Assembly: GCA_013299045.1 (NCBI GenBank)
Contig: JAAFJX010000001.1
Span: forward strand, 1-64,000
Direction of reading: 5' to 3'
DNA from: Cytophagales bacterium
GTDB lineage: Bacteria > Bacteroidota > Bacteroidia > Cytophagales > Bernardetiaceae
DNA: 64,000 nucleotides
Shown here one piece after another: positions 1 through 64,000 of the stretch. The notes beneath the pieces are model-generated. The model was not told the DNA's origin and did not search any database. It worked only from the letters and a program-made list of their open reading frames with translations. Position 1 is the stretch's first letter, and every line of letters starts with the position of its first letter. The translations under genes were made by a program, and so were the position numbers.

Positions 1-1
1 A

Positions 2-196
2 GCAGGCGCAAAGTCCGTGCTGATGAGCCTCTGGAAAGTAGATGATGAGGCCACGCAAACGTTGATGACTGAATTTTATACCGCCCTACTCAAAGGCCAA
101 AGCAAGCGCCAAGCCTTCAAAACAGCTCAAACGAACCTCAAAAAACGCTTCCCAGAGCCTTACTACTGGGGTGCTTTTGTCATGGTGGGGGAATGA
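2..196 (+). CDS. CHAT-domain protein, C-terminal fragment
   Basis: This open frame enters from the left edge and stops with TGA at 194-196. It encodes the last 64 residues of a protein. The residues fit the C-terminal end of CHAT (caspase HetF-associated with TPR) domains: a GAKSVLMSLWKVDDEAT segment, a helix with EFYTALLKG, a KRQAFKTAQ helix, and a final PYYWGAFVMVGE, the usual 'P..WaaFvl.G' ending. CHAT domains are caspase-like peptidases often placed after TPR repeats; the catalytic His-Cys part would lie outside the window. The specific function cannot be judged from this tail. Confidence 0.85.
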   Translation, partial: AGAKSVLMSLWKVDDEATQTLMTEFYTALLKGQSKRQAFKTAQTNLKKRFPEPYYWGAFVMVGE

Positions 197-379
197 AAAT
201 TTCAGGAATTAAAACCAATGCTTTCCTTAATCCCCTTCAATTTGCTTGATAGTCCCCTATAAACACGCCCAGCTAATTTTTTGAACGTCAAGCGGTCTGA
301 CATTGAAATAATTTGGACAATAAGGCTAGAGAGCATTGCGCAGAAAACAATAGTTTTTGAAAAATAGTTTTTGAAACAT

Positions 380-409
380 TTGTATTTTTGTAAAGGATTC
401 TTACCTTTG
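380..409 (+). promoter_or_regulatory. rpsP promoter, Bacteroidota type
   Basis: TTG at 380-382, a 19-base spacer, and TACCTTTG at 402-409 match the Bacteroidota sigma-A consensus TTG-N17..23-TAnnTTTG. It lies 30 bases before the chosen rpsP ATG, so any translation start further upstream (for example at 371) would precede the transcript. Confidence 0.6.
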
Positions 410-439
410 CGGCTCTATTCAAATAATCTCTTTTCAAAA

Positions 440-961
440 ATGTCAGTAAAAATTAGACTCGCACGCAGAGGCCGCAAAAAAAAGGCCCTGTTTGATGTAG
501 TCATTGCGGACTCGAGAGCGCCACGTGATGGTAAATTTATCGAGAAAGTGGGTACATATAACCCACAAACGATACCAGCTACCATTGAACTTAAAGGCGA
601 CAGTATTCTCCAATGGCTTATGAATGGCGCACAGCCAACCGATACTGTTAGGGCTATGCTCTCTTATCATGGTATCATGCACCGTATGCACCTCCAAGTG
701 GGTGTGCGTAAAGGTTCTATCTCGCAAGAAACTGCTGACCAACGCCAAGCAGATTTTATGAAGAAGAAGCAAGACAAGCTCGCTAACCGTGTTGATGGTT
801 TGGCCAAAGCCAAAGAAGACGACCGCAAAGCCCGTTTGGCTGCCGAAGCTAAAGTGAAAGACAAACGTGCTGATGCCGTTCGTGCCAAAAAAGAAGCAGC
901 AAATAAAGTAGACACTACCCCCTCTGCAGAGGAAGTAAGCACACCTGCTACTGAAGAGTAA
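440..961 (+). CDS. rpsP: 30S ribosomal protein S16
   Basis: S16 is a small-subunit ribosomal protein needed for 30S assembly. The first ~80 residues carry the family pattern: [26 protein letters not shown], then [13 protein letters not shown], and a later [16 protein letters not shown]. The encoded protein is 173 aa, about twice the minimal S16 length, because it has a Lys/Ala/Glu-rich C-terminal extension, as is common in Bacteroidota. The ATG at 440 was chosen because homologs start MSVKIRL and because a good promoter lies between 380 and 409, inside any longer reading frame. A strong terminator follows, so it seems to be transcribed alone. Confidence 0.96.
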
Positions 962-987
962 TATTTTTTTGCGTTGATTTTACAGCA

Positions 988-1022
988 AAAAGAGCTAATT
1001 TTAAATGATTAGCTCTTTTTGT
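988..1022 (+). terminator. rpsP intrinsic terminator
   Basis: A perfect 12-bp stem, AAAAGAGCTAAT (988-999) with ATTAGCTCTTTT (1008-1019), an 8-base loop and a following T run, 27 bases after the rpsP stop codon. Confidence 0.88.
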
Positions 1023-1083
1023 TTTCCCTTTAAGCCTTAGAAGTTTACCGTCTATTTTGAACTTTCGCTACCGACAACTCCAT

Positions 1084-1338
1084 TCATTTTTTAGAGTTGT
1101 TTTTCTGCCAGCCCGAAAAATAACTATACCAATTCTCCTGCATAAACTTCACGTATAGAGATTGCATAAGCATACTGGACTTCATTAAGTTCCCGAACTT
1201 ATGGCTGCTCTCTGTGCGGAAAGCGGCTTCCAGCACCTCAAACCATAAATTGACAAAATTTTTATCTTTGGCATCAGCCATACTTATAAGTTCTTCTGCT
1301 AACTCTTGAGGGGTTTTATGTTCTTTTTGTGCAGTCAT
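1084..1338 (-). CDS. Small hypothetical protein
   Basis: An 84-residue soluble, mostly helical protein beginning MTAQKEHKTPQELAEELIS and ending in a Lys/Asn-rich tail after WYSYFSGWQ. The ATG at 1338 is preferred over codons further upstream because it is preceded by AAGGAAA, a plausible ribosome binding site. The sequence has no signal peptide or membrane segment. Its pattern of amphipathic helices and a 'FGNLMKSSMLMQSLYVKFM' stretch recalls phasin or polyester-synthase accessory proteins only loosely; no family is assigned. It is convergent with rpsP and divergent from the GH3 fusion gene. Confidence 0.55.
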   Translation of the reverse strand: MTAQKEHKTPQELAEELISMADAKDKNFVNLWFEVLEAAFRTESSHKFGNLMKSSMLMQSLYVKFMQENWYSYFSGWQKNNSKK

Positions 1339-1582
1339 TTTCCTTGTGTGGGTTGTCTTGAATTGAATTTTGCGAATGATAAGCAATGTCATTCTATTTT
1401 GCAAGAACTTACCGACAATATTTTTTTGTTTTTATCTTTAACAGAGATAATCGCCGTTTCAATGCTGTAGTGGCGCAAACGATTTCCTAAATTCGCAAGC
1501 ACCTTTTCAAAAAACCAAGTTATTTTTATAACTTTGCGCCGAGCTTTTATGAAAAAAGCCCGAAATACTGACCTGCCCTAAA

Positions 1583-4500
1583 ATGTACAAGCAATTTATC
1601 AGTTTATTAGCCCTGTGGCTGTTTTTGGCCAACTGCACACCAGTTACTAGCCAGCAAGTAGGCTCAGCAGACCCTAAAACCCTACAAGACAGCTTAAAGC
1701 GTGTTAAAGATAAGCAAAAGTACGATGCCTACTGCAAAAAACGCGATGCCTGGACAGACAGTTTGCTCAAAACCTTGACTTTAGAGCAAAAAATTGGCCA
1801 GCTGTTTATGATTGCGGCCTATTCTAACCAAGATGAAACAGCTTATAAGCAAGTAGATTATCTGATAAAAAATTATCATGTAGGCGGCTTGATATTTTTT
1901 CAGGGAGGCCCTGTACGGCAGGCAGTTTTAACCAATCGCTATCAGAAGTTAGCTAAAGTACCTCTCTTGATTGGTATGGATGCAGAATGGGGGCTTGGTA
2001 TGCGCCTAGATAGCACCATTTCTTATCCACGCCAAATTGTGCTAGGTGCTTGCGGTAACAACCAACTCATTTATAACATGGGCAGAGATATTGCTCTGCA
2101 ATGCAAAAGGCTAGGCGTACATATCAATTTTGCACCAGCAATTGATGTGAATAATAACCCTAATAATCCCGTCATTGGCACACGCGCTTTTGGGCAAAAT
2201 AAGGAAAACGTAGCCGAAAAAGGGAGTCTTTATGCCCGTGGAATGCAACATCAAAACGTACTAGCAGTGGCCAAACATTTTCCTGGCCATGGCGATACGG
2301 ACAAAGACTCACATTACACACTTCCTGTCATCAATCAGCCCATAGAGCGCTTTAAGAACTTAGAACTGTACCCCTTCAAACGCCTCTTTCAAGACTCTGT
2401 GCAGGGGGTAATGGTAGCGCATTTGCAAATCCCGGCTTATGACAGTGCCCGAAATACCCCAACGACGCTTTCAAAACGTGTCGTTACAGAGCTTCTTCAG
2501 AAAGAAATGGGATACGAGGGACTTATCTTTACTGACGCAATGAACATGAAGGGACTTTCAGATTTTTATGGTGCGGGTGAGGCAGATTTGAAGGCATTTA
2601 TGGCGGGGAATGATATTTTGCTCTATCCAGGGGCAGTCGCAAAAGGTGTTGAGGCCATTCAAAAAGCACTTAAAGACTCTGTTATCAGCTTGGCAGACTT
2701 GGATAAACGTGTCCGTAAAATACTCAATGCCAAATACTTTGCTGGTTTGAATAAATACAAGCCCATTCCTCTCAAGAACCTACACACAGACCTCAACAAG
2801 GCTGTTTACAAAGGACTTTGTGAAGAAATTTATGAAAACAGCGTAACTGTTGTGCGCGATACACCTAAACTGCTGCCCTTCAATAACTTTGATAGTTTGA
2901 ATTTTGCATCTGTTGTTATTGGAAAAACCAAAAATAATCCTTTTCAAAAGATGTTGAGCAATTATGCCCGCTTTGAGCATTTTCAGCTAGCGGATAAAAA
3001 CTTCGCTGAAAGCAGCGCCAGCACTATTTTGAGCAAAGCGAGCCAGAAAAAAGTGGTGGTGGTGGGGCTTTTTGGGGTGGACATTAATAAGCCCTCTATC
3101 AATTTTGGTATCTCTGAGAGCTGTAAGGCTTTTATCAAGGCACTAAGCCAAAAAACAAAGGTCGTGCTAGTCGTTTTTGGCAACCCATACAGCCTCAAAT
3201 ACTTTGATGAAGTGCCTACGCTTGTGGCTGCTTACAACGATGATAAATTGATGCAAAATGCTGTGCCACAAGTGCTTTTTGCAGCCATAGGCACAAATGC
3301 CAAACTGCCTGTTACGGCTTCAGATGCCGCTCCAGAGGGTGCTGGCCTCAGCTACAAAAGCCTAAACAAGATGCGTTTTTCGGAAGTACCCGAGCGCGTG
3401 GGCATGAATTCGCAAAGCCTCAATGAGCGAATCAGATGGCTTACTTCGGAAGCCATGGCTGTTCGTGCCACTCCGGGTATGCAGGTTTTGGTGGCCAAAG
3501 ATGGTATGGTAATTTATAACAAAGGCTTTGGGCATTTTACTTATGAAAAGCAGGATACCGTCAATGAAAGTACTATTTATGACCTTGCCTCACTAACAAA
3601 GGTCGTTGCGATAGTGCCTGTTATGATGAAATTGGTTGAGGATAATTTAGTGGACTTAGATGCGCCCATCGTCAAGTATTTTCCTGACTTGGGCGGAACG
3701 AACAAAGCAAGAATTACTGTAAGGCAGCTGCTTTCTCATCATTCTGGGCTTCCTTCTTTGATGCCTACTTGGCATAAAAATGGTTTTTCGGCAGCCCAGA
3801 GCGAAGATTCTGACCACACCGACCATGAAGATACTGACACAACAGTCCTTAAATATTACAACAAAGCAATGACCATGCAAGACGTGGATAATCTGTTTTG
3901 GAATTGGTTAAAAAGTGTGCCCCTGCGCACCAACAAGGCGGGTTCGCCTATTCCGCGCTACGGCGATGTGAACTTTTATGTTCTCAAGCGCTTGGCAGAA
4001 GTTGTAACCAAGAAGTCTTTAGAAACACTGACTAATGACTGGTTTTATAAACCATTAGGTTTAGGTTCAATGACTTACAACCCTCTTGATTACTACAGCA
4101 GTGAGCATATTGCACCAACAGAATTTGATATGTTTTTGAGGAAAAAACTGCTGCGCGGTGAGGTGCATGACTATTCTACGGCTCTGCTGGGGGGGGTGAA
4201 TGGCAACGCTGGTGTCTTTAGCAAAGCGGCAGATTTGGCTATTTTGATGCAAGTTTTTTTGAACAAAGGAGAGTATGGTGGCAAGCGCTTTTTTAAGCCT
4301 GAAACCATAGCCTTGTTCAACAAAAAGCATTATGCCTACAATCGTCGTGCCTTGGGCTGGGACAAGCCCGTGCCAGGTAGCCGCATACCCGTAACCAACT
4401 GGGCATCTTTACAAACGTTTGGGCACACAGGATTCACCGGTACGTGCGTCTGGACTGACCCCAAACACAACCTTACGTACGTTTTTTTGTGCAACCGGGT

Positions 4501-4588
4501 TTATCCAAGCTATCAGAACAGAATGCTTATAGCCAAAGGCTTTAGAACCCGTATCCATGATAGCATCTATAAAGCCATAGCGCAATAA
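1583..4588 (+). CDS. GH3 glycosidase / beta-lactamase fusion lipoprotein
   Basis: This is a 1001-aa two-enzyme protein. The N-terminus MYKQFISLLALWLFLANC ends in a lipobox, so it is predicted to be a lipoprotein. Residues ~45-400 form a glycoside hydrolase 3 N-terminal domain of the NagZ type: KHFPGHGDTDKDSH near 230-243 carries the family His/Asp dyad, and FTDAMNMKG near 316 the nucleophile Asp. A GH3 C-terminal-like region follows. Residues ~620-1000 are a class C-type serine hydrolase (PF00144): SLTK near 669 (SxxK), YGDVN near 793 (YxN) and HTGFTG near 947. The combination suggests periplasmic cell-wall muropeptide processing; the beta-lactamase-like part may be a peptidase or esterase rather than a resistance enzyme. 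The gene stops 7 bases before the convergent dnaJ stop. Confidence 0.92.
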   Translation: MYKQFISLLALWLFLANCTPVTSQQVGSADPKTLQDSLKRVKDKQKYDAYCKKRDAWTDSLLKTLTLEQKIGQLFMIAAYSNQDETAYKQVDYLIKNYHVGGLIFFQGGPVRQAVLTNRYQKLAKVPLLIGMDAEWGLGMRLDSTISYPRQIVLGACGNNQLIYNMGRDIALQCKRLGVHINFAPAIDVNNNPNNPVIGTRAFGQNKENVAEKGSLYARGMQHQNVLAVAKHFPGHGDTDKDSHYTLPVINQPIERFKNLELYPFKRLFQDSVQGVMVAHLQIPAYDSARNTPTTLSKRVVTELLQKEMGYEGLIFTDAMNMKGLSDFYGAGEADLKAFMAGNDILLYPGAVAKGVEAIQKALKDSVISLADLDKRVRKILNAKYFAGLNKYKPIPLKNLHTDLNKAVYKGLCEEIYENSVTVVRDTPKLLPFNNFDSLNFASVVIGKTKNNPFQKMLSNYARFEHFQLADKNFAESSASTILSKASQKKVVVVGLFGVDINKPSINFGISESCKAFIKALSQKTKVVLVVFGNPYSLKYFDEVPTLVAAYNDDKLMQNAVPQVLFAAIGTNAKLPVTASDAAPEGAGLSYKSLNKMRFSEVPERVGMNSQSLNERIRWLTSEAMAVRATPGMQVLVAKDGMVIYNKGFGHFTYEKQDTVNESTIYDLASLTKVVAIVPVMMKLVEDNLVDLDAPIVKYFPDLGGTNKARITVRQLLSHHSGLPSLMPTWHKNGFSAAQSEDSDHTDHEDTDTTVLKYYNKAMTMQDVDNLFWNWLKSVPLRTNKAGSPIPRYGDVNFYVLKRLAEVVTKKSLETLTNDWFYKPLGLGSMTYNPLDYYSSEHIAPTEFDMFLRKKLLRGEVHDYSTALLGGVNGNAGVFSKAADLAILMQVFLNKGEYGGKRFFKPETIALFNKKHYAYNRRALGWDKPVPGSRIPVTNWASLQTFGHTGFTGTCVWTDPKHNLTYVFLCNRVYPSYQNRMLIAKGFRTRIHDSIYKAIAQ

Positions 4589-4595
4589 ACGTAGG

Positions 4596-5750
4596 TTACT
4601 GGAAAAACTCTTTCATGCGGTCAAAAAAATTCTTGTCGCCTTTTTTAGGGGTATTGCTAAAGTTAGGTGAAGTACGGAGTTTTTCAATGATGGTGCGTTC
4701 TTCTTTGGTGAGTTCTTGCGGAGTCCAAACGTGTATGTGTATGAGCTGGTCTCCACGTCCATAAGCATTGAGTTCAGGAATGCCTTTTCCTTTGATTCTT
4801 AGAACTTTACCACTTTGCGTACCAGGTTCAACGGTTATTCTAGCAAGTCCATCTATAGTTGGCACTTCCACGCTTGTTCCCAAGACGAGGTCTGGAAAAC
4901 TCAAGTTAAGTGCATAAAGTATGTTTTTGCCGTCGCGCTTCAAGAGTTCATCTTCTACCTCTTCTATGACGATGAGCAAGTCTGCCGGACGGCCTCTGCG
5001 CCCTGCACGTGGTGGGTAGTTGCCGCGCCCCGACATAGAAAGCTGTATGCCTTCTGTAACGCCAGCCGGCACTTTTATATCAATAGTTTCTTCCTTGCTC
5101 GTTACACCATCGCCATTACAAGCCATACAGCGGTTAATAATGCGTTTGCCAGAGCCGCTACAGGTAGGGCATACACTCTGCGACACCATCTGGCCTAGCA
5201 TTGTGTTTGTTACACGACGCACCTGCCCTGCACCTTTACAAGTGGCGCAATTTTCAATAGCTTTGCCATCTTTTGCACCTGTCCCATCACAGGGGTCGCA
5301 TACGTGTAATCGTTTAATTTTGATTTTACGGTCTGCGCCTTTAGCAACTTCTTGTAGTGTCAGCTTCAGTTTAATGCGTAAATCAGTGCCGCGTGGTGCA
5401 TTAGATTGCCGCCTTCCGCCGCCAAACATATCGCCGAAGGGAGAATCATCACCAAAAACATCTCCGAAGCGCGAAAAAATATCATTAATGTCTTGGTAAT
5501 GCCCAGCCCCACCACTTTGGGCAGCCTCATGCCCGTAGCGGTCGTAACGTGCGCGCTTGTCGCTATCTGATAACATTTCATAGGCTTCTGCAGCCTCTTT
5601 AAAATCTTCTTCGGCTTGTTTATTATCCGGATTTTTATCGGGGTGCAGTTTGATAGCCAATTTTCGGTAGGCTTTCTTTATATCGTCAGCGGTTGCGTTT
5701 TTACCTACACCGAGTATTTCGTAATAATCGCGTTTTTTGGACTGTGCCAT
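4596..5750 (-). CDS. dnaJ: Chaperone DnaJ (Hsp40)
   Basis: DnaJ stimulates the DnaK ATPase and delivers unfolded substrates. The 384-aa protein has the classic type I layout: a J domain ([23 protein letters not shown] in LHPDKNPDN) at 8-73, a Gly/Phe-rich linker ([17 protein letters not shown]), four CxxCxGxG zinc-finger repeats ([32 protein letters not shown]) around 150-220, and the C-terminal substrate-binding domain. It follows grpE on the same strand 69 bases downstream, the usual heat-shock pairing; dnaK is not in the window. Confidence 0.97.
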
Positions 5751-5819
5751 AGTTTTATTCTGAATTCCGTTATTTTTTTCAAGTATGGGAAGATATTGTA
5801 ATCTCTAAGACTAACAAAT

Positions 5820-6392
5820 TTAAACCCCTACCACTACCTTTGCGAAGCGAACCACCTTATCGCCAATCATATAACCACATTCCACTTCCTCAACCACCTT
5901 GCCTTTTAGGGAGTCATCGGGTGCCGGAAACTGTGTAATCGCTTCGTGCAAATCCATATCAAACGTTTGGTCTTTGGCAGAAGGCATCTTTTTTAATCCT
6001 TTGGATTCTAATAACTTAAAAAGTTTATTGTGAATAAGACCCATGCCTTCTTTGAGTTGCTCAATGTTTTGTTCGGAAGCTGTAGTCATAGATTTTTGAG
6101 CGCGGTCAAAATCATCTAAAATCGGCAATATAGCCAGCAGCAAATCCTTTGAGGCGGTTTGTATGAGTTCTAATCTTTCTTTTGCATTTCTGCGTTTGTA
6201 GTTTTCAAAGTCCGAAAAAAGGCGTAAATACTTGTCCTTCATGGCCGCTAACTCATTGGCCTCAGTAGAGGTTTTCGGCACTTCAGACAGGCTATCTTCC
6301 TCTGAAACAGTTTCTTTGTCAGCATCTTGTGCATCTGCGGACGCAGACTCCGCCGCGTTATCGTCCAACGGCTTTTTATCGTTATCTTCCAT
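5820..6392 (-). CDS. grpE: Nucleotide exchange factor GrpE
   Basis: GrpE releases ADP from DnaK. The protein has an acidic disordered N-terminus, a coiled coil with YLRLFSDFENYKRRNAKERLEL, a four-helix segment with LPILDDFDRAQ, and the C-terminal beta domain ending HEAITQFPAPDDSLKGKVVEEVECGYMIGDKVVRFAKVVV, all family hallmarks. The ATG at 6392 gives 190 aa and starts at the usual acidic stretch. An in-frame ATG at 6467 would add 25 basic, hydrophobic residues and cannot be excluded. It is the first gene of a grpE-dnaJ pair; an inverted repeat upstream (6504-6528) may regulate it. Confidence 0.95.
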   Translation of the reverse strand: MEDNDKKPLDDNAAESASADAQDADKETVSEEDSLSEVPKTSTEANELAAMKDKYLRLFSDFENYKRRNAKERLELIQTASKDLLLAILPILDDFDRAQKSMTTASEQNIEQLKEGMGLIHNKLFKLLESKGLKKMPSAKDQTFDMDLHEAITQFPAPDDSLKGKVVEEVECGYMIGDKVVRFAKVVVGV

Positions 6393-6503
6393 TTTTTTGG
6401 AACTGTTGAATAAGGATTTGAAAAACTTTTTCAAAATATTGGATTTTGGAAAAAGTAAAAACAACATTAACTTTCACAATTCCGCTGCCAATTTGATTTT
6501 TAC

Positions 6504-6528
6504 TGACTAAATGACGCAATTTTAGTCA
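6504..6528 (-). promoter_or_regulatory. Possible operator upstream of grpE-dnaJ
   Basis: A perfect 8-bp inverted repeat, TGACTAAA (6504-6511) and TTTAGTCA (6521-6528), separated by 9 bases. The geometry resembles the CIRCE heat-shock operator (9-bp arms, 9-bp spacer), but the base sequence is unrelated to TTAGCACTC. On the minus strand it overlaps TAAAATTG (6517-6524), one mismatch from the TAnnTTTG -7 box, so a bound repressor could block transcription of grpE-dnaJ. Confidence 0.4.
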
Positions 6529-6789
6529 TTATGGCATATTTTACACGGGTTCTATAGGATTTATGGCACGGTCTTGGCCTAAAAAACTGACAGGGTTTTG
6601 TATCTTAAAAATAGAGCGATTGAAATGATATTCAGTGTTTTTCATGCTCTTTTGTAAATTTTCTAAAATAAAACCTAAATGGCATTCCTTTTGTAAAAAA
6701 AATCATGTTTTTTTGCCTTTCAAAAGCATCAACACATTCCCTTATTCACACAGCCTATCAATGATAAATTTGGGCAGCAACCAAGCAAT

Positions 6790-8145
6790 ATGGAGGATTT
6801 AAATACATCTGCCGAACGGACTACCAGCGAGAACATGATCTTTAAGATTTTGATTGTGGACGACGTGCCTAGCAATTTGTTCACGCTCAAAACCTTGCTT
6901 GAAGAGCGTTTTCCTGCCGACATCATTGAGGCGGGTTCTGGTTTTGAAGCCCTGGAAGTATTGATGCGCGACTCTATTGACTTGATTATCTTGGATATAC
7001 AGATGCCTGAGATGGACGGCTTCCAAACGGCTAAGCTCGTTCGTAGCCGCAAAAAAACCAAGAACATTCCCATCGTTTTTTTGACGGCTGCCTATAAATC
7101 TGAAGATTTCAAGAATAAGGGTTTTGCCTTGGGCGCAACAGATTACCTGACCAAACCTATTGACGACTATCAGCTCACGAACCGTATCAATGCTTATTTG
7201 AGTATTATTCGCCTCGAAAAGACCCACAAAATGGAGCTAGAACGCAAGGTAGAAGAGCGCACACGCGAACTCAAAGAGGCGATGAATCAGCTTCAGGATA
7301 GTAATGAAAAACTTGAGACAACGCTCAAAAAACTCAAAAATGCCCAAAGACAAGTAATAGCCCAAGAAAAACTAGCATCATTAGGCGAACTAACCGCTGG
7401 TATTGCACACGAAATCAAAAATCCGCTGAACTTTATCATTAATTTTTCGGAGCTTTCTAAAGATTTGCTCCAAGAGTTGGAAGACCTTGGCCAGAAGGGA
7501 GGCGGTACATGGGAAGCGCCAGACCAGGACAATCTGAACGATATTATACTAAACCTACGCGAAAACGCCGATAAAATTCACGAACACGGCAAGAGAGCAG
7601 ATAGCATCATCAACAATATGCTCATGCACTCACATGACAAAAAGGGCGTTTACCAAGACACACACATCAATACCATGCTTCAAGAGTATGCCAGTTTGGC
7701 TTACCATAGCACGCTGAACACCTACAAAGGTTTTGCGGCTACGATAGACCTTGACCTTGATGAGTCCATTGACCGTATCAAAATTATTCCGCAAGATATT
7801 GGCCGTGTGTTCTTGAATATGCTTAATAATGCGTTTTATTCCTTGCACAAGAAAAAACTCAAACTGGGGGACGACTACCAACCGCGTTTGCTTATCAAGA
7901 CAATCAATCTGGGCGATAAAATTGAAATTCTCTTCCGCGACAATGGTTTAGGGATTCCTGAAAAAATCATTTATAAAATTTTCAACCCTTTCTTTACTAC
8001 CAAACCGGCAGGCGAGGGTACTGGCTTAGGGCTTTCAATTTGTTACGATATCGTCAAGAATATTCATAAAGGCGATGTGCTTGTGGATTCTCAGATAGGC
8101 GAATCAGCAGAATTTAGTGTCTATTTGCCTTACAACAATTCCTAA
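6790..8145 (+). CDS. Response-regulator / histidine kinase hybrid
   Basis: A 451-aa cytoplasmic signalling protein with no membrane segment. Residues 17-135 are a CheY-like receiver (FKILIVDD, phospho-acceptor Asp69 in LIILDIQMPEMDG, FLTAAY, and Lys in DYLTKPID). A coiled coil of about 60 residues follows (KMELERKVEERTRELKEA). The kinase core contains the H-box GIAHEIKNPLNFI with His207, an N-box (VFLNMLNNAFYSL), the G1 box DNGLGIP, the F-box FNPFFTTK and the G2 box GTGLGLSI. The receiver-first order implies that phosphorylation by another kinase controls this kinase. TAAATTTG at 6765-6772 could be its -7 box, but no matching TTG was found. No dedicated partner lies next to it. Confidence 0.93.
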   Translation: MEDLNTSAERTTSENMIFKILIVDDVPSNLFTLKTLLEERFPADIIEAGSGFEALEVLMRDSIDLIILDIQMPEMDGFQTAKLVRSRKKTKNIPIVFLTAAYKSEDFKNKGFALGATDYLTKPIDDYQLTNRINAYLSIIRLEKTHKMELERKVEERTRELKEAMNQLQDSNEKLETTLKKLKNAQRQVIAQEKLASLGELTAGIAHEIKNPLNFIINFSELSKDLLQELEDLGQKGGGTWEAPDQDNLNDIILNLRENADKIHEHGKRADSIINNMLMHSHDKKGVYQDTHINTMLQEYASLAYHSTLNTYKGFAATIDLDLDESIDRIKIIPQDIGRVFLNMLNNAFYSLHKKKLKLGDDYQPRLLIKTINLGDKIEILFRDNGLGIPEKIIYKIFNPFFTTKPAGEGTGLGLSICYDIVKNIHKGDVLVDSQIGESAEFSVYLPYNNS

Positions 8146-8214
8146 AAATGGGTATGCTCTCGCATTGAATGCTCTTTTGATACGCCCTAGCGGAAGGAAA
8201 CTGTTTTTGGCGGG

Positions 8215-10620
8215 CTACTTGACCGTAACGATGCAGTCTGTATTTCTGCCTTTATCGTCCGTACAAGAGATTTTTACTTTGCCACGTGCAGGTTTAAAAA
8301 ACACGCGTTCATTTGGCTGCGCTTTCCTCAGAAATCGGTCGTTTACAAACCAAGACACTTCGCGCACTTCGGCACTCACTTCGGCAAAAAGTGCAAGTTG
8401 GGTTTGCTCATTAAGCATAAAAAAAGTGCGTTCGGGGGCTGGTGAAATAATTTTAGGGGCTGTTCCGCTCTCCGAAACGTGCCCACAGAGTGGATTATGA
8501 ACAGGTATAGGCTTAAAGGGAATGCCGTGCTGCTCATTGTAGGCTGCCATTTCAGGAGTTAAATTTGGATAAAGTGCTTTGGTATAGTTTTGGGCAGGGA
8601 GGCATTTGTTACAATAGCTAAAATCTTGCTTATTAGAGACAAAAACGTACTTTAAATGCGTACACTTTTCGGCTGCCGAAATGCCTTGAATGAAGTAGTC
8701 CATGATGAGATTTGTGCAAAAGTCTTCTGGTATTTTACCGCTTTCTGCACATACAAGGCGCTTCTTGAGTGTGGTTGGCGGTGTTATCCATTCATTGATG
8801 GCATTGTAGTCTATGGCCGTAAATAACTTAAACAAGAGCGGCGTAGCTACACCAATACCCGTCAAATCATTGACCCCTTCTCCTGAAAAATTACCCAACC
8901 AAACCCCCACCGTATAATTCGCATTAAAGCCCAAACTCCAGGCATCGCGTCGTCCATAGGAAGTGCCTGTCTTCCAGCCAAATTGGGGCAAGTGCTCACT
9001 GTTTCGGAAATCTGACGGCATATCAGGCGTTTGGAGTGTTGTCAGAATATTGTTAGTCATAAAAGCCGCTGCGGGGGAAAGTACTTGCTTGGTTTTGGTT
9101 TGATTTTGTTGAGCCATGACATATTTTAGTGGTCTGTATTTACCGTTGTTGGCCAAGGCTGTATAGAAGCCGCACATTTCTTCAAGACTTACACCACAGC
9201 CACCCAAAGCCACCGAAAGACCCAAAAATTTTTGTTGCTGCTCCACTTTTTTAAAATTCATTTCGCAGAGCTTTTGCACCATTTTATATGCACCAAGCTG
9301 GTTTAAAGTTTTAACAGCAGGCACATTCAGCGAATAAGCCAGAGCATCTTCTACGGTTACTTCACCGTGAAACTTTCCGTCAAAATTTTCAGGCGTATAC
9401 CCGTCATAGTCCACCTGTACGTCGCTAATTTTCATTTTTGGTGTTAGTACACCTTCTTCAAAGGCCATCGCATAAAGCAGTGGTTTAAGAGCACTACCAG
9501 GCGAACGATAAGCCTGTATGCCGTCCACCTGTCCCGCATGGCGCGCATCATTGAAGTCTGGTGAACCTAAGTATGCCAAAATTTCGGCAGTTTTACTGTT
9601 CACAACCACCACTGCCGCGTTGTTGATGTTCGCAAACTTCATTTTTTGGCTATATGGCAAGGTTATCTGTTCTACCAAGTTTTGAATATTGAAATCTATG
9701 GTGGTACGTAAATTATAAGCGTCCGGAAACTCCAGGGCCAAACGGCGCGCCAAGTGCGGTATGCGTTTGGGCATAGGCTTAAAATGAGCATCAAGTGGTT
9801 CTTGCAGGGCATCTTCCACTATTTTTTTATCAAAAACACCTTCTGATTCAAATCGTTTGAGCCATTTATTGCGTTCTTGTTCTATGTAGCTATCATTTTC
9901 GCCAAAAGCGAGCGAGTTGGGCCTATTTGGAATAATTGTAAGGGCTGTAATTTGAGCCAAGCTTAGCTCACTGGGGTTTTGTTGAAAATACAAACGTGCG
10001 GCAGACTTCACCCCCTCTACGTTTCCTCCGTAGGGCACAAGGTTCAGATACATTTGCAAAATTTCACTCTTAGAATAGTGCCACTCAAGCTGCGTAGCTC
10101 TAAACATCTCACAGAGCTTGCTCCAATAAGTCCGAGGCTTAGGCTCTAGCAGACGCGCCACTTGCATCGTGATTGTGGAAGCACCCGAAGTCCGCTTGCT
10201 GGCCAAAACATTCATAACAAATGCTCTGGCTAGTGCCAAAAAATTGATGCCGTAGTGGGCATAAAAATATTTATCTTCTTTAAAGACAATCGTTTTTTGT
10301 AGAACGGGGCTTATCTCATTGAGTTCGCACTTGAGCCGCCACTTATCGTCTTGACTCAAAAAAACGTGTAGTACTTCACCTTTACGGCTCAAAATGCTTT
10401 GCGAGTAGGTCAGTTGGGTGGGTAGTGGAAAACAAATATCTAAAACCAAAAAAAGTATAAAAGCAGCAGCAAGGCTCAGAGATGCCAGCCTAACACGGTG
10501 CTGCCAAACTCTGGGTATTTTATTCCAGAATTTAGCAGCCAATGCGCGTATTTTTTGTAAGGAAAGACTGTTCTTTATTCGTTGAAAGCTAAAGCGTATT
10601 TTAGGCGAACTTTCAGCCAT
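8215..10620 (-). CDS. pbpC: Penicillin-binding protein 1C
   Basis: A bifunctional peptidoglycan polymerase of 801 aa. There is one N-terminal membrane anchor near 47-65 (LSLAAAFILFLVLDICF). A GT51 glycosyltransferase domain follows (VFKEDKYFYAHYGIN with catalytic Glu near 113, SGASTITMQVARLLEP). The transpeptidase domain shows SPGSALKP near 373 (SxxK), SLNVPAVK (SxN) and KTGTSYGRRDAW near 548 (KTG). The 'KTGTSYGRRDAWSLGFN' form and the C-terminal BiPBP_C-like Ig-type domain, ending in a TVK tail, indicate the PBP1C class rather than PBP1A. Its start overlaps the carA stop by 8 bases, so the two are probably cotranscribed. Confidence 0.93.
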   Translation of the reverse strand: MAESSPKIRFSFQRIKNSLSLQKIRALAAKFWNKIPRVWQHRVRLASLSLAAAFILFLVLDICFPLPTQLTYSQSILSRKGEVLHVFLSQDDKWRLKCELNEISPVLQKTIVFKEDKYFYAHYGINFLALARAFVMNVLASKRTSGASTITMQVARLLEPKPRTYWSKLCEMFRATQLEWHYSKSEILQMYLNLVPYGGNVEGVKSAARLYFQQNPSELSLAQITALTIIPNRPNSLAFGENDSYIEQERNKWLKRFESEGVFDKKIVEDALQEPLDAHFKPMPKRIPHLARRLALEFPDAYNLRTTIDFNIQNLVEQITLPYSQKMKFANINNAAVVVVNSKTAEILAYLGSPDFNDARHAGQVDGIQAYRSPGSALKPLLYAMAFEEGVLTPKMKISDVQVDYDGYTPENFDGKFHGEVTVEDALAYSLNVPAVKTLNQLGAYKMVQKLCEMNFKKVEQQQKFLGLSVALGGCGVSLEEMCGFYTALANNGKYRPLKYVMAQQNQTKTKQVLSPAAAFMTNNILTTLQTPDMPSDFRNSEHLPQFGWKTGTSYGRRDAWSLGFNANYTVGVWLGNFSGEGVNDLTGIGVATPLLFKLFTAIDYNAINEWITPPTTLKKRLVCAESGKIPEDFCTNLIMDYFIQGISAAEKCTHLKYVFVSNKQDFSYCNKCLPAQNYTKALYPNLTPEMAAYNEQHGIPFKPIPVHNPLCGHVSESGTAPKIISPAPERTFFMLNEQTQLALFAEVSAEVREVSWFVNDRFLRKAQPNERVFFKPARGKVKISCTDDKGRNTDCIVTVK

Positions 10621-11719
10621 GATTTTTAATCAGTTGAACGAAATCGTCAAAAAGATAGCGTGAGTCGTGTGGGCCAGGCGAAGATTCAGGGTGATACTGT
10701 ACCGAAAAGGCAGATTTACCCTCAAGACGAATGCCAGCCACCGTGTGGTCGTTGAGGTTTACGTGGGTTATCTTAACTGAATCAGACCTCTCTATGTCTT
10801 CGCGAACAACTGCAAAACCATGATTCTGAGAAGTTACTTCGCAGCGGTTTTGTTCTATATTCTTAACAGGGTGGTTTAGCCCGCGGTGCCCATGGTGCAT
10901 TTTATAGGTTCTTATGCCAGCGGCTAGCGCTAGAATTTGATGCCCCAGGCAAATACCAAAAATAGGTTCATTGTTTTGAATAATTTGCTGCACTACCGAC
11001 ACTGCCGAAGTCATCACGGAGGGGTCTCCAGGCCCATTAGAAATAAAATAACCGTGCGGCTGCCAACTTTTAAGGTCTTGATAACTGCTCCAAGACGGAA
11101 ACACACGCAAGTAGCACCCGCGTTCGGCCAAATTAGCCAAAATGCTCTGCTTAACTCCCAAGTCTAGAACGGCCACACGAATAGGCGCATCTGGTTTACC
11201 TATATCATAGGTTTTAGAGGTCGTTACTTTTGAAGAAAGCTCTAAACCTTCCATGCTGGGAACTGCATTTAATTTTTCTCTCAAAAAGTCTAAATCTGTG
11301 CTTTCAGATGAGATAACGGCATTCATAGCGCCTGTGCGGCTGATGTGGCGTACCAAAGCGCGGGTGTCCACGTTAGAAATGCCTATGATGCCTGACTTTG
11401 TTAGAAAATTGAGCAGGGAGTCTTGTGCTGTTTTTCTTGAGTAAATGTCCGAAAAATTACGAACAACAAGCCCTCTAATTTTGGGGTTAAATGATTCTTT
11501 TTCAGCGTCTAACGCACCATAGTTGCCAATATGGCTGGTGGTATTAACTACAATTTGACCATAATAAGAGGGGTCTGTATAAATTTCTTGGTAGCCTGTC
11601 ATGCCTGTATTGAAGCATATTTCGCCACCTGTAGTGCCTTCCTGGCCTATGCTGAAGCCGCGCATAAGCGTACCGTCTGCCAGCAGAATAGCAGCCTGAG
11701 TTTGTTTGTTATAAGCCAT
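10613..11719 (-). CDS. carA: Carbamoyl-phosphate synthase small subunit
   Basis: The glutaminase subunit of carbamoyl-phosphate synthase (368 aa), which supplies ammonia for arginine and pyrimidine synthesis. The N-terminal CPSase_sm domain has LADGTLMRGFSIGQEGTTGGEICFNTGMTGYQEI split across residues 13-46, and the class I amidotransferase domain has GPGDPS, FGICLGHQ (nucleophile Cys near 256), NHGFAV and the His-x-Glu pair in VQYHPESSPGPHDSRYLF. The large subunit carB is not adjacent. The ATG at 11719 fits the usual family start. Confidence 0.97.
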   Translation of the reverse strand: MAYNKQTQAAILLADGTLMRGFSIGQEGTTGGEICFNTGMTGYQEIYTDPSYYGQIVVNTTSHIGNYGALDAEKESFNPKIRGLVVRNFSDIYSRKTAQDSLLNFLTKSGIIGISNVDTRALVRHISRTGAMNAVISSESTDLDFLREKLNAVPSMEGLELSSKVTTSKTYDIGKPDAPIRVAVLDLGVKQSILANLAERGCYLRVFPSWSSYQDLKSWQPHGYFISNGPGDPSVMTSAVSVVQQIIQNNEPIFGICLGHQILALAAGIRTYKMHHGHRGLNHPVKNIEQNRCEVTSQNHGFAVVREDIERSDSVKITHVNLNDHTVAGIRLEGKSAFSVQYHPESSPGPHDSRYLFDDFVQLIKNHG

Positions 11720-11943
11720 TGGTTTTCAATTTTATAGCTTTGCCGCTATTGACTAAGCCTAAATTGAACGCAAACCTACACACAAAAAGACTTCTTTGCA
11801 ACGAGTTTTTGTAATTCTTTTTATAGACTGTATTTCGCAGTGATGTTAGACGAGTCAAAACGCTTTAAGCGAGCAAGTATTCAGCCTTCCCTGAAAAAGT
11901 ACTTGCAACAGATGTAAGCTAAATTTAAGGAGGATAGTTTACC

Positions 11944-12045
11944 TAGTTGTCCCTTAAAAAATACATAAGGTATTTATTACCAGTAAATTAAACGAGAATT
12001 TCATCTTTAAAACCTTCGTTTTTACTTTTATCTTACCAATATCTT
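11944..12045 (+). repeat. Dispersed TAGTC repeat, left-end copy
   Basis: Begins TAGTTGTCCCTTAAAA and aligns for about 95 bases with copies starting at 15602 and 32402 (shared later blocks include GTAAATTAAAC and TTTCATCTTTAAAA). The copy breaks off before copy A of the Rpn-type gene. The rest of 11720-12197 holds no supported gene. Confidence 0.65.
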
Positions 12046-12197
12046 TGCAACGCCTTTTTATATCCTCCGTCTTCGTTTCATTACTGACTGATGCTGTCGT
12101 AGTGGTTTTCTTGCATGGCTTTGGCTTTGGCTATGGGTTCGGTCATGAACGCGATAGAGCAACGAGCCTTCGTATTCTACGCTATTGTGGCGCTGAT

Positions 12198-13205
12198 TTA
12201 CTTTTTTTCGTTCAGTTTACGCAAAAGCTCCTCTATGAGTTTGTCTTTTTCAGTAAGCGCTTGCTTTTGTTCATTGAGCGCTTGGTCTTTTTCAGTAAGC
12301 GCTTGCTTTTGTTCACTAAGCGCTTGCTTTTGTTCATTGAGCGCTTGCTCTTTTTCACTAAGTGCTTGGTCTTTTTTACTAAGTTCTTTGGTCTTATCTG
12401 CCAATTCTTTGAGCAACTTCCTTTCTTTTTGCCCAAACAAAGCATTTACAGTACGCCAGGCCTCTTGCTCGTCTTCTATCCGCTTGCGCTCTTCAGGTTC
12501 TGTGCCCACATAATGCAAAATATTCGTTATTTCCCTCATCTCTTCCAAATCAGGGCTGTGGATATACTTTTTTGTAATTTCCTTATCGTCCGTAAAATTG
12601 CTCTGCTCAAAAATACTCAACAGTTTATCCAAACGGGTTTGGTAGCGGTTCGTAACACGCTTAGCCTGAACCACAAAGCAATCATGCGTCAGTTTCTCTA
12701 TGAACTCGCTCTTTTGGGTGATGGTGGTCTTGTTGATAAGGTCGGTGTATTGGCGCTCTACTCTGACGCAGGCTGTTTCTATTTCTGGCAGTTTGAAGCC
12801 CAAAATATAAATCGTAGTGATGGGTAAAACGGCTGATTCGTCATTGATTTTGTCTTCTTTTTTGTACTGCTCGGCCAAATAATTCCTAAAACGCATCAAA
12901 TCAATTTGATTCTGTGCCTTTTGTATTTCTATGAGTACTTTTTTATACTGCCCAGTTTCGGTTCTGATGGTGGCGATAAAATCTAAGCGGTAAACCCAGA
13001 TGGAAAAACGCTCACGCATACGTTCTTCAACTGCTTTTGTGCCTTCTGGTGTATCTAGTTCGCCCTTGTAGGTGTATTCTTGCGGTTTTATTTCTAGTGT
13101 TTCTATGTGCTGGTCTAGAAGTGTGCCAATAAAAAACTTAGCCACGCGCTCATTTTCCATCAAGCGTTTAAACACTACATCGTAAATCGGGTTCGCAATA
13201 ATCAT
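12198..13205 (-). CDS. Rpn-type PDDEXK_2 nuclease, copy A (8 heptads)
   Basis: A 335-aa member of the Rpn/PDDEXK_2 family (recombination-promoting nuclease, putative transposase; PF12784/TIGR01784). It opens MIIANPIYDVVFKRLMENE, the family's 'D..FK.lf' entry. The catalytic core shows RLDFIATI (Asp) and, after a short hairpin, VLIEIQKAQ (E-x-Q variant of the PD-(D/E)xK site). The C-terminus is a coiled coil of exact 7-residue units of the type KDQALNE/QKQALSE; this copy has 8, then EKK. It is nearly identical to two genes 41 and 43 kb away (53031 and 55693). The shared unit spans about 12195-13316, so homology ends just past the stop and 110 bases before the start. Unlike the other copies, no Rhs or toxin sequence follows it. 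Confidence 0.9.
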   Translation of the reverse strand: MIIANPIYDVVFKRLMENERVAKFFIGTLLDQHIETLEIKPQEYTYKGELDTPEGTKAVEERMRERFSIWVYRLDFIATIRTETGQYKKVLIEIQKAQNQIDLMRFRNYLAEQYKKEDKINDESAVLPITTIYILGFKLPEIETACVRVERQYTDLINKTTITQKSEFIEKLTHDCFVVQAKRVTNRYQTRLDKLLSIFEQSNFTDDKEITKKYIHSPDLEEMREITNILHYVGTEPEERKRIEDEQEAWRTVNALFGQKERKLLKELADKTKELSKKDQALSEKEQALNEQKQALSEQKQALTEKDQALNEQKQALTEKDKLIEELLRKLNEKK

Positions 13206-13227
13206 AGCTCTTGTTTCTTTTCAAAGA

Positions 13228-13235
13228 CAAAGATA
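13228..13235 (-). promoter_or_regulatory. -7 box of Rpn copy A
   Basis: TATCTTTG on the minus strand, matching TAnnTTTG, 23 bases before the ATG. The same box sits at the same distance in the other two copies. No TTG at the expected -33 spacing was seen. Confidence 0.4.
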
Positions 13236-13389
13236 CAACTTTTTGTCGCTTGGGGTGGTCAGGAAATGAAGAAATATTTTGGAGGGTTACTAGTTTTTGG
13301 TCTTGCAGGATTTCTATGCAGAAAACGAGGCTATCCTCACCCTTGTTCGTGTCCTATACAAACAGTCCCCTGCTATCGTTTGTGTAACA

Positions 13390-13677
13390 GAAACAAACAT
13401 ACCATAGAACTTATCACCAATCAAGGGTTTTTGACAGCAAACACCATTAGTGAACTGTATAAAAACAGATGGAGATTAATCACTGAAACTGGTCAAAATG
13501 TGGTCATCATACAAACATGAAAAGCCCTCATCATCAACTTGTCCTGAAAGCCTTAAAAGCGATGGCCAAGCACAAGTGGTATTCATTAGACTGAACATCA
13601 TTGTAAAGATAAACTTGCAAACAATCAATCCTAGTGCAATATTTTAACAAACTAAAAAACGTTTAAGACGGCATTGA
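13390..13677 (+). pseudogene. IS4-type transposase remnant and IS end
   Basis: Translation in the frame of 13392-13518 gives NRNKHTIELITN, then TISELYKNRWRLI, matching the conserved IS4-family segment that normally continues to '..ElfFK.iKQ'. The expected acidic and FFK residues are missing, and the frame continues into a degenerate 'SENAV.iQIW'-like stretch, stops, and a frame-shifted LKALKAMAKHKWY. The segment ends with TTTAAGACGGCATTGA (13662-13677), the same end found at 28350 and 32880. This is a decayed 3' part of an IS. The rest of the gap 13206-13856 shows nothing else apart from the Rpn unit's leader. Confidence 0.7.
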
Positions 13678-13856
13678 TTGTTCATTAAACATAGATTTGT
13701 ATATTTGCAAAATTAATGCCCCAAACTAGCTAAGATGGAAGACTGTCCAGAATGTAAATCGCATTAAATTTTGCAAAGAGGGTGTAGTTAAAAGGAAGCA
13801 ATGATTTAAGTATAAAGAATATTGTTTTCATACTTTTTATACTAATACCGAGTTTT

Positions 13857-13890
13857 TTGTTAAAAAATGAGGTGTTTTTAGCTAATTTTG
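13857..13890 (+). promoter_or_regulatory. Promoter of lipoprotein gene
   Basis: TTG at 13857-13859, a 23-base spacer and TAATTTTG at 13883-13890 fit the Bacteroidota consensus. Confidence 0.45.
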
Positions 13891-13951
13891 CCTACCTTTT
13901 GCTCGTTGCTACGTGAAACACACTAAATATACCCAATATCACGCATTTGCT

Positions 13952-14539
13952 ATGCTACCCATCTTTCATCTTTTACGCTCCCATGATATAAACTTAAACT
14001 GGCTCCTGCTTACTGTCTTTTTGCCTCTAATGCTGCTTTATGGCTGTATTCCAGAGCCAAATTATCCCGATGCACCTGCCATTAAGTTTGAAACCCTTGT
14101 TAGAAAGCCATCCAGCACGAATAGCCGCCTGGACAGCGTCTATATTACTCTATCTTTTAAAGACGGCGATGGCGATTTGGGTTTAGCTACCCGCGATTCT
14201 TTTCCGCCCTACCAGCGTTTGCTAGACGAAAGGACTCCTAACCAATTTTATAACAACTACTTTATCAATATACAACGTCTGAAGAATGGTGCTTTTTTGC
14301 CGATTGACTTTGGCGACCCTTTTATTACCCTCAACGGCCGTTTTCCGCTTCTCAACACACTCAATAAACCGACCGCGCTAGAAGGTATCTTGCGTTACGA
14401 ATTTGCACTAATTTATGGAGCATTTGGCTCACCTATTAAAAAAGGCGATACGGTGCGTTTTCAGCTCCAAATAGCAGATAGGAAACTGAATGTAAGTAAT
14501 GTTGTGCTAACAGATACAACGATTGTGGGTCAGAATTAA
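13952..14539 (+). CDS. Hypothetical lipoprotein
   Basis: A secreted protein of 195 aa whose N-terminal hydrophobic stretch LLLTVFLPLMLLYGC ends in a lipobox Cys, so it is predicted to be lipid-anchored. After the Cys comes EPNYPDAPAIKFE, a common opening of Bacteroidota lipoproteins, then a repeated-strand body with DGDGDLG, which may bind calcium, and a C-terminal beta-rich segment (GDTVRFQLQIADRKLNVSN). It resembles uncharacterised Bacteroidota lipoproteins that occur as single genes. A GTG at 13913 in the same frame would add 13 residues. No function is assigned. Confidence 0.75.
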   Translation: MLPIFHLLRSHDINLNWLLLTVFLPLMLLYGCIPEPNYPDAPAIKFETLVRKPSSTNSRLDSVYITLSFKDGDGDLGLATRDSFPPYQRLLDERTPNQFYNNYFINIQRLKNGAFLPIDFGDPFITLNGRFPLLNTLNKPTALEGILRYEFALIYGAFGSPIKKGDTVRFQLQIADRKLNVSNVVLTDTTIVGQN

Positions 14540-14557
14540 TTATTCTAGTTATATTTG
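14524..14557 (+). promoter_or_regulatory. Promoter of GT2 gene
   Basis: TTG at 14524-14526, 23 bases, and TATATTTG at 14550-14557. It starts inside the 3' end of the lipoprotein gene and lies 39 bases before the glycosyltransferase start. Confidence 0.5.
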
Positions 14558-14595
14558 CAAGATTTTATTTAGGTTCAGTAGGGCAGAAGATAGGT

Positions 14596-15537
14596 GTGGA
14601 GCAGTTGGCTGTAAAAAAATTGTCTTTGGTAATACCATGCTACAATAATGCTAAAAACATTGCGGATTTGGCAGCGGACGTGTTGCGGTTTTATGAGCGC
14701 ATCAAAGTTGAGTTTGCTTTTGAGCTGATTGTTGTTGATGATTTTTCTTCGGATAATAGCTTTGAACTTCTCAAAGATTGGCATACGCAAGCGCCTTTTC
14801 CACTCCGCATTATTCGGCTTATCTTCAACGAAGGCGCACACACTGCTGCTTATGTAGGAATGAAGCACGCGGAAGGAGATTTGGTGGCTTTTATGGCTGC
14901 TGACCTACAAATGACCACGGATACACTCTACGCCATGCTAGAAGAATGGAAAAAAGGCCACAAACTAGTGCTGGCAAGCCGCAGCAATAGACAAGATTCG
15001 TTCAAGAATAAGCTACTTGCCAACACCTTTCATTGGCTAGTGAGAACGTTCTTATTTAAAAACGCCCCTAAGCAAGGCTTTGATACTGTGCTTTTTGAGC
15101 GGCAAATAGCTCAGCCCTTAGAAGGTATTAAACCACAACTCACTCACTTGCTTTACGAATTTTTGTATGTCTGTCCTGAATTTGGTGAAGTATCATACAC
15201 TCGTCTCAAAAGGCGCAAGGGAAAATCTCAGTGGAACTTTGCCAAAAAGATGACCTTGTTTGTCAATACTTTTGTTCGTTTCGGTAAAATTTCTATTCCA
15301 AGAATAAAACAGTTCTGGCTGATTTGTACTGCCATTCTCTTTGTTTTTTCATTTATTTTTGTTCGTATCTGGGAAGGCTCTCTTTTTAGTTTCATTTTCG
15401 GTATTTATCTGAATATAAGCACTTTGATTTGTTTTCTGTCAATTATTCCTGTCTTCCGATACGATGCCTACTACCACCATGAATTTAATAGACGCTCCTT
15501 TTTTCTTATTGAAGACAAAATTGGTTTTAATGGATAA
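14596..15537 (+). CDS. Family 2 glycosyltransferase, membrane-anchored
   Basis: A 313-aa GT-A fold enzyme of the dolichyl-phosphate mannosyltransferase/undecaprenyl-phosphate glycosyltransferase type. It shows LSLVIPCYNN at the N-terminus, FELIVVDDFSSDNS (nucleotide-binding Asp pair), FNEGAHTAAYVGMKHAEGD, and MAADLQM in place of the DxD-type metal site. Two membrane helices follow at about 238-290. This layout usually transfers a sugar from a nucleotide donor onto a polyprenyl phosphate. The start is GTG at 14596; no ATG precedes the conserved domain. The neighbours give no pathway. Confidence 0.88.
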   Translation: MEQLAVKKLSLVIPCYNNAKNIADLAADVLRFYERIKVEFAFELIVVDDFSSDNSFELLKDWHTQAPFPLRIIRLIFNEGAHTAAYVGMKHAEGDLVAFMAADLQMTTDTLYAMLEEWKKGHKLVLASRSNRQDSFKNKLLANTFHWLVRTFLFKNAPKQGFDTVLFERQIAQPLEGIKPQLTHLLYEFLYVCPEFGEVSYTRLKRRKGKSQWNFAKKMTLFVNTFVRFGKISIPRIKQFWLICTAILFVFSFIFVRIWEGSLFSFIFGIYLNISTLICFLSIIPVFRYDAYYHHEFNRRSFFLIEDKIGFNG

Positions 15538-15686
15538 GTATTTTTAATCTAGGCATTCATTTATAAGCTGTTGTATTTTTAGTTAGGCCGTCCTGAATGT
15601 ATAGTCGTCCCTTAAAATATAACTAAGGTGCTTGTTATCAATAAATTAAGCAGGCATTTCATCTTTGAAATATCTCAGTTTTTAAC

Positions 15687-17269
15687 CCCTAACCCCGAAA
15701 TAAATTTACGGAACAGATAATTTGAGTTGGACTAGCATGGTTTGGATTCTTTTGATGATAGGTTCTGTGTACCAAATTTCATTTATGCGTACCTTTTTGA
15801 TTTCTACTAAGAGCTTGATAAAATCAGTAACAGCATATTTTTTGAGCAATTTGTTTTCTTTCAATAGCTTATAAATGATATAATACCATTGTAAGGCAAT
15901 GTGATTGATGAACATATAGCCCTCAAGAGCATCTTCGTCTTGCATATATGTTCGGTCGGCTTTGAGGATGTTTTTATAACCATCAAACATTACTTCTACC
16001 TCGTTGCGACTTTTATAGCTGGTAAAAATATCTTCGGCTTCGGGTTCTTCCATGTTGGTTATCATGGCTATGGTGCCAAACTGATTGAATTTGAGTGCAA
16101 ATCCTTCTTTTGTGAAGGTTTCTGGCAAGGTTTCTATTCTATCCAAATAATCTTTTTTTTCATTCACTTTTAATTTTTCGTCTAAAAACAAGAAAATAGT
16201 GCCTTTGTTGAACCTATATTTGACATGCCATATATATCTATCCTCGAATTTGAAATAACTCATCTCTTGTTGAACGATTTTTGTGTAGTCAATGGCTTTA
16301 TTGTCTCTTCGTAGTGGAACAATCATTTTTAGGTTAGATTCAGTAATTTTTTTGAAATTTTCTTCTGAATAAAAGCCTTTATCGGCTATGATTATGGCAT
16401 CTTTGATACCACTTTCTTGCAAACACAGTTGAAAACCTGACACATCTTTGATATTGCCACTGTATATTTTGTAAAACGCAGGTTGTTGAAGTGTGGCTGA
16501 ATAAATGTAAAGCAAATTGAACTGTTTCTCAAATACCATGTCGCTATTATAGCCCTCTTTGGAATATCTCATTTGATTGGAAGCACTAAATATGTTGGTC
16601 ATATCTACCAAAATATGCTCATTGGGCTTGATAAAACTTTTCAAATAGGCTGTAATGGCATCTCTATTTTTTCCAATCGTTTTCAGGGCTTGGCTAAAGT
16701 CTTTGTCTGAATATTTTTTAGTATCACCAACGCTCAAATACGATTTGGCAACGTGCAAATCCATTCTACTCAGCGGACTTTGATGGGCTATTCGGCAATA
16801 AGCCATATAAATAATCAACTCAACATGGTTTGGGAAAAACTCGCTTAATTTCAACTTGATAGTCTGATTGTATTGATTAAGAAATGTTGTAAACCCAAAT
16901 TCTCTAACCGAAATAGTGTTTGGGTCAATAATTTGCGACTTGGCAACTTTATCTTTGAGTTCTTTTTTGCCAGAAGGCACAAAACCGATGCCCTCTTTGA
17001 TAGTTCCCAAAAGGCATCCTGTTTTCTTTTTAGTCTTTTTGAGAATAGGGTCGTAAAACGAACTCACTTCATAGAGATAATACTTATTGTTGATGAATCT
17101 AAGTTCGGTAGCAGGTTTACGATGCTCAATAGCCCAAGCTGGGTAGATGTGATTTGAAGACATATTTAATACGTATTTACGGAACGCAAATAAAAACGAA
17201 AAAACCGACTATACAAAGCATATAATCGGTTTTTAGCATAAATTCCGTAAAATATTTTCGGGGTTAGGG
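15687..17269 (-). mobile_element. Complete IS1634-like insertion sequence
   Basis: A 1583-bp element with 27-bp terminal inverted repeats at 15687-15713 and 17243-17269 that differ at 3 positions (both begin CCCTAACCCCGAAA when read inward). It is flanked by a 6-bp direct duplication TTTAAC at 15681-15686 and 17270-17275. One intact transposase fills it. Clean ends and an intact target duplication imply a recent insertion. Confidence 0.92.
15706..17163 (-). CDS. IS1634-like DDE transposase
   Basis: A 485-aa transposase of the IS4 superfamily, IS1634/IS1549-like. Candidate DDE residues are Asp in HILVDMTNIF, Asp in IIIADKGFYSEENF, and Glu in the 'YKSRNEVEVMFDGYK' helix, which is the family's Y-(2)-R-(3)-E-(6)-K signature. 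No frameshift or stop interrupts the gene, and its stop codon lies inside the left terminal repeat. The gene is therefore probably functional. Confidence 0.93.
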   Translation of the reverse strand: MSSNHIYPAWAIEHRKPATELRFINNKYYLYEVSSFYDPILKKTKKKTGCLLGTIKEGIGFVPSGKKELKDKVAKSQIIDPNTISVREFGFTTFLNQYNQTIKLKLSEFFPNHVELIIYMAYCRIAHQSPLSRMDLHVAKSYLSVGDTKKYSDKDFSQALKTIGKNRDAITAYLKSFIKPNEHILVDMTNIFSASNQMRYSKEGYNSDMVFEKQFNLLYIYSATLQQPAFYKIYSGNIKDVSGFQLCLQESGIKDAIIIADKGFYSEENFKKITESNLKMIVPLRRDNKAIDYTKIVQQEMSYFKFEDRYIWHVKYRFNKGTIFLFLDEKLKVNEKKDYLDRIETLPETFTKEGFALKFNQFGTIAMITNMEEPEAEDIFTSYKSRNEVEVMFDGYKNILKADRTYMQDEDALEGYMFINHIALQWYYIIYKLLKENKLLKKYAVTDFIKLLVEIKKVRINEIWYTEPIIKRIQTMLVQLKLSVP

Positions 17270-17643
17270 TTTAACCTATTTTGTCAAAAAAGCGGTAAAA
17301 TCTCAAGTTCTTCTCGCAGCCCGTTATGCCTCGCATCAGACAAAAGCGAATGGCTCAAAGGTCAGAGGGTGAATCAAAGAAAAAGCCATTCGCCGCTGGT
17401 TTAGATGAAAAAAGATTGTTGTTTCATCTAAATTGGCCTTTTGCGAGGCTTGATTTTTTTGCTATGCCCTGCGGTCGGAACTTTCAGCTCGCGCTGCAGT
17501 GCTGCATCAAGGCAAAAAGTAGAGAGAAAAAGCCACCCCAAAATCCTGAGGGTGTTCCTAAAGCCGATAAATCATATCAATCAATTGATGCGCTTGTTCT
17601 TATCCAGACTTTTTAAGGAAAGACTAGACTAGCACACCAAACT

Positions 17644-19731
17644 CTACTTCAACAACTCGGCTTCTTTGCGCTTGCGTTCGTTAGAAATGTGATAATCAAT
17701 GGTATCAAGAGCATCTTCTAAAGTATAAACCGGGGCTTCGCAGGTCTTTTTTCTACAGACATACACTGCCGTTTGTCCCTCTGCTGGCTGCTTCCCCTTC
17801 AACAACTCACTTTCATCTGCTGCAATGAGCGCCATAACAATCTTATTAGGGAAATAGTGTGCATGAATTTCCTTAGCCATAGCGAAAGCATCTGGGCCTA
17901 TGATGGTTATTTCTGTGGTTTCCAGCACGTTATATGTAAACAAGGTAGCCCAATTAGTAACATAACGCGGCTCGGTAGCGAAAATAGGCAAGACGCGTGT
18001 AAGCATCGCTTTAGAGATATTCTTGAAATGCGTACTGTCTAAAAAATAGCCCAAAATATGCAAATTTTGCGCCATTACCGAGTTAGACGAAGGCATAACG
18101 TTATCAAAAATCTCCTTTTTGGGCGCTATGAGGGCTTCAGTGCCTAAATCGCAATAAAAAAAGAGTTTGTCCTTGGCTGAAAAAAAACAGTCGAGCGCAT
18201 AATGCGTCATGTTTTCTGCCCTAAAGAGCCAGTGCCTGTGGTGTGTAACCTGAAAGAGCGCTATATAGGCCTGAATCAAAAAGGCGTAGTCGTCCATAAA
18301 GCCAGGAATGCTTGCTTGTTTCTTTTTGTAGGTATGAAACAGCGCCACATTATAGGCCAAACGTTTTTCTAAAAATACTGCATTTTTGAGAGCAAGAGTC
18401 AAAAAATCCTCATCGCCAAAAGCCATGTATGCGTCGCATAAGCCCTTAATCATAAGTGCGTTCCATGCGGTGATAACCTTATCATCGACGGCAGGCTTAA
18501 CAAACTCTTTGCGGGCTTTGTGCAATTTGGTTTTCCAAGCATTGAGTTTTTTACGGAAAGCCTCTGGTTTGAGATTATTCTGTTCGGCGAAGTCTTCTTC
18601 CTCCCGAACGCGGAATAGAATATTGCCCGCAAAGTTGTCTTTCCAGTTGCCTTTTTCTTCCACACCAAAAAACTTCTTGCAGAGTTCAGCGTCTTTGGGG
18701 CCAATAGTTGTTTCAATTTCGGCAGCCGTGAATACATAATATTTGCCTTCTATGCCCTCCGACTCTGCGGATATAGACGAGCAAAAACCACCCTCTTTTG
18801 TGAATAATTCGCGCTTAACGAAGGCTATGGTATCATATACAACTTCTTTATAGAGAGGGTCTTTGGTTAGGCTGTAGGCTTCGCTATAAACCGAAATAAG
18901 TTGCGCGTTGTCGTAGAGCATCTTCTCAAAGTGTGGCTCAAACCACTCATTGTCTGTAGAGTAGCGTGAGAAGCCGCCGCCTATTTGGTCATAGATGCCA
19001 CCCCTCGCCATGCTATCCAAAGAGAATGTTATGAAATTGAGCAATTCTTGGTTCAGCGTGAGTTTGTAATAACGCATCAAAAAAAGGTAGGAGGTTGGCA
19101 TCGGGAACTTGGGTGCTGAGCCAAAGCCACCGTTCTTTTGGTCAAATTTTGTGGCAAAACCTGCTACAAGCTGATTGAGCTGATTGAAATTAAGTGCTAC
19201 TGGGCGGGTTTCTAGTTTATACTTAATGACTTCAGAAACATTTAAATAGCCTGTTAGCTTTTTGCCTATGTCTTGCAAATGTGCTTTCTGGTTTTTATAC
19301 TGGTCTAGCATCTGCTCCATAACGGATTGCCACTGCTCAGGAGCAAGGTAGGTGCTGGCATAAATGGGCTGAGCATTTGGTAGCAAAAACACATTCAGTG
19401 GCCAACCTGTTGGGTTTTTCATGGCGGCTGCCGCATCAAGATAGAGTTGGTCTATATCGGGGCGCTCTTCACGGTCTAGTTTGATACACACAAAGTTATC
19501 ATTCATAAAACGTGCCAGCACTTCGTTAGAAAAAGTTTCGCGCTCCATAACCTGACACCAATGACAAGCTGAGTAACCTATGCTTAGAATAATGAGTTTA
19601 TCTTCCTTGGTGGCTTTTTGAAAGGCCTCTTCGCCCCATACATACCAATCTACTGGATTGTGGGCGTGTTGTAGAAGGTGTGGGCTTGTAGAAGAAATCA
19701 AGCGATTAGGCGTTTTTGGGGCAGTTTGCAT
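17644..19731 (-). CDS. Thioredoxin-domain protein, YyaL/SSP411 family
   Basis: A cytosolic protein of about 695 aa. The N-terminus has the family signature [21 protein letters not shown], then a thioredoxin-like domain with [13 protein letters not shown] (CHWC in the place of the redox CxxC) and [12 protein letters not shown]. The remainder is an (alpha/alpha)6 barrel resembling N-acylglucosamine 2-epimerases and glycoside hydrolases, with [34 protein letters not shown] and [13 protein letters not shown]. The exact role of the family is unknown. The ATG at 19731 is chosen; a TTG at 19755 is also in frame. A well-spaced promoter lies upstream. Confidence 0.92.
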
Positions 19732-19789
19732 AGGAAATACAGGGTCTTTCAACAATTCTGTGAGGCTTGAAACTCAATTTTTGCGGCTG

Positions 19790-19820
19790 CAAAGCTACGC
19801 TTTTTTCTCTGATTAGCCAA
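19790..19820 (-). promoter_or_regulatory. Promoter of YyaL-family gene
   Basis: On the minus strand TTG (19818-19820), 20 bases, TAGCTTTG (19790-19797): a full match to the Bacteroidota consensus, 58 bases before the ATG. Confidence 0.6.
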
Positions 19821-19952
19821 ATATTAGCACGTGCTTATTCGCGGTAAGGGGCTTTAAAAACACCCTTATACACTTAAAGACCCAAAAAGTAAGGGAAAAG
19901 ACCGAAAAACTTTGACTTATTTTTTTTATTCACCAAAATATTGATACATCAA

Positions 19953-19998
19953 AAAAGACTGCTTGCAAATTACTTTTGTAACCAGCAAGCAGTCTTTT
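19953..19998 (-). terminator. hppA intrinsic terminator
   Basis: A perfect 14-bp stem (AAAAGACTGCTTGC at 19953-19966 and GCAAGCAGTCTTTT at 19985-19998) with an A/T run on the distal side, 20 bases after the hppA stop. Confidence 0.88.
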
Positions 19999-20018
19999 CT
20001 ATTTAGCAAAAGCAACCA

Positions 20019-22244
20019 CTAGAGAACTACCTGCTGCATATTCCTTTGTTTAACAGACACAACTGTTTCTAGCTTGACTTCTTTCGCCGCATCTTTTTGT
20101 ATGCCGTGGCTATGGCCATCTACGTTGCTGTCTAGTGCAATGTGTGGTGCAATCACCAAGGAAACGATTGACATTAACTTAATGAGAATGTTCATAGAAG
20201 GTCCTGAAGTGTCTTTGAACGGGTCGCCTACGGTATCGCCAGTAACAGAAGCCTTGTGTGGTTCGGAACCTTTGTAGAAAATTTCTTCACCTTTGGCTGT
20301 TTTGATTTTGACACCTTTTTCAAATGACTTTTTAGCATTATCCCATGCACCACCTGCATTTGATTGGAACATACCCATCAAAACACCTGATACTGTAACG
20401 CCAGCTAAAAGACCGCCTAACACTTCAGGGCCAAAAATAAAACCTACGACGATTGGTACTAAAAGTGCAATCATGCTAGGGGCAATCATTTCACGAATTG
20501 AGGCTTCAGTAGAAATAGCCACACACTTTTCATATTCAGGTTTGGCCTTGTATTCCATAATACCAGGTATTTCACGGAACTGGCGACGTACTTCATTCAC
20601 CATGGCCATGGCCGCCTTGCCCACAGCCGCAATAGCCAAGGCCGAGAAAATAAATGGAATCATAGCACCCACAAACAACCCAGCCAAAACATCAGCCTTA
20701 AAAATATCAATAGCATCAATTTTAGCAATGCCTACAAATGCGGCGAAGAGTGCCAAGGACGTTAAAGCTGCCGAAGCAATGGCAAAACCCTTGCCAGTAG
20801 CGGCTGTGGTGTTGCCTACTGCGTCCAAATTGTCTGTACGTTCGCGTACTTCTTTCGGCAAACCGCTCATTTCTGCAATGCCACCAGCGTTATCTGCGAT
20901 AGGGCCAAATGCGTCAATGGCCAACTGCATCGCCGTAGTAGCCATCATACCTGCCGCTGCTATAGCCACGCCATAAAGGCCAGCAAAAGCAAATGAGCTA
21001 TAAATACCAGCAGCCAAAATGAGCGTAGGAATAACGGTAGATTCCATACCTACTGCCAAGCCGCCAATGATATTTGTAGCATGGCCAGTAGAGGACTGCT
21101 GCACGATAGAATCAACTGGACGTTTGCCCATAGCCGTATAATATTCCGTAACGATACTCATGCCAGCGCCCACAGCTAAGCCAATCAAAATAGCCCATAC
21201 TACGTCCACCGAGGTAAAATTTTCACCACGTATGGCAAGCTCTTTTGGAAGCATCCAAACAGCCAAACCAGAAGCTGCAATACCTGTAAGAATAATAGAC
21301 GACCAGTTACCCATGTTGAGCGCGCCTTGTACGCTATCTGTTTCGTTTTTAACGCGTACAAAGAATGTACCTACGATAGAAAAAATAATACCGATGCCAG
21401 CGATTACCATAGGCAAGAGAATAGGAGAAAGCCCCCCAAAATTATCGCCCGAAGCATCAATTTCACGACCTAAAATCATAGTAGCGAGGATGGTAGCTAC
21501 GTAGGAACCGAACAAGTCTGCCCCCATACCGGCTACGTCGCCTACGTTATCGCCTACGTTATCAGCAATAGTAGCAGGGTTACGCACGTCGTCCTCGGGA
21601 ATACCTGCCTCTACTTTGCCAACCAAGTCTGCCCCTACGTCTGCTGCTTTGGTGTAAATGCCACCGCCTACACGTGCAAAAAGTGCGATAGATTCTGCAC
21701 CAAGCGAAAAACCAGCCAAAACCTCAAGCGCTTTTTCCATTTCGTGGCTATTGGCTGCAGCATCGCCTACGAACATGAAGTAGAAAACAATAAACAGTCC
21801 ACCCAAACCAAAAACGGCCAAACCAGCAACACCAAGCCCCATAACAGCACCGCCTGTAAAGGATACCTCAAGCGCTTTTGCAAGTGAGGTTCGGGCAGCT
21901 TGTGCGGTACGGACGTTGGCCTGTGTAGCTATTTTCATACCTATATAGCCAGCAGTGGCAGAAAGAAAAGCACCAATAATAAAAGCAATGGCAATGATTG
22001 GGCTTGAATTTTCTACCAGAGTGCCAGACCAGCCAAGCAAAATTGCTGCAATGATTGCAAAATAGGTCAGAATTTTCCATTCAGCTTTCAAAAAAGCGAT
22101 AGCGCCATCGGCTATGTAGCCGGATAGTTCGCGCATTTTGTCATCGCCAGCGTCTTGCTTACCTACCCACGACGACTTTATCGCCATGTAGATAAGGGCA
22201 ATTACGCCAAAAGCAGGCACAGAATACATTGCAATTTCTTTCAT
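20019..22244 (-). CDS. hppA: Membrane-bound K+-dependent pyrophosphatase
   Basis: An integral membrane enzyme of 741 aa with about 16 helices that couples pyrophosphate hydrolysis to H+ and/or Na+ export. It shows the substrate-site motif [13 protein letters not shown], the [18 protein letters not shown] acidic cluster, and the C-terminal [12 protein letters not shown] and [12 protein letters not shown] motifs. The [11 protein letters not shown] segment has Ala where K+-independent enzymes carry Lys, so K+ dependence is predicted. Whether H+ or Na+ is pumped cannot be read with certainty. It is a single-gene unit with its own terminator. Confidence 0.96.
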
Positions 22245-22544
22245 AAAATCTTAATAATCAAACACTTGATAAGGGTTAAGTTGGATAGCCCATAAAAAAA
22301 GGGCACTATTTAGCCCGCAAATATCGTAATTCTGTTCTAAAAAGCAATGCCTCATCTTTTTTTATATACCTCATGCTTAACAAAATTTATTTTTATTCTT
22401 TGGAGTTTATCATTCAAAGACGCATTAGAATTTTTGAAAGAAAAGTGCACTTGGTGGTATCTTATTCAACTTTTAATCAGCAATACTCAAGCACCCAACT
22501 CGGATTTATACGTATAAAACCTTGTGTGAAGTGGTCTATTTTCT

Positions 22545-25370
22545 TTACTGTGAGACAACTGTTATCTTTTGAGCAAAAACACCATTTCGCGTATAAATCT
22601 TGGCAATGTATAAACCAGACGTTAAATCGTGTATGCCTACGCTTCCGTAGTAGCGATTGCTGGCACGCATATCCTTCGTTTGCACCTGAGGAACATCAAG
22701 TAGTACGTGCCCGTCCAAACCAATTATCTGCACTTTATGAATGGGGTGGCCTTCTGACTTGATGTGCAGTAAAGCACCCTGGCTAGGGTTGGGATATACA
22801 GTTAGCCATTTTTCAGGACTAGCATCTTTGCTAAAAGCAAAAATAGGGAATAACGCCCAAGAAGATTTCTCCAGGGTTTTATATGGCTTCCATGCGGCAT
22901 TGTTGCCATTGTCGTAAATTGGCTCTGCGAGGTAGGTAGGGTTATCATACTGTTGCAAATACAAATCAGCGCTACTGGTTATGCCCAGTGTGATATCATC
23001 CAAATCATTGATAAACAAAGGTTCATCAAAGATAACGCGCAAGCAAGCCCCTTTCTTGAGTTGCTTTTCAATCGAACTGGCTTTGATAGGCACCTGTGCA
23101 ATATTAGAATAACCGTCAGCGCCTTTTTTATAGATTCCTAGTCTTACTTCTTGCTCTGGTGCTATCTCTTCAAAAAAGGCATCAACACCTATCAAAACAC
23201 GATTTTTTAGCCTAAATTGACTTAACTTATAGCTTACAGCTGCTCCCTGAATAACCTCAAAATCAGCTCTGTTTTTAAATCTATTGGGTTCAAAAGCAGG
23301 GTCATAATACTTTTTTGCATCAAGGACTTTTTGCATAATTTCAGTATAAGAACTGCCGCGCTCATTGCTTGCTTCTAGTCCTACTCTAAAAGCACCAGCT
23401 GCTACAAAGGCAATGCGTGGCGAACGCTCGCTACTCATACGGGTATTGGCAGCCTCAAAGGTATAGTTGAGCCGAAGGGGGCTTCCTGTTGATACGTCAA
23501 AGAAGCGCACGGTTTCACCCACTAGTGCGTAGTCATGCTCTGGTTCTATGGTGGCTATGGGTAGGCTGGGGTTTGCATCTGCTATGGCTATTTTTTTGAT
23601 ATAAAACATATTGCCATTTAAGCCGCTCAAAACTAGCCTGAACCTGAGCAATTGGGTTTCTGGCAGAGGTTTAAATGAAACAAAATCAGTAACAAAATCG
23701 GTGGCTTGGGGGGCGTTATGGGGATAAGAGAGGTTGCTCAAATGTGGGCGTGAGGCCAAGCTCTGGCCATTTTTAAACCATATCGTTTTGTAAGTGCTGC
23801 CACAATCCTCGCTCACTTCTATCAAAAAGGAATCTTGCATGGCCCCTGCACCCGCCCACTCAAGGCTCAAAATCAAGTCTGAAATTCGCCTGCCGTCTGG
23901 CTCTAACAAACTGAGATGTGGGCTTTCAAGAATGGCAAAACTGCGTTTCTGAACTGTGTAAGAGCCAGTCATAAGCCCTTGCGCATAAGGCATAAAAACG
24001 TTATCGCCCTTAAAGTGCCATTTGTCCTCGTCTTTTATGGCGTTAGATGGCCACACAAGGGCATTGGCCTGGTTGCTTTGGTTCTTTACTAATACATAAT
24101 TCTCGTAGGAACATTTGTCCAGCTCATAATCCGTACTTACTTTCAGTTTTACATCATAGATACCCGCTTTCGCATAGCGTACCCATATTTTGTTAGCATT
24201 TTGTTTTTCTATGATGCCACCTTCAAACTCCCATTCTGCTTGGCACTCTACTAGGCCATAAAGGCTGTAGGCTAAGTTTTCAAAAACTATCGTTTCGCCT
24301 GCACAGACCTCTTTGCTAGATGCCGTAAAGGCAGCAATCATTTCGCTTTTTCGTGCCCCAGCGTTCAGTAGCTCTATCCTAGAGGGTGCAAGCTCTAAAC
24401 AAGTTCTCATGCGTTGTGCCTGGTCGTCCGTAAAAAAAGTGCGGCATTGTTCAGGTGAGTAATCCATAAAGTTTTGCATCATCACGGGTTTATTGCTACA
24501 CTTGCTCGCTAAACGCACACCACAGTAGCTATGAAAAGCATCAACTGGGGGTGTATCCTCACAAAAATCTGAATCACACTTTCCTAGAGTAGTGCCCCAT
24601 GGGTGTAGTAACCCCAGAAAATGTCCCATTTCATGAGTCAGGACGCGGCCAAATGCAGACTCGGCCAAATACGCACCACCTCTCTGGCTAATATCGCCAA
24701 AATACTGATAATCAACTACAATACCTTCTTCTAAAGGATTGACTGGGGGCATAGCACTTTCTTTAGGTAGCCAGCTGCTGGGCGGAGTGCTGAAGCCAAT
24801 TTCAGTATCATTGGCTATATCTACTACCCAGATATTGAGGTAACGTTTGGTGTCCCATTGCGTAAGAGGTTTTACGAGTTTGTTGAAAGCATCGGGAGTC
24901 CAATCTTTTTGTGGGAATGATAAGCGATTTACGCCTGCTTCGGCCAACAGCTTGCCATCAGGGCTTACTCTTGCCAAAACGAACTGGATATTCGGATTTC
25001 CTATAAGGCCAGCAAACTGCGTTTCAGTGTCTTGTAGGTTTGGGTTACGTGCCGAAAAATCCAAGTTAAGTAACTCTATTTGTGCTTCAATTTGGTCGTA
25101 GAGCAAGTTAGAGCCCTTTCCCTGAGTTTCGCCATTGTGTATGATGTGTACAACTACCTGAACACTGAGCCTGTCTACTCCTGTGAGTCTTTCGTTGGAG
25201 CGACGTGTGGAATTAAAAATGTCTTCTTCGAAACGCTGGCCGCCTGCTACAAAAGGACTTTGGTGTATATGCTTAGTTCCACACCAAGCTTTATTATCAA
25301 CTTGCTGAGCATGGAGATAGTGCCCAATGAGGCATTGAAAAAGAATTAGCGCGCTTAATACGTATTTCAT
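22545..25370 (-). CDS. Secreted M43 metalloprotease with T9SS tail
   Basis: A secreted protein of 941 aa. The N-terminus MKYVLSALILFQCLIGHYLHAQ is a signal peptide. The catalytic domain is a pappalysin-type (M43) zinc protease: HEMGHFLGLLHPWG near 246 gives the HExxHxxGxxH site and NFMDYSPEQC the Met-turn. PKD-like Ig modules follow (AGIYDVKLKVS, AGAFRVGLEAS). The last ~85 residues (WLTVYPNPSQG through SGLYIAKIYTRNG and FAQKITVV) are a type A T9SS sorting domain, so the enzyme is probably exported and attached to or released from the surface. T9SS machinery is not in the window. Confidence 0.93.
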   Translation of the reverse strand: MKYVLSALILFQCLIGHYLHAQQVDNKAWCGTKHIHQSPFVAGGQRFEEDIFNSTRRSNERLTGVDRLSVQVVVHIIHNGETQGKGSNLLYDQIEAQIELLNLDFSARNPNLQDTETQFAGLIGNPNIQFVLARVSPDGKLLAEAGVNRLSFPQKDWTPDAFNKLVKPLTQWDTKRYLNIWVVDIANDTEIGFSTPPSSWLPKESAMPPVNPLEEGIVVDYQYFGDISQRGGAYLAESAFGRVLTHEMGHFLGLLHPWGTTLGKCDSDFCEDTPPVDAFHSYCGVRLASKCSNKPVMMQNFMDYSPEQCRTFFTDDQAQRMRTCLELAPSRIELLNAGARKSEMIAAFTASSKEVCAGETIVFENLAYSLYGLVECQAEWEFEGGIIEKQNANKIWVRYAKAGIYDVKLKVSTDYELDKCSYENYVLVKNQSNQANALVWPSNAIKDEDKWHFKGDNVFMPYAQGLMTGSYTVQKRSFAILESPHLSLLEPDGRRISDLILSLEWAGAGAMQDSFLIEVSEDCGSTYKTIWFKNGQSLASRPHLSNLSYPHNAPQATDFVTDFVSFKPLPETQLLRFRLVLSGLNGNMFYIKKIAIADANPSLPIATIEPEHDYALVGETVRFFDVSTGSPLRLNYTFEAANTRMSSERSPRIAFVAAGAFRVGLEASNERGSSYTEIMQKVLDAKKYYDPAFEPNRFKNRADFEVIQGAAVSYKLSQFRLKNRVLIGVDAFFEEIAPEQEVRLGIYKKGADGYSNIAQVPIKASSIEKQLKKGACLRVIFDEPLFINDLDDITLGITSSADLYLQQYDNPTYLAEPIYDNGNNAAWKPYKTLEKSSWALFPIFAFSKDASPEKWLTVYPNPSQGALLHIKSEGHPIHKVQIIGLDGHVLLDVPQVQTKDMRASNRYYGSVGIHDLTSGLYIAKIYTRNGVFAQKITVVSQ

Positions 25371-25467
25371 AAACGTTTTCTCAGAACTCCATTAACTATT
25401 TCAACGGCTGATTGTTATAGTGCTGCACCAAAGAATATTTGGCCAATTAGCAGTGTCAGTATTCTTG

Positions 25468-25498
25468 CAAATATAAAAATTAAAGATTTACTAATCAA
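25468..25498 (-). promoter_or_regulatory. Promoter of M43 protease gene
   Basis: Minus-strand TTG (25496-25498), 20 bases, TATATTTG (25468-25475). The implied leader is about 90 bases long. Confidence 0.55.
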
Positions 25499-25655
25499 CA
25501 ATTTATAAAAAAAGATTTAAAAAAAGTAGCTACTATGAAATATTCAGCATTTTAGAGTGCCTTCCTTACTTTGCCCAACAATCTATCAGACCCAAAGCAG
25601 CGTTCTAAGGGGCTACTGCGTATCTACTTGCAGTAACCCATCAAAACCACTGACT

Positions 25656-25811
25656 ATGAAAAATCAAACTAACTTAGCTTCGAGAGGTCGTCGCTACCAT
25701 ACCAACGCGACTCCAAACTTGAAGGTTCTTATAGACCAATACGGTCACTTGAGTTTATCTATTAGCGCCGAAAGCCTGAACGAAGCCCTGCGAAAATACA
25801 TTCAAAAGTAA
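25656..25811 (+). CDS. 51-aa basic small protein
   Basis: A short frame beginning MKNQTNLASRGRRYHTNAT and continuing NLKVLIDQYGHLSLSISAESLNEALRKYIQK. The N-terminal half is basic and the C-terminal half reads as a strand followed by an amphipathic helix. The ATG at 25656 fits better than the upstream in-frame codon at 25557, whose extra residues look non-coding. It ends 6 bases before the convergent phoH stop. No family is recognised; a single-domain DNA- or RNA-binding peptide is possible but unproven. Confidence 0.5.
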   Translation: MKNQTNLASRGRRYHTNATPNLKVLIDQYGHLSLSISAESLNEALRKYIQK

Positions 25812-25817
25812 GTCAAA

Positions 25818-26801
25818 TTACTCTGTTTTGGGTTCAGTAGGCTTCCGCTTATCAGAATCAACGGCATCGTTCCTATCATAGGCTTCAATGATTTGGCGCA
25901 CCAAATAGTGCCGTACTACGTCCTTGCCATCAAGATAGACAAAGCCAATATCCTTTACTTTTTTGAGAATATGTACGGCATCTATCAAACCAGAGCGTTG
26001 CTTGGTTGGCAAGTCAATTTGACTGACATCGCCTGTTATAATCATTTTAGAGTTTTGTCCCATGCGCGTTAAACACATCTTCATTTGCATAGAGGTTGTG
26101 TTTTGTGCCTCATCAAGCAGAATGAAGGCATTAGAAAGGGTACGCCCACGCATAAAAGCAATGGGTGCAATCTCAATGATGTTTTCTTCCAGATAATGTT
26201 TCAACTTTTCGGCAGGTATCATTTCCTCAAATGCGTCATAAATAGGGCGCAAATAGGGGTCTATTTTTTCGCGCATATCGCCAGGCAAAAAGCCTAAACT
26301 TTCACCAGCCTCTACGGCAGGGCGCGTGATGATTATTTTACGAACAAGTTTATTTTTGAGTGCACGGACAGCCAGCGCTACTGCCACATACGTTTTTCCG
26401 GTGCCAGCAGGGCCGAGAGCAAACACGATGTCTTTGTCGTTTGCTTGCTTGACTAACTCCTGTTGGTTGGGTGTTTTGGCTTTGATGGGTAGTCCTTTTA
26501 CACCAAATATAATCGTATCGTCCTTATCTTTGCGCAGCAAAGAGGCAGAATCATCGTTTAAGCAAAGGCGTACATCGGCCAAGTCCACTTTCCCGAAGCG
26601 GTGATAATGTTCTAGTAATTGGTTAATGATTTCATTAATCTTGACAATTTCAGGGCTACTGCCTTGTATCCTGATTTCGTTACCGCGAGCCACGATGCGG
26701 CTTTCCGGGAAAGCCTGCCTGATTTCACGAATATTAGTGTCTTCTGCTCCAAAAAAATCGGGCAGCGCCACATTTTCCAGTACAATGATTTTTTCTACCA
26801 A
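25818..26801 (-). CDS. PhoH-like ATPase (YbeZ type)
   Basis: A 327-aa cytosolic P-loop ATPase related to the helicase core. It contains VFALGPAGTGKTYVAVALAV (Walker A near 129-136), KIIITRPAVEAGESLGFLPGD, and FILLDEAQNTT (Walker B), followed by MIITGDVSQIDLP. An N-terminal KH-like domain (residues 1-75, with VARGNEIRIQGS) places it with YbeZ/PhoH proteins linked to ribosome and rRNA maturation. In many bacteria ybeY lies next to it; here it does not. TATGTTTG at 26853-26860 on the minus strand may be its -7 box. Confidence 0.94.
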   Translation of the reverse strand: MVEKIIVLENVALPDFFGAEDTNIREIRQAFPESRIVARGNEIRIQGSSPEIVKINEIINQLLEHYHRFGKVDLADVRLCLNDDSASLLRKDKDDTIIFGVKGLPIKAKTPNQQELVKQANDKDIVFALGPAGTGKTYVAVALAVRALKNKLVRKIIITRPAVEAGESLGFLPGDMREKIDPYLRPIYDAFEEMIPAEKLKHYLEENIIEIAPIAFMRGRTLSNAFILLDEAQNTTSMQMKMCLTRMGQNSKMIITGDVSQIDLPTKQRSGLIDAVHILKKVKDIGFVYLDGKDVVRHYLVRQIIEAYDRNDAVDSDKRKPTEPKTE

Positions 26802-26860
26802 AACAAATAAGGTTTGAATAATTTTTGGGTGTTATTACATAATCAACTCTCGCAAACATA

Positions 26861-27118
26861 AGCAACGGCATCTAAAAAAAAAAGTTTCAGATGCCCAACT
26901 CTAAAAACTCTTGATTCCTTACGAACTAGGCGACGAGAATAAGCATAAACGGAGGTATCTCAAACAAACTACGTATAAAACATAGATTTAACAGATGAGA
27001 GCAATTGAATTTGGCTTAAAAATAGGCTCAAAAAAAATCAAGAGCTATACAGATACGACTTGTTTGAACCGAAAATAAAAAGTTCCGATACAGAAATTGC
27101 AAATAAATTTAAGTCTCT
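26861..27118. other. AT-rich gap, no gene seen
   Basis: The gap between phoH and the GT61 gene (26802-27118) holds only the candidate phoH -7 box at 26853-26860. No coding frame, strong hairpin, or repeat copy was recognised in it. Confidence 0.5.
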
Positions 27119-28189
27119 TTATGCAGTAATCTGTCCTAATACTCTTTCTAGTTGTTCTTGAGGCAGTACCAGGTCTGAATGATTGCCTAAACCAGTTTGA
27201 ATTGGCTTTGCTAATGCGTAAAAATAAGGCTGCTGCATATCTGTAGCCAAAGCAAAATAGCAAAGATTGTGTGTATCTGTTTCGTTCCGTATTTCCAAAA
27301 TTCGTGTTTGAGGCTGCATAAACGCCATAAAAGCCAAAGATGCTCCGTGGACTGCCGCAAAACACTTGGCATGGCGCACAATACTGAGTTGTTCAATAAA
27401 AGTATAGTCCTCCAAAAAAAATTTGCGGAAGCCATACTTTTCAAAGGTAGGTTCTAAATTTGCTTCATTGGCGAGTTTTCGGCGCGCCCTAGCACGGCTG
27501 GCATAAATGCGTTCCCCAAAATTCAGTTCGGGCCTGAGCGGGAAATAACTATCAAATAGTTGGCGCATAGTGTGCATGAGGCTTGCATGGTAGTTGCCTG
27601 TTATGGCAATTTCCGACACCGTAGTAAGACCAGCCCCAGCCCAAATGCTGCGATTGCGAGCAATACTATGTACGCTACCAAAACCCAAAGGCATTATACT
27701 CTGCAAGTGAAACTCTTGAACGGCGTGAGGTAAGAGTAGAACTGAGCCAGGAGCTTCCTCGCGCAGGCATATCAGTTTGGGCAATACGTCGCAAATCCAA
27801 TGAAAAAGGCCTTTGCTCCATTCATCAAAGCAGAAAACAGCTTTTTGTTGTAAATTTTGTTTGGGCAACAGCCAATATTTTTTAAGCCAATATTTTTTGC
27901 CATAGTCGCTCAAATAGTTTTTGATTGTGAGCGGTTCAACAATGCCCAATTTGTCAAGCAGTACGCCCTCGGACGTAACGCAGACAGGTGCCAAGTCATA
28001 GCGGTGTATGTCGTAAGTGGGGCGCTCAAAGTCGTTGGCAAAGCGAAAAGCATCAGCTTCCGTATAGTTGCAAGGTAAATTACGGACGCAGTTGTGTGCT
28101 GCATAGAGCAGCTTTTGTTGTAAAATAGGAGCAGGGCGCACTTGAAATTTTGACCTAAAGTTTACGCAAATAAAACCATTTTTTTTCAA
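27119..28189 (-). CDS. Family 61 glycosyltransferase
   Basis: A 356-aa protein of the GT61/DUF563 type, which usually transfers xylose or GlcNAc-type sugars to glycans. Diagnostic segments are KAVFCFDEWSKGLFHWICDVLPKL (family 'n..H.l.d.lprl'), RIYASRARARRKLANE (the 'iyisR..a..R...NE' motif) and HAKCFAAVHGASLAFMAFM (the 'GaHGAgl.N..f' motif, with Val before His). There is no signal peptide. The donor and acceptor cannot be read from the sequence. It stands alone on this strand; a short IS-derived repeat lies 75 bases upstream. Confidence 0.85.
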   Translation of the reverse strand: MKKNGFICVNFRSKFQVRPAPILQQKLLYAAHNCVRNLPCNYTEADAFRFANDFERPTYDIHRYDLAPVCVTSEGVLLDKLGIVEPLTIKNYLSDYGKKYWLKKYWLLPKQNLQQKAVFCFDEWSKGLFHWICDVLPKLICLREEAPGSVLLLPHAVQEFHLQSIMPLGFGSVHSIARNRSIWAGAGLTTVSEIAITGNYHASLMHTMRQLFDSYFPLRPELNFGERIYASRARARRKLANEANLEPTFEKYGFRKFFLEDYTFIEQLSIVRHAKCFAAVHGASLAFMAFMQPQTRILEIRNETDTHNLCYFALATDMQQPYFYALAKPIQTGLGNHSDLVLPQEQLERVLGQITA

Positions 28190-28263
28190 TCATTTATAAC
28201 TTCATGAACAAAAGCATTCGGCCAGTTGCCATTTAAACCCCTGCACCCCATCTAGGTCTTAGG

Positions 28264-28365
28264 TCAATCCCGTCCTAATTAGTCGTCCCTTAAAAGTGAA
28301 AGAACCACCTAATCATCGCTCAGGATAGATTGATAGAAACTTGAAATCGTTTAGGACGGCATTGA
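28264..28365. mobile_element. MITE-like 102-bp element
   Basis: TCAATCCCGTCCTAAT (28264-28279) and TTTAGGACGGCATTGA (28350-28365) are near-perfect inverted repeats. The 70-bp interior starts directly with TAGTCGTCCCTTAAAA (28280-28295) and has no coding capacity. The right end equals the ends of the IS4-type remnants at 13662 and 32880, so this looks like a non-autonomous derivative of that IS. No clear target duplication was seen. Confidence 0.7.
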
Positions 28366-28444
28366 ATTAAAAAACGCAAAAGATGCGCCTTATTCTTGTT
28401 GGGGTTTAATCAAGGAAACGCCATTTTCTAATTTTAGACGAGCG

Positions 28445-29152
28445 CTAGCCTGCTTTTTTTTGGTGCATAACCGCGCAGGCCATAAAAGCAGCTGTTTCAG
28501 CACGAAGGCGTTGCTGCCCCATGCTCACGCATAACCAGCCGGTGGATTCCGCCAGAGAAATCTCTACCTCACTAAATCCACCCTCTGGGCCTATCAAGAT
28601 ACAGTTAGAAACGGACGAAAAATGAGCATTGTAGAGAGAAGGTGCAGATGTTTCACCTTTTTTAATATGGGGGATAAAACAACAGTCGGCCTGTACTTGG
28701 CTTATAAATGTTTCAAAAGGACTTACTTCGTGAATAACAGGTAGGAAGCAACTTAGGCTTTGCTTAAGGGCAGCAATGGCCTTACGCATAAGTCGTTCGG
28801 TGTTGATATAGGTGCGCTCACAATATTGGCTTTGGACAAGGCTAATTTCTTGAATACCAAGCTCTACGGCTTTTTCTACCAGCCAGGCCAGTTTGTCGGT
28901 ATTTTTGAGTGGGGCAAGTGCCAAGTTACTATGAGGCAATTTTAACTGCTGTTTTTCTTTTTTGAATAGGCTAATCTGGCATTTTTTATGGCTAAAACTC
29001 TCCAAGATACCCTCTGCCAGCAGCCCTTTTCCATCGGTTATGTACACTATATCACCTTCGCGAACACGCAGACTGCGTAAGTGAGCAAGTTCTTCCTCGT
29101 CAAGCTGGGGTGCATTGTTATCTAAATTCGAGCAATAGAACAAGTTATTCAT
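28445..29152 (-). CDS. rsmE: 16S rRNA m3U1498 methyltransferase
   Basis: A SPOUT-class methyltransferase (235 aa) that modifies U1498 of 16S rRNA in the 30S subunit. An N-terminal PUA-like domain has HLRSLRVREGDIVYITDGKG. The knotted SAM-binding domain has KTDKLAWLVEKAVELGIQEI after an N-L-A-P-L segment, CILIGPEGGFSEVEI and GQQRLRAETAAFMA; the ILIGPEGGFS and LRAETA blocks are the family signature. It is the last gene of a five-gene run on this strand, 13 bases after the YjbR-like gene. Confidence 0.96.
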   Translation of the reverse strand: MNNLFYCSNLDNNAPQLDEEELAHLRSLRVREGDIVYITDGKGLLAEGILESFSHKKCQISLFKKEKQQLKLPHSNLALAPLKNTDKLAWLVEKAVELGIQEISLVQSQYCERTYINTERLMRKAIAALKQSLSCFLPVIHEVSPFETFISQVQADCCFIPHIKKGETSAPSLYNAHFSSVSNCILIGPEGGFSEVEISLAESTGWLCVSMGQQRLRAETAAFMACAVMHQKKAG

Positions 29153-29165
29153 TCAGCCACGCCTC

Positions 29166-29519
29166 CTATAAATTCATCAGAATTTCTTTTTGTTTTTTGG
29201 TTAGTCCTTTAACAACCAGCTCGTAAGAATGCAGTGTCCATTGCAAAATTGTTTTGTCGTTCATGTCCCCATTGCTCAGTACAGTGTTCCAGTGCTTTTT
29301 ATTCATGTGGTAGCCAGCGCTTACAGCCTCATATTGCTCACGTAAGAGAACAGCCTCCTCGGGGTCGCATTTGAGGTTGATGCTCTGGAAGGAATCCATA
29401 TCAGTTAAGGCAAATATTTTATCCATCACCTTGAAGGCAAGTGTTTTATCGTCAAAAGGCGTAGATTCTGTTACGCCTTTGAGCTTGAGGCAATAACCTC
29501 TGAAGGTTTCTAAATCCAT
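29166..29519 (-). CDS. MmcQ/YjbR-family protein
   Basis: A 117-aa protein with the YjbR/CyaY-like fold. It has the LKGVTESTPFDDKTLAFKVMDKIFAL opening in two adjacent blocks, a middle LKCDPEEAVLLREQYEAV and a C-terminal SYELVVKGLTKKQKE. MmcQ/YjbR proteins are small and possibly DNA-binding, without a firm function. Length is normal for the family. Close spacing (18 bases to hemF, 13 to rsmE) indicates cotranscription. Confidence 0.9.
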   Translation of the reverse strand: MDLETFRGYCLKLKGVTESTPFDDKTLAFKVMDKIFALTDMDSFQSINLKCDPEEAVLLREQYEAVSAGYHMNKKHWNTVLSNGDMNDKTILQWTLHSYELVVKGLTKKQKEILMNL

Positions 29520-29537
29520 TTTGTTATCAAAAAAAGT

Positions 29538-30455
29538 TTAAGCTAAAGTAGAGACAGGTGTTTCTATCCAATTAATTCCTTTTTTAAGCAAATCTAAAGT
29601 AGCTTGTTCGGGGCTATTGGGCAAGGTTTTATGGTCGTATTCCCATGCAGCCAGAGGCGGCAAACTCATCAAGATAGACTCGGTCCGCCCGTCAGTTTCT
29701 AGGCCAAATTTTGTGCCTGCATCATAAACAAGGTTAAATTCTACATAACGCCCACGCCGCAGCCGTTGCCATGCCTGATGCTCAACGCTGTAGGGTGCGT
29801 AGCCATTTTTTAGCAAAAGCGGGACGTAACAGTTCAAAAACTCTTCGCCAACACTCCGTACAAAAGCCCAACGTTCGGCTTTGCTAATGGTTTCTGTTGC
29901 TTGCAAACGGTCAAAAAAGATGCCACCGACTCCTCTGGTTTCGCGCCTATGTGGATTATAAAAGTAATCGTCTGCCCAGCGTTTAAACTCAGGATAGTAG
30001 CTCGTATGATACGCATCGCAAACTTTTTTAAGTTTGAGATGAAACTCTTGCGCCTCTTGCCGCACAACGTAGTGCGGTGTGAGGTCTATTCCACCACCGA
30101 ACCAATACGTGCCATTACTCATTTCGAAGTAGCGGACGTTCATGTGTATAATCGGCACAAAGGGGTTGCGCGGGTGCATAACAATAGAAACACCTGTTGC
30201 AAAAAAGTCAGCCTTTTCTAGCTTGAATGCTGCTAAAATTTTGTCAGGAGTGGGGCCATGAACCGCCGAAAAATTAACACCGCCTTTTTCTATATACACG
30301 CCGTCAGTAAAGGCTCTTGAGCGCCCACCTCCACCACCTGGCCGCTCCCATACATCTTCTTGTATGCGCACGTTTAAGTCTGCTTCGCATAGGCCTTTAC
30401 AGATGTTCTCTTGTAAGCCTTTGAACCATTCGGCAGCTTCTTCTTTAAAAGCCAT
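29538..30455 (-). CDS. hemF: Oxygen-dependent coproporphyrinogen III oxidase
   Basis: Catalyses the O2-dependent oxidative decarboxylation of coproporphyrinogen III to protoporphyrinogen IX in haem synthesis. The 305-aa protein carries WERPGGGGGRSRAFTDG, GVNFSAVHG, VSIVMHPRNPFVPIIHMNVR, GTYWFGGGIDLTPHY, GGIFFDRL and RRGRYVEFNLVYDAGTKFGLETDGRTESILMSLPP (spread over two neighbouring motifs). The ATG at 30455 is preferred over an in-frame TTG 15 bases upstream. An oxygen-dependent enzyme fits an aerobic host. Confidence 0.97.
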   Translation of the reverse strand: MAFKEEAAEWFKGLQENICKGLCEADLNVRIQEDVWERPGGGGGRSRAFTDGVYIEKGGVNFSAVHGPTPDKILAAFKLEKADFFATGVSIVMHPRNPFVPIIHMNVRYFEMSNGTYWFGGGIDLTPHYVVRQEAQEFHLKLKKVCDAYHTSYYPEFKRWADDYFYNPHRRETRGVGGIFFDRLQATETISKAERWAFVRSVGEEFLNCYVPLLLKNGYAPYSVEHQAWQRLRRGRYVEFNLVYDAGTKFGLETDGRTESILMSLPPLAAWEYDHKTLPNSPEQATLDLLKKGINWIETPVSTLA

Positions 30456-30482
30456 TGTTTTGCAATCCAAAGTAAAACTGAA

Positions 30483-31712
30483 TTATTTGATGAGCCATTG
30501 TTCAGGGTCTAGTTTTGTTTGGTGTCGCCAAATTTGGAACTCAATTTCTGGCAGGTTATTCGGATTAAGGCCTGCTTGCGCAATGTTTTCTTTGGCTTTT
30601 ATTTTCTGACCAATTTGAACCTGCACATTTTTGAGGCGCGCATAAACCGTAAAATAGTCGCCATGCTGAATAATGACCATATAGCCGCGCCCTGGTATTT
30701 CGCTCACATCCACCACCTTGCCCGCAAATACACTGCGAACAGCCTCGTTGGCCGAAGTTCTGATATCAATGCCTAATTTTTCTATTTTAAGTTTGGAGTC
30801 TTTGTCGTCCCCAAATGCCTGTAAACCAAACCTTCCTGAAATAAAACCATTGCTAACTGGCCAAGGAATCCGCTTTTTAGACGTAACGAAACTAGCCGAA
30901 AGTTTACGTTCCTCAGGCGTTAGCGAAGCAGAGAAGGCTGCAGCTTTAATACTTTCTGCAATCAGCTTCTCCATTTCTTTGAGTGATTCCTGCTCTGCTC
31001 CAAGTTTTTGCTGCATTTCGCTCTCTTTGGATTTCAGCTCGCCGATAACGCTTTTTTGAGCGCCCTGTAGCGAAGAGAGTTCAACAGTTTCATGACGTTC
31101 TAGCGCAAGCAACTGTTGCTTACTAAGTTTTTGTTGCTCAAGTTCTGTTTTTCTTTCCGTAAGCATAGCTTGAACACGGCTGATTTGAGAAAACTGCTCT
31201 TTACGACTGGCATCATAAATTTTAAAGTAATGCACTCGTGCCAAAAATTGATTCAAGCTATTAGCAGCAAATACATAGGCCAGTCTATCGAGTTTCCCTG
31301 ACGATTTATAAGCCGCATAGAGCATGGTTTTATACTCATTTTTGATGCTCTTGAGGTCTGCCTCGAGCGCTTCCACGATAGAGGCATTTTCTTGCACGCT
31401 CTTCTCTATGAGCCTAAGCTCCTTTTGAAGCACGCTTACAAGTGCATTTTTTTGGTAAATTTGACTATTAATTTCGGCCAAACGGTCTAGCTCTTGAGCA
31501 CGTGTTTCCCGAGTACGCTTGAGCGTCAGATGCGTGCTGCGAATGCGGTTCATGATAGCAGCTCTTTCCTTCTCTAGCGTTTTTCGGTTCTCGCTTTGGC
31601 CTTTAGCAACAGATGCTTTAAAGACAAAAACAGCAGATGCAAGCACTATAAGCATGGGCAGCCAAAACAATTTGGGGCAGCTAGCTAAAATACCTTGCAG
31701 ATACTGGTTCAT
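30483..31712 (-). CDS. EnvC-like murein hydrolase activator
   Basis: A 409-aa protein with an N-terminal membrane anchor or signal (LFWLPMLIVLASAVFVF), then about 230 residues of coiled coil starting ENRKTLEKERAAIMNRI, and a C-terminal LytM/M23 domain. In the LytM domain the first zinc ligand position reads KLGIDI rather than HxGxD, and the later HxH site reads VYARLKN, so the zinc site is lost. This is the pattern of EnvC, which activates amidases instead of cutting peptidoglycan itself. It is therefore probably a cell-division or wall-remodelling regulator. The ATG at 31712 avoids overlap with the gene upstream. Confidence 0.88.
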   Translation of the reverse strand: MNQYLQGILASCPKLFWLPMLIVLASAVFVFKASVAKGQSENRKTLEKERAAIMNRIRSTHLTLKRTRETRAQELDRLAEINSQIYQKNALVSVLQKELRLIEKSVQENASIVEALEADLKSIKNEYKTMLYAAYKSSGKLDRLAYVFAANSLNQFLARVHYFKIYDASRKEQFSQISRVQAMLTERKTELEQQKLSKQQLLALERHETVELSSLQGAQKSVIGELKSKESEMQQKLGAEQESLKEMEKLIAESIKAAAFSASLTPEERKLSASFVTSKKRIPWPVSNGFISGRFGLQAFGDDKDSKLKIEKLGIDIRTSANEAVRSVFAGKVVDVSEIPGRGYMVIIQHGDYFTVYARLKNVQVQIGQKIKAKENIAQAGLNPNNLPEIEFQIWRHQTKLDPEQWLIK

Positions 31713-31722
31713 TCTGAAGCAC

Positions 31723-32229
31723 TTACTTTGTTTGATGGTACTTAATAGTTGCGGGCGCAATACCTAAGTTGGATACAATATGAACGTTTGGAAAACTCTC
31801 ACGCAATCCTATTTTTACAATCGCAAGATGATGAATGGCGTGTTCAATGTTATAAACCAACTCACGCCCCCAGTTAGAGGCAATTTCGGTAGGCACTTCG
31901 TCTTCGTCTGCTGTAAAATATACAACTAAAGTGAGTGGATTGTTGGGCAGATAGGTGTCCAGAAGCGCACGATATGTTCTAAGTTTTTCTATAACAACAG
32001 CAGGATTGGTTTCAAGGCTTAAATCACGGTTACGACGGTCATAACACACGCAGTTGGTGCCTTGTTGCGAAAACAAACATTCATAAAATTCAACAATATG
32101 CCTAATGTGCTGGCCAATAGAACTCCCAGAAAAAATTGGCAACTTCTGTGCATACTGCTCTTCAGTAAGTCCAGAAATTTGTTCTGTCATCTGGTCAAAA
32201 ATAGAGGCGGTGGCTGAAATAATGCTCAT
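31723..32229 (-). CDS. DinB-superfamily protein
   Basis: A 168-aa four-helix bundle of the DinB/YfiT type. Helix 2 carries SIGQHIRHIVEFYE with metal-ligand His residues, and a later helix carries NIEHAIHHLAIVKIGLRE with the second His pair. Such proteins bind a divalent metal and often act in thiol (bacillithiol or mycothiol) transfer or as uncharacterised hydrolases. It heads the run DinB-like, EnvC-like, hemF, yjbR-like, rsmE. The specific activity is unknown. Confidence 0.86.
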   Translation of the reverse strand: MSIISATASIFDQMTEQISGLTEEQYAQKLPIFSGSSIGQHIRHIVEFYECLFSQQGTNCVCYDRRNRDLSLETNPAVVIEKLRTYRALLDTYLPNNPLTLVVYFTADEDEVPTEIASNWGRELVYNIEHAIHHLAIVKIGLRESFPNVHIVSNLGIAPATIKYHQTK

Positions 32230-32401
32230 CTGCTCAGTGTAGGGGTTATGGTTTTGTTAGACAAAAGCCAAATGAACTTGGAAAGTTCGCATACTTTTGC
32301 GCTGCAAATTTAATGGATTTTAAATACAAAGTTATTTGTTTGGCATAAAACTTTAAATGTTGGCAGCAAGTTATTACAAAAAAGCCATCTGAGAGCGTAT
32401 T

Positions 32402-32685
32402 TAGTCTTCCCTTAAAATATATCTAAGATTCTTATTATCAGAAAATTAAACAAGAATTTTATCTTTAAAATTTCTTAGGTTTTAGCTTATCTTGTCAAAA
32501 AACTGACAAAAGCGAATGGCTCAAATGTCGGAGGGTGAGATTTTCTGTGCAAAAAATATTTTGTCAAAGCACCAAACCAAGAATAAAGCCATTCAAAATT
32601 TTGAGAGTATTCCCAAAACAAGCAGGTCATAAGAATCAATTTGTCAGAATATGCCTTGCAAAGCACTTTTCAGGGGTAACTAACC
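32402..32685 (+). repeat. Dispersed TAGTC element, degenerate copy
   Basis: Starts TAGTCTTCCCTTAAAA (32402-32417) and follows the copy at 15602 through TTATCAGAAAATTAAACAAG, TTGTCAAAAAAC and AAAGCGAATGGCTCAAA, the last of which matches 17342-17358. It ends near CTTTTCAGGGGTAACTAA (around 32667-32684), a decayed version of the right inverted repeat. Confidence 0.6.
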
Positions 32686-32709
32686 ATAAAAATTTAATAC
32701 GCTTTATGT

Positions 32710-32895
32710 ATTAAATTGAACATCTTTGTAAAGATAGACTTACAAGCCTGGCTCAATGAACCCTTCAAAGAGCCACCCCAAAAAATGTTTTAGAAAGTCT
32801 TGTACAGGGCTGCTTTTTTGAAAAACAAAAATAACCCACTGAATCCATGCAAGACTACATTTATACAAATTTGAAAACATTTAGGACGGCACTGT
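32710..32895 (+). pseudogene. IS4-type transposase C-terminal remnant
   Basis: 32710-32793 translates to IKLNIFVKIDLQAW, then LNEPFKEPPQKMF and a stop. This is the end of IS4-family transposases ('..lF....l..wLn.P...pP'). About 85 bases further on is TTTAGGACGGCACTG (32880-32894), the same IS end as at 13662 and 28350. Everything 5' of this tail has been lost. Together with the adjacent repeat it fills most of the 747-bp gap 32230-32976. Confidence 0.65.
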
Positions 32896-32976
32896 TTTTT
32901 TTTTTTAGAATTTGTTGTATTTGTATTTTTTTTCTTATTATTGCAAGAGGCTTTTATATACAGACTGACATACGCT

Positions 32977-35136
32977 ATGAAATACATATATTTTTTGCTG
33001 CTTTTTATTTTGTTTACCACAAATTTTGCGTGGGCACAAACAGCTACGGAAACGACAGAAAAAGCTATTCCTGTAGGCAAGCAGCTCTATTTTTTAGAAG
33101 ATAGCTCTTCTTCTCTCACAATAGATGCCATTCTGAGGCCGGAGAATCAAGCACGTTTTAAAATGAATATGACGGACGTGGCTAACTTTGGCAATAGCGC
33201 TTCAACTTTTTGGCTGAAACTAGAGCTAGATACACGACAAATGCCTACTGCCTATCTAGAAATTGGCAATCCTATGCTTGATGAAGTGAGTCTTTTTAGT
33301 TTTGAAAATGGAATCTTCAAAGAGCGCAAAGCTGGTGCTAGCTTGCCCAAAAGTGTGCAAGAGGTAGATGCCAATAGTATTTTGTTTGGTCTCGCCCCTC
33401 AGCCTGACTCCGTGCAGTCCCAAACCTATTATCTAAAAGTTCATAGCAACTACCCGCTTGAAATACCCGTCAGTATGGGCAGCCTGCGTGTACTCATGGA
33501 AAGGCAAGCAGCCCAGAATGTGGCTTTTAGCCTCTATATGGGCTTGATGCTGAGCATGGCGCTCTACAATTTGATTATCTTTTTCTTTATCAGAGACCGC
33601 GCTTATCTCATTTACAGCAGTTTTTCATTCTTTATAGGTCTCTTTTATTTGCACTTAAAGGGCTATATGTTTCATTTACTTTGGAGCGAAGTACCTAACT
33701 TGAATGATTACACACCACTTTATTCGTCTGTGGTTACTATCTTGATGTTGCTTTTTGCCAATGAGTTTCTCAAAGCATCCAAGTACACGCCCATTTTGTA
33801 TAAAATATCTTTTGTCTTTTATGCTGTTTTTTTGATTTGTATTGTACTAAACCTCAGTGGGGACTACCACATCAGCGCAAGTGTGTCGCAGTTAGGCGCA
33901 ATGTTTCTTAGCATTTATATTTTGGTGATGGCCATTGCCGCCATGCGTGCTGGTAGTCCTATGGCGCGCTTTTATCTGGTAGCATGGAGCATTTACTTGG
34001 TCAGTGTTGTTATTCTGATACTACAAGTTGTATCCGTTATTGAGAGCAATGTCTTTACAGGGCATTCAGTTTTTATTGGAACAGCGCTAGAAGTTTTGCT
34101 TTTATCCTTAGCGTTGGCCTACCGCATCAATGTTTTAAGAGCAGAAAAAGAGCAAGCACAAGCCAAAAATTTGCACTTAATCAAAGAGCAAAATAAGGTT
34201 TTGGAAGAAACCGTAGCAGAAAAAACCAAGGATTTGCGCGATAAGAATGAGCTCATTCAATCTGCTTATGAAGAAGTTACACAAGTCAATGAGGAACTTC
34301 AGCAAACTCAGGAAGAGCTCATGGCGCAGCGCGACCTTTTGGCAGACCAAAATATTAAACTTGAGCATTTCCGTACCAAAATAACGAGTAGCATACGTTC
34401 GGCCTATACCATACAGCAGGCCATTTTGCCGCCCAAAGCAAAACTAGACGAAACGCTGCACAACTACTTCATCATCAATCGGCCTAAAGACTACGTATCT
34501 GGCGATTTTTATTGGGTAAATCAGATTGATAATAAAAAGTTTGTCATTGTGGCCGATTGTACAGGACACGGCGTTTCGGGAGCATTTATGACCATGATTG
34601 GCAACACACTCTTGGATAAAATTATCAAAGAATGGCATATACACAACCCAGCGCAAATCCTGACCAGATTGCACCAAGAAATTCAGGCAGTTCTTCAGCA
34701 AGATGAAACAGGCAACACAGACGGTATGGACGTAGCTATTGCTGTGTTGGAAGAACTGACACAGACCAGTACTCGGCTTCTCTTTGCTGGCGCAAAAAGG
34801 CCAATGTATTATGCAGAGGCAGAAAGTAGCCTTGTTCAAAAGCTATCAGGCGTACGTAGAGCCATTGGTGGGCGGGCCAACGATGATAAAAATTATCAGT
34901 GCGAAGACCTCTTATTAAACAAAGGAGCAATTATTTATTTGGCTTCCGATGGCTTTGTAGACCAAAACAACGCAGACCGTAAGAGCTTTTCAGAGCCGCA
35001 GCTTCTAAAAACACTCACTGGGGTGCATCATAAACCTTTGCAAGACCAAAAAAGCTATCTAGAATTTGCACTAGATGCGCACATGACCGATGTTGAGCAG
35101 CGCGATGATATTCTGCTCTTGGGTATGCGAGTTTAG
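32977..35136 (+). CDS. 7TMR-DISM sensor with SpoIIE/PP2C phosphatase
   Basis: A 719-aa membrane signalling protein. MKYIYFLLLFILFTTNFAWAQ is a signal peptide. An extracellular 7TMR-DISMED2 domain follows (residues ~45-185, with NSASTFWLKLELDT and TYYLKVHSNYPLEIPV). Seven membrane helices lie at about 187-390. A coiled coil (LEETVAEKTKDLRDKNELIQ) spans ~400-465, and the C-terminal domain is a PP2C/SpoIIE-type Ser/Thr phosphatase with DYVSGDFYWV, FVIVADCTGHGVSGAFMTMIG, DGMDVAIAVLE and YLASDGFVDQNN. It probably responds to an extracellular ligand by dephosphorylating an anti-anti-sigma or similar STAS protein, which is not nearby. The ATG at 32977 is chosen for its signal peptide. Confidence 0.93.
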   Translation: MKYIYFLLLFILFTTNFAWAQTATETTEKAIPVGKQLYFLEDSSSSLTIDAILRPENQARFKMNMTDVANFGNSASTFWLKLELDTRQMPTAYLEIGNPMLDEVSLFSFENGIFKERKAGASLPKSVQEVDANSILFGLAPQPDSVQSQTYYLKVHSNYPLEIPVSMGSLRVLMERQAAQNVAFSLYMGLMLSMALYNLIIFFFIRDRAYLIYSSFSFFIGLFYLHLKGYMFHLLWSEVPNLNDYTPLYSSVVTILMLLFANEFLKASKYTPILYKISFVFYAVFLICIVLNLSGDYHISASVSQLGAMFLSIYILVMAIAAMRAGSPMARFYLVAWSIYLVSVVILILQVVSVIESNVFTGHSVFIGTALEVLLLSLALAYRINVLRAEKEQAQAKNLHLIKEQNKVLEETVAEKTKDLRDKNELIQSAYEEVTQVNEELQQTQEELMAQRDLLADQNIKLEHFRTKITSSIRSAYTIQQAILPPKAKLDETLHNYFIINRPKDYVSGDFYWVNQIDNKKFVIVADCTGHGVSGAFMTMIGNTLLDKIIKEWHIHNPAQILTRLHQEIQAVLQQDETGNTDGMDVAIAVLEELTQTSTRLLFAGAKRPMYYAEAESSLVQKLSGVRRAIGGRANDDKNYQCEDLLLNKGAIIYLASDGFVDQNNADRKSFSEPQLLKTLTGVHHKPLQDQKSYLEFALDAHMTDVEQRDDILLLGMRV

Positions 35137-35163
35137 AAGATTATTGACCGAAGCACTTTATAG

Positions 35164-35206
35164 AGTCGTCCTTTAAAGTATCTTAGATGCTTTTTAAGGG
35201 ACGACT
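35164..35206. terminator. Bidirectional hairpin made from repeat ends
   Basis: AGTCGTCCTTTAAA (35164-35177) pairs with TTTAAGGGACGACT (35193-35206) with one G-T wobble and a 15-base loop. It lies between two convergent stop codons (35136 and 35212). Both arms are the TAGTCGTCCCTTAAAA motif seen elsewhere as the end of a dispersed element, so a minimal copy of that element may serve as a terminator here. Confidence 0.6.
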
Positions 35207-35211
35207 AGTTA

Positions 35212-36204
35212 CTAACCCACCAACTCCTTTTTTGCCAAATATTCTGCTATCTGTACGGCATTGGTGGCAGCTCCTTTTTTAAGATTATCAGCTACAATCC
35301 ACATATTCAGGGTTTTGGGCTGGCTTTCGTCGCGCCTGATGCGGCCTACAAATACCTCGTCGCGCCCAACTGCATTGAGCGGCATAGGGTACACAAAATT
35401 AACAGGGTCGTCCTGAACGATAATTCCCTCTGTGTTTTCTAAAATATGGACAACTTCTGCAAGGTCATAGTCCTGCTCAAATTCTACGTTCACAGCCTCA
35501 GAGTGCCCGCCCATAACAGGAATACGCACAGCAGTAGCGGTTACTTGTATGCTGTTATCGCCCAGAATTTTTTTGGTTTCGTTTACCATTTTCATTTCTT
35601 CTTTGGTGTAGCCATTATCCATAAAAACGTCTATATGCGGCAAAACGTTCAGGTCTATTTTATGTGGATACACTTTTTTGCCTTCTATACCCTGTCTTTC
35701 GTTCATGAGTTGGTCCACGGCAGCCTTACCCGTGCCAGTAACGGACTGGTAAGTGGAAACCACAATGCGCCGAATTTTGTACTTTTTATGAAGCGGGGCC
35801 AGAGCCATCACCATCTGAATTGTTGAACAGTTAGGGTTCGCAATGATAAAATCCTCATCGGTAAGCAAATGTGCATTTATTTCTGGCACAACCAACTTAT
35901 GCGACGGACTCATACGCCATGCAGAGGAGTTGTCTATAACCACAGTGCCAGCAGCAGCAAACTGAGGTGCAAACTCCAAAGAGACACCCCCGCCCGCCGA
36001 AAAAATAGCAATGGCTGGCTTGGCGGCAATCGCCTCCTGTATAGACAAAAGTGTATATGATTGTCCTTGAAAATCAATAATTTGCCCTTTAGAGCGCTCT
36101 GAGGCAACCATCAAAAGTTCGGTGTATGGAAACTGGCGCTGCGCTAGTACTTCTAGCATAGTGCGCCCTACAAGACCTGTTGCACCAACTACTGCAATTT
36201 TCAT
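35212..36204 (-). CDS. asd: Aspartate-semialdehyde dehydrogenase
   Basis: Reduces aspartyl phosphate to the semialdehyde, a branch point for lysine, threonine, methionine and diaminopimelate. The 330-aa protein has an N-terminal NADP-binding fold (KIAVVGATGLVGRTMLEVL), SAGGGVSLEFAPQFAAAG, VIDNSSAWRM, the active-site FIIANPNCSTIQMV (Cys near 127), and VSTYQSVTGTGKAAVDQL. Later RIPVMGGHSEAVNVEFE carries the catalytic His. It is monocistronic, converging with the 7TMR phosphatase gene. Confidence 0.97.
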   Translation of the reverse strand: MKIAVVGATGLVGRTMLEVLAQRQFPYTELLMVASERSKGQIIDFQGQSYTLLSIQEAIAAKPAIAIFSAGGGVSLEFAPQFAAAGTVVIDNSSAWRMSPSHKLVVPEINAHLLTDEDFIIANPNCSTIQMVMALAPLHKKYKIRRIVVSTYQSVTGTGKAAVDQLMNERQGIEGKKVYPHKIDLNVLPHIDVFMDNGYTKEEMKMVNETKKILGDNSIQVTATAVRIPVMGGHSEAVNVEFEQDYDLAEVVHILENTEGIIVQDDPVNFVYPMPLNAVGRDEVFVGRIRRDESQPKTLNMWIVADNLKKGAATNAVQIAEYLAKKELVG

Positions 36205-36327
36205 AGACTTAAAAGCTATTTGAGAGGATATGAGTTAAAGATAACATTTGAAACGCCGCAAATTTCTTGTTTTTTTAGAACAAAAACCAATAAGAAAGGC
36301 AGTTTTTTCTAAAACACAGACAAGTAC

Positions 36328-37410
36328 TTAGTCGTCCATAAACTGCGCAATGAGCCTATGAAACTGATGCACATTTTGCTCTTTGGACGGAGAATAACGG
36401 CCTTTTTGATAAAAACGGGACTGAATACCGCGTTGCACGTTTTCTACCACGTATTCGTCCTCGCGCTCCACTTTATCTAGTTCTGCACCAGCGCCTAAAC
36501 CTATCTTGGTGCTGTCCCAAACAAAACTCAAAAACGATACCTTACATAAATTGACGGCCAAAGGCTTGATGATATTCAGTGAAAGCCCCCAAGGATAGAA
36601 GTTGAGCATGAGGTTTGGAAAGAACCAATAGTAATAAGCAGCTACATTTTTGCCGTAATCGGGGTGGCCTTGCGGCAACACGAAACCATCATTAACCGTT
36701 TTGGCATAGCCGATTTGCAAATTGCCATGCTCAAATAGTTGCGTTTCATAAGTGCCATAATCCAGAACTGCATTCAGGCCAGGGTGAACGAAGGGAATAT
36801 GCAAGCCTTCCAAATAATTATCCACATAAAGCGCCCAGTTGGCTTGCACCAAATAGTCTTTGGAGCGTGTGGCATCAAAGCGGAAATCCTGCAAAGGCAA
36901 AAAGTAAAGGCGTTCATGCAGAGCTTGTGTCATGCTTTCAAATGGAAAAGCTGGCTGAATGCTCGTAAAGGCAAATTTATTCTGCCAAATTCCGAGCGGT
37001 ACTTGGGGCAGGTCGTCGCAGGGGCTCGGAAAGTTCTTAGCTTCTTTGAACTCTGGCATAAACTCAAACTTGCCGCTCAGGTCAAAACGACGACCATGAT
37101 AGTTACAAATAATTTTTTTGAGCTTGCAAGGATGTTCTACCAAAATATTGGCTCGATGCGTACAAACATTTGCCAGAGCATACAACTGCCCATTATAGTC
37201 ATGACTCAAAAAAATTGGTTCATTCAAGAAGCCCTCAAGTAATGTAACAGGCCATATCTGTCCTGCGGTAGAGAGTTGGGCTAAGTCTGCAGTCCAATGC
37301 CAAGTGCGCGCAAATATTTTGTCTTGGCTTTCCTCAAAAAGGCTTTTACTTTTATAAAACTCGCTGCTAAGCGTTTGTGCTTCAATAATATTTGGATTGA
37401 TGTTCAACAT
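36328..37410 (-). CDS. Rieske non-haem iron ring-hydroxylating oxygenase, alpha subunit
   Basis: A 360-aa protein with an N-terminal Rieske 2Fe-2S domain: CTHRANILVE and, 16 residues on, CNYHGRRFDLSGKF (C-x-H then C-x2-H). The catalytic domain has NYLEGLHIPFVHPGL, the mononuclear iron site (D/N-x-x-x-x-H-x-x-x-x-H). This architecture matches aromatic-ring dioxygenase or choline/carnitine monooxygenase-like alpha subunits; the many Bacteroidota homologs have no settled substrate. The beta subunit and reductase genes are absent nearby, so it may use a general reductase. A good promoter lies upstream. Confidence 0.9.
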   Translation of the reverse strand: MLNINPNIIEAQTLSSEFYKSKSLFEESQDKIFARTWHWTADLAQLSTAGQIWPVTLLEGFLNEPIFLSHDYNGQLYALANVCTHRANILVEHPCKLKKIICNYHGRRFDLSGKFEFMPEFKEAKNFPSPCDDLPQVPLGIWQNKFAFTSIQPAFPFESMTQALHERLYFLPLQDFRFDATRSKDYLVQANWALYVDNYLEGLHIPFVHPGLNAVLDYGTYETQLFEHGNLQIGYAKTVNDGFVLPQGHPDYGKNVAAYYYWFFPNLMLNFYPWGLSLNIIKPLAVNLCKVSFLSFVWDSTKIGLGAGAELDKVEREDEYVVENVQRGIQSRFYQKGRYSPSKEQNVHQFHRLIAQFMDD

Positions 37411-37466
37411 GATAAAATTTTAACAAAATAGCCAAAAATTAGACGTTGTTCAAATTTATGATTCAA

Positions 37467-37498
37467 CAAATATATTCAACGACTTGCATAAGTGAACA
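37467..37498 (-). promoter_or_regulatory. Promoter of Rieske oxygenase gene
   Basis: Minus-strand TTG (37496-37498), 21 bases, TATATTTG (37467-37474), 57 bases before the start codon. Confidence 0.55.
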
Positions 37499-38279
37499 AA
37501 AGAGGCGATTTGGCCTGTGTGTTTCAGCATATCCTTTGTATCCTCAGGTTTTCCTTACTCAAAAAGACAGATGGCACATCATATCATACAGGCGCAAAGA
37601 TACATGATTGCGCAACTTATTACAAAAAAACACATAATAACTTCTATTATAGAGGCTGTTGGCAAGATAAATGATTAGTTATCAGAGAAATAAAGCGCGA
37701 ATACAAGACCGATTTGGCTCATAAAAACAAGCTCTTGATTAACCTCTCTGAGAGATGTAAGTTTTAGGAAGCGAATAATTGTACTTTTCTAAGATAGAGG
37801 CTTTACTTTTAAAGTACTGCCAACTACGGCTATGATACGGCTATCATACGGCTATCATACGGCCGTGCTATGGCTAAGGCAAAATAGGACAAAAGCAATT
37901 TTGAGGCATCAAGCGGGTTTGCCGCTTTCTCTCTTTTTTTTGTTATTGAGTACGTCTATTAGCCTGTATCTGCGTTAGAGAGGCGGCGGGTTTAGTGCGT
38001 AGCACCGAAGCAAAGCGAAGCCCAAAGACGAACGACCGCGAAGCGGGAACGCCCCAATAGAATTGTAGAAAAATAATAATGCGTCAAAAAAATCAGATAT
38101 AAGGAATTTGGCAAAAAGTTATTTGAAAACGCGAGAAAAGGGCATCTACAAGGGACAAAAGAGGACAATTAGAACTCAAAAAACTCAAAAAGGGCTTTTT
38201 GACGACTCAAGAGAGGTTAATTTAAGCGCTTGCTTTCGTTCAGAAACACCCGCAACTCTGCGGAAAGGACGGTTTTAAT
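37499..38279. other. Non-coding stretch, no gene seen
   Basis: About 780 bp with no supported coding frame on either strand. Contents: an 11-bp tandem repeat (37825-37863), a G/C-richer block near 37980-38050 (GCGTAGCACCGAAGC and following) that differs from its AT-rich surroundings, and scattered A-rich runs leading into an IS30 remnant. Confidence 0.5.
37825..37863 (+). repeat. 11-bp tandem repeat
   Basis: Units TACGGCTATGA, TACGGCTATCA, TACGGCTATCA and a partial TACGGC, directly adjacent (about 3.5 copies), in otherwise non-coding sequence. Confidence 0.85.
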
Positions 38280-38369
38280 AAACAACTAATTTTGAACGTG
38301 TGTCGGAAAAAGACCTTTTAATCATTCAAAACAAAATCAACGAAAAACCCAGAAAGAGATACCGATTTT
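38280..38369 (+). pseudogene. IS30-family transposase C-terminal remnant
   Basis: The frame 38280-38369 reads TTNFERVSEKDLLIIQNKI, NEKPRKRYRF, stop. This is the signature C-terminal part of IS30-like transposases ('tdf..vs...l..iq..iN.RPRk.lgf.tP'). The domain ends early by a stop, and nothing of the catalytic domain is left upstream. Confidence 0.7.
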
Positions 38370-38484
38370 AAACAGCTATTCCAACTTGCTACAATGCTTA
38401 ACTTATAAGATTGCATTTATCTGTTGCATCTAAGATATAAGAAAACAAGAAGCCAATAAGCATCATAGAATTATCCGCATAAAT

Positions 38485-38515
38485 TTGCAGTGCATTGCAA
38501 AAAAGCATACTTTTG
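38485..38515 (+). promoter_or_regulatory. lspA promoter
   Basis: TTG (38485-38487), 20 bases, TACTTTTG (38508-38515), 37 bases before the chosen ATG. It argues against an in-frame start at 38495. Confidence 0.55.
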
Positions 38516-38551
38516 CGTGTTTTTCAATCAAAAGCCACACCGCAAACCCTC

Positions 38552-39232
38552 ATGCAAGCCCACCTCAAATATTTTGGTATTGCTCTTTTATTGATTTTAT
38601 TAGACCAAGCCTCAAAAATGGCTGTGCATTCATACATGATGCCAGGGCCATTGGGCGAGATTTCTCTCATCGGTGAGTGGTTGAAACTGCACTATACGCT
38701 CAATCCGGGCATGGCGTTTGGTATTGAAATAGGTTCGGTATATGGAAAACTTTTTTTGACAATTTTCCGCACACTGGCCACGTTCGGCATAGGTTATTTG
38801 CTTGTTAGAATAATTCAAAAAAAGCAACACACAGGTCTTTTGGTGGCTGTTTCCTTCATACTTGGCGGTGCAATTGGCAATGTGCTAGACAGCATCTTTT
38901 ACGGTGCATTTCTTGATGGCAACTCTGTTTATTATGAGGGGGATTTGCCACCGCTACACCCCTGGCTGCATGGTCAGGTCGTTGATATGATTTATATAGA
39001 TATTTGGGAGGGGTATGTCCCGTCCGATATACCGCTTTTTGGCGGTATGTATATGGCTTGTTGGCCTATTTTTAATATTGCAGACTCTTCAATTTTTGTT
39101 GGTGTGGCTATCATTGCTATTTGGCAGAAAACTTTTTTTCCTAAAGAAGCAGAAAAAGACCCTAAAACGGAGCATAACACGCCAAGTTCTAACGGAGAAG
39201 TACCGAGTAATCAAACATCTACACCCTTATAG
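38552..39232 (+). CDS. lspA: Lipoprotein signal peptidase II
   Basis: The aspartic protease that removes signal peptides from prolipoproteins. The 226-aa protein has four membrane helices (first YFGIALLLILLDQASKMAVH with the conserved Asp-Gln), the NPGMAFGIE segment, the GGAIGNVLDSIFYGAFLDG motif with a catalytic Asp, and FNIADSSIFVG with the second catalytic Asp. A hydrophilic tail of about 30 residues follows the last helix, and an inserted loop before the second Asp (NSVYYEGDLPPLHPW) is typical of Bacteroidota LspA. It is followed 23 bases later by tilS. The start at 38552 follows the promoter. Confidence 0.95.
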   Translation: MQAHLKYFGIALLLILLDQASKMAVHSYMMPGPLGEISLIGEWLKLHYTLNPGMAFGIEIGSVYGKLFLTIFRTLATFGIGYLLVRIIQKKQHTGLLVAVSFILGGAIGNVLDSIFYGAFLDGNSVYYEGDLPPLHPWLHGQVVDMIYIDIWEGYVPSDIPLFGGMYMACWPIFNIADSSIFVGVAIIAIWQKTFFPKEAEKDPKTEHNTPSSNGEVPSNQTSTPL

Positions 39233-39255
39233 CTACTTTAAACTGCCCCGCAGCT

Positions 39256-40590
39256 ATGGCAGAATTTACTGCTAAAGTACGAGCCTATATCCAAAAACAC
39301 AACTTACTTGAAGTTGGCAAAGTGGCCCTAGTGGGTATTAGTGGGGGTGCAGATTCGGTTTGTCTGTTTTATGTCCTGAGCGCTTTAGGTTATAAGGTGG
39401 AACTAGCTCATGTCAATTTTGGTTTGCGTGGGGAGGAATCAGATGCCGATGAAGCCTTTGTTCGTCATTTGGCACTTGCGCATAATACGCCTTTGCATAT
39501 ACACCGAGCGCAAAAAAAAGAAAGTGGCAATACGCAACAATGGGCGAGAAATGTCCGTTACGCCTTTTTTGAGGAGATATGCCAAAGCAAAAGCATTGAG
39601 AAGGTGGCAGTAGCGCACCATCAAAACGATAACTTTGAAACAGCCCTTTTCAATTTGGTTAAAGGTGGAAATTGGCGTAAACTAAAAGGTATCAGTCCTC
39701 AAAATCAACGTATTGTCCGCCCATTTTTGGCTGTAACGAGACAAGAAATAGAAGACTACCTAGCGCTTTATGGTTGGTCTTACCGTACAGATTCCTCTAA
39801 TGCTGAGGATAAGTACCAACGTAACTTTCTGCGCAACAGAGTCGTTCCGCTTTTGCGCCAACTCAATCCGAGCTTGGAACAGACCTTTGTGCAGAGTGCC
39901 GAGCGCGCACAAGCCGCTGAGCGTTTGTTATCTGCTCAGATAAAGGCAGAACTGAATAGGATTTGCACGACACGAAATGGTTACAATATCCTTTCTATCA
40001 AATGCTTAGAAAAGTCCTCAGAGCCAGTTTTTATTCTAAGTGAGTGGCTCAATCGCTTTGGTTTTAGTTATACGGCCAGTGCAGATATTTTTGAAAAGCG
40101 TTATCTGAAAAGCGGGAAAAAATTTTTATCCGACACACATATTCTGTGTACGAATAGAGAGGAGCTTGTGGTGGGTATGTTGCATAAAAAAGCCTTTGTT
40201 GCCACGACTTTCAAGCATTTTATAGATGACGTTATAAGCATAGAGCTTTCTAGCAGTCAAGTTGTTGTTTTAAGCCCTAGCCCTATTCCAAACGCTCTAT
40301 GGCAAAGCGAATTATATCTTGCTTCGTCTGACTTTCCACTTGTTTTGCGTATTTGGGCTGCAGGTGATGCGCTTTCACCAAATGCAAAAAGTGGCCGCAG
40401 AAAAGTCAATAAAATACTGACCGATGCCAAGTTATCTGTTCTGGAGAAGCAAGATGTTTTGGTGCTGGCTAGCCCAAAAGGCATTTTGGCTCTTGTAGGC
40501 TATGCGGCAGAAACCAAGGCGCAAAACCCCGACAATACCCAAAATAACCTTTATATTGCCTTACGAACTACAAATGAAACTACCCAATAA
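39256..40590 (+). CDS. tilS: tRNA(Ile)-lysidine synthetase
   Basis: Converts C34 of the CAU-anticodon tRNA(Ile) to lysidine so that it reads AUA. The 444-aa protein has the PP-loop ATP-binding motif SGGADS at 29-34, ELAHVNFGLRGEESDADE, AVAHHQNDNFETALFNLVKGG, and QRIVRPFLAVTRQEIEDYL with TDSSNAEDKYQRNFLRNRVVPLL split around it. The C-terminal TilS domain (LVLRIWAAGDALSPNAKSGRRKVNKIL, spread over ~375-400) ends with a weakly conserved tail. Likely in an operon with lspA. Confidence 0.96.
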   Translation: MAEFTAKVRAYIQKHNLLEVGKVALVGISGGADSVCLFYVLSALGYKVELAHVNFGLRGEESDADEAFVRHLALAHNTPLHIHRAQKKESGNTQQWARNVRYAFFEEICQSKSIEKVAVAHHQNDNFETALFNLVKGGNWRKLKGISPQNQRIVRPFLAVTRQEIEDYLALYGWSYRTDSSNAEDKYQRNFLRNRVVPLLRQLNPSLEQTFVQSAERAQAAERLLSAQIKAELNRICTTRNGYNILSIKCLEKSSEPVFILSEWLNRFGFSYTASADIFEKRYLKSGKKFLSDTHILCTNREELVVGMLHKKAFVATTFKHFIDDVISIELSSSQVVVLSPSPIPNALWQSELYLASSDFPLVLRIWAAGDALSPNAKSGRRKVNKILTDAKLSVLEKQDVLVLASPKGILALVGYAAETKAQNPDNTQNNLYIALRTTNETTQ

Positions 40591-40622
40591 CGACAGCTTC
40601 ATAAAAACTCAGCGTTATTGGG
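40583..40622. terminator. Possible hairpin between tilS and E1 genes
   Basis: CCCAATAACG (40583-40592) pairs with CGTTATTGGG (40613-40622) across a 20-base loop. It spans the tilS stop and lies between two convergent genes, but lacks a T run on either side. Confidence 0.3.
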
Positions 40623-40649
40623 CAGCTCGCATTCTATGATAAATGACTT

Positions 40650-43046
40650 TTATTTGTAGAGTTCTGGATAATCCTTAGGGAAAGCCTCGCTCAGCATTTC
40701 ATAAACCGCATCATAAATGTCTTCTGTACTTGGCTTAGAAAAATAATCGCCATCGGAAGCATAAGGGGGGCGATGGTCTTTGCCAGACACACAAATAGGC
40801 TTGGCATCTAACCAGCGGTAGGCATCTTGCTCGTCCAGCACTTTTTGCATCATATAAGCCGAAGCACCGCCGCTCACGTCTTCGTCGGCAAAGATGACTC
40901 GGTTAGTTTTCTGGATAGATTTGACTATGCTGTGGTTTAAATCAAAAGGCAAAAGGGTCTGTACATCAATAACTTCTACACTAATACCTACTTCTTCTAG
41001 CTGCTCGGCCGCATCAAGCACAATACGACACATAGAACCGTAGGTTACGACCGTAACGTCTTTGCCCTTGCGTAAAATTTCGGGTTGGCCAAGCGGGACT
41101 GTGAACTCACCTATATTTTGGGGCATGGTCTCTTTCAAGCGGTAGCCGTTCAAGCATTCAATGATAATGGCTGTGTCATCAGATTTGAGCATCGTGTTAT
41201 AGAAGCCCGCAGCCTGCGTCATGTTGCGCGGTACAAGTACATACACACCACGCATGGTACTCAAAATTGCGCCCATAGGTGAGCCTGAATGCCATATCCC
41301 TTCTAAACGATGGCCGCGGCTGCGGATAATCAAAGGTGCTTTTTGGCCCCCCTTGGTACGATACTGCAATGTGGCGAGGTCATCTGAAAGGATTTGCAAG
41401 GCATAAAGCAAATAGTCGAGATACTGAATTTCAGCGATAGGCCGTAAGCCGCGCATAGCAGCTCCTATACCTTGTCCTATGATGCTTGCCTCGCGAATAC
41501 CTGTATCCATGATGCGAATTTCACCATATTTGGCCTGCAAGCCCGCAAAAGCCTGATTGACATCACCTAAGAAGCCTACGTCTTCACCAAAGGCAACAGC
41601 CAAAGGCTCACGATTAAAAATATTATCAAAACAAGCCTGCAAAATTTCGCGCCCGTCCACCATAACAGCGTCTGAGGCATAGCTGGCTTTGTTTTCAGAA
41701 ACTTTAAGGGCAGATTCAGCCGACTCGCTATAAAGGTGCGAGCTATAACGCACCTTATTTTCTGCCAAGATGCGCTCTAGCCAATCATTAAGTGCCCTCT
41801 TAGCGCCATTATCTTCAAAACGCATCAGGCGAAGTGCCTTTTTAGCCGCTTTGATGGCATCTTGACGAATCGGATTAAGGGTAGCACTGAGTTCTTGTGC
41901 CAAAGCAGTTAGTTTGGCGCTTTCGGCTGAGCCAGAAGCTGCTACTGAGTTCAGCAAACGAATAGCCTCTTGGTGGTCTGCCTGCATAGAGGCCACAAAG
42001 GCTTTCCATGCGGCATTTTTGGCTTCGCGTGCATCATCAGTGGCTTGCTGTTCTATTGAGTTTAACTCTTCTTCGGTAGCATACCTATTTTTGAGCAACC
42101 AAAGACGCATTTGACGCAAACAGTCATATCCAGCCTCAAAGGTCATGCGTTCTTTTGACTTATAGCGCTCATGTGAGCCAGATGTAGAGTGCCCCTGCGG
42201 CTGTGTAACCTCTGTAACGTGTACTAAAACGGGCACGTGCTCCTTACGACAAACGGCTTCGGCGCGCTCATAGGTTTTGCATAATGCCTCATAATCCCAT
42301 CCTTTTACTCTAAAAATTTCAAAGCCTGGTTCGGTTTCGGTTCTTTGCAAACCTTTCAGAATTTCTGAAATATTACTTTTAGTGGTTTGGTACTTTTGCG
42401 GTACAGAAATGCCGTAACCATCGTCCCAGACGGACATCAGCATAGGTACTTGCAATACGCCTGCTGCATTTAAGGATTCAAAGAAAAGCCCCTCAGAGGT
42501 AGAAGCGTCACCTATTGTGCCAAAAGCAATTTCATTGCCTTTGTTAGAAAATTGTGTGTAAGTGTGCAATGCTTCGTTCTGGCGAAACAACTTAGAGGCA
42601 AAAGCCAAACCCAAAAGCCGCAACATTTGAGAGGCCGTGGGCGAAGTATCGGAGCTTGAATTTTTTTGAGCGGTAAGGTTCTTCCAACGCCCTTGCTCGT
42701 CTAGTGTGCGCGAGCCAAAATGCCCGTTCATCATACGACCTGCTGAGGCAGGCTCCGCCTCAACGTCTGTATGAGCATAAAGCTGCGCAAAATACTGTTG
42801 TAGCGTAAGTTGATTAATAGCCATCATCAGGGTCTGGTCGCGGTAATAGCCAGACCTAAAGTCGCCGTTTCGGAACACCTTAGCCAAAGCAATTTGTGCA
42901 AGTTCTTTGCCGTCGCCAAAAATACCAAACTTGGCTTTGCCCATGAACACTTCTTTGCGGCCCATTAGGCTGGCATGGCGGCTTTTGCAAAGTAAGCGAA
43001 AATCTGCTAAGGCTTCTTCTTTGCTGATAGTAGGCGCGTCTGTCAT
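40650..43046 (-). CDS. 2-oxoacid dehydrogenase E1, fused alpha-beta
   Basis: A single-chain thiamine-diphosphate decarboxylase of about 798 aa, joining the E1 alpha and beta parts that are separate in most bacteria. The alpha half has RSGYYRDQTLM, GTIGDASTSEGLFFESLNAAGVLQVPMLM (the GDG-type TPP motif, here GDAS, with the later NDD-like VWDDGYGIS). A linker of roughly 100 residues follows, and the beta half has REPLAVAFGEDVGFLGDVNQAFAGL, DTGIREASIIGQGIGAAMRGLRPIAEIQYLDYL and VTVVTYGSMC. The organisation is common in Bacteroidota and is usually assigned to branched-chain 2-oxoisovalerate or pyruvate oxidation; substrate cannot be fixed here. The ATG at 43046 is preferred over a GTG at 43079. 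Confidence 0.93.
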   Translation of the reverse strand: MTDAPTISKEEALADFRLLCKSRHASLMGRKEVFMGKAKFGIFGDGKELAQIALAKVFRNGDFRSGYYRDQTLMMAINQLTLQQYFAQLYAHTDVEAEPASAGRMMNGHFGSRTLDEQGRWKNLTAQKNSSSDTSPTASQMLRLLGLAFASKLFRQNEALHTYTQFSNKGNEIAFGTIGDASTSEGLFFESLNAAGVLQVPMLMSVWDDGYGISVPQKYQTTKSNISEILKGLQRTETEPGFEIFRVKGWDYEALCKTYERAEAVCRKEHVPVLVHVTEVTQPQGHSTSGSHERYKSKERMTFEAGYDCLRQMRLWLLKNRYATEEELNSIEQQATDDAREAKNAAWKAFVASMQADHQEAIRLLNSVAASGSAESAKLTALAQELSATLNPIRQDAIKAAKKALRLMRFEDNGAKRALNDWLERILAENKVRYSSHLYSESAESALKVSENKASYASDAVMVDGREILQACFDNIFNREPLAVAFGEDVGFLGDVNQAFAGLQAKYGEIRIMDTGIREASIIGQGIGAAMRGLRPIAEIQYLDYLLYALQILSDDLATLQYRTKGGQKAPLIIRSRGHRLEGIWHSGSPMGAILSTMRGVYVLVPRNMTQAAGFYNTMLKSDDTAIIIECLNGYRLKETMPQNIGEFTVPLGQPEILRKGKDVTVVTYGSMCRIVLDAAEQLEEVGISVEVIDVQTLLPFDLNHSIVKSIQKTNRVIFADEDVSGGASAYMMQKVLDEQDAYRWLDAKPICVSGKDHRPPYASDGDYFSKPSTEDIYDAVYEMLSEAFPKDYPELYK

Positions 43047-43281
43047 CACGCCGTTGGTGGCTGTAGTTATCTGTTGCACAATACTTGCGGGTTTAAATAG
43101 TCTCTACATTCTTTGTGTTTGCAATAATAATCATTTTTTTGGAATGATTTTATAAAACGCAAAAAAATACAAAAAAACGACACAAAAAAGCCCAAAGAGG
43201 TCATTAGAATCGGACTGTTCGCCCTGTTCTATTTTTTTAAGGTGAGAATAGAGGCATAATACTGACAGACTCAGTGCAGAT

Positions 43282-43815
43282 TTAGTTATAGCGCCCAGCG
43301 TGTGGGTCTCTATAAAGTGTTAGTTGGATAATCACAAGTGTTGCAACAGTGATGCAGGTGCTAAAAAGAATTTTGGAAAGGGATAACACAAAAACAGGCC
43401 AGCTGCCGCTTTCTAACAAAAAGACTGCTGCATGGTGCAAGCCTACGAGCGTGGCTGCATAAGTTAGAAACCAGCCTCTGCCCATAGACGCAATAGTGGG
43501 TTGCATATTGCTTTCGTAGCCTCCGCTGGGTCGGTTGGCTCTGAGAACGTGCGTCCGCATATAAGCCATAAACACGCAAGATGCTGCGTGTATGCCCATT
43601 GTGTCGTAGATAACGTCTATGGCGAGTCCGCAAAAAAGACCCCAAACCATGACCAGAACTCCGCTCATTTCAATTGGTAAAAGTAGAATTATACTTACAT
43701 AAAGCATACAGAAGCCAATTTCATAAAGCGCAATATTGCGCAGAAAAAAGACTTGCAAGCCTACGTAGAGCAAAAAACGGCCAAACTGACCGATAACACT
43801 TCCTGAATTTTCCAT
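43282..43815 (-). CDS. mreD: Rod shape-determining protein MreD
   Basis: A 177-aa membrane protein with five or six hydrophobic segments, of MreD size and topology. Segments such as GRFLLYVGLQVFFLRNIALYEIGFCMLYVSIILLLPIEMS lie in the first 55 residues, and a charged MRTHVL cytoplasmic loop follows. MreD joins MreC in coordinating peptidoglycan synthesis with the MreB cytoskeleton. The identification rests on topology plus the adjacent mreC, 4 bases upstream. Confidence 0.88.
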   Translation of the reverse strand: MENSGSVIGQFGRFLLYVGLQVFFLRNIALYEIGFCMLYVSIILLLPIEMSGVLVMVWGLFCGLAIDVIYDTMGIHAASCVFMAYMRTHVLRANRPSGGYESNMQPTIASMGRGWFLTYAATLVGLHHAAVFLLESGSWPVFVLSLSKILFSTCITVATLVIIQLTLYRDPHAGRYN

Positions 43816-43819
43816 GCCT

Positions 43820-44632
43820 TTAAGGGTTGTTTTCTAATTTCTGTTGCTCTGGTAAGTGTTTGTTTTTTAGTACATAAACAAAGCGCAACATACTAAAATC
43901 ATGGCTGAGTACTACTTTTACGCGCTGATTAGTTTGGTTATTTTTGGGTACTTCCACCACCTTACCTATCATATAACCTTCTGGATAGATGGAGTTGTAC
44001 TCTGAAGTAAGGACGGAGTCTCCTTTGCTGATGCCGCGGTACTGTGGCAGATAATCCAAATAGAGATAGCGGAAGTCTTTGCCGTCCCAGCTTGACGTAC
44101 AAAGCATATAACTCATATTTTTAGAACGTACAAGGCTAGAAATTCTACTCTCATTATGCAAAACAGAGCGCACAATGGCGTAATTGTCCGAGCAGCGCTC
44201 AATTTTACCTACAATGCCAGTAGTCGTTACAACGCCATCGCCTGCATTAAGGCCATGTTTGCTACCTTTATCTATCGTGATAAAATTTTGGTTCAAACTT
44301 ATTGAGTTTTTAATCACTTTAGCCGGTATGAATTCATATTTAAACATGAAGGCGGAGTCTGGTTCGTACCATGCTGCCTGCCTATTGGCAATTTTGGTGC
44401 GTAGTTTGGCGTTTTCGGCTAAGAGCAAGTCGTTTTGGTCTTGAAGGTTGAAGTAAGCCTGCACTTCCGCTGAGCGCTCTAAGAGGTAACCTATGGCATT
44501 GTTAGTAGAGGTTAAAAAAACCACACGCTGATACGAGTTTTTATTGACTATGAGCCAAATACAAAGGCCCTCTAGCAAAACAAAAACCAATAGTAACTGA
44601 TACTTTATACAGAAATCAAATAATGCTCTCAT
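43820..44632 (-). CDS. mreC: Rod shape-determining protein MreC
   Basis: A bitopic periplasmic scaffold (270 aa) linking MreB filaments to peptidoglycan synthases. It has one N-terminal membrane helix (LLLVFVLLEGLCIWLIV), a coiled coil with NDLLLAENAKLRTKIANRQ, and the beta-barrel domain with AKVIKNSISLNQNFITIDKGSKHGL, GDGVVTTTGIVGKI and GDSVLTSEY...YPEGYMIGKVVEV. mreB is not adjacent. TATCTTTG on the minus strand at 44650-44657 may be its -7 box. Confidence 0.95.
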   Translation of the reverse strand: MRALFDFCIKYQLLLVFVLLEGLCIWLIVNKNSYQRVVFLTSTNNAIGYLLERSAEVQAYFNLQDQNDLLLAENAKLRTKIANRQAAWYEPDSAFMFKYEFIPAKVIKNSISLNQNFITIDKGSKHGLNAGDGVVTTTGIVGKIERCSDNYAIVRSVLHNESRISSLVRSKNMSYMLCTSSWDGKDFRYLYLDYLPQYRGISKGDSVLTSEYNSIYPEGYMIGKVVEVPKNNQTNQRVKVVLSHDFSMLRFVYVLKNKHLPEQQKLENNP

Positions 44633-44649
44633 GTTTTATAAAAAGTGGG

Positions 44650-44657
44650 CAAAGATA
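44650..44657 (-). promoter_or_regulatory. -7 box of mreCD
   Basis: TATCTTTG on the minus strand, 18 bases before the mreC ATG, matching TAnnTTTG; no TTG at the right distance was found. Confidence 0.35.
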
Positions 44658-44764
44658 CGCTTTTTTTTATCTTTTTGGTTCTTGCGTATTTGTTTTGTGT
44701 GCATCTCTTCTTTTTTGTTTAAAAAAAATTAGCAACTTTGCACATTGAAACTGAACACTTACTG

Positions 44765-46816
44765 ATGATTGTCATTGCAGATTTTTGGCCTTATTTTCTT
44801 TTAAGCCTCGCTTTCTTTGTGGTCTATTTTGGTTTGGGGCACGTTCTGGCTGCAGCTTTGGGCTGGCGCTTCAAAGATTGGTTAGAAGATTTTTTTGCAA
44901 AAAACTGCTTGGGCTGGGTCTTATTAACCTTTTTGTACGCGCTCATAAAATCTGGTGGGGTTACGGTTTTCAGTGCTGCTCTTCCTCTTATCGCCTACAC
45001 TTTTTATTTGAATTTGAACCACCAAAGGCTGTCTTTCCAAGAAGAGATATTGACTTTTCAGCGTATAAATTGGCGAGATACCAATGTATTTATTCTGGTT
45101 ATTCTGTTGCTCACAGCTGCCAAGCTGATAAAATCGTATGAACCAACACACGGTTTTTTGGCCGAAAGTTTTGTGGACATGGACTATTGTTATTATGCTC
45201 AAATTGCAGACTACCTGTCTTTGAACGGCATAGAAAACAGCAACCGTGGCTTTAATGAGTTAGATTCCTCCTTGCATGGCATCAATCCCTATCATTATTT
45301 TGAACTCTGGCAAATTGCTTTTTGGCATAAGCTAACACAACTCAGCTCGGTTTATTTATTTATTTTTTCTTTTGCAATTTATGTGCTGGGTATGCTTTTT
45401 TTGGGCTTTAATCTCATTTTGCGTTCTCTTATAAACAAAAGCGCAAACTGGCTCATATATGGCCTTTCCTTTACTTTTTTGTTTATCTCTGTACTTACCA
45501 CGGGGGTTTGGTCAAAAGTACCAATCATTCATTTGTCTGAATTTATGACGGCTTATATGCTGCATGGCCCCGCAAACCCTATTTTGGACATTAAAAGAAG
45601 TATTGTAGAACTTTATTTTGTTATTTTGTTTGTGCTTGCACTGCGCGGAAGCCGCCAAAACGCCATGCTAGGAGTGCTTTTCTTATCTTTTTTGTCTGTT
45701 TTACTTGCGCCCGCTTGCTTGGCTGGTGTATTCTTATACGCTTTTTTTGCTCTTTTTACAAAAGAAAAAGACCTAAAAGCGTACGGCTTAATGGGTGCTG
45801 CTGTGGTTTCTGCCGTACTTATGGGGCTTGTTTATGCACTTTTTGCGCCTGAACTAAGCCAGAACCAAGATACAATGCAAGAATTATCAAAAGATTACAG
45901 CAGTTTTAGTGCATTTTTGAGTTCGGTTGGCGAAAGAGTTTTTTACTACTTTACTTGCTACTGGGCGGCTTATTTACCATTTTCTGCAATAGTCATCTAT
46001 TTATGGCTCCGTCGGGACTTTCTTCCCAGTCTTAACTGGTTTAATTTGTTGTTAAGTTATGGCTACCTTGTGGCTTTACTGATTGGCTGTTTGTTTCAGT
46101 TTTTTAATTGGGAGCAGTTTTATACCGCGTATTGTCAGGCTTACCACAAGCTCGTTTTTATTGTACTTTTAACTGCTTGGTTGGTCAATAGTATTGATAA
46201 AGAAGATTTTAATATGAGCTATTTTAATTTCAGAACGTTTAAATATTTGCCTTTTGCCATGCTTTTGCTCTATGCTTGGTTTGGGTTCAGGATAGTGCGA
46301 AACACACAGTTAAAGATAAAACCTTTAGAAGGCTTTAAGTATGAAAAGAAAGCGTTTGAGGCTAATATTCAGAGCAAAATAGTTCCGTATTTATCCAGCA
46401 GTGAGGCCAACAATGCCATTTTTTATTACGCCCCTTCCAATATTTCTAAGCTCTCGCTGCCTATGCTTTTTAATGTTTTTTCAAATGCTACTTATCTATT
46501 TTACGCTGTTCCGAACTTACATTTTGCAAATTTTTGTTATGAACAGTACGAAGAAGCCTGCAAAGACCGCTGGCCCTTTCCTAAAGCTGTTCAAAATAGC
46601 ATGAATACGTCTGAAATAGAACAGTTTATCCGCTTTAAAGAGAAAAAAGGCATTAAAAAAAGCCTTTTAGCCAGCAAGTTGGACTACATTAAGACGATGC
46701 GTGTTAAAATAGCTGTTATAGACAAAGGTGCTATTGTAGAGCCTGAAATTCAAGCTCTTTTTGGCGATTTTGTTGAAGACAAGGCTAGCGGACAGAGGAT
46801 TTATAGGTTTAGGTAG
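44765..46816 (+). CDS. Large multi-pass membrane protein, unknown
   Basis: A 683-aa protein with a dozen or so predicted membrane helices (for example FLLSLAFFVVYFGLGHVLAAALGW split at 15-40, LFIFSFAIYVLGMLF, VVSAVLMGLVYALFAP) and a soluble C-terminal region of about 170 residues. The length and the mixed helix/loop pattern are like integral membrane glycosyltransferases or uncharacterised DUF proteins, but no diagnostic motif is seen. The ATG at 44765 is preferred because the upstream in-frame TTG lies within a CAACTTTG box that looks like a -7 element. Confidence 0.6.
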   Translation: MIVIADFWPYFLLSLAFFVVYFGLGHVLAAALGWRFKDWLEDFFAKNCLGWVLLTFLYALIKSGGVTVFSAALPLIAYTFYLNLNHQRLSFQEEILTFQRINWRDTNVFILVILLLTAAKLIKSYEPTHGFLAESFVDMDYCYYAQIADYLSLNGIENSNRGFNELDSSLHGINPYHYFELWQIAFWHKLTQLSSVYLFIFSFAIYVLGMLFLGFNLILRSLINKSANWLIYGLSFTFLFISVLTTGVWSKVPIIHLSEFMTAYMLHGPANPILDIKRSIVELYFVILFVLALRGSRQNAMLGVLFLSFLSVLLAPACLAGVFLYAFFALFTKEKDLKAYGLMGAAVVSAVLMGLVYALFAPELSQNQDTMQELSKDYSSFSAFLSSVGERVFYYFTCYWAAYLPFSAIVIYLWLRRDFLPSLNWFNLLLSYGYLVALLIGCLFQFFNWEQFYTAYCQAYHKLVFIVLLTAWLVNSIDKEDFNMSYFNFRTFKYLPFAMLLLYAWFGFRIVRNTQLKIKPLEGFKYEKKAFEANIQSKIVPYLSSSEANNAIFYYAPSNISKLSLPMLFNVFSNATYLFYAVPNLHFANFCYEQYEEACKDRWPFPKAVQNSMNTSEIEQFIRFKEKKGIKKSLLASKLDYIKTMRVKIAVIDKGAIVEPEIQALFGDFVEDKASGQRIYRFR

Positions 46817-46899
46817 AATCATTCGTATAGGGCAGCCTTTAACACTTGAATTCACCCAATAAAGGAACTTACATTTGAAGTTTTGTTATCGCATTTTGC

Positions 46900-47541
46900 T
46901 CATGTCTTAGTGCCCAGATGCAAGGCTCTTTGTCGCTCTGCCATATCAATTATCTTTTCCCAATAGCGTGGCGCTGAGTCTAAACCAATGCTTAACTTTT
47001 CTGCTCCTTTCTGAATCTCTAATTGATGCCTTCCCTGCAAGCCTTTTGCGAAGAGCAAAAAGCCAAAGAATGACAGCGAGAAGCCTAACCACCAAACCAA
47101 AATCCCTTTTAGCATAGCCACCATAAACAAAGGCCCTGCAATTCCTCCAAAAACAAGTGGCAGCATCAGTCGCCTAAACTTGATGGTAATTGCGGAGAGC
47201 TCACCTAGCCAAAAAGAATATTTTTTGATTTCGTCTGTCCAATAAAGACGCTTATTGGTAAGAACTAATTTTTGTTCACCAATTTCAGAGCGCAAAAGCT
47301 CATTTTCGGGTGTTCTAAGCCATTTGAGCGCATCAGTATAGCTGTAGATGTAGCCTTTGCTTTTTTGGGAATAATTTTTCTCATTTTCTTCAAGGGGTAT
47401 TGACAGATAGTTCGCCTCTCTCACTGTGCTAAAACCTTCGTAACTAAAGTTTTGATGCGTTTGGCTATGTGTATATGACCCACCAAGCACGTGTGAACTT
47501 GTATAAGGACTATGCTTGCATGGATTGGTTGGGTACATCAA
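46900..47541 (-). CDS. Hypothetical protein with two membrane segments
   Basis: A 213-aa protein with a Ser/Thr/His-rich N-terminus of about 60 residues, a central LVLTNKRLYWTDEIKKYSFWLGELSAITIKF segment that resembles the PH-like/bPH 'tn.Rliy' fold, then two membrane helices (LMLPLVFGGIAGPLFMVAML and ILVWWLGFSLSFFGFLLFA), and a soluble tail. No enzyme signature is visible. It ends 20 bases from pdxA on the same strand, so cotranscription with pdxA is likely; the reason for the pairing is unknown. Confidence 0.7.
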   Translation of the reverse strand: MMYPTNPCKHSPYTSSHVLGGSYTHSQTHQNFSYEGFSTVREANYLSIPLEENEKNYSQKSKGYIYSYTDALKWLRTPENELLRSEIGEQKLVLTNKRLYWTDEIKKYSFWLGELSAITIKFRRLMLPLVFGGIAGPLFMVAMLKGILVWWLGFSLSFFGFLLFAKGLQGRHQLEIQKGAEKLSIGLDSAPRYWEKIIDMAERQRALHLGTKT

Positions 47542-47561
47542 ATGAGACAGTGGTTTCAGGA

Positions 47562-48608
47562 TTAAACGCTTTTTACAGCTTTTAAGTTGCGCTTTGATGC
47601 GATTTCTGCAGCCAGAAAAATAGCCTCGCGCATAGGAGTTGGGTCTGCTGTGCCTGCCCCTGCAATGTTATAGGCAGTGCCGTGGTCTGGCGATGTGCGT
47701 ACAATAGAAAGCCCTGCTGTAAAGTTTACGCCGCGGTCGAAGGCTAAAGTCTTGAAAGGAATCAAGCTTTGGTCATGGTACATACCCATAACACCATCAA
47801 ACTTGGACTGGCTCATTTGCCCAAAAAAACCGTCAGAGGGATAAGGCCCAAATACTAAGATTCCTTCTTGTCGCAATTTTTCTAAGGTGGGCTCAATGAT
47901 ATTTTTTTCCTCTAAGCCCAGCAAACCCTGCTCACCAGCGTGTGGGTTTAGCCCCAAAACTGCTATCTTGGGTTTGCTGATACCGAAGTCGGATTGTAAT
48001 GACTGAGCAAAAATATGGATTTTTTCGCTGAGCAGTTGTGCTGTAATGCTAGCACTTACTTTAGAGAGTGGTATGTGCCCGGTCAGGGTCGCTATGCGGA
48101 ACTTTTCGGCTACCAAAGTCATTAGGCTTTTGCTTTTTTCGGTATTTGCAAAGTGATGCTCATAAAATTCAGTATGACCAATAAACTTAAATTCAGTATC
48201 TTGTATGTTAAATTTATTGATGGGTGCTGTTACCACTGCATCAATCCAACCCGATTTGAGCGCCGTAACAGAATCTTTAAGGGCAGCCAAAGCACACTGA
48301 CCTGCTTCTGCACTGCTTCGGCCTGGTTCAACGTTTGGGTTATCGTTTGTCCAACTATTCACCAAATAAATTTTAGTTTCGGAGGTTTGTGCTGGCTGCG
48401 CCGAGCTAACAATCTGATACGGAAACTCCACCTCAAGCAGTTTGCGGTGTTTAGAGAATACTTTAGCCGAACCAAAAATAATAGGCGTACAAAAGCTCTG
48501 AATCCGCGATTCTTTGAGTGTTTTGATGATAACTTCTGGCCCTATGCCATTAAAATCGCCGATTGTAATTCCTAAACGTAATTTTTGAGACGAAGCGGGA
48601 GGTGTCAT
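47562..48608 (-). CDS. pdxA: 4-hydroxythreonine-4-phosphate dehydrogenase
   Basis: Oxidises 4-phosphohydroxy-L-threonine in pyridoxal 5'-phosphate biosynthesis. The 348-aa protein shows the family blocks LGITIGDFNGIGPEVIIKTL, VTAPINKFNIQ, FIGHTEFYEHHF, AVLGLNPHAGEQGLLGLEE, GVMGMYHDQSLIPFKTLAF and VRTSPDHGTAYNIAGAGTADPTPMREAI; His residues in GHTEF, NPHAGE and YHDQ are the metal ligands of the family. The pdxJ partner is not in the window. Confidence 0.97.
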   Translation of the reverse strand: MTPPASSQKLRLGITIGDFNGIGPEVIIKTLKESRIQSFCTPIIFGSAKVFSKHRKLLEVEFPYQIVSSAQPAQTSETKIYLVNSWTNDNPNVEPGRSSAEAGQCALAALKDSVTALKSGWIDAVVTAPINKFNIQDTEFKFIGHTEFYEHHFANTEKSKSLMTLVAEKFRIATLTGHIPLSKVSASITAQLLSEKIHIFAQSLQSDFGISKPKIAVLGLNPHAGEQGLLGLEEKNIIEPTLEKLRQEGILVFGPYPSDGFFGQMSQSKFDGVMGMYHDQSLIPFKTLAFDRGVNFTAGLSIVRTSPDHGTAYNIAGAGTADPTPMREAIFLAAEIASKRNLKAVKSV

Positions 48609-48690
48609 GGTCTGTGGTATGGTTCTAATAGATGCGCAATTTAATAAAAAAACACGAATACCACTGACAAATACGAGGTCTGTTTAGTTA

Positions 48691-49965
48691 TCATTTTTGC
48701 GCCAGCAAATTCAAGATAGGGCTTATTTTTAAGTAGCACTCTTCAAATTCGGCCGCCACTTCCGCATCATAAGTTAGCGCACTGCCTACCTGCGTATATA
48801 GATAGGCGCTTGGCGAACAGTAAAAAACAGAACGAATGAGTACGCTGAAGTCAAAATCGCCTTCGGGTGTGATATAGCCCAAAGCACCTGAGTATAAACC
48901 ACGTGGCTGTTCTTCATATCCATCAATCAGCTCCATAGCCCTAATCTTGGGTGCGCCCGTCATGCTCCCCATCGGGAACGCGCTCTTGATGGCATCAATG
49001 AAACGCCATTTGGGCAGTAGCTCTGAGGCCACAGTTGAAATCATTTGATTGATAGACGGAAAAGTATAAACGCCGAACAACTCCTTGACGTATGTACTGC
49101 CAATGACTGAGCAGCGCGCCAAATCGTTCCGAACGAGATCCACTATCATCATATTTTCGGCGCGCTCCTTCTCGTTGTTCTTGAGCCAGTTCACCAGTAA
49201 TTTATTCTCGGCAGCATTTTTTCCTAGCCTAACGGTGCCCTTTATGGGTTGTGAAATCAGTGTTGAACCTTCTTTTTTTAAGAACCGTTCGGGGGAGGCG
49301 CTCACGAGGCTCCATTCTGCCACACGCGCCACTGCTGAAAATGGCATGGGATAACGCCGAGTTAGTTTCTGAAAAAATAGTATTGGCTCAAAATCAACAG
49401 ATTCTGACTCATATCGCATACAGTAGTTGATTTCGTAGATATCTCCCTCAAAAATATGTGAACGAAGCCCCAGAAAAGCCCGCCGGTATGCCTCTTTATC
49501 AACTCGGGCGTGCATCAATACAGGTGCGTTGTCCTTAAAAGAAGCGGTCTGTTCTAAAATTTGCTGCCAAATTTCAGCGGGCGAAGCGCTCCAGCTACGT
49601 ATCTCTACTTGCCCAGAATCTAGCCACTCCAACACGATACTGGCTCTGAAAAAAGCCATGGCAGGCTCTTTATAAACATACTCAAAGCGCGTATTGAGTT
49701 TTTCTGTATCATGCCTCATTTCATAGCTCAAATACCCAAATAGCCATTGAGGCGACTCCTGCCAAAAAGCCCATAGTTTTTCAAAGCCCCCAATCGGATT
49801 ACTTTGCAAGCACTGATAACCAACCGCAAGCAAGTGCCTAAAGCCGCCTTCGGGATATGGAATGTTGATATCTGGCTTTAAGTAGCTGTAATATGCCCAC
49901 TGTTGCGCCCAAGCCAAAACTTTTGATTCAAAATGAGGTGTAGGCCAAAAAAATGCTGATTTCAT
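48691..49965 (-). CDS. pabB: Aminodeoxychorismate synthase component I
   Basis: A chorismate-utilising enzyme of 424 aa. The N-terminal part is divergent; the conserved core runs from ASPERFLKKEGSTLISQPIKGT (PIKGT with Lys, the PabB-type residue that attacks chorismate; anthranilate synthases have PIAGT) through ERAENMMIVDLVRNDLARC, GSMTGAPKIRAMELIDGYE and RGLYSGALGYITP. It should form 4-amino-4-deoxychorismate for folate with an ammonia-supplying PabA and lyase PabC encoded elsewhere. It lies 84 bases after aroK on the same strand, and shikimate and chorismate steps are thereby neighbours. Confidence 0.93.
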   Translation of the reverse strand: MKSAFFWPTPHFESKVLAWAQQWAYYSYLKPDINIPYPEGGFRHLLAVGYQCLQSNPIGGFEKLWAFWQESPQWLFGYLSYEMRHDTEKLNTRFEYVYKEPAMAFFRASIVLEWLDSGQVEIRSWSASPAEIWQQILEQTASFKDNAPVLMHARVDKEAYRRAFLGLRSHIFEGDIYEINYCMRYESESVDFEPILFFQKLTRRYPMPFSAVARVAEWSLVSASPERFLKKEGSTLISQPIKGTVRLGKNAAENKLLVNWLKNNEKERAENMMIVDLVRNDLARCSVIGSTYVKELFGVYTFPSINQMISTVASELLPKWRFIDAIKSAFPMGSMTGAPKIRAMELIDGYEEQPRGLYSGALGYITPEGDFDFSVLIRSVFYCSPSAYLYTQVGSALTYDAEVAAEFEECYLKISPILNLLAQK

Positions 49966-50049
49966 GCTGCAAAATTAGGTGTTCCCTCAAAACTTGCAAG
50001 CATGAGCACGTAGTAAAATAGATTTCGCATATCTCTGTATAAATTTTGC

Positions 50050-50625
50050 CTAAGAAGCCACCTCCTCTGCACCCAAGTAAGCACAAATGAGGCCTGCAAT
50101 ATAAGACGATGAATTGCGAATAGTGCGAACTCTGATGTGTGCTCTTTGATAAAAGGGTAGCCTGTTCTCATAGAGTGTTAGCACTTTTTGTGCAAATAGT
50201 TCTGAACCAATGCCATCAAACAACGGACGGCGGCGTTTGCCCGTGTGTAAACGGCCAATAATATGCTGTATGGGCGGGTCAAGGAATATAACTATACCGC
50301 TGGCCAACATATTGTCCATATTTGCGGCAAAACAGGGGGCACCGCCGCCAGTAGCGAGCAAAATGGGCTGCTTTTTTTCAATGATTTTTGTGAGAATCTG
50401 AGTTTCTAAGTCGCGGAAACTTTGTTCACCAAAGGTTGAAAAATAAGTAGAAATTGTACAACCTACTTCTTGCTCTATCAGGTTATCAAGGTCGTGGTAG
50501 GGTAAACTCAAGCGTCTGCCGAGAGGTGCGCAAAGGCTGCTTTTGCCCGCTGTGGGCATACCTATCAAAAATACTATTTGATTGACTTGAACAGTATTAT
50601 GCTGTATCTTAGACAGTTTTGTCAT
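50050..50625 (-). CDS. aroK: Shikimate kinase
   Basis: Phosphorylates shikimate in the aromatic amino-acid pathway. The 191-aa protein has the P-loop GMPTAGKSS at 22-30, LPYHDLDNLIEQEVG (shikimate-binding Asp), FREL-like FRDLETQIL, ATGGGAPCF, and LxxR..LY-type RLHTGKRRRPLFDG. The in-frame ATG at 50625, preceded by TAAGG, is chosen; a longer frame from 50679 would overlap the stop of the outer-membrane protein gene. The product feeds the chorismate used by the neighbouring pabB. Confidence 0.93.
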   Translation of the reverse strand: MTKLSKIQHNTVQVNQIVFLIGMPTAGKSSLCAPLGRRLSLPYHDLDNLIEQEVGCTISTYFSTFGEQSFRDLETQILTKIIEKKQPILLATGGGAPCFAANMDNMLASGIVIFLDPPIQHIIGRLHTGKRRRPLFDGIGSELFAQKVLTLYENRLPFYQRAHIRVRTIRNSSSYIAGLICAYLGAEEVAS

Positions 50626-50638
50626 CCTTATAGGCTGC

Positions 50639-52345
50639 TTACTTGATGCGATAGTCAAGACCGAGTTCAACAAGTCCACGAAAATCAGAGTAGCCCAAGT
50701 AGCGTTGATTTTCTCTGAAGAGTAAGTTACGGCCCTTTACAAATATGTTCATGCTCTTGGAGGCTTTGAAGTTAAACTCGGTGCTCAAATCAACAATGTC
50801 GTTCATTTTTTTGCCATATCTTGGCGAAGTTGATGAATAGGCTAGCATACCAGTAGCCCAGTCGGCAGATAGAAGTGCAGTATATTTTTTGCCCAAATGC
50901 AGCAAAAGCGCACTATGTACCTCAACAGTTGGCAAATGATAGACTGGCGTGGCCGAGTCGCGTTTATAGCGATTATAAGCCATTTTAGAGTGCCATTCAA
51001 GACGGCTAGTCCTATAATTTATGCCAATAAGCACACTGGTTTTTGCTGTATTGCCGTACTCAATATCTGTATCAAAAAAATTACTATGCGTTTCGGAATT
51101 GATTAAAAATGTTTGGTTCTGGGTGTTGCTACGGGCAGCACTGAAGTCCACCTGAACATAGTTAGTTGGATACAAATTGAGAGTAGCTATTGCATTGATA
51201 AGTTGTGTGGCAGTCTTTGTGCGAATATTATTATTCATAAAAGGCATGGTGTTGCTAAGCTCTGCCAAGCCCACGCTTATAAGTCTGGGCAAGTTGGAAA
51301 CTTTGAGCAATACTTTTTGAGGGATTAGGGGCAGCTCTAGGCGCAAGCCCAATGCCGGACTAACGCGCCCTGTTGCACCGACGCCCGTGCTATCGCTATC
51401 GGAGTGGTAGAGCAAATGCCCCGTGGCCTCAAAGCTATATTTGTTTGTATTTCTAATTTTGAGTCCGCCAGCAACGTTTGCAAGCGCTCTGCTTTGCTGT
51501 CCTTGTTCATTTTTAACGTGCAGTGCTATAATGTCTGCTCTTGTTAGCAAATCTAAAACATACTTTTGTGAATAACCTTTACGGCTACCTGTTGTAGGAT
51601 TCCCATTGTTTTTATTGGCACTTTTGTCTTTTATATTGGCCATCAGCAATTCTGCCTGCGCATTGAAGCTGCTTTCTGCCGAGGTGGCATTATTAAAAAA
51701 ATGCTGTGCATTCAGTTTAGCCCAAACTGGTGTATGCTCGCTAGGACTATTTATATCAAAATTTGCGCTGAAAAGATTATTATGGCGCAAAGAGACTGAA
51801 TCTCGGTCATTTTGATTGATAAAAGCATAGCCACTGAAATGTTGGTGTTGTACTTCTAATCGGGCATTTGTTTTGTTCTGGGCTTCATAAAGCACTTTGG
51901 TATTGGCTCTACCCTGCCCAGATGGCAGATTTGGCAAGGGCCCTTTCAAAAAGCAAGCATAAAAACCGTCATAATGTAGTCTTTTTTCGCTCAAGGGAGT
52001 TTTTGCCAATAAACGAGAGGCATTTATTAGAACACCTGCATTAACAAAACTTCCTACCCATGCTTGTAAACTGAACAAATTAGGTGTTGCAGAATAAATT
52101 GAGAGTGTGTCGGGGTATGCAGGGGCCGCTTCTATGCTAGTAAACAAGCTATCCAAGTTGATTCGCACATCTGCCAACGGAATGAGAATATTTATGGGTG
52201 TATGCGGCACAGTGTTAGAGATTCTACTCTGTCTGCCTTGCCAAAAGTGAGAATCTAATGTATCCGTTTGTGCCCAAGCTGTATGTGAAACCCAAAGCAT
52301 GAGAACTGCTACAAAGTGGACGCTCAGTCTTAGAACAAATAGCAT
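50639..52345 (-). CDS. Outer-membrane beta-barrel protein
   Basis: A 568-aa secreted protein: an N-terminal hydrophobic signal (VLRLSVHFVAVLMLWVSHTAWAQ) then about 540 residues of alternating polar/hydrophobic strands, and a C-terminal strand ending FRGLVELGLDYRIK, with aromatic residues in the pattern of outer-membrane barrels. It resembles the barrel part of TonB-dependent receptors and putative porins of Bacteroidota, but there is no recognisable plug domain. Ligand and transport role cannot be told. It is upstream of aroK with 13 bases between them and may lead an operon with aroK and pabB. Confidence 0.8.
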   Translation of the reverse strand: MLFVLRLSVHFVAVLMLWVSHTAWAQTDTLDSHFWQGRQSRISNTVPHTPINILIPLADVRINLDSLFTSIEAAPAYPDTLSIYSATPNLFSLQAWVGSFVNAGVLINASRLLAKTPLSEKRLHYDGFYACFLKGPLPNLPSGQGRANTKVLYEAQNKTNARLEVQHQHFSGYAFINQNDRDSVSLRHNNLFSANFDINSPSEHTPVWAKLNAQHFFNNATSAESSFNAQAELLMANIKDKSANKNNGNPTTGSRKGYSQKYVLDLLTRADIIALHVKNEQGQQSRALANVAGGLKIRNTNKYSFEATGHLLYHSDSDSTGVGATGRVSPALGLRLELPLIPQKVLLKVSNLPRLISVGLAELSNTMPFMNNNIRTKTATQLINAIATLNLYPTNYVQVDFSAARSNTQNQTFLINSETHSNFFDTDIEYGNTAKTSVLIGINYRTSRLEWHSKMAYNRYKRDSATPVYHLPTVEVHSALLLHLGKKYTALLSADWATGMLAYSSTSPRYGKKMNDIVDLSTEFNFKASKSMNIFVKGRNLLFRENQRYLGYSDFRGLVELGLDYRIK

Positions 52346-52501
52346 AAAAGCCTTTAGTTGAGGTCTGGATAGGAAAATGACTAACTTCGCAAGAAAACCA
52401 TATCAAATAACACCCACGCAATAACGTAACTTTCTTTGCTTTTTCAAAGTAAACCCTTAAACAATGTTGATTTTGAAAGAATCATAGGCTAGAAAGATAG
52501 T

Positions 52502-52645
52502 TAGTCGTCCCTTAAAAAGGCGGCACAAGAACAAGTACATCAATTGATTGATATGATTCATCTGCTTTAGAAACCCTCTCATGATTTTTGGTGGCTTTTT
52601 CTCTCTACTTTTTGCCTTGATGCAGCACTGAAGCGCGAGCTGATA
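52502..52645 (-). repeat. Dispersed TAGTC element, right-end copy
   Basis: Begins TAGTCGTCCCTTAAAA (52502-52517) and, read on the minus strand, matches 17490-17626 closely: both carry TCATATCAATCAATTGATG, AGAGAAAAAGCCACC and GCTGCATCAAGGCAAAAAG. Only the right-hand 140 bp of the element is present. Confidence 0.75.
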
Positions 52646-52672
52646 CTTTTTAGGGGGGGCAGTCTCAGTTTT

Positions 52673-53068
52673 ATGGCCTTCGTAACGGCGCAGAAAGAGC
52701 AGACCCAAAAGCCGACCATACTCCAGAAAGAAGAAAGCAAAAAGTTAGGGCTGATACTGAGCGTGCCGCCCCTGCAAACGAGCCAGCGCGTGGGCGAAGA
52801 GCGCCGCAGACACCTCAATATGTTTAGTTTTTTGCCGTTTTTGGTGGGTAAGAGGAAAAAAGCCGAACAAAACACCCAAGTACCCGAACAGAACCAAAAC
52901 GACAGCCTTAGCGCCTACCTAGAAATCCTGCAAGACCAAAAACTAGTAACCCTCCAAAATATTTCTTCATTTCCTGACCACCCCAAGCGACAAAAAGTTG
53001 TATCTTTGTCTTTGAAAAGAAACAAGAGCTATGATTATTGCGAACCCGATTTACGATGTAGTGTTTAA
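52673..53068 (+). other. Possible protein remnant ahead of Rpn copy B
   Basis: A 131-codon frame starting MAFVTAQKEQTQKPTILQKEE with FSFLPFLVGKRKK near residue 50. It runs into the leader and start of Rpn copy B, whose ATG lies in another frame. A similar but shorter peptide, GFLPFLVFRTKK followed by LSAYLEI, precedes Rpn copy C, so the two modules share an ancestral coding segment here. Nothing shows it is a functional gene. Confidence 0.35.
53001..53008 (+). promoter_or_regulatory. -7 box of Rpn copy B
   Basis: TATCTTTG, 23 bases before the ATG; identical placement in the other two copies. Confidence 0.4.
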
Positions 53069-53996
53069 ACGCTTGATGGAAAATGAGCGCGTGGCTAAGT
53101 TTTTTATTGGCACACTTCTAGACCAGCACATAGAAACACTAGAAATAAAACCGCAAGAATACACCTACAAGGGCGAACTAGATACACCAGAAGGCACAAA
53201 AGCAGTTGAAGAACGTATGCGTGAGCGTTTTTCCATCTGGGTTTACCGCTTAGATTTTATCGCCACCATCAGAACCGAAACTGGGCAGTATAAAAAAGTA
53301 CTCATAGAAATACAAAAGGCACAGAATCAAATTGATTTGATGCGTTTTAGGAATTATTTGGCCGAGCAGTACAAAAAAGAAGACAAAATCAATGACGAAT
53401 CAGCCGTTTTACCCATCACTACGATTTATATTTTGGGCTTCAAACTGCCAGAAATAGAAACAGCCTGCGTCAGAGTAGAGCGCCAATACACCGACCTTAT
53501 CAACAAGACCACCATCACCCAAAAGAGCGAGTTCATAGAGAAACTGACGCATGATTGCTTTGTGGTTCAGGCTAAGCGTGTTACGAACCGCTACCAAACC
53601 CGTTTGGATAAACTGTTGAGTATTTTTGAGCAGAGCAATTTTACGGACGATAAGGAAATTACAAAAAAGTATATCCACAGCCCTGATTTGGAAGAGATGA
53701 GGGAAATAACGAATATTTTGCATTATGTGGGCACAGAACCTGAAGAGCGCAAGCGGATAGAAGACGAGCAAGAGGCCTGGCGTACTGTAAATGCTTTGTT
53801 TGGGCAAAAAGAAAGGAAGTTGCTCAAAGAATTGGCAGATAAGACCAAAGAACTTACTAAAAAAGACCAAGCGCTCAATGAACAAAAGCAAGCGCTTAGT
53901 GAAAAAGACCAAGCGCTCAATGAACAAAAGCAAGCGCTTACTGAAAAAGACAAACTCATAGAGGAGCTTTTGCGTAAACTGAACGAAAAAAAGTAA
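53031..53996 (+). CDS. Rpn-type PDDEXK_2 nuclease, copy B (6 heptads)
   Basis: A 321-aa protein. Its first ~277 residues are identical to copy A, including the RLDFIATI and VLIEIQKAQ catalytic segments. The coiled-coil tail is the shortest of the three: six 7-residue units then EKK, 14 residues fewer than copy A and 21 fewer than copy C. The gene opens the first of two tandem modules; 150 bases after its stop a broken Rhs-core fragment begins. The conserved unit starts at TAGAAATCC (52920). Rpn proteins are known to stimulate RecA-independent recombination in E. coli; whether this one does is inference. Confidence 0.9.
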   Translation: MIIANPIYDVVFKRLMENERVAKFFIGTLLDQHIETLEIKPQEYTYKGELDTPEGTKAVEERMRERFSIWVYRLDFIATIRTETGQYKKVLIEIQKAQNQIDLMRFRNYLAEQYKKEDKINDESAVLPITTIYILGFKLPEIETACVRVERQYTDLINKTTITQKSEFIEKLTHDCFVVQAKRVTNRYQTRLDKLLSIFEQSNFTDDKEITKKYIHSPDLEEMREITNILHYVGTEPEERKRIEDEQEAWRTVNALFGQKERKLLKELADKTKELTKKDQALNEQKQALSEKDQALNEQKQALTEKDKLIEELLRKLNEKK

Positions 53997-54145
53997 AATA
54001 TTTCTTCTGTATCCTTAACCAACTACGAAAAACTTTTTTAAACTTTACGCTGCAAACGTTCTTTGATAAAAATAGTCTGGATTAAGATTCGTAGGATTTA
54101 AAGAATCATGCTAATCCTTTAATCCTGAAAATCAGGGTTCAGACA
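53997..54145 (+). repeat. Spacer repeated in both modules (first copy)
   Basis: About 150 bp almost identical to 56722-56870. It includes TTTCTTCTGTATCCTTAACC, and imperfect inverted blocks AGGATTTAAAGAATC / AATCCTTTAATCC ahead of CTGAAAATCAGGGTTCAGAC, a sequence type common between genes of Bacteroidota. Confidence 0.75.
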
Positions 54146-54481
54146 ATTAGCATAGACCCGCTGGCGGAGAAGTTTGCGCAGCAGTCGCCTTATTGTGGGT
54201 TTGATAATAATCCGGCAGGAAAAAGCGACCCGACGGGTATGTTTGGTGAAGGGTTTCAATCAACGAATGTTGGTGATGCTTCAGAGAGTGAATTTGAAAA
54301 GCGTATGCGCTTAAAGTCTTCAGGTAACCCTGAGCTTCCAGCTAGAATTACTCTTTTTAAGTCTAATACACACCATCTGGCAGCAGCTCGAGCGGCGACG
54401 GTGGTGGTGATGACGGCCCTAAGAAGAAAAAGAAGAAAAAAGCCAGCATTCGGCATCGCTTTTTTCTCTGCTTTCGGGTAA
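54146..54481 (+). pseudogene. Rhs repeat-associated core fragment (module 1)
   Basis: The frame from 54146 reads ISIDPLAEKFAQQSPYCG, FDNNPAGKSDPTGMFGEG, matching the conserved 'DPL...f...SPY.yc.NNPi...DPdGm' end of Rhs/YD-repeat cores that sits just before the toxin in polymorphic toxins. There is no start codon and no upstream YD repeats. After about 80 residues it enters a Lys/Arg-rich stretch and stops at 54479-54481; the pre-toxin continues in a different frame from about 54423. It is a truncated, frameshifted relic rather than a whole Rhs gene. Confidence 0.82.
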
Positions 54482-54545
54482 TCATCAAAACGATACTGAC
54501 CCAAACCTACACTTTCTCTTTAAGGAAGGCGACAACGACGGCGCT

Positions 54546-54899
54546 ATGACCCAAGATGCTGGTCTATGGCAGCTACTTGGCTTCAATCTAAAAGATTTAA
54601 AAAGTCTTTGGAAAGCGCTGTTCGGAAAAAATGCGGCCGCTTCTGTATTAAAATTTAATCAACAACAGGTTTGGAAGAAATTTGGCGAGCATTATGAAGA
54701 GTTTGGTTTGTCTCATTCGCGAGGAGATATGCTTAAATATCTTGATGTTGCACAGGATGTTTTTCGAAACCCTGAAAGTAGCCGCACTTTTTCTAAAACA
54801 GGAAAATATGCAGGTGAAACATGGTATTTTAAAGACGGGATATTATTACGATTAGACCCTAAAGGTAATTTTAGGAGTATGTATCCATATAATGAGTAG
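54546..54899 (+). CDS. Putative colicin D-like RNase toxin C-terminus (module 1)
   Basis: 117 residues from the first ATG of a frame open since 54423. Residues 1-28 (MTQDAGLWQLLGFNLKDLK, SLWKALFG) are the pre-toxin shared with module 2. The rest is unique: VWKKFGEHYEEFGL, MLKYLDVAQDVFRNP, and WYFKDGILLRLDPKGNFRSMYPY. The order 'KF..H..dFG', a helix, then strands with 'DP.G..rt..p' resembles colicin D-type and related BECR-fold RNase tips. This is a pattern-based guess. Translation start is uncertain; the segment was originally the end of an Rhs protein. Its stop overlaps the next gene. Confidence 0.55.
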   Translation: MTQDAGLWQLLGFNLKDLKSLWKALFGKNAAASVLKFNQQQVWKKFGEHYEEFGLSHSRGDMLKYLDVAQDVFRNPESSRTFSKTGKYAGETWYFKDGILLRLDPKGNFRSMYPYNE

Positions 54900-55500
54900 A
54901 AAGCATATGACAAAAATAGAATTAATCTCAAATAGTCCTGCTTATTTTGGGAATTTGAACGTTATACTTTACTGTAGAGTATCGTACATTCATTTTAAAG
55001 AAATATATGAAATGTCTGTCTGTAAATTTAATCCAGATGAAGTTTTGTATTCAGCACTTGATTTAGATGAGATGGAAATGATTGATATCAATTTTTTTAT
55101 GTTGCCAATTCTGAAGAATAATTCAATACTAAAGATTATACTTATTAGAAAAAATGAAAAAATAATAATTGAATATTATCAAGAACAGGTTCTTATTGAG
55201 CATATGTTTAGATGTATTCATATTGGTATGTTAGATGGTTGTCGCATCATTAGTAAATATCAAAAGGAAAAACAAAATACTATTATAGTGATAGGATATG
55301 AGCTTTCAATACATATTAACTCGTATGAGCTATCATTGCAAGAGAACATCGCTGATAGAAGTCTGCATCCTATGTTTGTGGTAAGAAAAGATATTTATAA
55401 CAACTCTTCTATTGAGGAGTATATTTCTGATGATAGTGATGTAAATCAGCAAATGGTTAAAAACATAAAACAATACCTAAATTTGATAAGTATAAATTAA
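54892..55500 (+). CDS. Putative immunity protein (module 1)
   Basis: A 202-aa soluble protein starting at an ATG that overlaps the toxin stop by 8 bases (a second ATG at 54907 is also possible). It is Ile/Asn/Glu-rich, lower in G+C than the neighbouring genes and has no signal peptide. Its residues do not match a family recognised here. Position, overlap and small size directly after a toxin tip are the evidence for an immunity role; the matching gene in module 2 is completely different, as expected for cognate immunity proteins. Confidence 0.6.
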   Translation: MSRKHMTKIELISNSPAYFGNLNVILYCRVSYIHFKEIYEMSVCKFNPDEVLYSALDLDEMEMIDINFFMLPILKNNSILKIILIRKNEKIIIEYYQEQVLIEHMFRCIHIGMLDGCRIISKYQKEKQNTIIVIGYELSIHINSYELSLQENIADRSLHPMFVVRKDIYNNSSIEEYISDDSDVNQQMVKNIKQYLNLISIN

Positions 55501-55662
55501 GCATACAGTTAGGTTTTCTACCTTTTTTGGTATTCCGAACTAAAAAAAATACAAAGGATAGAAGTACCCTCTCTGCCTACCTAGAAATCCACCAAGACCA
55601 AAAACTAGTAACCCTCCAAAATATTTCTTCATTTCCTGACCACCCCAAGCGACAAAAAGTTG

Positions 55663-55670
55663 TATCTTTG
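55663..55670 (+). promoter_or_regulatory. -7 box of Rpn copy C
   Basis: TATCTTTG, 22 bases before the ATG, as in the other copies. Confidence 0.4.
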
Positions 55671-55692
55671 TCCTTGAAAAGGAACAAGAGCT

Positions 55693-56721
55693 ATGATTAT
55701 TGCGAATCCGCTATACGATGTGGTGTTTAAGCGGCTCATGGAAAATGAGCGCGTGGCTAAGTTTTTTATTGGCACACTTCTAGACCAGCACATAGAAACA
55801 CTAGAAATAAAACCGCAAGAATACACCTACAAGGGCGAACTAGATACACCAGAAGGCACAAAAGCAGTTGAAGAACGTATGCGTGAGCGTTTTTCCATCT
55901 GGGTTTACCGCTTAGATTTTATCGCCACCATCAGAACCGAAACTGGGCAGTATAAAAAAGTACTCATAGAAATACAAAAGGCACAGAATCAAATTGATTT
56001 GATGCGTTTTAGGAATTATTTGGCCGAGCAGTACAAAAAAGAAGACAAAATCAATGACGAATCAGCCGTTTTACCCATCACTACGATTTATATTTTGGGC
56101 TTCAAACTGCCAGAAATAGAAACAGCCTGCGTCAGAGTAGAGCGCCAATACACCGACCTTATCAACAAGACCACCATCACCCAAAAGAGCGAGTTCATAG
56201 AGAAACTGACGCATGATTGCTTTGTGGTTCAGGCTAAGCGTGTTACGAACCGCTACCAAACCCGTTTGGATAAACTGTTGAGTATTTTTGAGCAGAGCAA
56301 TTTTACGGACGATAAGGAAATTACAAAAAAGTATATCCACAGCCCTGATTTGGAAGAGATGAGGGAAATAACGAATATTTTGCATTATGTGGGCACAGAA
56401 CCTGAAGAGCGCAAGCGGATAGAAGACGAGCAAGAGGCCTGGCGTACTGTAAATGCTTTGTTTGGGCAAAAAGAAAGGAAGTTGCTCAAAGAATTGGCAG
56501 ATAAGACCAAAGAACTTAGTAAAAAAGACCAAGCACTTAGTGAAAAAGACCAAGCGCTCAATGAACAAAAGCAAGCGCTTAGTGAAAAAGAGCAAGTGCT
56601 CAATGAACAAAAGCAAGCACTTAGTGAAAAAGAGCAAGTGCTCAATGAACAAAAGCAAGCGCTTACTGAAAAAGACAAACTCATAGAGGAGCTTTTGCGT
56701 AAACTGAACGAAAAAAAGTAA
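55693..56721 (+). CDS. Rpn-type PDDEXK_2 nuclease, copy C (9 heptads)
   Basis: A 342-aa protein that differs from copies A and B in residue 7 (Leu for Ile) and in the coiled-coil tail, which has nine 7-residue units. The first ~50 bases of the gene carry clustered, mostly silent changes (for example GTGGTG for GTAGTG and CGGCTC for CGCTTG), after which the sequence is identical to copies A and B for about 800 bases. That abrupt border suggests gene conversion. It opens the second module, ahead of a broken Rhs core and a colicin E5-like toxin. Confidence 0.9.
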   Translation: MIIANPLYDVVFKRLMENERVAKFFIGTLLDQHIETLEIKPQEYTYKGELDTPEGTKAVEERMRERFSIWVYRLDFIATIRTETGQYKKVLIEIQKAQNQIDLMRFRNYLAEQYKKEDKINDESAVLPITTIYILGFKLPEIETACVRVERQYTDLINKTTITQKSEFIEKLTHDCFVVQAKRVTNRYQTRLDKLLSIFEQSNFTDDKEITKKYIHSPDLEEMREITNILHYVGTEPEERKRIEDEQEAWRTVNALFGQKERKLLKELADKTKELSKKDQALSEKDQALNEQKQALSEKEQVLNEQKQALSEKEQVLNEQKQALTEKDKLIEELLRKLNEKK

Positions 56722-56870
56722 AAGATTTCTTCTGTATCCTTAACCAACTACGAAAAACTTTTTATAACTTTACGCTGCAAACGTTCTTTGATAAAAATAG
56801 TCTGGATTAAGATTCGTAGGATTTAAAGAATCATGCTAATCCTTTAATCCTGAAAATCAGGGTTCAGACA
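56722..56870 (+). repeat. Spacer repeated in both modules (second copy)
   Basis: Near-identical to 53997-54145, running from the Rpn stop to the Rhs-core fragment. Confidence 0.75.
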
Positions 56871-57065
56871 ATTAGCATAGACCCGCTGGCGGAGTTCTTC
56901 ACGCACACCTCTCCCTACTGTGCTTTTCTGAATAACCCTGTGAATCTGTGTAACCCTACGGGTATGGCGGCGCAGGATGGCCGAGGAACGCCCCCACAAC
57001 CTGCACCAGGTTCTGCTGGTCAGTCGCCAACGAACTTGCCACCCCCTACGCGAAAGACGATGTAA
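56871..57065 (+). pseudogene. Rhs repeat-associated core fragment (module 2)
   Basis: Reads ISIDPLAEFFTHTSPYCAF, LNNPVNLCNPTGMAAQDG, a further Rhs-core end, followed by a Pro/Gly/Thr-rich linker and a stop at 57063-57065. The pre-toxin proceeds in a -1 frame that is open from 56954 (ANELATPYAKDDVTPYLTPG...), so one or more bases have been lost or gained. As in module 1 there are no YD repeats upstream. Confidence 0.82.
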
Positions 57066-57166
57066 CACCCTATCTTACGCCTGGGATAAAAGTAGGTGAG
57101 GAAGTAGTTGTTACGGGTAGTAGAGAAGAGAACACAGACAATACTGCCTCTTGGTTCTATGGCATC

Positions 57167-57619
57167 ATGGGCGACTATCACAATGATAGCGAATGGCTTT
57201 ATGTGAGCGACTGGCTCAATAGCTTAGGGCTTGATGGCAGAATACCAGGCGAGCTTTCCTATGACGGCGCTATGACCCAAGATGCTGGTCTATGGCAGCT
57301 ACTTGGCTTCAATCTAAAAGATTTAAAAAGTCTTTGGAAAGCGCTGTTCGGAAGAAATACCACTAAGGGGGGAAGTAGTTGGGTTTATGGTACTTTTAAG
57401 TCAGAAACTAAATGGGCAAATCAATTTGCTAAACGAGGATGGACACCCGAGCAAGTTACAGAGGCAATAATGAAGGGAGAAAAATTTGATGCGGTCAATA
57501 TGGTTAATAAAGGCAATGCTGCAATAAGATATGTTCACCCGACCACAGGAAAATCTGTCGTAATTGATAATGTAACAAAAGAACTTCTACAAGTTGGGGG
57601 TGAAGGATTTCAATGGTAA
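57167..57619 (+). CDS. Colicin E5-like tRNase toxin C-terminus (module 2)
   Basis: 150 residues from the first ATG; the same frame extends upstream to 56954. Residues ~35-63 (AMTQDAGLWQLLGFNLKDLK, SLWKALFG) are shared with module 1. The tail is a recognisable colicin E5-type ribonuclease domain: KRGWTPEQVTEAI, then NKGNAAIRYVHPTTGKS, VVIDNVTKELLQVGGEGF. Colicin E5 cleaves tRNAs with queuosine-type anticodons (Tyr, His, Asn, Asp). It lacks any secretion part, so it is an orphan tip: expressed only if a start is supplied or if it recombines onto an intact Rhs gene. It overlaps the next gene by 7 bases. Confidence 0.8.
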   Translation: MGDYHNDSEWLYVSDWLNSLGLDGRIPGELSYDGAMTQDAGLWQLLGFNLKDLKSLWKALFGRNTTKGGSSWVYGTFKSETKWANQFAKRGWTPEQVTEAIMKGEKFDAVNMVNKGNAAIRYVHPTTGKSVVIDNVTKELLQVGGEGFQW

Positions 57620-57852
57620 CTATAATGGAAAGAGTAATATATATACAATTGTTGAATGAAGGGTCTATTGCTTACAGACCTATTCCTGCTTTAGAAATTG
57701 AATCCAATATTTACAAAGTATTAGGTTTTGAAATTTACGATACAGAAGATGAAGAATGGGAATTTTTACCAGGTTCTTATGTATTGGTAAAAGAACAAAT
57801 TAAAGGAGGTAAAAACGTATTAGTCGCAATACAAGAGCAAAGCCCGAACTAA
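57613..57852 (+). CDS. Putative immunity protein for E5-like toxin (module 2)
   Basis: A 79-aa acidic protein: MERVIYIQLLNEGS, YRPIPALEIESNIYKVLGFEIYD, EDEEWEFLPGSYVLVKEQIKGGKNVLVAI. Its start overlaps the toxin stop; an inner ATG at 57625 gives the cleaner MERVIYIQLL opening. The high Asp/Glu content fits a protein that blocks a basic RNase, and the 'LNEGt..wRPv.A.ei....y.v.' pattern occurs in small proteins that follow toxins. An immunity function is inferred mainly from position. Confidence 0.7.
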   Translation: MVTIMERVIYIQLLNEGSIAYRPIPALEIESNIYKVLGFEIYDTEDEEWEFLPGSYVLVKEQIKGGKNVLVAIQEQSPN

Positions 57853-58251
57853 ATCGGAGCTTTTGCTTTATTATCCAAAACGGCAATTTTTAGAGCCGTA
57901 AATAATTGTCCTAAAAGGCAAAAAATAATTCTTAGAAATTTACTTTACCGTCCAATAAATCCTTCATTCGTTTTTTGGTAAGCTAGGGCACCCCGCGAAC
58001 AAGCGGCGTTCTTCACCATAGCAAATAGCCGCCAGACGCTCGGCCCTCAAATTTGTCGTAAGCAACAATGTATTCCTATACCGTGTCTAGTGTTTTACAG
58101 AAAAAAAGAGCGCATTCGTCTGTTTTTTTTCTAAAAAAAGAACATGAAGCGCAACACGTATTAAAATCCTTCGTATATTACAGCAAATTACATACCAAAT
58201 CTTGCATTTTACCAAACTAAAATTTTGTCAAATTAAACCTAGTCATTGATT
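57853..58251. other. Gap before rpoN, no gene seen
   Basis: Nearly 400 bp without a supported frame. A G/C-richer stretch (57990-58060) stands out from AT-rich flanks and may be IS or module debris. No convincing promoter of the TTG/TAnnTTTG form precedes rpoN. Confidence 0.45.
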
Positions 58252-59751
58252 ATGCAAAAGTTAGGTCTTACCCAAACCCTGTCCCAGAAACTCTCGCCGC
58301 AGCAGATACAGTTTATCAAACTTCTGCAAATTCCAACGGCTGAGCTAGACACCCGTATTGAAGAAGAGCTAGAGGGCAACCCAGCGCTTGAAGAGGGCAA
58401 AGATGACGGACGCGAAGCCGACGAAGGGATTCAAATGAATGACTTGGACTATAACAGTAGCAGCAGCGAAACAAGCAGCAATGACTATGAAGACGGCTAC
58501 GAGGGCCGCGACAACGACGACCTCAATATCAGCGACTACGTCAGCGATGACGACAGTGCAGGCTATAAAATGTATGGAGACGGTAATTACAGTGAAGATG
58601 AAGACCGCGAACACCCAGTCCGAGCAGAAAATTCTCTCATTGATTCTTTGCTCATGCAGCTCGGCTACCTTAGGCTCAGCCCTAAAGAAGAGATTATAGG
58701 CAAGCAGCTCATCGGGAGTATAGACGAGGACGGCTACATCAGGCGCGACCTAGAGGCTATCATTGATGACTTGGCATTTTTGCAAAAACTCGACGTGAAT
58801 ATGCTGGAGGTGCAAGAAGTGTTGGAGCGGATTCAAAGATTTGAGCCTGCTGGCATTGGGGCTAGAGATTTACAAGAATGTCTTTTACTACAACTGCACG
58901 CCAAAGATGCCAAAGATAAGTTTGTGTTAGTGGCCAAACGCATCATTGAACTCTGTTTTGAGGAGTTTAAAAAGAAGCATTATAAAAAAATTGAAAAAAA
59001 GCTAAACGTCAGCGAAGCAGACCTAAAAATAGCCATGGACTTGATTATCAAGCTCAATCCTAAGCCAGGCGGCAGCACGGTTGGCAATGATAACAAAACC
59101 CAATTTATGATACCAGACTTTATTCTAAAAGAGGGTAACTATGGCTTAGAAGTATCACTCAACTCAAAAAATGCACCAGATTTGCGTATAAGCCGCTCTT
59201 ATTCCGAAATGCTGGATACCTACAACAAAAGCGATAAAAAAGATAAAAAACTTAAACAGACAGTCAGTTTTGTTAAGCAAAAGTTAGACGCGGCGAAGTG
59301 GTTTATTGATGCCATCAAGCAACGCCAGCAAACCCTGCTTCGCACCATGGACGCGATTGTACGCTACCAGTACGATTTCTTTTTGGAAGGAGACGAAAGT
59401 AAGCTAAAACCTATGATTCTCAAAGATATAGCTAAGGAAATCAGTATGGATATTTCAACCGTTTCTAGGGTGGCTAATAGCAAATCAGTTCAAACGGATT
59501 TTGGTATTTTTCCGCTCAAATTTTTCTTCTCTGAGAGTATTTCTACCGACACTGGTGAGGACGTAAGCAGTAAGGAAGTGAAGTATATTTTGAAAGAAAT
59601 CATAGAAAAGGAAAGTAAAAGAAAACCTCTTTCGGACGACAAACTTGAAAAAATGCTCAAAGATAAAGGTTATAACATTGCCCGCCGAACCGTAGCCAAA
59701 TACCGCGAACAGCTTAATATTCCTGTAGCACGTTTGCGCAAAGAGCTTTAA
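58252..59751 (+). CDS. rpoN: RNA polymerase sigma-54 factor
   Basis: Sigma-54 directs RNA polymerase to -24/-12 promoters and needs AAA+ activators. The protein (499 aa) has region I (MQKLGLTQTLSQKLSPQQIQ, FIKLLQIPTAELDTRIEEEL), an Asp/Glu/Ser-rich region II (residues ~45-120), the core-binding domain (LIDSLLMQLGYLRLS, FEPAGIGARDLQECLLLQL), the HTH region (LKDIAKEISMDISTVSRVANSK) and the RpoN box ARRTVAKYRE near the C-terminus. It marks the return to core genome after the toxin modules. A TTG six bases upstream is also in frame. Confidence 0.96.
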   Translation: MQKLGLTQTLSQKLSPQQIQFIKLLQIPTAELDTRIEEELEGNPALEEGKDDGREADEGIQMNDLDYNSSSSETSSNDYEDGYEGRDNDDLNISDYVSDDDSAGYKMYGDGNYSEDEDREHPVRAENSLIDSLLMQLGYLRLSPKEEIIGKQLIGSIDEDGYIRRDLEAIIDDLAFLQKLDVNMLEVQEVLERIQRFEPAGIGARDLQECLLLQLHAKDAKDKFVLVAKRIIELCFEEFKKKHYKKIEKKLNVSEADLKIAMDLIIKLNPKPGGSTVGNDNKTQFMIPDFILKEGNYGLEVSLNSKNAPDLRISRSYSEMLDTYNKSDKKDKKLKQTVSFVKQKLDAAKWFIDAIKQRQQTLLRTMDAIVRYQYDFFLEGDESKLKPMILKDIAKEISMDISTVSRVANSKSVQTDFGIFPLKFFFSESISTDTGEDVSSKEVKYILKEIIEKESKRKPLSDDKLEKMLKDKGYNIARRTVAKYREQLNIPVARLRKEL

Positions 59752-59772
59752 AAGAAAAGCAAAAATAAGAAT

Positions 59773-61035
59773 TTGCAAAGCGCCCCAAAAACTCCGAAAT
59801 ATTATTGCCTTTGGCCAATTTTATTCCATCTACTCCTACAGTCCTACGTATGCGGAACACAGCAACCCATTCAAAGAAATAAAGGGCTGGGCTGGGACGG
59901 CGTGCGTTATGCTGAGGTAAGCCAACACTTGCAGCAGGGGCACTGGAAGGGGCAAGCTCCCTTTGTAAGCCGAGTTCTTGTACCGCTTGCTGCTGCAAAA
60001 ATTCGTATATACTTGTCTCCTGGCCTTTCCTGGCCAGAAGTGTATGGTATGCTGAACAGCATAGCTGCATTTGGGCTGGCTCTTTTAACTTGGTTTTGGG
60101 TAAGCTATTGGGCACGTTCTTTTGGGCAGACGGTGCTTTTCTGGGTTTTATTGCAAGTGCATTGGCTTGGGCCAGCGCGTTTTTTATGGTTCTATCCCAT
60201 GAGTGTAGATGTTTGGGCGGCTTTTTTCTTTTTGTCGGCTCTGTTATGCTATCATTTAGGCAAAGAAAAGGCTAAAAGGTACTTTTACCTCAGTATTCTA
60301 TGTATTGCATTGGGTGTGTTGGTACGCGAATACGTGCTTCTCGCCACTCTTACATGGCTTTTTGATATTAGATTTCGAAAAAAAGGCCTTATCTGCCTTC
60401 TTTTAGTCCTCTGTGTTTGGCTCGGCTGCCAGTTCATGCCTGAAAAGCTGGGTTCATACCATACGCTTGGCAAGATGCGCGAGTGGTTGATGGCAAAGTC
60501 TGCGCCTAGTTTTATCTTATCATACTGTCAGGTATTTACGCTTTTGCCTTTCTGGCTCATAGGAAACACTTGGGCGCGCGGAAAGATTTTTGCAAAAAAA
60601 ATGAGTCAAAAAACAAGTAGGTCTGTCCTAAACAATCTATTGAGTAGCAACAAGACAGGCTTTTTGAGTATTTGGGTAGGTATTTGTCTTTTGGCACTAA
60701 TGGGCGGGAGCGATACCGAACGCTTCTTCCTTTGGCTACAACCACTCCAAATTGTTTTGCTCCTATGTTTTTGGCAGAATGATTTGCTTAGAAAATGGTA
60801 CAAAGTTCTAATTATAAGCATTTTATATTCACATCAATCTCATTTGCTTTTGCCAATGACAGAGCCTTTAGTGCCAGCGGAAGCATGGTTTCCTGTTTTT
60901 TGGGCATATCAAAAGGGCGCATTTTTAGGATTATTTGCAGAGCACGCCCACACTTACACACGCTTTTGGGCATCGTGTCAATATGCAGCTTTACATATAA
61001 TCTTAGCCTTATTATGGCCACTAGCAAAGCGTTAA
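59773..61035 (+). CDS. Multi-pass membrane protein, unknown
   Basis: A 420-aa protein with about ten predicted membrane helices and short loops. The first loop has GWDGVRYAEVSQHL and FVSRVLVPLAAAKI, a layout seen in GT39/GT83-like or 'DUF' membrane proteins where an early Asp acts in sugar transfer, but the match is weak. There is no ATG before the first helix, so the start is TTG at 59773, 21 bases after rpoN. Function unknown. Confidence 0.6.
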   Translation: MQSAPKTPKYYCLWPILFHLLLQSYVCGTQQPIQRNKGLGWDGVRYAEVSQHLQQGHWKGQAPFVSRVLVPLAAAKIRIYLSPGLSWPEVYGMLNSIAAFGLALLTWFWVSYWARSFGQTVLFWVLLQVHWLGPARFLWFYPMSVDVWAAFFFLSALLCYHLGKEKAKRYFYLSILCIALGVLVREYVLLATLTWLFDIRFRKKGLICLLLVLCVWLGCQFMPEKLGSYHTLGKMREWLMAKSAPSFILSYCQVFTLLPFWLIGNTWARGKIFAKKMSQKTSRSVLNNLLSSNKTGFLSIWVGICLLALMGGSDTERFFLWLQPLQIVLLLCFWQNDLLRKWYKVLIISILYSHQSHLLLPMTEPLVPAEAWFPVFWAYQKGAFLGLFAEHAHTYTRFWASCQYAALHIILALLWPLAKR

Positions 61036-61047
61036 AGGCAGTAGTGC

Positions 61048-62103
61048 TTACTTTCTGCTCTTAGTCTTTTTTGTCTTTTGCGGCATATCATCAGGAAAAA
61101 CTTCTTTGAATAGCTGTAGCAACTCATCCTCATCTACTTCCTCTTCCGTATCAGCATCAGTTCCGTCAGATTCAGTCATCTTATTGAGCAACATACTAAA
61201 TTTATGGTGGTCAATTTTTTTAGTTTTTTTGGTCTCTGACAAAACTTCAGTAAGCATTGTTAGTAACTCATACATTGAGTCAAAGACGATAATGCCTTCA
61301 TCAAACGAACCGTCTTTCTGGCTTTTCTTATGCTTCTTGATGTTCTTACCTATATCAGACTTTTTGATTTGTTTAAGCTCTTGTTTCAAGCGCGCAAGCT
61401 GGTCTTCGAGCAAGCTCAACTCCTTATGCTTATTCTCAATTTGCTGATTTAGAAACACTAAACTATTATTCTCTGAATTTGACATTTCTAGTTCGCCTTT
61501 CAAATATAAAGCCTCTATTTGCAACAGGTGCGCATAATCACCCCGTGCATAAGCCTCATTGATGCCTTGCATAATATCATGAAAATCATCAGCTTCAGCA
61601 TCAGTCTTGGCTTTGTCTGGATGAAATTTATTTGCCAGCTTAACTAGTAGCTTGCGAATGCCCTGCTGTTCTTGCTCATTGGGTTTAACAATACATTCTG
61701 CAAAAATATCCACATTTTTAGCCTTAGGCTCCTCGTCCGAAGAATATGCCTCAAAATCCTCGCTTTTATCATCTGAAGCCTCAGCCACAGATGATAAAAT
61801 TCCTTCCATCATTGCTTGAACGCTTTTGAGAAAAAATATATCATCAAGCGAAAATCCTTTTGTTTTAATCAATTCGCTAATAAGTAAACGAAGATTTTTA
61901 TGAGTAGCCTTAATCTGACGAATCTTTACACTTAAAACGGCCTGAACTTCTGTGCGGATTGTATTGAACTCTTCAACAATTGTTGCTACTGAGTCTTTTT
62001 GTTTTTGAAGTTCTTTATGAACTTTCTGAATCTTTCTCAGCAAACTATTTAGCTCTGCTTCTTTAGCCTCCCAAATGCTACTTTTAGCTAATTCTGTTTT
62101 CAT
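61048..62103 (-). CDS. Coiled-coil protein with central J domain
   Basis: A 351-aa soluble protein. N-terminal coiled coil at ~5-90, an acidic linker, then a J-domain-like segment near 140-200: GIRKLLVKLANKFHPDKAKTDAEADDFHDIMQGINEAYARGD, given here over positions only roughly, with the HPD motif at ~159-161. A second coiled coil and an acidic tail (DTEEEVDEDELLQLF) follow. The J domain implies recruitment of a DnaK-type Hsp70; the central placement is unusual. No zinc-finger or substrate domain of classic DnaJ is present. It stands alone. Confidence 0.85.
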   Translation of the reverse strand: MKTELAKSSIWEAKEAELNSLLRKIQKVHKELQKQKDSVATIVEEFNTIRTEVQAVLSVKIRQIKATHKNLRLLISELIKTKGFSLDDIFFLKSVQAMMEGILSSVAEASDDKSEDFEAYSSDEEPKAKNVDIFAECIVKPNEQEQQGIRKLLVKLANKFHPDKAKTDAEADDFHDIMQGINEAYARGDYAHLLQIEALYLKGELEMSNSENNSLVFLNQQIENKHKELSLLEDQLARLKQELKQIKKSDIGKNIKKHKKSQKDGSFDEGIIVFDSMYELLTMLTEVLSETKKTKKIDHHKFSMLLNKMTESDGTDADTEEEVDEDELLQLFKEVFPDDMPQKTKKTKSRK

Positions 62104-62167
62104 TTTGTTTTCTGATAAAAATAACGTGCTGAATTTTACATCATTCTAAAGACTACCCATAGGAAAA

Positions 62168-62210
62168 AACTGAGTACCTAAGCCAATTCAGACTTCTTAG
62201 ATACTCAGTT
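62168..62210 (-). terminator. Terminator of M1 aminopeptidase gene
   Basis: AACTGAGTACCTAAG (62168-62182) pairs with CTTAGATACTCAGTT (62196-62210), 15 bp with one mismatch and a 13-base loop; on the minus strand the distal arm runs into a T run. Confidence 0.8.
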
Positions 62211-62217
62211 GTATGGC

Positions 62218-64000
62218 TTATCGCCCAGTTGTAGAGCGCCTCATAGGGTTCTCGCCTCCGCCGCGCTGCTGCTTAAACAACTGAAAGCGGCTTGGCTGGT
62301 TCTTTTTAGGATAATGATTGTTAGACACATCAACGTCAGCGGTTTCAAGATAAGGGTCTAGCGCAATCGTCTTGACTTTTTTCTGAAAGACAAATACCTT
62401 CTTGAGCTGCTCGTTATCCATACGCCACACTTCAGCCGGAATACGCTGCAACTCCTTAGTGCCGTCCTCAAACTCAAACTCTAGAATGATTGGCATAACA
62501 ACTCCGCCTACGTTTTTAAAGCTCAGTTCATAAAATAAATTATTGGTAGTGAGCAAGCTGCGTTCGTCAGCAGAAAGAGACTTCATCAGGTAGTCATAGA
62601 GTTCTTTATCGGCTTCCGTTACCTTGAGCGGATTGTAATTGTTATAAAAGTCCTTGAGCTGTGGTTTCATATCCACTATGGTTTTGGAAATTGCGGTATC
62701 GTTTTTAATGTCTGTTATATAACGATTTTTTGCTTTTTCGGCAGCTATCAGGCTTTCTTCTATCTTGGGTTCCATGCTTTGCAGCGTATAGAATTTAACC
62801 TCCTCAAGCGCAATGTCCACCGGCTCAATGCCGTAGAACCAAGCACGCCAGAACCAATCCAAATCCACTGCGGAGGCATCTTCCATAGTGCGAAAAAAAT
62901 CGGCTGGTTCAGGGTGTTTGAAAGCCCAGCGGCGCGCATACTCCTTGAAAGCATAGTCAAAAAGTGAACGCCCCATGATGGTCTCGCGCAGAATATTTAG
63001 GGCTGTTGCAGGTTTTCCATAAGCATTATTGCCAAACTGAGGAATAGACTCTGAATTTTGCATAATGGGCACCAGTGTTGAAGGGTCGCCTTTCATATAG
63101 TCCACAATATTTGGGGCGGGGCCGCGTCTAGACGGATAATCGCGTTGCCATTCTTGCTCAGAAAGATACTGGCAAAAAGAGTTCAAGCCCTCGTCCATCC
63201 ATGACCATTGGCGCTCGTCCGAATTGATTATCATTGGGAAAAAATTATGACCCACCTCATGTATGATAACCGAAATCATACCGTATTTGATGTTTTCGGG
63301 GTAAGTACCGTCCGAAAAAGGTCTGCCACCATTGAAGCTAATCATAGGATATTCCATACCCCAAACAGGCCCGTGTACTGAAATGGCTACCGGATAAGGG
63401 TAATCTATAGTATATTTTGAATACGTTTTGACGGTGTGGGCAATCACTTCTGTAGAGTATTGTCCCCAGAGCGGGTTGCCTTCTTTCGGATAAAAAGACA
63501 TACAAAGTACGTTTCGCTCACCCAAACGCACGTTCATTGCGTCCCAAATAAATTTGCGAGAAGTTGCAAAAGCAAAATCTCGGACGTTCTTAGCCTCAAA
63601 AGACCATGTTTTTTTCTTTTCAAGTTTATTTTTTTCGGCTTCTCTGGCTTCGTCTTCTGTAACAATCAGAACTGGTTTGTCGGCTGTTTTGGCTTGTTGT
63701 AAACGCTGCATTTGGCTAGGGCTGAGTACCTGTGCTGCATTTTTGAGTTCGCCTGATGCCCCCACAATGTGGTCGGCCGGTACGGTAATGTTCACTTTAT
63801 AGTCGCCAAAAGTGAGCGCAAATTCGCCTCTGCCCAAAAATTGCTTGTGCTGCCAGCCACCAAAGTCGCTATAAACGGCCATTCTAGGAAAAAACTGCGC
63901 AATTTCATAGAGACAGTTGTCATCTTTTTCAAAATATTCGTAGCCCGAGCGCCCGCCCTGCTTGAGTTGGTCGTTGATGTTATAGTTCCAACCTACTTGA
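62218..64000 (-). CDS. M1-family zinc aminopeptidase, 5' part outside window
   Basis: The C-terminal 593 residues of a gluzincin aminopeptidase; the frame is open through the right edge, so the true start lies beyond 64000. The upstream part reads AQFFPRMAVYSDFGGWQHKQF, LGRGEFALTFGDYKVNITVPADHIV, typical of Bacteroidota M1 enzymes. The zinc site is IIHEVGHNFFP with the third ligand in WMDEGLN 18 residues on (HExxH-x18-E). The C-terminal half is helical, ending in a basic Pro/Gly-rich tail. A membrane or secretion signal cannot be seen. Substrate unknown; likely periplasmic or surface protein degradation. Confidence 0.92.
   Translation of the reverse strand, partial: QVGWNYNINDQLKQGGRSGYEYFEKDDNCLYEIAQFFPRMAVYSDFGGWQHKQFLGRGEFALTFGDYKVNITVPADHIVGASGELKNAAQVLSPSQMQRLQQAKTADKPVLIVTEDEAREAEKNKLEKKKTWSFEAKNVRDFAFATSRKFIWDAMNVRLGERNVLCMSFYPKEGNPLWGQYSTEVIAHTVKTYSKYTIDYPYPVAISVHGPVWGMEYPMISFNGGRPFSDGTYPENIKYGMISVIIHEVGHNFFPMIINSDERQWSWMDEGLNSFCQYLSEQEWQRDYPSRRGPAPNIVDYMKGDPSTLVPIMQNSESIPQFGNNAYGKPATALNILRETIMGRSLFDYAFKEYARRWAFKHPEPADFFRTMEDASAVDLDWFWRAWFYGIEPVDIALEEVKFYTLQSMEPKIEESLIAAEKAKNRYITDIKNDTAISKTIVDMKPQLKDFYNNYNPLKVTEADKELYDYLMKSLSADERSLLTTNNLFYELSFKNVGGVVMPIILEFEFEDGTKELQRIPAEVWRMDNEQLKKVFVFQKKVKTIALDPYLETADVDVSNNHYPKKNQPSRFQLFKQQRGGGENPMRRSTTGR

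Follow-up and report, generated by a model that had tools for sequence, protein, structure and literature searches.

An rpn-like gene is repeated three times (copies A, B and C) in the window, the whole 64,000-nucleotide stretch of DNA analyzed here, and this raises the question of how a single gene may be copied within a genome without the structure of a classical transposon. The first-pass annotation had regarded copy A as the minimal unit of a discrete mobile or copied element. Our analysis covered one genome, a 4.06-Mb draft in 79 contigs. A nucleotide search of the whole draft with positions 12195-13316 returned 30 matches, including three near-complete copies (A itself; C, 97%; B, 96%), diverged copies on contigs C73 (83%) and C68 (78%), and a distant copy on C74 (66%), and many contig ends fell within further copies. 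The matches to C and B ran over almost the full length and ended thereafter, so the extent of the segment common to the three copies was upheld. Because most of the remaining copies are broken by contig ends, their left and right flanks could not be paired.

Pfam and NCBIfam scans gave no match of the window protein to PF04754 or TIGR01784, and searches of the genome with these two models missed all copies of the gene. Three other rpn genes of the genome (C51:43556, C50:104091, and C23:1753) scored above the TIGR01784 cut-off and are not close to the amplified copies. Among relatives of the protein, L053 and L056 (62-63% identical) scored 22.5 and 26.9 bits with PF04754, above its cut-off of 21 (the other eight of the 10 scanned did not pass), 3 of the 20 aligned members matched this model at E<=0.1, and none of 10 relatives, mostly more distant, matched it at E<=0.01. 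Residues R73, D75, E93, Q95, and K96 are invariant in 20 sequences and form a PD-(D/E)XK core of the D...E-x-Q/K type, which we take to be catalytic (alignment A1 leaves out L054, L061, L069, L072, and L074; L069 has stop codons). The gene was named rpn-like on the basis of the missed family models, the relatives passing PF04754, and this invariant core. An hhalign comparison with the three canonical rpn genes of the genome brought D75, E93, and Q95 into register in a weak match (E 0.04, probability 1.3). The AlphaFold model, used to judge the nuclease-domain fold, was too poor for this (mean pLDDT 66.7) and had no Foldseek match at E<=0.001; a search of solved structures returned weak matches alone, mostly to coiled coils and designed proteins, and defence models gave one coiled-coil match among 3 proteins. 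The copies differ in length by heptads (B, 321; A, 335; C, 342; C73, 356 aa), and the C68 copy (291 aa) is additionally short of 16 codons near its N-terminus, a shorter form also present in other species. Close relatives of the protein are sparse: of the 390 genomes searched from the order, 14 (the window's own included) have one at E <= 1e-60, and plasmid and phage sequences contained no match at E<=1e-5.

Copy A and its edges

The features of copy A, all on the minus strand, are as follows.

12198..13205, minus strand: rpn-like ORF of copy A (335 aa); about seven heptad (21-nt) repeats lie near its 3' end
13268..13280, minus strand: 13-mer AAAATATTTCTTC, marking the left edge of copy A's rpn-like segment
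13268..13316, minus strand: rhs1 remnant left of copy A, codons ..EILQDQKLVTLQNISS, 49 bp, 88% to rhs1 site 1 of C68
12096..12197 (about), minus strand: rhs2 fragment directly 3' of the copy A stop; extent read by eye, with 12166-12206 matched by search

The alignment of 13316-13268 to an rhs gene (88%) makes those 49 bp target sequence, and the left edge given earlier, TAGAAATCC, falls outside the gene unit in the alignment of this stretch to the rhs sequence of C68. The same remnant matches rhs1 site 2 of C68 at 87% over 45 bp. Read from these alignments, the left edge of copy A is the stump of an interrupted rhs1 gene, terminated by other sequence. On the opposite side, the rhs2 flank is also found in contig C5 and in an uninterrupted rhs2 of C66, and identical 31-bp rhs2 stretches occur in C52, C49 (two), C28, and C8. 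With an rhs1 context on its left and an rhs2 context on its right, copy A is thus a chimera of two contexts. The proposal that A defines a minimal unit at whose ends homology halts was therefore not borne out, its outer 49 bp being rhs1 and its 3' flank an rhs2 fragment. IS debris, claimed to lie beside A, was likewise unconfirmed: the 84-aa ORF at 13266-13520 had no Pfam match at E<=0.05, and the repeats of the flank elsewhere are short.

Copies B and C within rhs1

Copies B and C lie on the plus strand, together with the rhs1 sequences around them.

52632..52968, plus strand: left half of the rhs1 gene that copy B interrupts; its 337 bp match site 1 of C68 at 97%
52956..52968, plus strand: 13-mer, left direct repeat of copy B
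53031..53996, plus strand: rpn-like ORF of copy B (321 aa); segment inserted: 52969-53994
53995..54007, plus strand: 13-mer forming the right-hand direct repeat at copy B; the TAA stop codon is completed by its first two bases
53995..54152, plus strand: rhs1 right half resuming after copy B, 86% to the continuation of site 1, holding a REP-like repeat
55575..55630, plus strand: remnant of rhs1 to the left of copy C; includes the 13-mer (55618-55630)
55693..56721, plus strand: rpn-like ORF of copy C (342 aa), whose start region includes a gene-conversion tract
56720..56732, plus strand: 13-mer (12/13) at the copy C stop codon, where rhs1 resumes
57167..57619, plus strand: orphan toxin tip of rhs type, located 3' of copy C and carrying a Colicin_E5 RNase domain

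In copy B, the rpn-like gene sits within rhs1 and is bounded by exact 13-bp direct repeats of AAAATATTTCTTC. When placed on the uninterrupted rhs1 site 1 of C68, the flanks of B cover 144-480 (97%) and 468-641 (86%), and their overlap at 468-480 is exactly the 13-mer, so that the inserted material amounts to 52969-53994 plus one copy of the 13-mer. On site 2 of C68, which carries 12/13 of the motif with one base different, the overlap is 11 bp. The exact 13-mer lies at 42920-42932 in site 1 and its 12/13 form at about 40720 in site 2, whose gene reads ..AYLEIYQDQKLAPRQNISPVSL.. in a frame open through the RHS core domain (TIGR03696). Site 1 is intact at the insertion point and broken farther downstream by the REP-like repeat also held in the right half after B. 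A short uninterrupted rhs1 fragment with one mismatch in the 13-mer is found in C50. By TIGR03696, three of the six proteins scanned were above the cut-off, one was below it, and two had no match. The empty site that the first-pass annotation had proposed to look for is thus present for B, together with a duplication that it had missed, and not for A; accordingly, its statement that no target duplication is seen stands for A and apparently fails for B (exact 13 bp) and C (12/13). Its other structural statement, the absence of terminal inverted repeats, was confirmed at the ends of both the B insert and A. In the outer 60 bp of the B insert, the best inverted match was 9 bp long, lay 36-40 bp inside the ends, and was reached by 35 of 2000 shuffles, and the same search found no pairing at the very ends. 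The reading as a dedicated transposon was rejected on the absent inverted repeats and the variable left ends described below.

The congeneric comparison comprised one genome (84% complete), in which neither DNA nor protein searches matched the rpn-like gene. A homologous rhs fragment of this genome reads INIS at the site (TAAATATTTCTAA) and shares 10/13 bases of the 13-mer. As this genome is free of the gene and retains uninterrupted rhs codons, the uninterrupted state is most likely ancestral.

Two minor observations concern the sequence downstream of the insertions. The REP-like repeat ..GATTAAGATTCGTAGGATTTAAAGAATC..CCTGAAAATCAGGGTTCAGACA lies at about 54050-54145 and 56775-56870 of the window and also in C68 and C40; it breaks rhs1 after LRCK in several copies, C68 site 1 included, and 5 of 9 search matches span it. 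The Colicin_E5 tip is followed by an ORF, identified by eye, of some 75 aa, which may be its immunity gene.

The 13-mer and the boundaries of the copies

The exact 13-mer occurs 17 times in the genome: 10 precede the gene or its promoter, 3 follow the gene, 3 lie in gene-free rhs1, and 1 is elsewhere (C70). In other words, 16/17 occurrences lie in or at rpn-like or rhs1 sequence, against an expectation of 0.4-0.7 from the composition of the window and 3 occurrences of a reversed-motif control. The C73 copy, which adjoins a thioesterase gene outside rhs, carries AGAATATTTCTTG at the equivalent place (11/13 of the 13-mer), and the sequence to the left of this motif is homologous to a non-rhs1 flank, Lb, with a score reached by 0/2000 shuffles. 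Lb is the left flank of C11, C38, C57, and C66, with an rhs core match in two of the four (C11 and C66), and sequence comparison found no likeness between Lb and the rhs1 flank. The 13-mer apparently belongs, as judged from these alignments, to both the upstream region of the gene and the rhs target. Because sequences like the 13-mer are native to the promoter's upstream side as well as to rhs, the simplest reason for the insertion to start there would be short shared homology, and the presence of such a sequence upstream of a non-rhs copy fits insertion by short homology better than the action of a dedicated transposase. Given the likeness of 10/13 in the congeneric rhs and 11/13 in C73, a shorter stretch of homology may have been present when the insertion took place. 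The gene-free rhs1 fragments C68:39143, C63:21798, and C48:197478 begin at most a few bases away from the 13-mer (C48 has 12/13 of it), so this place is a recurrent breakpoint in rhs1.

Of the 14 assembled 5' regions, 12 have the 13-mer (>=11/13) upstream, and C60 and C74 have none there; this count leaves out a promoter-like stretch without the gene at C3:1486-1548, which is also preceded by Lb, and in C11, C57, and C66 the promoter alone is visible before the contig end. The left context of these 14 regions is rhs1 in six (A, B, C, C40, C16, and C3), Lb in four (the contigs named above), Lb-like in C73, and other sequence in C68, C60, and C74. Even the rhs1 remnants differ in length, with 337 bp in B, 129 in C3, 74 in C40, 68 in C16, 56 in C, and 49 in A. 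At the 3' side, 13 of the 15 assembled ends pass into rhs no more than 3 nt from the stop codon: four (B, C, C68, and the C76 end) reach rhs1 at the 13-mer, seven (C66, C60, C58, C77, C41, C12, and the C76 start) reach rhs2 at GGCTCG, and two (A and C5) reach rhs2 at CAGCGCC; the ends of C73 and C74 do not enter rhs. The copied unit is thus gene-sized and free of inverted repeats, as first described, and not discrete with defined ends: the left ends vary between copies, an outcome that the first-pass annotation itself had set against a defined unit, while the right ends are near constant at the stop codon, in line with what it had noted.

Several features point to exchange among the copies. 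All four pairings of left flank (rhs1 or Lb) with promoter type were found. Copy C carries 10 consecutive C68-type sites (positions 56 to 120) within an otherwise B-type gene. The C68 copy and B share 80.6% identity over the ORF before the repeats, in blocks ranging from 50% to 95%; in the 60-bp blocks that run from the 3' repeats past the stop codon and on into rhs1, identity rises to 92-98%. Since its 3' end is B-like, the C68 junction was probably exchanged and not formed anew. Copy A equals B over 816 ORF bases, yet the 3' side of A runs into rhs2 and that of B into rhs1. The conversion tract and the mosaic 3' ends show that later spread proceeded by homologous recombination, so the rhs1 junction may stem from one event, and the repeat-rich 3' end of the gene is a likely crossover zone. 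Two independent insertions at the same rhs1 site had been hinted at by the tree, which sets the C68 copy apart (ultrafast bootstrap 95) and reflects the gene body only, and by the length difference of 16 codons (48 nt); this candidate was dropped because the 3' end and junction of C68 are B-like.

Explanations and relation to known rpn and rhs systems

The account that we favour, with modest confidence, is that the rpn-like gene entered rhs1 at the short shared 13-mer and was then multiplied and reshuffled by ordinary recombination. In this process, a YhgA-like, PD-(D/E)XK-type gene would have been inserted into an rhs polymorphic-toxin core at the codons Q-N-I-S-S. As the junctions suggest, a broken rhs would have used the short shared sequence for strand invasion or template switching, after which promoter and gene would have been copied as far as the stop codon and joined back where the same 13-mer begins. 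The copies would then have multiplied within the rhs arrays through ordinary homologous recombination and gene conversion, acting among rpn-like copies as well as among rhs fragments, with copy A as a reshuffled product whose left side derives from the rhs1 insertion and whose right side derives from the rhs2 context. One insertion may explain every rhs1 junction, so that few independent events stand behind the preference for the 13-mer. This is where rearrangement of the rhs arrays competes as a complete explanation, with a single illegitimate joining at which the 13-mer match was incidental, followed by homologous recombination among long repeats. The varying left ends, the mosaic genes and conversion tract, the two distinct junction points in rhs2, and the three gene-free rhs1 fragments that begin at the site are all consistent with it. 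We nevertheless consider it rather unlikely, because an exact 13-bp overlap of the two target halves is unexpected from random joining and 16/17 of the genomic 13-mers lie in or at rpn-like or rhs1 sequence.

The perfect 13-bp duplication in B with its uninterrupted site, and a right end that coincides with the stop codon in each of the three rhs contexts seen, could also be read as a target-site duplication made by an enzyme, in which the Rpn-like nuclease or a helper made a staggered cut and its own gene was integrated up to the stop codon. A site preference has been proposed for rpnC (in the available part of PMC5350276), and the strings of 12-14 bp shared by 4/44 copies outside the genome (p<=0.01) would agree with such an activity. 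We regard this as improbable, since inverted repeats are absent at the ends, the 13-mer-like sequence upstream of a non-rhs copy need not be a target duplication, the four strings elsewhere lie 7-24 nt past the stop with longer repeats at L066 and L161, and transposition by Rpn proteins is argued against in the portion of PMC10327210 available. A bolder version, a homing-like selfish gene whose nuclease cuts or marks the QNISS codons, copies the promoter and gene there, duplicates 13 bp, and drives rearrangement of the toxin arrays, is quite doubtful. That the gene is instead a functional member of the rhs module, kept beside toxin and immunity genes (e.g., for defence or for promoting module exchange) in the way that H-repeats accompany the rhs elements of E. 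coli, appears very unlikely: 13/15 of the assembled 3' ends adjoin an rhs fragment and the frames are open with a varying number of heptads, but the insertion breaks rhs1, and two rhs core peptides found no match at E<=1e-3 in the 74 loci around relatives elsewhere (flanks of 1.5-4 kb at most, some overlapping), so the rhs link looks local to this genome among those seen.

Direct repeats among relatives were examined in 49 copies, five of them from this genome (L109, L114, L118, L121, and L123), by comparing the upstream 300 bp with the 40 bp after the stop; copies below 230 aa, with flanks below 200 bp, or with identical upstream 60 bp were dropped. The longest shared string averaged 7.8 in the 49 copies versus 7.1 in cross-genome controls, and 10.8 versus 8.8 when 300 bp downstream was used instead. 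Strings of at least 12 bp were shared in 6/49 copies, the 99th percentile of the cross-genome control being 11. Two of these six are B and C68, right at the stop, and the other four (L051, L066, L110, and L161) have theirs past it, at the distances given above; these four make up the copies outside the genome, with significance obtained by shuffling, and the strings of L066 and L161 accompany the longer repeats. This is a weak and tentative excess. Direct repeats at the stop as a general feature of the family were rejected, as they are not a rule over the 49 copies.

Our protein resembles the Rpn/YhgA-like family (COG5464, PF04754, and TIGR01784) in its conserved N-terminal D...E-x-Q core and variable-length, repeat-rich C-terminus, in its scattered single-gene copies without inverted repeats, and in the tandem arrays of some genomes; it differs in C-terminal repeats of 7 residues here versus 4 there and in being missed by the Pfam and NCBIfam models. 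H-repeats are a transposase-like gene repeated beside the rhs elements of E. coli, and their protein family is not known to be related to the rpn-like protein; they likewise place a repeated gene beside rhs modules, whereas here a 13-bp junction is visible. The hallmark of orphan rhs arrays, an RHS core domain with a variable tip (TIGR03696 and Colicin_E5), is present in the genome of the window. According to the available part of PMC3967940, an orphan rhs module joins the main gene through homologous recombination, and the Salmonella arrays described there share with ours the rhs core fragments, new toxin tips, and small downstream genes, whereas here a nuclease-like gene lies between the modules and within the core gene. 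For rpnC, repeated arrival at one place, between panC and panD, has been proposed (PMC5350276, in part); that site is intergenic and no duplication is described in the available text, whereas here the gene lies within a coding gene and uninterrupted sites exist in the same genome. Published rpn genes, in the available sections of PMC10327210, have no inverted repeats, no target-site duplications, variable ends, and arrays formed by tandem duplication. Our data agree on the inverted repeats, the variable ends, and the tandem arrays (four genes in L058) and depart from that description in the direct repeats that bound copies B and C, so that B is a useful exception to the reported lack of target duplication. 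Our search of the open-library literature found no paper treating rpn and rhs together. To the question of how rpn genes spread, B contributes a concrete, testable junction with filled and uninterrupted sites and a 13-bp duplication, and the rpn-like gene is here tied to the shuffling of rhs toxin arrays.

Tandem structures were also noted around relatives elsewhere. In L066 (2886-5697), an rpn-like gene lies between direct repeats of about 87 bp in a region with an 810-bp duplication. The L058 array, in another Cytophagales genome (about 3083-6714), consists of four head-to-tail rpn-like genes in units about 94% alike, with only a few bases between each stop and the next ATG. In genome G029, locus L122 (1377-1630; also L115) contains a 127-bp exact tandem duplication of the promoter and first codons of an rpn-like gene.
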